NCBI GenBank assembly: GCA_003647765.1
Contig: QMNM01000089.1
Coordinates: forward strand, 1 to 6,464
Length of the DNA stretch: 6,464 bases
Origin: Candidatus Cloacimonadota bacterium
GTDB lineage: Bacteria; Cloacimonadota; Cloacimonadia; JGIOTU-2; B8-G9
Direction of reading: 5' to 3'
Positions 1-6,464 of the stretch are shown piece after piece (position 1 is the first letter of the stretch; the number at the start of each line of letters is the position of its first letter). The position numbers were made by a program, and so were the translations under genes. The notes under the pieces were generated by a model. The model was not told the origin of the DNA, searched no databases, and saw nothing but the letters and a program-made list of their open reading frames with translations.

Positions 1-90
1 AAAAGAATGTTGATACTGTCAAATAGGAATATTTTGTTAGAAATTTTTTCGTGTTTCTTCGTGTTCTTCGTGGCTAACAAGAGTTCAAGA
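1..90 (+). repeat. Long direct repeat, copy A
   Basis: Bases 1-90 match 162-251 with one substitution (T at 56, C at 217), a 161-bp offset. Inside the unit is a short tandem of TTCGTGTTC-type words (48-73). The heptamer TTGTTAG (34-40) is the inverse complement of CTAACAA (74-80), so that tandem lies within an inverted pair. The right end runs into the octamer array. No open frame of note covers it. The window starts at the first base of the matching unit, so the repeat may extend further left; a contig break at the repeat is one possible reason. Confidence 0.9.
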
Positions 91-161
91 AAACAAGAGT
101 TCAAGAAAACAAGAGTTCAAGATTACAAGAGTTCAAGATGACAAGAGTTCAAGATGACAAG
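78..161 (+). repeat. Octamer (CAAGANNN) tandem array
   Basis: Ten consecutive 8-bp units fit CAAGANNN, plus a final CAAG. They alternate CAAGAGTT with CAAGAAAA, CAAGATTA or CAAGATGA, giving an apparent 16-bp period (78-93, 94-109, 110-125, 126-141, 142-157). The array fills the space between the two copies of the 90-bp repeat and has no spacers. The same family occurs in the opposite orientation at 6333-6404. It looks like a dispersed short tandem repeat; its function is unknown. Confidence 0.92.
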
Positions 162-251
162 AAAAGAATGTTGATACTGTCAAATAGGAATATTTTGTTA
201 GAAATTTTTTCGTGTTCCTTCGTGTTCTTCGTGGCTAACAAGAGTTCAAGA
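162..251 (+). repeat. Long direct repeat, copy B
   Basis: Second copy of the unit at 1-90, with one mismatch over 90 bases. It again carries the TTCGTG-word tandem (209-234) and ends in CAAGAGTT. After base 251 the copies diverge: copy A continues with the AAAA-type octamer, copy B with the ATGA-type octamer. Near identity suggests recent duplication or gene-conversion-like homogenisation. Confidence 0.9.
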
Positions 252-262
252 TGACAAGAGAG
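239..262 (+). repeat. Short octamer (CAAGANNN) tail after copy B
   Basis: Three octamers, CAAGAGTT, CAAGATGA and CAAGAGAG, follow copy B and are the end of the compound repeat. They are the same family as 78-161. Unique-looking sequence leading to the MCE gene begins after 262. Confidence 0.8.
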
Positions 263-263
263 A

Positions 264-298
264 TAGAAAATAAGAATCGCAAGAGAAGATATTTTCTA
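264..298. promoter_or_regulatory. Inverted repeat upstream of the MCE operon (possible operator or mRNA hairpin)
   Basis: TAGAAAATA (264-272) and TATTTTCTA (290-298) are perfect 9-bp inverse complements separated by 17 nt, centred at about 281. The element lies 27 nt before the start codon of the operon's first gene. It could be a regulator-binding palindrome or a leader hairpin. I see no clear -35/-10 pair around it, and A/T-rich arms of this length can arise by chance. Confidence 0.35.
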
Positions 299-325
299 AT
301 TTAAATCGCTCTGCATGAAAATAGT

Positions 326-1273
326 ATGAAATCAAAATCACAACGAATAAGATTAGGTATATTTATTACAATATCATCATCTATCTTGATTATAGTAATT
401 GCACTAATAACAGGAAGCAAACTCCTTCAGAAAAGAGACATTTATTATATCGCATACAAGGATGTTTCCATAAGTGGCTTGGAAATTGGGAACTCGGTAA
501 AGTATCATGGAATTAGAGTTGGCAGGATTGATGATATTAAAATTGACCCGAAAGATATTACAAGAGTAATTATTACAATTAGCGTTGAAGAAAATACGCC
601 TATAAAGGAAGATGTAGAAGCAATTGTGTCAATAATAGGTATAACTGGATTGAAATTGATAGAATTAACAGGTGGGTCAAATGAAGCGGAATTACTAAAG
701 CCAGGCTCATTTATCAAGCCAGGAAAGTCAACAATGGCAAATATCACTGGCAAAGCAGAAATCATATCAGAAAAAATTGAAATTATAGCTAATAATCTTT
801 CAGAAATTACAGGCGGCGAAAATAAGGATAAGTTCATTGAGTTGATTAACCGTATCAATATCACTCTAAAACAGGTTAATATTATATTAGCGGAAAATAG
901 AGAACCCATCAAATCTACAATTGATAATGTACAACAATTTTCAGAACAACTAAATATCTTAGGTGCTTCAACAAATCGTATATTAGTATCCCTGGATACC
1001 GTAATGATTAATATTAGTGAAATATCAAAGGATTTAAATCAAGCAGATATAGCAGATTTATTAAGTAATATCAATCAAACAGTACGAGAAATAGATAGGA
1101 CATTTACACATATTGATATGACTGTCCTTAAAGGCAGAAAAGATCTTATTCGTTCACTTGAACTAATGAAATATTCATTACAGAATCTCAATGAGTTTAG
1201 TAGGATGCTTACAGAAAATCCATCTATTATACTTAGAGGAACTGGTGACCAAAGAGCAAAAGAAAGGGAGTAA
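326..1273 (+). CDS. MCE-family (MlaD/PqiB-like) lipid-transport protein
   Basis: The 315-residue protein has one N-terminal membrane anchor (about residues 10-32) after a basic start. A single MCE domain follows (about 38-118), with the typical run VSISGLEIGNSVKYHGIRVG and the later ITGLKLIELTGG. A long helical, probably coiled-coil region (about 145-295) comes next. The C-terminal NPSIILRG resembles the short motif often found at the end of such proteins. Known family role: MCE proteins form periplasmic rings or tubes that carry phospholipids or other hydrophobic substrates between the membranes for an ABC transporter. The ATPase and permease are not in the window. It is first in a three-gene operon with a lipoprotein and an outer-membrane barrel. 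The ATG at 326 is chosen because it puts basic residues before the anchor; no strong Shine-Dalgarno precedes it. Substrate unknown; family call firm, exact subtype not. Confidence 0.92.
   Translation: MKSKSQRIRLGIFITISSSILIIVIALITGSKLLQKRDIYYIAYKDVSISGLEIGNSVKYHGIRVGRIDDIKIDPKDITRVIITISVEENTPIKEDVEAIVSIIGITGLKLIELTGGSNEAELLKPGSFIKPGKSTMANITGKAEIISEKIEIIANNLSEITGGENKDKFIELINRINITLKQVNIILAENREPIKSTIDNVQQFSEQLNILGASTNRILVSLDTVMINISEISKDLNQADIADLLSNINQTVREIDRTFTHIDMTVLKGRKDLIRSLELMKYSLQNLNEFSRMLTENPSIILRGTGDQRAKERE
1266..1270 (+). promoter_or_regulatory. Ribosome binding site of the lipoprotein gene
   Basis: GGGAG, at the very end of the MCE gene, lies 12 nt before the ATG at 1283 and 9 nt before an in-frame TTG at 1280. 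The spacing slightly favours TTG, the codon favours ATG. The choice changes only one residue. Confidence 0.5.
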
Positions 1274-1282
1274 AAAATTTTG

Positions 1283-1909
1283 ATGAAAAGATTTTTCACG
1301 CTTCACGCCTTACGCATTACGCCCTACGCATTATTGTTTTTATTTCTGATAAGTTGCGGCAAAACTTATTATAGTAATTATTACATATTAGATTATACTC
1401 CATCTATACCGGATAGTATAAAAATTTATCCACAACTGCCATATTATGTTGAAGTTAGTGATTTTGATATTTCTTTAACTTATGACCGTTCTGCTATTGT
1501 TATTCGGAATTCTTTACATCAGTTGAGATATAGTAGATATGATTTATGGGCATTACGGCCACAAGATGCTATACAGGATCTTTTATTAAAACACCTTAAA
1601 GAAGCGAACCTTTTTGCTGATGTAAAAAAAGAATTTTTGGATGTGCGTCCTGACTTTACTATTTTAGGACATATTTGTAATATTGAATTATATCATAGTG
1701 AAGGTATAAACAGAGCTGATATAGAGATGGAATTATCATTACAGGATAATCAAAATGAAAATATTGTAGTTTCATATCATTTTGTTCGCTACGAGAGATT
1801 GGATACACAAAATATGGCTTTTTTTGCTAAGAAGATTAGCGATATTCTTAAAGAGGAAAATAATAAATTTATCTTGAAAATAATCAAATACTTTGAGGAG
1901 CAGAGATAA
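1283..1909 (+). CDS. PqiC-like ABC transport auxiliary lipoprotein
   Basis: The 208-residue product has a type II signal peptide: basic start, hydrophobic stretch (about 16-24) and lipobox L-I-S-C with lipidated Cys25. The mature part opens with YYILDY (33-38), as in the ABC-transport auxiliary/PqiC (YmbA, DUF330) family, where a YYxLD-like strand is usual. It also has the family-like run RSAIVIRNSLHQLRYSRYDLWA (69-90 region), then a C-terminal alpha/beta region. Known PqiC is an outer-membrane lipoprotein that works with the MCE protein PqiB. Coming 9 nt after an MCE gene, this one probably does the same. An in-frame TTG at 1280 would add one residue. Oddly, residues 5-16 of the signal peptide are encoded by a five-unit heptamer repeat. 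Family call rests on motif and context; sequence divergence is high. Confidence 0.8.
   Translation: MKRFFTLHALRITPYALLFLFLISCGKTYYSNYYILDYTPSIPDSIKIYPQLPYYVEVSDFDISLTYDRSAIVIRNSLHQLRYSRYDLWALRPQDAIQDLLLKHLKEANLFADVKKEFLDVRPDFTILGHICNIELYHSEGINRADIEMELSLQDNQNENIVVSYHFVRYERLDTQNMAFFAKKISDILKEENNKFILKIIKYFEEQR
1295..1329 (+). repeat. Heptamer tandem repeat (NNYACGC x5) inside a signal-peptide coding region
   Basis: Five uninterrupted 7-bp units all fit NNYACGC (for example TTCACGC, ATTACGC, CCTACGC). They encode residues 5-16 of the lipoprotein, FTLHALRITPYA. The same family in reverse complement appears at 4287-4314 and 6244-6278. Confidence 0.9.
1895..1900 (+). promoter_or_regulatory. Ribosome binding site of the barrel-protein gene
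   Basis: GAGGAG lies 8 nt before the ATG at 1909 and inside the end of the lipoprotein gene. It is a near-ideal Shine-Dalgarno and fixes the start that overlaps the preceding TAA by one base. Confidence 0.8.
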
Positions 1910-3471
1910 TGATAAACAAACAACTAACAACTAACAACTACCATTTTTTTATTTTTTTATTTATATGGCTGTTAAATGTAGTTTTTGCAGATGCTGAAGC
2001 ATTGAATTATGATACCTGGCTTGCTCCATCACCTAATGAGCAATTTAATATTGAAGCTAAAGATGATTATAAAGGATTTGGAAGAATCTTTGTCCCTGTT
2101 ATGACAAATAAAGAATGGGAGCCAACTATTGATATTTATAAGGATAACAAATTAACTCATCTTGCAGAGAATATGGGCGAAAGTATATTCTTGGAAGCTG
2201 GCAATTATAAAATTGTATTTGGTAGTGGAATAACTGAGGAACAGAAAATTGTAAAGTATATAGAAGTCAAGCAGGAATGCACAGAAATTATACAAGTAGA
2301 TTGGTGTGGTTTAATTATCAGAATTATTGATGAATCAAGAAATTTTTTGAAAAAGAGCTACGAGCTATTTGATACTAAAACAGAAGATAGCTATGGCATT
2401 AAAATTAGTAAAGATGAGGATGAAATTGGCGAACATCCTGATACATGGATTTTGCCACCTGGACTGTACAAAATTACTACAGCAGGTGCTCCGTATAATA
2501 CTTTTACAAATTTTACTACTGTTAGACTTTTGCCTAATACATTAACACAATACACAATTGTTATAGATGGCTCATCTGGTGATTTGATTGGTGCTGGAAT
2601 TTTAAAAGAAATGGAAATGAAATTAGTGGAAAAAACACATTGGTCTACATATTCAGCATTACACAGTAGTGTCAATATAACAAGTGAGAATAAATCATCA
2701 AAAGAGAAATTTGATACAGATATTAATCTCTCTACTAAATTTGAAAATAGATTTCGCTATGAAACCAAAAAGCAATTCTTTTTATCAGAGCCATCTATTG
2801 AATTGGTATTAAGTAAAGAGGAACAAGCTAAATTACATATTAGCACAGATAAATTATTACTAAACAATATTTATATTTATTATTTTGTCCCTTTGATTGG
2901 TTTATATGGTCGCTTTGATGTAGAGACAAAACTATTTCCTGGAAAAATATATTATGATTCTAAACAGGATTCTATAATAAAAATCAGTAATGATGATACT
3001 AGGGAAGTGATTTACAATAAAGATGAAGTTAGTGTATCTCCAACTTTTTTCCCACTAATGTTGAAAGAAGGTTTAGGATTAAACTTCACTCCTATAAGGA
3101 CGAATAAGCTCAATTTCAGTATCAGAGCAGGATTAGGGCTTTGGCAGTATATAAGAAAAGATGTATTTGAAAGGAGTTCTGAATCAGATGTAATTTTTAA
3201 GGAAATAAATTCATCTTATATAAAGGGATTAGAGGTATCATCATCAGCTAATTTCCAACCTATACATAAATTATTATGGACTTTGAGAGTTGATATGCTT
3301 TTTCCATATACAGGAGATAAAGAACCTAATTATGAACTGAAAAATGTAATTAATTATCGTTTATTAAAATTTCTATCATTGGAATATAGATTTATCTATA
3401 AAAAAGAAGCCACTCGTGATTATGCTTGGATAGAAAATAATATCTGGTTAAGATTATCATACACTTTTTAA
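1909..3471 (+). CDS. Predicted outer-membrane beta-barrel protein with two N-terminal beta domains, MCE operon
   Basis: I do not recognise a named family for this 520-residue protein. It has a Sec signal peptide (hydrophobic about 12-26, likely cut after Ala27 or Ala29). Two beta-rich domains follow (about 59-130 and 131-220) that look like one duplicated unit. LEAGNYKIVFGSG then IEVKQECTEIIQVD in the first parallels LPPGLYKITTAGAP then VRLLPNTLTQYTIVID in the second; such turns resemble PEGA or carboxypeptidase-regulatory-like folds. From about 250 to the end, alternating polar and aromatic strands (for example INLSTKFENRFRYET, LNFSIRAGLGLWQY, LEYRFIYKKE) and the terminal WLRLSYTF are typical of outer-membrane barrels, ending in Phe. 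C124 and C133 could form a disulfide. It overlaps the lipoprotein stop by one base (TAATG), so it is translationally linked to the MCE genes; a role in envelope lipid transfer is inferred from context only. Confidence 0.75.
   Translation: MINKQLTTNNYHFFIFLFIWLLNVVFADAEALNYDTWLAPSPNEQFNIEAKDDYKGFGRIFVPVMTNKEWEPTIDIYKDNKLTHLAENMGESIFLEAGNYKIVFGSGITEEQKIVKYIEVKQECTEIIQVDWCGLIIRIIDESRNFLKKSYELFDTKTEDSYGIKISKDEDEIGEHPDTWILPPGLYKITTAGAPYNTFTNFTTVRLLPNTLTQYTIVIDGSSGDLIGAGILKEMEMKLVEKTHWSTYSALHSSVNITSENKSSKEKFDTDINLSTKFENRFRYETKKQFFLSEPSIELVLSKEEQAKLHISTDKLLLNNIYIYYFVPLIGLYGRFDVETKLFPGKIYYDSKQDSIIKISNDDTREVIYNKDEVSVSPTFFPLMLKEGLGLNFTPIRTNKLNFSIRAGLGLWQYIRKDVFERSSESDVIFKEINSSYIKGLEVSSSANFQPIHKLLWTLRVDMLFPYTGDKEPNYELKNVINYRLLKFLSLEYRFIYKKEATRDYAWIENNIWLRLSYTF
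1921..1941 (+). repeat. Heptamer tandem repeat (CAACTAA x3) at the start of the barrel gene
   Basis: Three heptamers (CAACTAA, CAACTAA, CAACTAC) give 21 nt, exactly seven codons, encoding QLTTNNY (residues 5-11) just before the hydrophobic core of the signal peptide. The same family occurs in the same orientation at 4430-4457 in front of etfB. Confidence 0.88.
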
Positions 3472-3480
3472 TATTTTCTG

Positions 3481-3499
3481 ATTGCTGAAATTTAGCAAT
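3481..3499. other. Short palindrome after the MCE operon (possible weak hairpin)
   Basis: ATTGCT (3481-3486) and AGCAAT (3494-3499) are perfect inverse complements around a 7-nt loop, starting 9 nt after the barrel gene's stop. It could protect the mRNA 3' end or be a weak terminator, but the stem is short and no T-run follows. Confidence 0.3.
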
Positions 3500-3505
3500 A
3501 ATTAT

Positions 3506-3549
3506 CCAGAAACTCTACTCTGGTTCTTTGAACTCGACTCGGGTTTCAT
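3506..3549. repeat. Two-unit direct repeat with nested inverted pairs in the spacer before the pseudouridine synthase gene
   Basis: AACTCTACTCTGGTTCTTT (3511-3529) and AACTCGACTCGGGTTTCAT (3531-3549) are related units 20 bp apart, sharing AACTC-ACTC-GG. Nested inverse complements are CCAGA (3506-3510) with TCTGG (3519-3523), GTTC (3523-3526) with GAAC (3530-3533), and GAAAC (3509-3513) with GTTTC (3543-3547). It resembles a small dispersed intergenic element. The stretch stays open in the frame of the downstream gene. Confidence 0.5.
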
Positions 3550-3568
3550 ATTTGGTATAGCAAACAAT

Positions 3569-4327
3569 ATGCGTATAAATAAATTTTTAGCAAAATGTAG
3601 CCTGGGCTCAAGAAGAGCGGTAGAGAAACTTATCCTTAAAGGAGAAATAAGTGTAAATGGCAAAATAATCAAAAATTTGGCAACACAGATTGACACTGAA
3701 AAAGATAAGGTATTTTACAATAATAAACTATTAAAAATCCATCAAGAAAATGTCTACATAATAGTAAATAAACCAGCAAAATATTTAGTAACTACAAAAG
3801 ATCCTTACAATCGGAAAACGATTTTTGACTTACTGCCTAATTTTTCCAATGGCATAAATCAGCGATTATTTCCTGTTGGCAGACTTGATTATAAGTCCGA
3901 AGGATTGCTACTATTAACAAATGATGGTGAATTTGCTAATCAGATTATACATCCTAAATATAAGTTAGAAAAGGTCTATAAAGTGAAAGTAAAAGGTAAA
4001 ATTGATAACCGTTCACTCTGGCTTTTACGAAAAGGTATTGATTTAGATGGCAAAAAAACTTTACCAGCAAAAGTATTCATTAATAGTTATAATCCAAAAA
4101 ATGATATTACAAGTATGAAAATAACTATCTATGAAGGACGGAATAGACAAATACGAAGAATGGTAAAATCAATTGGCTTTAATGTGCTGGCTCTTAAAAG
4201 AGTGCAAATAGGAGGAGTAAATTTAGGAAATTTGCCAGTAGGAGCATGGAGGTTTATGAAACATAAAGAGATAAGAAGATTGATGAGCGAAAAGCATAGT
4301 GCGAAGTGCGATTATAAATCAAGATAA
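3569..4327 (+). CDS. RsuA/RluB-family rRNA pseudouridine synthase
   Basis: The 252-residue enzyme should convert a uridine in ribosomal RNA to pseudouridine. An S4 RNA-binding domain fills about residues 1-50 (MRINKFLAKCSLGSRRAVEKL). The catalytic domain begins with YIIVNKPAKYLV, and catalytic Asp107 lies in GRLDYKSEGLLLLTNDG, the RsuA/RluB/E/F form of the motif. EGRNRQIRRM (189-198) is the conserved C-terminal strand motif and LPVGAWR follows. With an S4 domain and this length it fits RluB (large-subunit target) slightly better than RsuA, but the target base cannot be read from sequence. The ATG at 3569 is chosen because it begins the S4 domain. An in-frame TTG at 3482 would add 29 residues translated from a repeat-rich spacer; neither start has a clear Shine-Dalgarno. 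The last residues (about 240-249) are encoded by a heptamer repeat. Confidence 0.93.
   Translation: MRINKFLAKCSLGSRRAVEKLILKGEISVNGKIIKNLATQIDTEKDKVFYNNKLLKIHQENVYIIVNKPAKYLVTTKDPYNRKTIFDLLPNFSNGINQRLFPVGRLDYKSEGLLLLTNDGEFANQIIHPKYKLEKVYKVKVKGKIDNRSLWLLRKGIDLDGKKTLPAKVFINSYNPKNDITSMKITIYEGRNRQIRRMVKSIGFNVLALKRVQIGGVNLGNLPVGAWRFMKHKEIRRLMSEKHSAKCDYKSR
4287..4314 (-). repeat. Heptamer repeat (NNYACGC family, reverse orientation) at the 3' end of the pseudouridine synthase gene
   Basis: Four 7-bp units, GCGAAAA, GCATAGT, GCGAAGT and GCGATTA, are degenerate inverse complements of the family seen at 1295-1329. They encode about residues 240-249 of the enzyme, after its last conserved motif, so the tail EKHSAKCDY is repeat-derived. 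The stop follows at 4325. Confidence 0.7.
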
Positions 4328-4429
4328 ATTTATTCCACTTCATAATTATACTTTGTCAAGTTACAAAAGTGAGTTAAGGATTAAAATTAAGTAACTTTTA
4401 CATTATATATTTATTGATCCTAACATCAT

Positions 4430-4457
4430 CAACCAACAACTATCAACTAACAACTAC
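4430..4457 (+). repeat. Heptamer tandem repeat (CAACTAA family x4) upstream of etfB
   Basis: Four units, CAACCAA, CAACTAT, CAACTAA and CAACTAC, lie in the 194-nt spacer between the pseudouridine synthase and etfB, ending 64 nt before the etfB start. Both this array and the one at 1921 end in CAACTAC followed by CA. The rest of the spacer (4328-4429, 4458-4507) is A+T-rich with no convincing promoter or terminator. Confidence 0.87.
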
Positions 4458-4507
4458 CAATTGTAATGGTGTTTTATCCAATGAGATATGTATAAATGAG
4501 TAAAAAA

Positions 4508-4517
4508 GAGAGGAAGG
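4508..4517 (+). promoter_or_regulatory. Ribosome binding site of etfB
   Basis: The purine run GAGAGGAAGG ends 4 nt before the ATG at 4522, with its AGGA core 7 nt away. It is one of the best Shine-Dalgarno sites in the window and supports this start. Confidence 0.7.
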
Positions 4518-4521
4518 TTTT

Positions 4522-5283
4522 ATGAATAGTATAGTTTGTATAAAAAGAGTTCCTGATACTACATCTGCAACACTTAAAATTGATGCGGAAAATCGCAAAT
4601 TGGATGATGGAAATCTTGTGTTCAGTATCAATGAAGCTGATAATTACGCATTAGAAGAGGCACTTCTATTGCAAGAGGAATTTGGCGGTGAAATTACACT
4701 GATTTCTGTTGGACCAAAAGAATGTGATGATATTATTCGTATGGGATTAGCAAAAGGAGCAACAAGAGGCATAAGAATTACACCTGATAATCTATATAAA
4801 CTTGACCCGTATGCTATTGCGAACTTAATTGCTGAGCAAATCAAGGAATTGGAGTATGACCTGATTTTTACTGGCTGTATGGCAAATGATGATAATTTTG
4901 GACAACTTGGTGTAACACTTGCAGGGCTTCTGAATATTCCGCATATCTCATTAGCTGTGAAAATACAAGCGAATGAAGATTATGCTATAATTGATCGTGA
5001 ATTAGAAGGTGGATTGATGGAACAATTTAATATTAAATTTCCAGCAGTAATTACAATCCAAACTGGAATAAACGAGCCAAGGTATGCGTCTATTTTTGGA
5101 ATTAAAAGAGCATCTAAAAAGGAAATAAGATTTGTAGAGAATATTTCTGCACAGGGAATAAAAGTGCATACTGAAAAGATGTATTTACCGCCACCTGGGG
5201 ACACTGCGGAAATATTTACAGGAAATCCAGAAGAGACAGCAGAAAAAGTATATGAAATTCTAAAAACAAAGGGGTTAATATGA
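4522..5283 (+). CDS. etfB: Electron transfer flavoprotein beta subunit
   Basis: The 253-residue subunit pairs with EtfA to carry electrons between flavin dehydrogenases and a quinone reductase or ferredoxin partner. Hallmarks in order are KRVPDT (8-13), INEADNYALEEAL (36-48, family usually NPFDEYALEEAL), AKGATRGIRI (77-86), and the nucleotide-binding stretch GCMANDDNFGQLG (118-130, compare GKQAIDGDTGQVG). Then come DRELEGGLMEQ...FPAVIT (158-178), close to the family signature with Phe169 at a usually aliphatic position, and GINEPRYASIFGIKRASKK (182-200). Length is normal. It overlaps etfA by 4 nt (ATGA), so the two are co-translated. No acyl-CoA dehydrogenase, ETF:quinone oxidoreductase or ferredoxin gene lies in the window, so its redox partner and whether it bifurcates electrons are unknown. 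Confidence 0.95.
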   Translation: MNSIVCIKRVPDTTSATLKIDAENRKLDDGNLVFSINEADNYALEEALLLQEEFGGEITLISVGPKECDDIIRMGLAKGATRGIRITPDNLYKLDPYAIANLIAEQIKELEYDLIFTGCMANDDNFGQLGVTLAGLLNIPHISLAVKIQANEDYAIIDRELEGGLMEQFNIKFPAVITIQTGINEPRYASIFGIKRASKKEIRFVENISAQGIKVHTEKMYLPPPGDTAEIFTGNPEETAEKVYEILKTKGLI

Positions 5284-6263
5284 GAAAAGATATTTTTGTA
5301 TTGGTTGAACATAGAAAGGGTGAAATAAGAGATATTACTTTTGAACTATTAACAAAAGCCAGAAATATGGTGCAAACTGGTGGATTTGTTTATGCAATTG
5401 TTCTTGCCAAAAATGGAGATAATTTTATAGAGAAGTTAAAATCAGAAGCACATAGAATCTTATGTATTGAAAATGAGAAACTTGAGCATTTTCATTCAGA
5501 TTATTATCAGCAAGTGCTTGGTTCTATAATCACTGATAGAAAGCCATTGCTTACATTATTTGGACAGACATCGTACACTATGGATATTGCACCATCTTTG
5601 GCAGTGCAACTTGATTTACCTATTGTTATGGGCTGTATAGAATTTGAAATTGGTGATGATAAAATCTTTACAATAAATCAAGTATATGGTGGAAAGATAC
5701 ATACTCGGTTTTCATTTCCATCTAAAAATGGTGGAATAATTTCCATTCAGCCTGGCACTTTCACTGCTGAACAAGGTGATTTATCTGCTGAAATTGAGAG
5801 AATCACTTTTTCATTTGAGGAAATTACTAATAAAAAATTTATCCAATTTGTAGAAGCAGTTGCAGGTGAGATTGATATTACACAAGCAGAGAAAATTGTA
5901 GCAATTGGTAGAGGTATCAAAGAGAAGGATAATTTACAGATAATAGAGGATTTTGCTGAATCCATAGGTGCTGTTGTTGCTTGTTCAAGGCCCATTGTAG
6001 ATGCTGGATGGCTACCAAAAGAAAGGCAGGTCGGTTCATCAGGAAAAACTGTGAAACCAAAACTTTATATTGCTCTCGGCATAAGTGGTGATTTCCAACA
6101 TTTAATCGGAATGAGAAATGCTGACACAATCATTGCTGTAAATAAAGACCCTAATGCACCAATATTCGGCATTGCTGACTATGGCATTGTTGATGACTTA
6201 TTAAAAATAGTCCCAGCATTAAAAAAGAAAATTATGGAGAAATGCGAAGCGCGTAGCGCGTAG
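5280..6263 (+). CDS. etfA: Electron transfer flavoprotein alpha subunit
   Basis: The 327-residue subunit binds the mobile FAD of the ETF heterodimer. The N-terminal alpha/beta domain (about 1-190) is divergent; the C-terminal FAD domain is well conserved: GRGIKEKDN (210-218), SRPIVDAGWLP (236-246), QVGSSGKTV (250-258), ALGISGDFQHLIGM (265-278), NKDPNAPIFGIADYG (288-302). Compared with the common QVGQTGK and GISGAIQH, this protein has SS for QT and DF for AI near the flavin. The start overlaps the etfB stop; AAAGGGG (5268-5274) is its ribosome site. It ends in KKKIMEKCEARSA; the last residues and the TAG stop are supplied by a heptamer repeat beginning at 6244, beyond the usual family end. No extra iron-sulfur domain is present. 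Confidence 0.95.
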   Translation: MRKDIFVLVEHRKGEIRDITFELLTKARNMVQTGGFVYAIVLAKNGDNFIEKLKSEAHRILCIENEKLEHFHSDYYQQVLGSIITDRKPLLTLFGQTSYTMDIAPSLAVQLDLPIVMGCIEFEIGDDKIFTINQVYGGKIHTRFSFPSKNGGIISIQPGTFTAEQGDLSAEIERITFSFEEITNKKFIQFVEAVAGEIDITQAEKIVAIGRGIKEKDNLQIIEDFAESIGAVVACSRPIVDAGWLPKERQVGSSGKTVKPKLYIALGISGDFQHLIGMRNADTIIAVNKDPNAPIFGIADYGIVDDLLKIVPALKKKIMEKCEARSA

Positions 6264-6278
6264 TGCGTAGTGCGAAAA
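6244..6278 (-). repeat. Heptamer tandem repeat (NNYACGC family, reverse orientation) overlapping the etfA stop
   Basis: Units GCGAAGC, GCGTAGC, GCGTAGT and GCGTAGT, plus the degenerate GCGAAAA, run without gaps from 6244. GCGTAGT is the inverse complement of ACTACGC, so this is the 1295-1329 family turned round. In the etfA frame it encodes EARSA and then the TAG stop at 6261-6263. Confidence 0.88.
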
Positions 6279-6332
6279 TTTATAAATAGAGAATAAAAAT
6301 TCAGAAACTATATATTCTTCATTGCCCCATTG

Positions 6333-6404
6333 TCTTCTTGTTTTCTTGAACTCTTGTCTTCTTGTTTCCTTGAACTCTTGTCTTCTTGTTTTCTTGATCT
6401 CTTA
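6333..6404 (-). repeat. Octamer (CAAGANNN) array in reverse orientation before the amidohydrolase gene
   Basis: Eight clean 8-bp units fitting NNNTCTTG (one reads TTTCCTTG) fill 6333-6396, with a ninth degenerate unit to 6404. They form a 24-bp higher-order pattern of TCTTCTTG, TTTTCTTG and AACTCTTG. This is the reverse complement of the array at 78-161; bases 6336-6357 match 77-98 perfectly (22 bp). The array ends only 5 nt before the next gene's ATG. The preceding spacer (6279-6332) shows nothing recognisable. Confidence 0.9.
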
Positions 6405-6409
6405 TAAAA

Positions 6410-6464
6410 ATGTATGATTTACTGATAAAAAACGGTATTATTGTAAATTCAGATAGAATATTCA
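6410..6464 (+). CDS. N-terminus of a probable cyclic amidohydrolase (dihydropyrimidinase/dihydroorotase type), cut by window end
   Basis: From the ATG at 6410 the frame is open to the window end and reads MYDLLIKNGIIVNSDRIF. The opening (Y)DLLIKNGxIV is typical of dihydropyrimidinase, hydantoinase, allantoinase and dihydroorotase-like enzymes, which open cyclic amide rings with a binuclear metal site. The metal-binding His motif lies beyond the window, so the exact enzyme cannot be told. The start has no Shine-Dalgarno; the pyrimidine-rich octamer array ends 5 nt upstream. Spacing from etfA is 146 nt, so co-transcription is possible but not shown. Confidence 0.6.
   Translation, partial: MYDLLIKNGIIVNSDRIF

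Follow-up and report, generated by a model that had tools for sequence, protein, structure and literature searches.

Does an outer-membrane barrel protein encoded directly behind an MCE protein and a lipoprotein belong to the same machine, giving a trans-envelope lipid route an outer-membrane part of its own? This question is raised by a tandem of three genes, for an MCE protein, a lipoprotein and a barrel protein, at 326-3471 of the window, the whole 6464-bp stretch of DNA analysed here. The window is an entire contig (C115) of a Candidatus Cloacimonadota draft genome of 1.97 Mb that is 88.8% complete. The other genes of the contig, for an RsuA-type pseudouridine synthase and for EtfB/EtfA, are unrelated to the trio. 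Scanning the region for promoters yielded fewer hits than shuffled sequence did. Open reading frames, Pfam matches and fold predictions bear out the original prediction of an MCE - PqiC-like lipoprotein - barrel trio at this position, and the barrel-protein ATG does overlap the lipoprotein stop by 1 nt (TAATG, 1907-1911). The features are:

326..1273, + strand: MCE (MlaD-type) protein, 315 aa, with an N-terminal TM helix, one MCE domain and a long C-terminal helical region
467-676, + strand: MCE domain (residues 48-117), Pfam MlaD match
1283..1909, + strand: PqiC-like outer-membrane lipoprotein (ABC_trans_aux), 208 aa from the ATG, lipobox LISC
1355-1357, + strand: codon of the lipidated Cys of the lipoprotein, in the lipobox LISC
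1909..3471, + strand: outer-membrane barrel protein, 520 aa, with a signal peptide, two beta-sandwich domains and a predicted 14-strand barrel
2077..2616, + strand: periplasmic module of the barrel protein (residues 57-236), two beta domains (AlphaFold2, VIA-align)
2635..3468, + strand: barrel domain (residues 243-520), DUF481/DUF3078-related

The first protein matches Pfam MlaD (PF02470; E 1.9e-13, above the curated cut-off) and has a hydrophobic N-terminal stretch that is visible in its sequence. It contains one MCE domain, not the three of PqiABC. Over residues 2-305 it aligns with the MCE chain of PDB 13hr (E 7.2e-20), an entry with eight chains of an MCE protein that is homologous to the window's over the whole length, and its residues 192-303 match the end of the PqiB model (E 1.7e-7). 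Judging from the PqiB and 13hr matches, the long C-terminal helical region is probably a PqiB-like needle. A barrel on the MCE protein itself could be ruled out: the 315-aa chain ends after the helical region, leaving no room for one.

The second protein falls into the PqiC / ABC_trans_aux class by its Pfam profile (E 6e-9, above the curated cut-off), its lipobox (residues 22-25) and its PqiC fold; an alternative start is possible at the TTG at 1280. Against solved structures, the profile of the lipoprotein family found XCC0632 (2iqi) and PqiC (8q2c), with the lipoprotein of 13hr/13hs among the weaker matches (E 0.043). Together 13hr and 13hs, from a homologous system, hold 16 lipoprotein chains, and 13hr brings an ABC_trans_aux lipoprotein and an MCE protein of these families into one PDB entry.

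For the third protein, the window sequence alone matches no Pfam family confidently. Of the 24 members of the barrel-protein alignment, 22 match DUF481 (E<=0.01; best 2.9e-12), which we take to be an outer-membrane barrel family, and 20 match DUF3078; several family members match DUF481 above its cut-off, as the window protein by itself does not. AlphaFold2, run on the window protein with a 24-row alignment (pLDDT 76.8), predicts two beta domains at residues 57-236 and 14 strands over residues 245-519, the latter with pLDDT mostly 80-90 and in agreement with the barrel that had been anticipated in residues 250-520. The best Foldseek matches listed for this model are outer-membrane barrels throughout. 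By VIA-align, Tsx comes first for the window barrel (Z 15.0, 205 residues aligned, 3.7 A), followed by NanC, KdgM, EstA, OmpG and OMPLA (Z 11-13), and the predicted barrel has ~12-14 strands, like Tsx and OmpG. LptD is not among the fold matches listed, which remains compatible with a relation to it. When the barrel-family profile was run against PDB sequences, only chance matches were returned; the relationship came from fold comparison. With strand limits taken only from the AlphaFold2 model, family-averaged hydrophobicity alternates between the inside and outside of the barrel strands (2.75 vs 1.24 +/- 0.25 in shuffles; 0/2000 as high), and the periplasmic strands show no such alternation in the same test. 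The second periplasmic beta domain (residues 129-233) resembles a transthyretin-like fold (8uw4, Z 9.5, VIA-align).

The structures matched (Tsx, NanC, OMPLA) are small porins and enzymes of a generic kind, as would be expected if the barrel were just another porin-like or adhesin-like protein, carried along in the operon and, where fused to the lipoprotein, fused for sorting only. No catalytic or substrate motif was identified in the barrel, and stand-alone barrel relatives (DUF3078, ~300 aa) are found elsewhere in these genomes, both of which fit that reading.

The distribution of the barrel protein points the other way. It is present in 98/103 genomes of the phylum that are at least 80% complete, a few of the 98 being supported by weak matches only, in 68/70 high-quality genomes of the phylum and, in a narrower search, in 36/40 relatives. 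The chance-neighbour explanation for the barrel gene is thus ruled out. The single window protein as query found no related loci and an earlier 20-sequence barrel alignment was too diverse for use; a tighter alignment of fused proteins was used instead. The GTDB-species records are labelled Candidatus Cloacimonadota except for three differently labelled MAGs and one Tenebribacter MAG, and NCBI taxonomy places the phylum in the FCB group. The window genome and genome G005 belong to one order.

The barrel gene is also linked to the other transporter genes. The usual order is MCE - lipoprotein+barrel - MlaE (with STAS) - MlaF, the STAS domain being built into the MlaE of relatives. Among 68 barrel loci, in which some genomes are counted twice and most incomplete loci lose members at contig ends, 44 read MCE-fused protein-MlaE-MlaF and 11 read MCE-lipoprotein-barrel-MlaE-MlaF, so that 55/68 are complete and the neighbourhood proves to be conserved. 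At every locus examined (these 68 and the window) the barrel gene adjoins at least one other gene of the transporter. Genome G027 keeps lipoprotein-barrel-MlaE-MlaF together and has its MCE gene at another place; in G008 the barrel gene is beside MlaE, with no lipoprotein or MCE gene seen adjoining. The MlaE permease and MlaF ATPase that go with an MCE system are therefore present and adjacent in relatives. The original prediction looked for them upstream of the trio; the linkage holds in relatives, but the two genes lie downstream. In the window genome the trio is unlinked to both: MlaE is on contig C5, where its neighbours are unrelated genes, and contig C149 carries the closest MlaF (64% identical). 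Conservation in nearly all genomes and linkage to MCE/MlaE genes both argue against a hitch-hiking barrel.

In most genomes the lipoprotein and the barrel are one protein of ~700 aa, which runs from the lipobox through an ABC_trans_aux domain, ~30 disordered residues and two beta domains to the barrel. Taking an open frame of at least 640 aa as the criterion, 76/95 strong phylum hits are fused. Fused proteins match both ABC_trans_aux and DUF481, the lipid-attachment Cys is invariant in 23/23 that were aligned, and the window's separate lipoprotein aligns along its length to the fused N-terminus (29% identity, E 1e-22). An AlphaFold2 model of a fused protein (706 aa, 23 rows) gave pLDDT 80.5 and pTM 0.44, so its domains are well modelled but their arrangement is not. 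VIA-align pairs model residues 24-201 with PqiC homologues (6osx at Z 20.1, 153 residues aligned at 1.8 A; 8q2c at Z 19.4). For residues 418-705 it gives outer-membrane barrels of the Tsx, NanC and OMPLA type (Z 11-15), Tsx scoring 15.2.

In the barrel-protein tree, read without a root, one branch (support 92) divides the fused from the separate forms, and both can thus be explained by a single event, either a fusion or a fission. That most relatives have the fusion speaks strongly for the barrel as a part of the MCE machine. That a single fusion or fission has been kept across families, and that the periplasmic module is conserved at least as strongly as the barrel, further count against a porin or adhesin attached for sorting only, and we consider that explanation very improbable. 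Because the periplasmic module is located between the PqiC-like domain and the barrel in the fused forms, it serves on the lipoprotein side, as a spacer or a dock. Docking of this module on either the MCE tube or the lipoprotein had been suggested, and it is the lipoprotein side that the fused forms favour.

What, then, stands at the outer-membrane end of the route? The MlaC and MlaA families (PF05494, PF04333) were found in 0/103 genomes by the same searches that detect both in E. coli and Caulobacter, which rules out an Mla system in the strict sense. Whatever forms the outer-membrane end, it is therefore not a recognisable MlaA, and the obvious candidate for it is the lipoprotein-barrel unit. 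We conclude, with a probability of about 0.78, that the trio is part of a trans-envelope lipid transporter of the Mpc kind (MlaEFD + PqiC), to whose lipoprotein collar an outer-membrane barrel of its own is tethered. Gene content, fusion, conservation, predicted folds and the absence of MlaA/MlaC are the directly observed foundations of this reading. In such a transporter, MlaE with its built-in STAS domain, MlaF and the MCE protein would make up an ATP-driven lipid transporter; the MCE protein would form a ring anchored at the inner membrane, from which its C-terminal helices would cross the periplasm as a needle. At the outer membrane this needle would enter a collar made of the PqiC-like lipoprotein, and the barrel protein, via its two beta-sandwich domains (covalently joined in most relatives), would embed the collar in that membrane. 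The lipoprotein-barrel unit would then be the outer-membrane end of the route, replacing MlaA/MlaC. Docking of the needle, lipid as the substrate and the direction of transport are parts that we infer.

The closest known counterpart is Mpc of Brucella abortus (MpcE/F/D/A), which comprises MlaE(STAS)/F/D and a PqiC-like lipoprotein and has been modelled as an envelope-spanning tunnel; its complex formation and lipid-transport role are established for Brucella only (PMC12436622). The Cloacimonadota system has the Mpc parts, namely a STAS-MlaE, MlaF, a single-MCE protein with a long helical C-terminus, putatively the needle from its sequence matches, and a PqiC-like lipoprotein, and like Mpc it has no MlaC. 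The Brucella operon, however, has four genes with no barrel described, whereas the Cloacimonadota lipoprotein has a barrel next to it or fused to it. E. coli PqiABC is similar in having an MCE needle and the outer-membrane lipoprotein PqiC (fold match Z 19-20), whose octamer takes up the PqiB needle, but PqiB has three MCE rings, PqiA stands in place of an ABC transporter and there is no barrel (PMC10897342).

The original prediction also held that a dedicated barrel is not standard for MCE systems, a view that is tempered by the C-terminal barrel of Veillonella MlaD (PMC10665443) and the lipoprotein-barrel pair PelC/PelB (PMC12141448). Veillonella MlaEFD resembles the Cloacimonadota system: both are MCE systems that lack MlaA/MlaC and have an outer-membrane barrel of their own (PMC10665443). 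In Veillonella the barrel is carried on the MCE protein and no lipoprotein takes part, whereas in Cloacimonadota, an FCB phylum, the barrel goes with the lipoprotein, as a separate chain or fused to it, and is not at the MCE-protein C-terminus. In the PelBC exopolysaccharide exporter, a ring of twelve PelC is mounted on one PelB (PMC12141448; PDB 9h80). The likeness is that of a lipoprotein of related fold on an outer-membrane barrel; the differences are the twelve PelC per PelB, the polysaccharide cargo and the lack of an MCE protein or ABC transporter.

Two further systems offer partial parallels. Chloroplast TGD1-4 resembles the Cloacimonadota system in combining an MCE protein (TGD2), ABC parts (TGD1/3) and an outer-envelope barrel (TGD4), to our knowledge with no lipoprotein. 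The barrel of LptD is far larger than the Cloacimonadota one, its periplasmic parts differ, and we know of no MCE partner of LptDE. The likeness to LptDE is that of a lipid-related barrel translocon with a lipoprotein plug in the barrel, LptE being similar to PqiC in structure (PMC10897342).

These parallels bear on whether the barrel passes lipid. It might be a true lipid conduit or retrieval device, with lipids that pass through it or along it on their way between needle and outer leaflet, as in an MlaA-OmpC-like or LptDE-like translocon in which the PqiC-like domain is plug or collar. The lack of MlaA/MlaC and the near-universal barrel gene are consistent with this, as is the structural similarity of PqiC to LptE (PMC10897342) and PelC, lipoproteins that are paired with the barrels LptD and PelB (PMC12141448 for PelBC); but ~12-14 strands make a barrel too slim to suit a phospholipid readily if it has no lateral opening, and the Veillonella parvula MlaD barrel has likewise been considered too narrow for phospholipid (PMC10665443). 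We regard a conduit as possible but doubtful, and lean towards an anchor or gate role for the barrel rather than a wide conduit. The main puzzle is stoichiometric: if the collar is a PqiC-like octamer, there would be eight barrels from the fused chains to six MCE subunits, a poor fit, and with eight barrels per collar the barrel could be incidental to lipid passage.

The cargo might also be a glycolipid or another phylum-specific lipid instead of phospholipids. Diverse lipids are generally known to be carried by MCE systems, mycobacterial Mce among them, and sequence gives neither substrate nor direction; set against this, the MlaE homologue matches solved phospholipid-transporter permeases, a match that does not fix the substrate. 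We consider such a cargo improbable.

A second MCE protein is encoded in most genomes of the phylum, and in 6/6 such loci read it is adjoined by a protein of ~1000 aa. The two of these proteins that were scanned both have a Peptidase_MA - beta-propeller - Omp85 architecture, and a ~1000-aa protein of this architecture is found in 102/103 genomes. Thus two separate MCE systems of the phylum appear to be paired with outer-membrane barrels.

In a literature search of titles and abstracts, with bioRxiv and most subscription journals outside its scope, we found no relevant paper joining Cloacimonadota with MCE systems and none joining ABC_trans_aux and MCE; the literature searched describes no fusion of a lipoprotein with a barrel, and no Mpc-type MCE operon that includes a barrel gene. 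The parts and their logic are already known; what appears new, by this search, is the barrel with an Mpc-type operon and the lipoprotein-barrel fusion. A survey reported the MlaD barrel to be absent in FCB/PVC members (PMC10665443), and the barrel described here, from one FCB phylum, fills a gap in that survey. The finding bears on how MCE tunnels meet the outer membrane, for which PqiC is a well-studied docking protein in E. coli. With a PqiC-like domain and a barrel in one protein, the fusion is a natural construct that fixes the collar to its outer-membrane part; it suits structure work and suits asking whether lipid passes the barrel. It is conceivable, though on balance unlikely, that the fusion builds an oligomeric translocon, either barrels arranged in a ring or a PqiC collar crowned with barrels, which passes lipids between the needle and the outer leaflet. 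If so, it would be a dedicated outer-membrane gate for an MCE tunnel.

Both contig ends carry terminal repeats (window 1-262 and 6330-6403), among them tandem units of 16 bp, TAACAAGAGTTCAAGA, and a longer direct repeat, the segment beginning AAAAGAATGTTGATACTG. The downstream units are the reverse complement of the upstream units, and these end repeats may be the reason why the assembly breaks at these points. Short repeat-like sequences (cttcacgccttacgcattacgcc; aacaactaacaacta; gtagtgcgtagtgcg) are also present in the window and extend into genes:

1299-1333, into the codons for the lipoprotein's signal peptide
1917-1940, into the codons for the barrel protein's signal peptide
4270-4322, into the 3' end of the pseudouridine synthase gene
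6245-6275, into the 3' end of the EtfA gene

It is as if former intergenic repeats had turned coding.

At one locus of another Cloacimonadota genome (L045, G027:C31), a LolA-like gene identified by eye (8287-8898) follows an FtsK gene and lies directly upstream of a lipoprotein-barrel-MlaE-MlaF cluster, a neighbour in keeping with an outer-membrane lipoprotein. Genome G005 (L047) has the lipoprotein-barrel fusion within family f2, which is otherwise unfused. In a tree of barrel proteins, its protein groups with fused proteins from other families; gene transfer, misplacement or contamination could each account for this.

Several genomes also encode stand-alone barrel-like proteins of ~300 aa, weak relatives of the barrel domain and not near MCE genes, for example:

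L123:257-1150, with a DUF3078 match
L124:5073-5957

A ~1000-aa protein is encoded after a second MCE protein (~300 aa), which at some loci is accompanied by an MlaF of its own:

L117:4867-9439 (G004:C1)
L116:1925-5856
L118, L119, L122 and L125
G000:C193:431-3517, in the window's own genome

Domain scans at two loci show that the larger protein combines Peptidase_MA_2 and a PD40 beta-propeller with a barrel domain of the Omp85 family (PF01103, E 1.5e-16), and 102 of the 103 Cloacimonadota genomes surveyed (at least 80% complete) encode it. This looks like an independent second pairing of an MCE protein with an outer-membrane barrel.

Follow-up and report, generated by a model that had tools for sequence, protein, structure and literature searches.

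Dispersed heptamer and octamer repeat arrays at gene borders of a Cloacimonadota genome, with a polarity only partly explained by stop codons

Results

Arrays in the window

The window, that is, the whole stretch of DNA analyzed (6,464 nucleotides), is an entire contig (C115) of a Candidatus Cloacimonadota genome that is 88.8% complete and comprises 1.97 Mb in 360 contigs. Repeat arrays were detected in it with TRF and a lag test, and chance was controlled with 300 first-order (dinucleotide) Markov windows. Its genes and arrays are the following.

75-170, minus strand: octamer array, TCTTG plus three bases on the minus strand (CAAGAnnn on the plus strand), upstream of the MlaD gene (TRF score 141, family scan score 55)
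238-275: shorter octamer stretch, after the 75-170 array
326-1273, plus strand: MlaD/MCE-type gene (PF02470, TIGR00996)
1283-1909, plus strand: ABC_trans_aux (ABC-transport auxiliary) lipoprotein gene (PF03886)
1295-1333, plus strand: ACGC heptamer array (TACGC plus two bases), open reading strand, at the gene start (TRF, family scan, lag test)
1909-3471: protein with a signal-peptide-like start and no assigned family, with array 1915-1943 at its start
1915-1943, plus strand: CAACTAA heptamer array (TRF, lag test, translation)
3569-4327: RsuA/RluB-type pseudouridine synthase gene
4288-4313, minus strand: degenerate ACGC-family units at the 3' end of the pseudouridine synthase gene (sequence inspection, below the statistical threshold)
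4427-4460, plus strand: CAACTAA/CAACCAA heptamer array in the EtfB leader (TRF, lag test)
5280-6263: EtfA gene
6240-6276, minus strand: ACGC heptamer array, reversed, across the EtfA stop (TRF, lag test)
6330-6403, plus strand: TCTTGnnn octamer array in the leader of an ORF starting near 6410 (TRF score 134, lag test)

The arrays of the window are 26-96 bp long, and the genes at their borders have mixed, unrelated functions. Some arrays are translated: that at 1295-1333 encodes part of the lipoprotein signal peptide (MKRFFTLHALRITPYALLFLFLISCGK), and that at 1915-1943 gives the product of the 1909-3471 gene an N-terminal KQLTTNNY. No array lies inside a conserved domain, as had been claimed from the sequence alone. 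In the lipoprotein the Pfam match begins at residue 55 and the array covers residues 5-17 approximately; in EtfA the match ends at residue 279 and the array begins around residue 321; and in the pseudouridine synthase the corresponding residues are 200 and about 242. The junction TTCGTGGCTAA/CAAG, one of those that link an array to another repeat, was found twice in the window.

The arrays lie at the borders of most genes of the contig. That they are real is borne out by the simulations, since four period-7 arrays are present in the window and none was found in any of the 300 Markov windows. For lags 8, 16, and 24 the Markov mean was 0.003-0.010 per window (maximum 1). The octamer array at 75-170 had a lag-16 score of 63.5, with at most one match in any of the 300 Markov windows. 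The sequence-only reading had counted seven array sites: six were detected, one of which (75-170) lies beyond the range given in that reading, and the units at 4288-4313 fell below threshold. It had also described the ACGC family as forward at one gene start and reversed at two gene ends. The forward array and the reversed array at the EtfA end stand as described, and for the pseudouridine synthase end a worn reversed ACGC array is a plausible reading.

Repeat families in the host genome

A total of 1.10 Mb of the host genome, a little over half of it, was read in 141 stretches (67 kb masked), with genes called by home-made scripts. These stretches contain 48 lag-7, 26 lag-8, and 40 lag-14 arrays, whereas the Markov control gave 0. 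Of the array DNA, 68-100% is non-coding compared to 14% of the genome, and for lag-7 arrays the share is 78% of base pairs. The same unit recurs at many sites of one genome, mainly in non-coding DNA, as in dispersed heptanucleotide repeats. About 84 kb of the sequence read consists of repeats, and 85 of the 282 stretch ends fall inside them.

The ACGC unit consists of TACGC followed by a two-base spacer [ACT][CT], with core bases 92-100% constant over 371 units, and the octamer unit of TCTTG followed by three variable bases. As neither TACGC/GCGTA nor TCTTG/CAAGA contains a run of three G, the cores lack what a G-quadruplex requires. The layout of a five-base core with a two- or three-base spacer, although striking in the two main families, is not a universal rule, since a test on 19+62 heptamer and 9+16 octamer families gave Wilcoxon p values of 0.07-0.54.

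Arrays have grown locally in tandem, as seen in 28-bp higher-order repeats of 3-4 copies, which suggest that copy number may vary between strains. Segments also appear to have been copied, because the same junctions between arrays and other repeat families recur; the composite junction GCGTAAATTCrCCACAGAG occurs at 8 sites of the host genome. The order of spacer variants shared between sites showed a weak excess (43 compared to 28.5 at word length 4).

Orientation and reading frame

The two strands of the ACGC family differ in coding properties. The TACGC strand has no stop codon and no ATG or GTG, and is readable at gene starts. The GCGTA strand carries TAA or TAG in nearly every unit, as the spacer almost always has C or T at its second position. 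In the stretches read, 13 ACGC arrays run over a gene 3' end, that of EtfA among them, and every one is reversed, because only the GCGTA strand has stop codons. For overlapping arrays such a filter follows almost by logic, and the 13/13 count is therefore no independent support for anything else.

The 13 overlapped genes end in TAG in 11 cases and in TAA in 2, with TAG at 23% genome-wide. Where the array sits just behind the stop, TAG was found in 10 of 21 genes compared to the same 23% (p=0.017); the register of these arrays with the nearby stop showed no clear enrichment. EtfA illustrates how an array can end a protein. Its sequence closes with KIMEKCEARSA and the stop codon, and the array writes the last residues CEARSA as well as the TAG. 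Its orthologs in three order-mates end in KILEAKA, KILEMKA, and KILEMKH, without an array tail. The open ACGC strand is read into signal peptides in the window lipoprotein and in one gene of L024, and ACGC arrays inside ORFs of other phyla are 24:1 in favor of this strand.

Polarity beyond stop codons

Arrays that touch no gene were also polar, as judged against position and strand randomized inside the same spacers. Reversed gene-free ACGC arrays within 30 nt after a stop numbered 17 when 7.0 were expected (P=0.0005), and those within 30 nt upstream of a start numbered 2 when 5.8 were expected (P=0.04). The octamer family was likewise found reversed after stops (6 compared to 2.1 expected, P=0.0075). 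Of 16 cases in convergent spacers (host and foreign loci, both families), 15 had the array closer to the gene relative to which it is reversed.

Foreign loci, that is, those of other phyla located through the ACGC family pattern, gave 34 reversed arrays against 10 after genes and 11 against 3, in the opposite sense, before genes. Irrespective of family, 68 of 82 clear cases have the G-richer strand pointing out of the nearest gene (68:14, p=1e-9); split by family, the ratio is 38:2 for ACGC and 23:10 for other families. Among mixed families of other phyla, G exceeded C in 16:4 arrays at 3' sides and in 5:15 at 5' sides. Purine versus pyrimidine content was tried as the polarity criterion and failed for other families. 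Host-genome families besides ACGC and the octamer had 2 arrays pointing out and 4 pointing in and do not show the polarity, so that G-out is a strong tendency and not a law. Background G-C skew does not explain it, because host 5' flanks have more G than C in 81% of genes and the arrays there are opposite.

Chance distribution and orientation in non-conserved sequence, the outcome that the sequence-only reading had set against itself, is contradicted by the placement of arrays, their excess after stops, and the G-out bias.

Inverted pairs provide a view of polarity that is independent of gene calls, since the order of a pair is identical on both strands. The arrangement GCGTAnnGCGTA-(0-30)-TACGCnnTACGC, with the G-strand first, was found 250 times and the opposite order 0 times in 18 whole genomes, 239 of these 250 pairs coming from one Anaerolineae genome, within which pairs are non-independent. 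Pairs detected de novo in retrieved loci were 22:0 G-first, and 31:4 at a looser threshold (4 of 35 C-first), with units as diverse as AAAGGGA, GGAATGA, AGTATAAG, and TAATTGT. Octamer pairs in the host genome were 3:0 G-first. Perfect hairpins outside arrays showed no order preference (43:34 and 24:34). The AATTGTT family yielded a single inverted pair in 395 Bacteroidota genomes.

Occurrence in other genomes

The exact ACGC pattern has 245-255 matches in the host genome and is near-absent from the other 123 genomes searched of its phylum, as well as from the closest 29 relatives. When genomes from 84,980 species were scanned, at least 114 ACGC loci were found. Phyla among the matches listed are Chloroflexota, Planctomycetota, Bacteroidota, Desulfobacterota, Calditrichota, and WOR-3/Stahlbacteria, and further groups among them are Kiritimatiellales/Lentisphaerae, Poribacteria, Bacillota, Proteobacteria, and others. 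The proposal that several families and a mirrored orientation form a phenomenon broader than that of filamentous cyanobacteria thus holds: ACGC occurs in about a dozen phyla and follows the same orientation rule. Whole-genome ACGC counts were 486 (Anaerolineae), 298 (Chloroflexaceae), 190 (Pirellulaceae), and 137 (Bacteroidales), with less specific counts in G125, G128, and G137, where a reversed-pattern control scored above the pattern itself; these higher control scores probably reflect a further repeat family. Many foreign ACGC loci adjoin other heptamer or octamer arrays, and the TCTTG octamer is also present in Chloroflexaceae and Anaerolineae.

Close relatives differ at the borders of EtfA and EtfB. 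A sister genome (G008) carries TTTAGnnn before EtfB and AAGGGnn directly behind the stop of EtfA. In a second relative a weaker version precedes EtfB, and a third has none at these borders. Different lineages therefore use the same borders for different families.

Discussion

The mirrored orientation of the arrays is real, and stop codons explain it only in part. We consider it probable that the arrays are dispersed, lineage-expanded repeats of period 7 or 8, likely neutral or selfish by-products of replication or repair, and not a regulatory system. They occupy DNA free of genes and gene edges that can be spared (signal peptides and C-terminal tails), and they would survive where genes stay unbroken, for which both the placement and the codon filter argue. 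Units grow locally by tandem duplication, with segments also being copied, although no insertion or extension of an array was observed as an event. The GCGTA strand can only end genes, and the TACGC strand is readable at starts. We infer that the additional polarity would come from array growth or joining at DNA ends and not from selection on RNA, the G-strand being the 3' end that would point away from retained sequence. A positive role in transcript ends, in back-up translation stops, or for a repeat-binding protein may exist.

Selection on the transcript is a serious rival, to which we give some credence while considering it doubtful. G-rich arrays before starts would mimic Shine-Dalgarno or start signals, C-rich arrays after stops would recruit Rho or disturb downstream genes, and both would be lost from these places. 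The depletion of reversed arrays just upstream of starts is as this rival predicts, and an excess of G over C distinguishes arrays on 3' sides from those on 5' sides in mixed families of other phyla. However, the bias holds in convergent regions, where there is neither a start codon nor a co-directional downstream gene, and after stops there is a positive excess and not a mere depletion elsewhere.

It is unlikely that a reading-frame filter suffices, with arrays landing in random places and orientations, those that put stops in gene bodies being lost, and no further mechanism at work. This argument has already been published for TAACTGA repeats (PMC4679880). It accounts for the stop-bearing arrays at all 13 gene ends and for the open-strand arrays inside foreign ORFs, and the TAG excess where arrays lie behind stops could mean that some of those arrays once overlapped the stop. 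However, arrays touching no gene are biased too, and inverted pairs are solely G-first. In addition, GGGAATC, which has no stop in either direction, obeys the same rule (PMC4692102), and stops are thus not the whole cause of polarity.

In a more far-reaching reading, bacterial 7- and 8-mer arrays of unrelated sequence might all obey one polarity law, G-out of the nearest gene and pairs only G-first, as in the geometry of fused telomeres. We regard this only as a tentative and rather unlikely extension. If true, it would point to one widespread, undescribed process that adds or expands repeats at 3' DNA ends when breaks are repaired.

A rival reading that draws on the near-invariant core and on the complementarity of the arrays appears improbable. 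The TACGC core is indeed nearly invariant while spacers vary, and because the arrays are complementary two ACGC arrays pair as RNA in computation (-37.0 kcal/mol compared to a shuffled mean of -18.8), so that cross-pairing is possible. However, the adjoining genes are functionally unrelated, an orthologous gene pair in sister genomes has a different array family or none, and the core-plus-spacer layout is not general across families. A comparison of the arrays with RNA families gave no match. RNA cross-pairing, called conceivable in the sequence-only reading, is unsupported as the purpose of the arrangement, since the pairing follows from complementarity.

That the arrays are REP/REPIN-like elements mobilized by a Y1 (RAYT-type) transposase, or else retro-elements spread by a reverse transcriptase, is very improbable: the fixed inverted-pair polarity of REPINs and the hairpin-forming ACGC pairs of Anaerolineae would fit them, but the 88.8% complete host genome has no RVT_1 match, its single Y1 gene has no arrays within the 2.3 kb examined around it, most array-poor order-mates carry more Y1 copies, and the ACGC arrays of the host are non-palindromic and include no inverted pairs. 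Neither enzyme is thus supported as mover by profile matches in the host genome, and what had been called a repeat system has no recognizable machinery there.

The arrays matter for annotation, since genes can owe their stop codon, a C-terminal tail, or part of a signal peptide to them, and they break assemblies. Polarity over phyla, mixed repeats, and a stop-free family would together turn "junk repeats" into a testable statement on origin.

Comparison with known repeat systems

Many bacteria have an excess of heptamer repeats, and the arrays described here are of a known kind, namely dispersed heptamer and octamer simple repeats. REP, REPIN, and BIME elements are intergenic and form inverted pairs of fixed polarity. 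The present arrays are similarly intergenic, with polar inverted pairs, but they consist of non-palindromic 7-mer units in variable copy number, and no dedicated transposase was identified. Fused telomere arrays share the inverted-pair geometry, head-to-head, with the G-strand followed by the C-strand; here no linear replicon, telomerase, or reverse transcriptase was found, and the likeness is an analogy only.

The cyanobacterial STRR or long simple sequence repeats (Mrazek 2007, as cited in PMC4679880 and PMC4692102) are likewise tandem heptamers over-represented in intergenic DNA, with several families per genome. In contrast, octamers are co-dominant here, and the order and class of the host mostly lack the ACGC family.

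The TAACTGA repeats of marine Beggiatoaceae, Cyanobacteria, and Bacteroidetes form heptamer arrays at gene borders (MacGregor 2015, PMC4679880). One orientation has stops in all frames and is found only at gene ends, the reverse is tolerated at protein ends, and a repeat-binding protein was proposed (PMC4679880). Period 7, patchiness over distant phyla, and the confinement of the stop-bearing orientation to gene ends are common to both cases. The units are different, and in its main host TAACTGA is mostly placed directly upstream of starts, whereas most arrays here follow genes.

The closest parallel in polarity is GGGAATC in Xanthomonas and Nostoc, with the G-rich strand coding behind genes and non-coding in front of them (Rehm et al. 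2015, PMC4692102). Two Xanthomonas genomes contain 70 and 75 convergent GGGAATC pairs, and GGGAATC or GGGGA(C/T)T has no link to mobile elements or to any one class of genes (PMC4692102). Those repeats resemble ours in period 7, degenerate positions, dispersal, and a mainly intergenic location near the preceding gene, as well as in an orientation set by the nearest gene end (38:2 and 68:14 here) and in G-first pairs. They differ in that here other units are involved, several families occur per genome, octamers are included, TACGC and TCTTG have no G-quadruplex motif, and the rule is shown both within one family over many phyla and among mixed families that are unrelated. Gene-border heptamer arrays with codon limits are therefore already known, as is a strand preference before and after genes, and here the polarity recurs for the ACGC family in many unrelated phyla.

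Arrays and dispersed repeats

The array families found at the EtfB and EtfA borders of sister genome G008 (read in stretch L298) differ from those at the orthologous genes in the window. Two further repeats of the window recur in the window's own genome.

L298:2-133 (G008): TTTAGnnn octamer array, in the leader of the EtfB ortholog
L298:2480-2531 (G008): AAGGGnn heptamer array, directly behind the stop of the EtfA ortholog
Window 1-85 and 164-249: direct duplication with 163-bp spacing, at the start of the contig (TTTTTTCGTGTTTCTTCGTGTTCTTCGTGGCTAACAAGAG...)
Window 3507-3548: a palindromic element of dispersed type, in a single copy 5' of the pseudouridine synthase gene and nearly matching GAAACTCGACTCGGGTTCTTTGAACTCGAGTCGGGTTTC

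The duplicated segment combines a TTCGTG-type repeat with the octamer array, and the contig starts within a repeat. Dozens of partial copies of this composite occur in the genome, and the palindromic element has further copies at many sites. About 26 short contigs of the window's genome (L070, L072-L083, L085-L092, L094-L097, L099) appeared to be fully masked (N).

Entire N-terminal stretches are written by other heptamer or octamer arrays (gene coordinates L064:2833 and L123:3060; KIRRQKSGDRSQKTEIRRQKSG and QQEHKNTRIQEYKNTRTQKHK). On another contig of the window's genome, a putative MazF/PemK-like toxin with its likely antitoxin (L302:980-1551), recognized by eye, lies close to a Y1-type transposase.

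Short ACGC-array hairpins with varied loops were found in the Anaerolineae genome CSSed162cmB_92 (G124), where the G-richer strand came first in all 239 matches.
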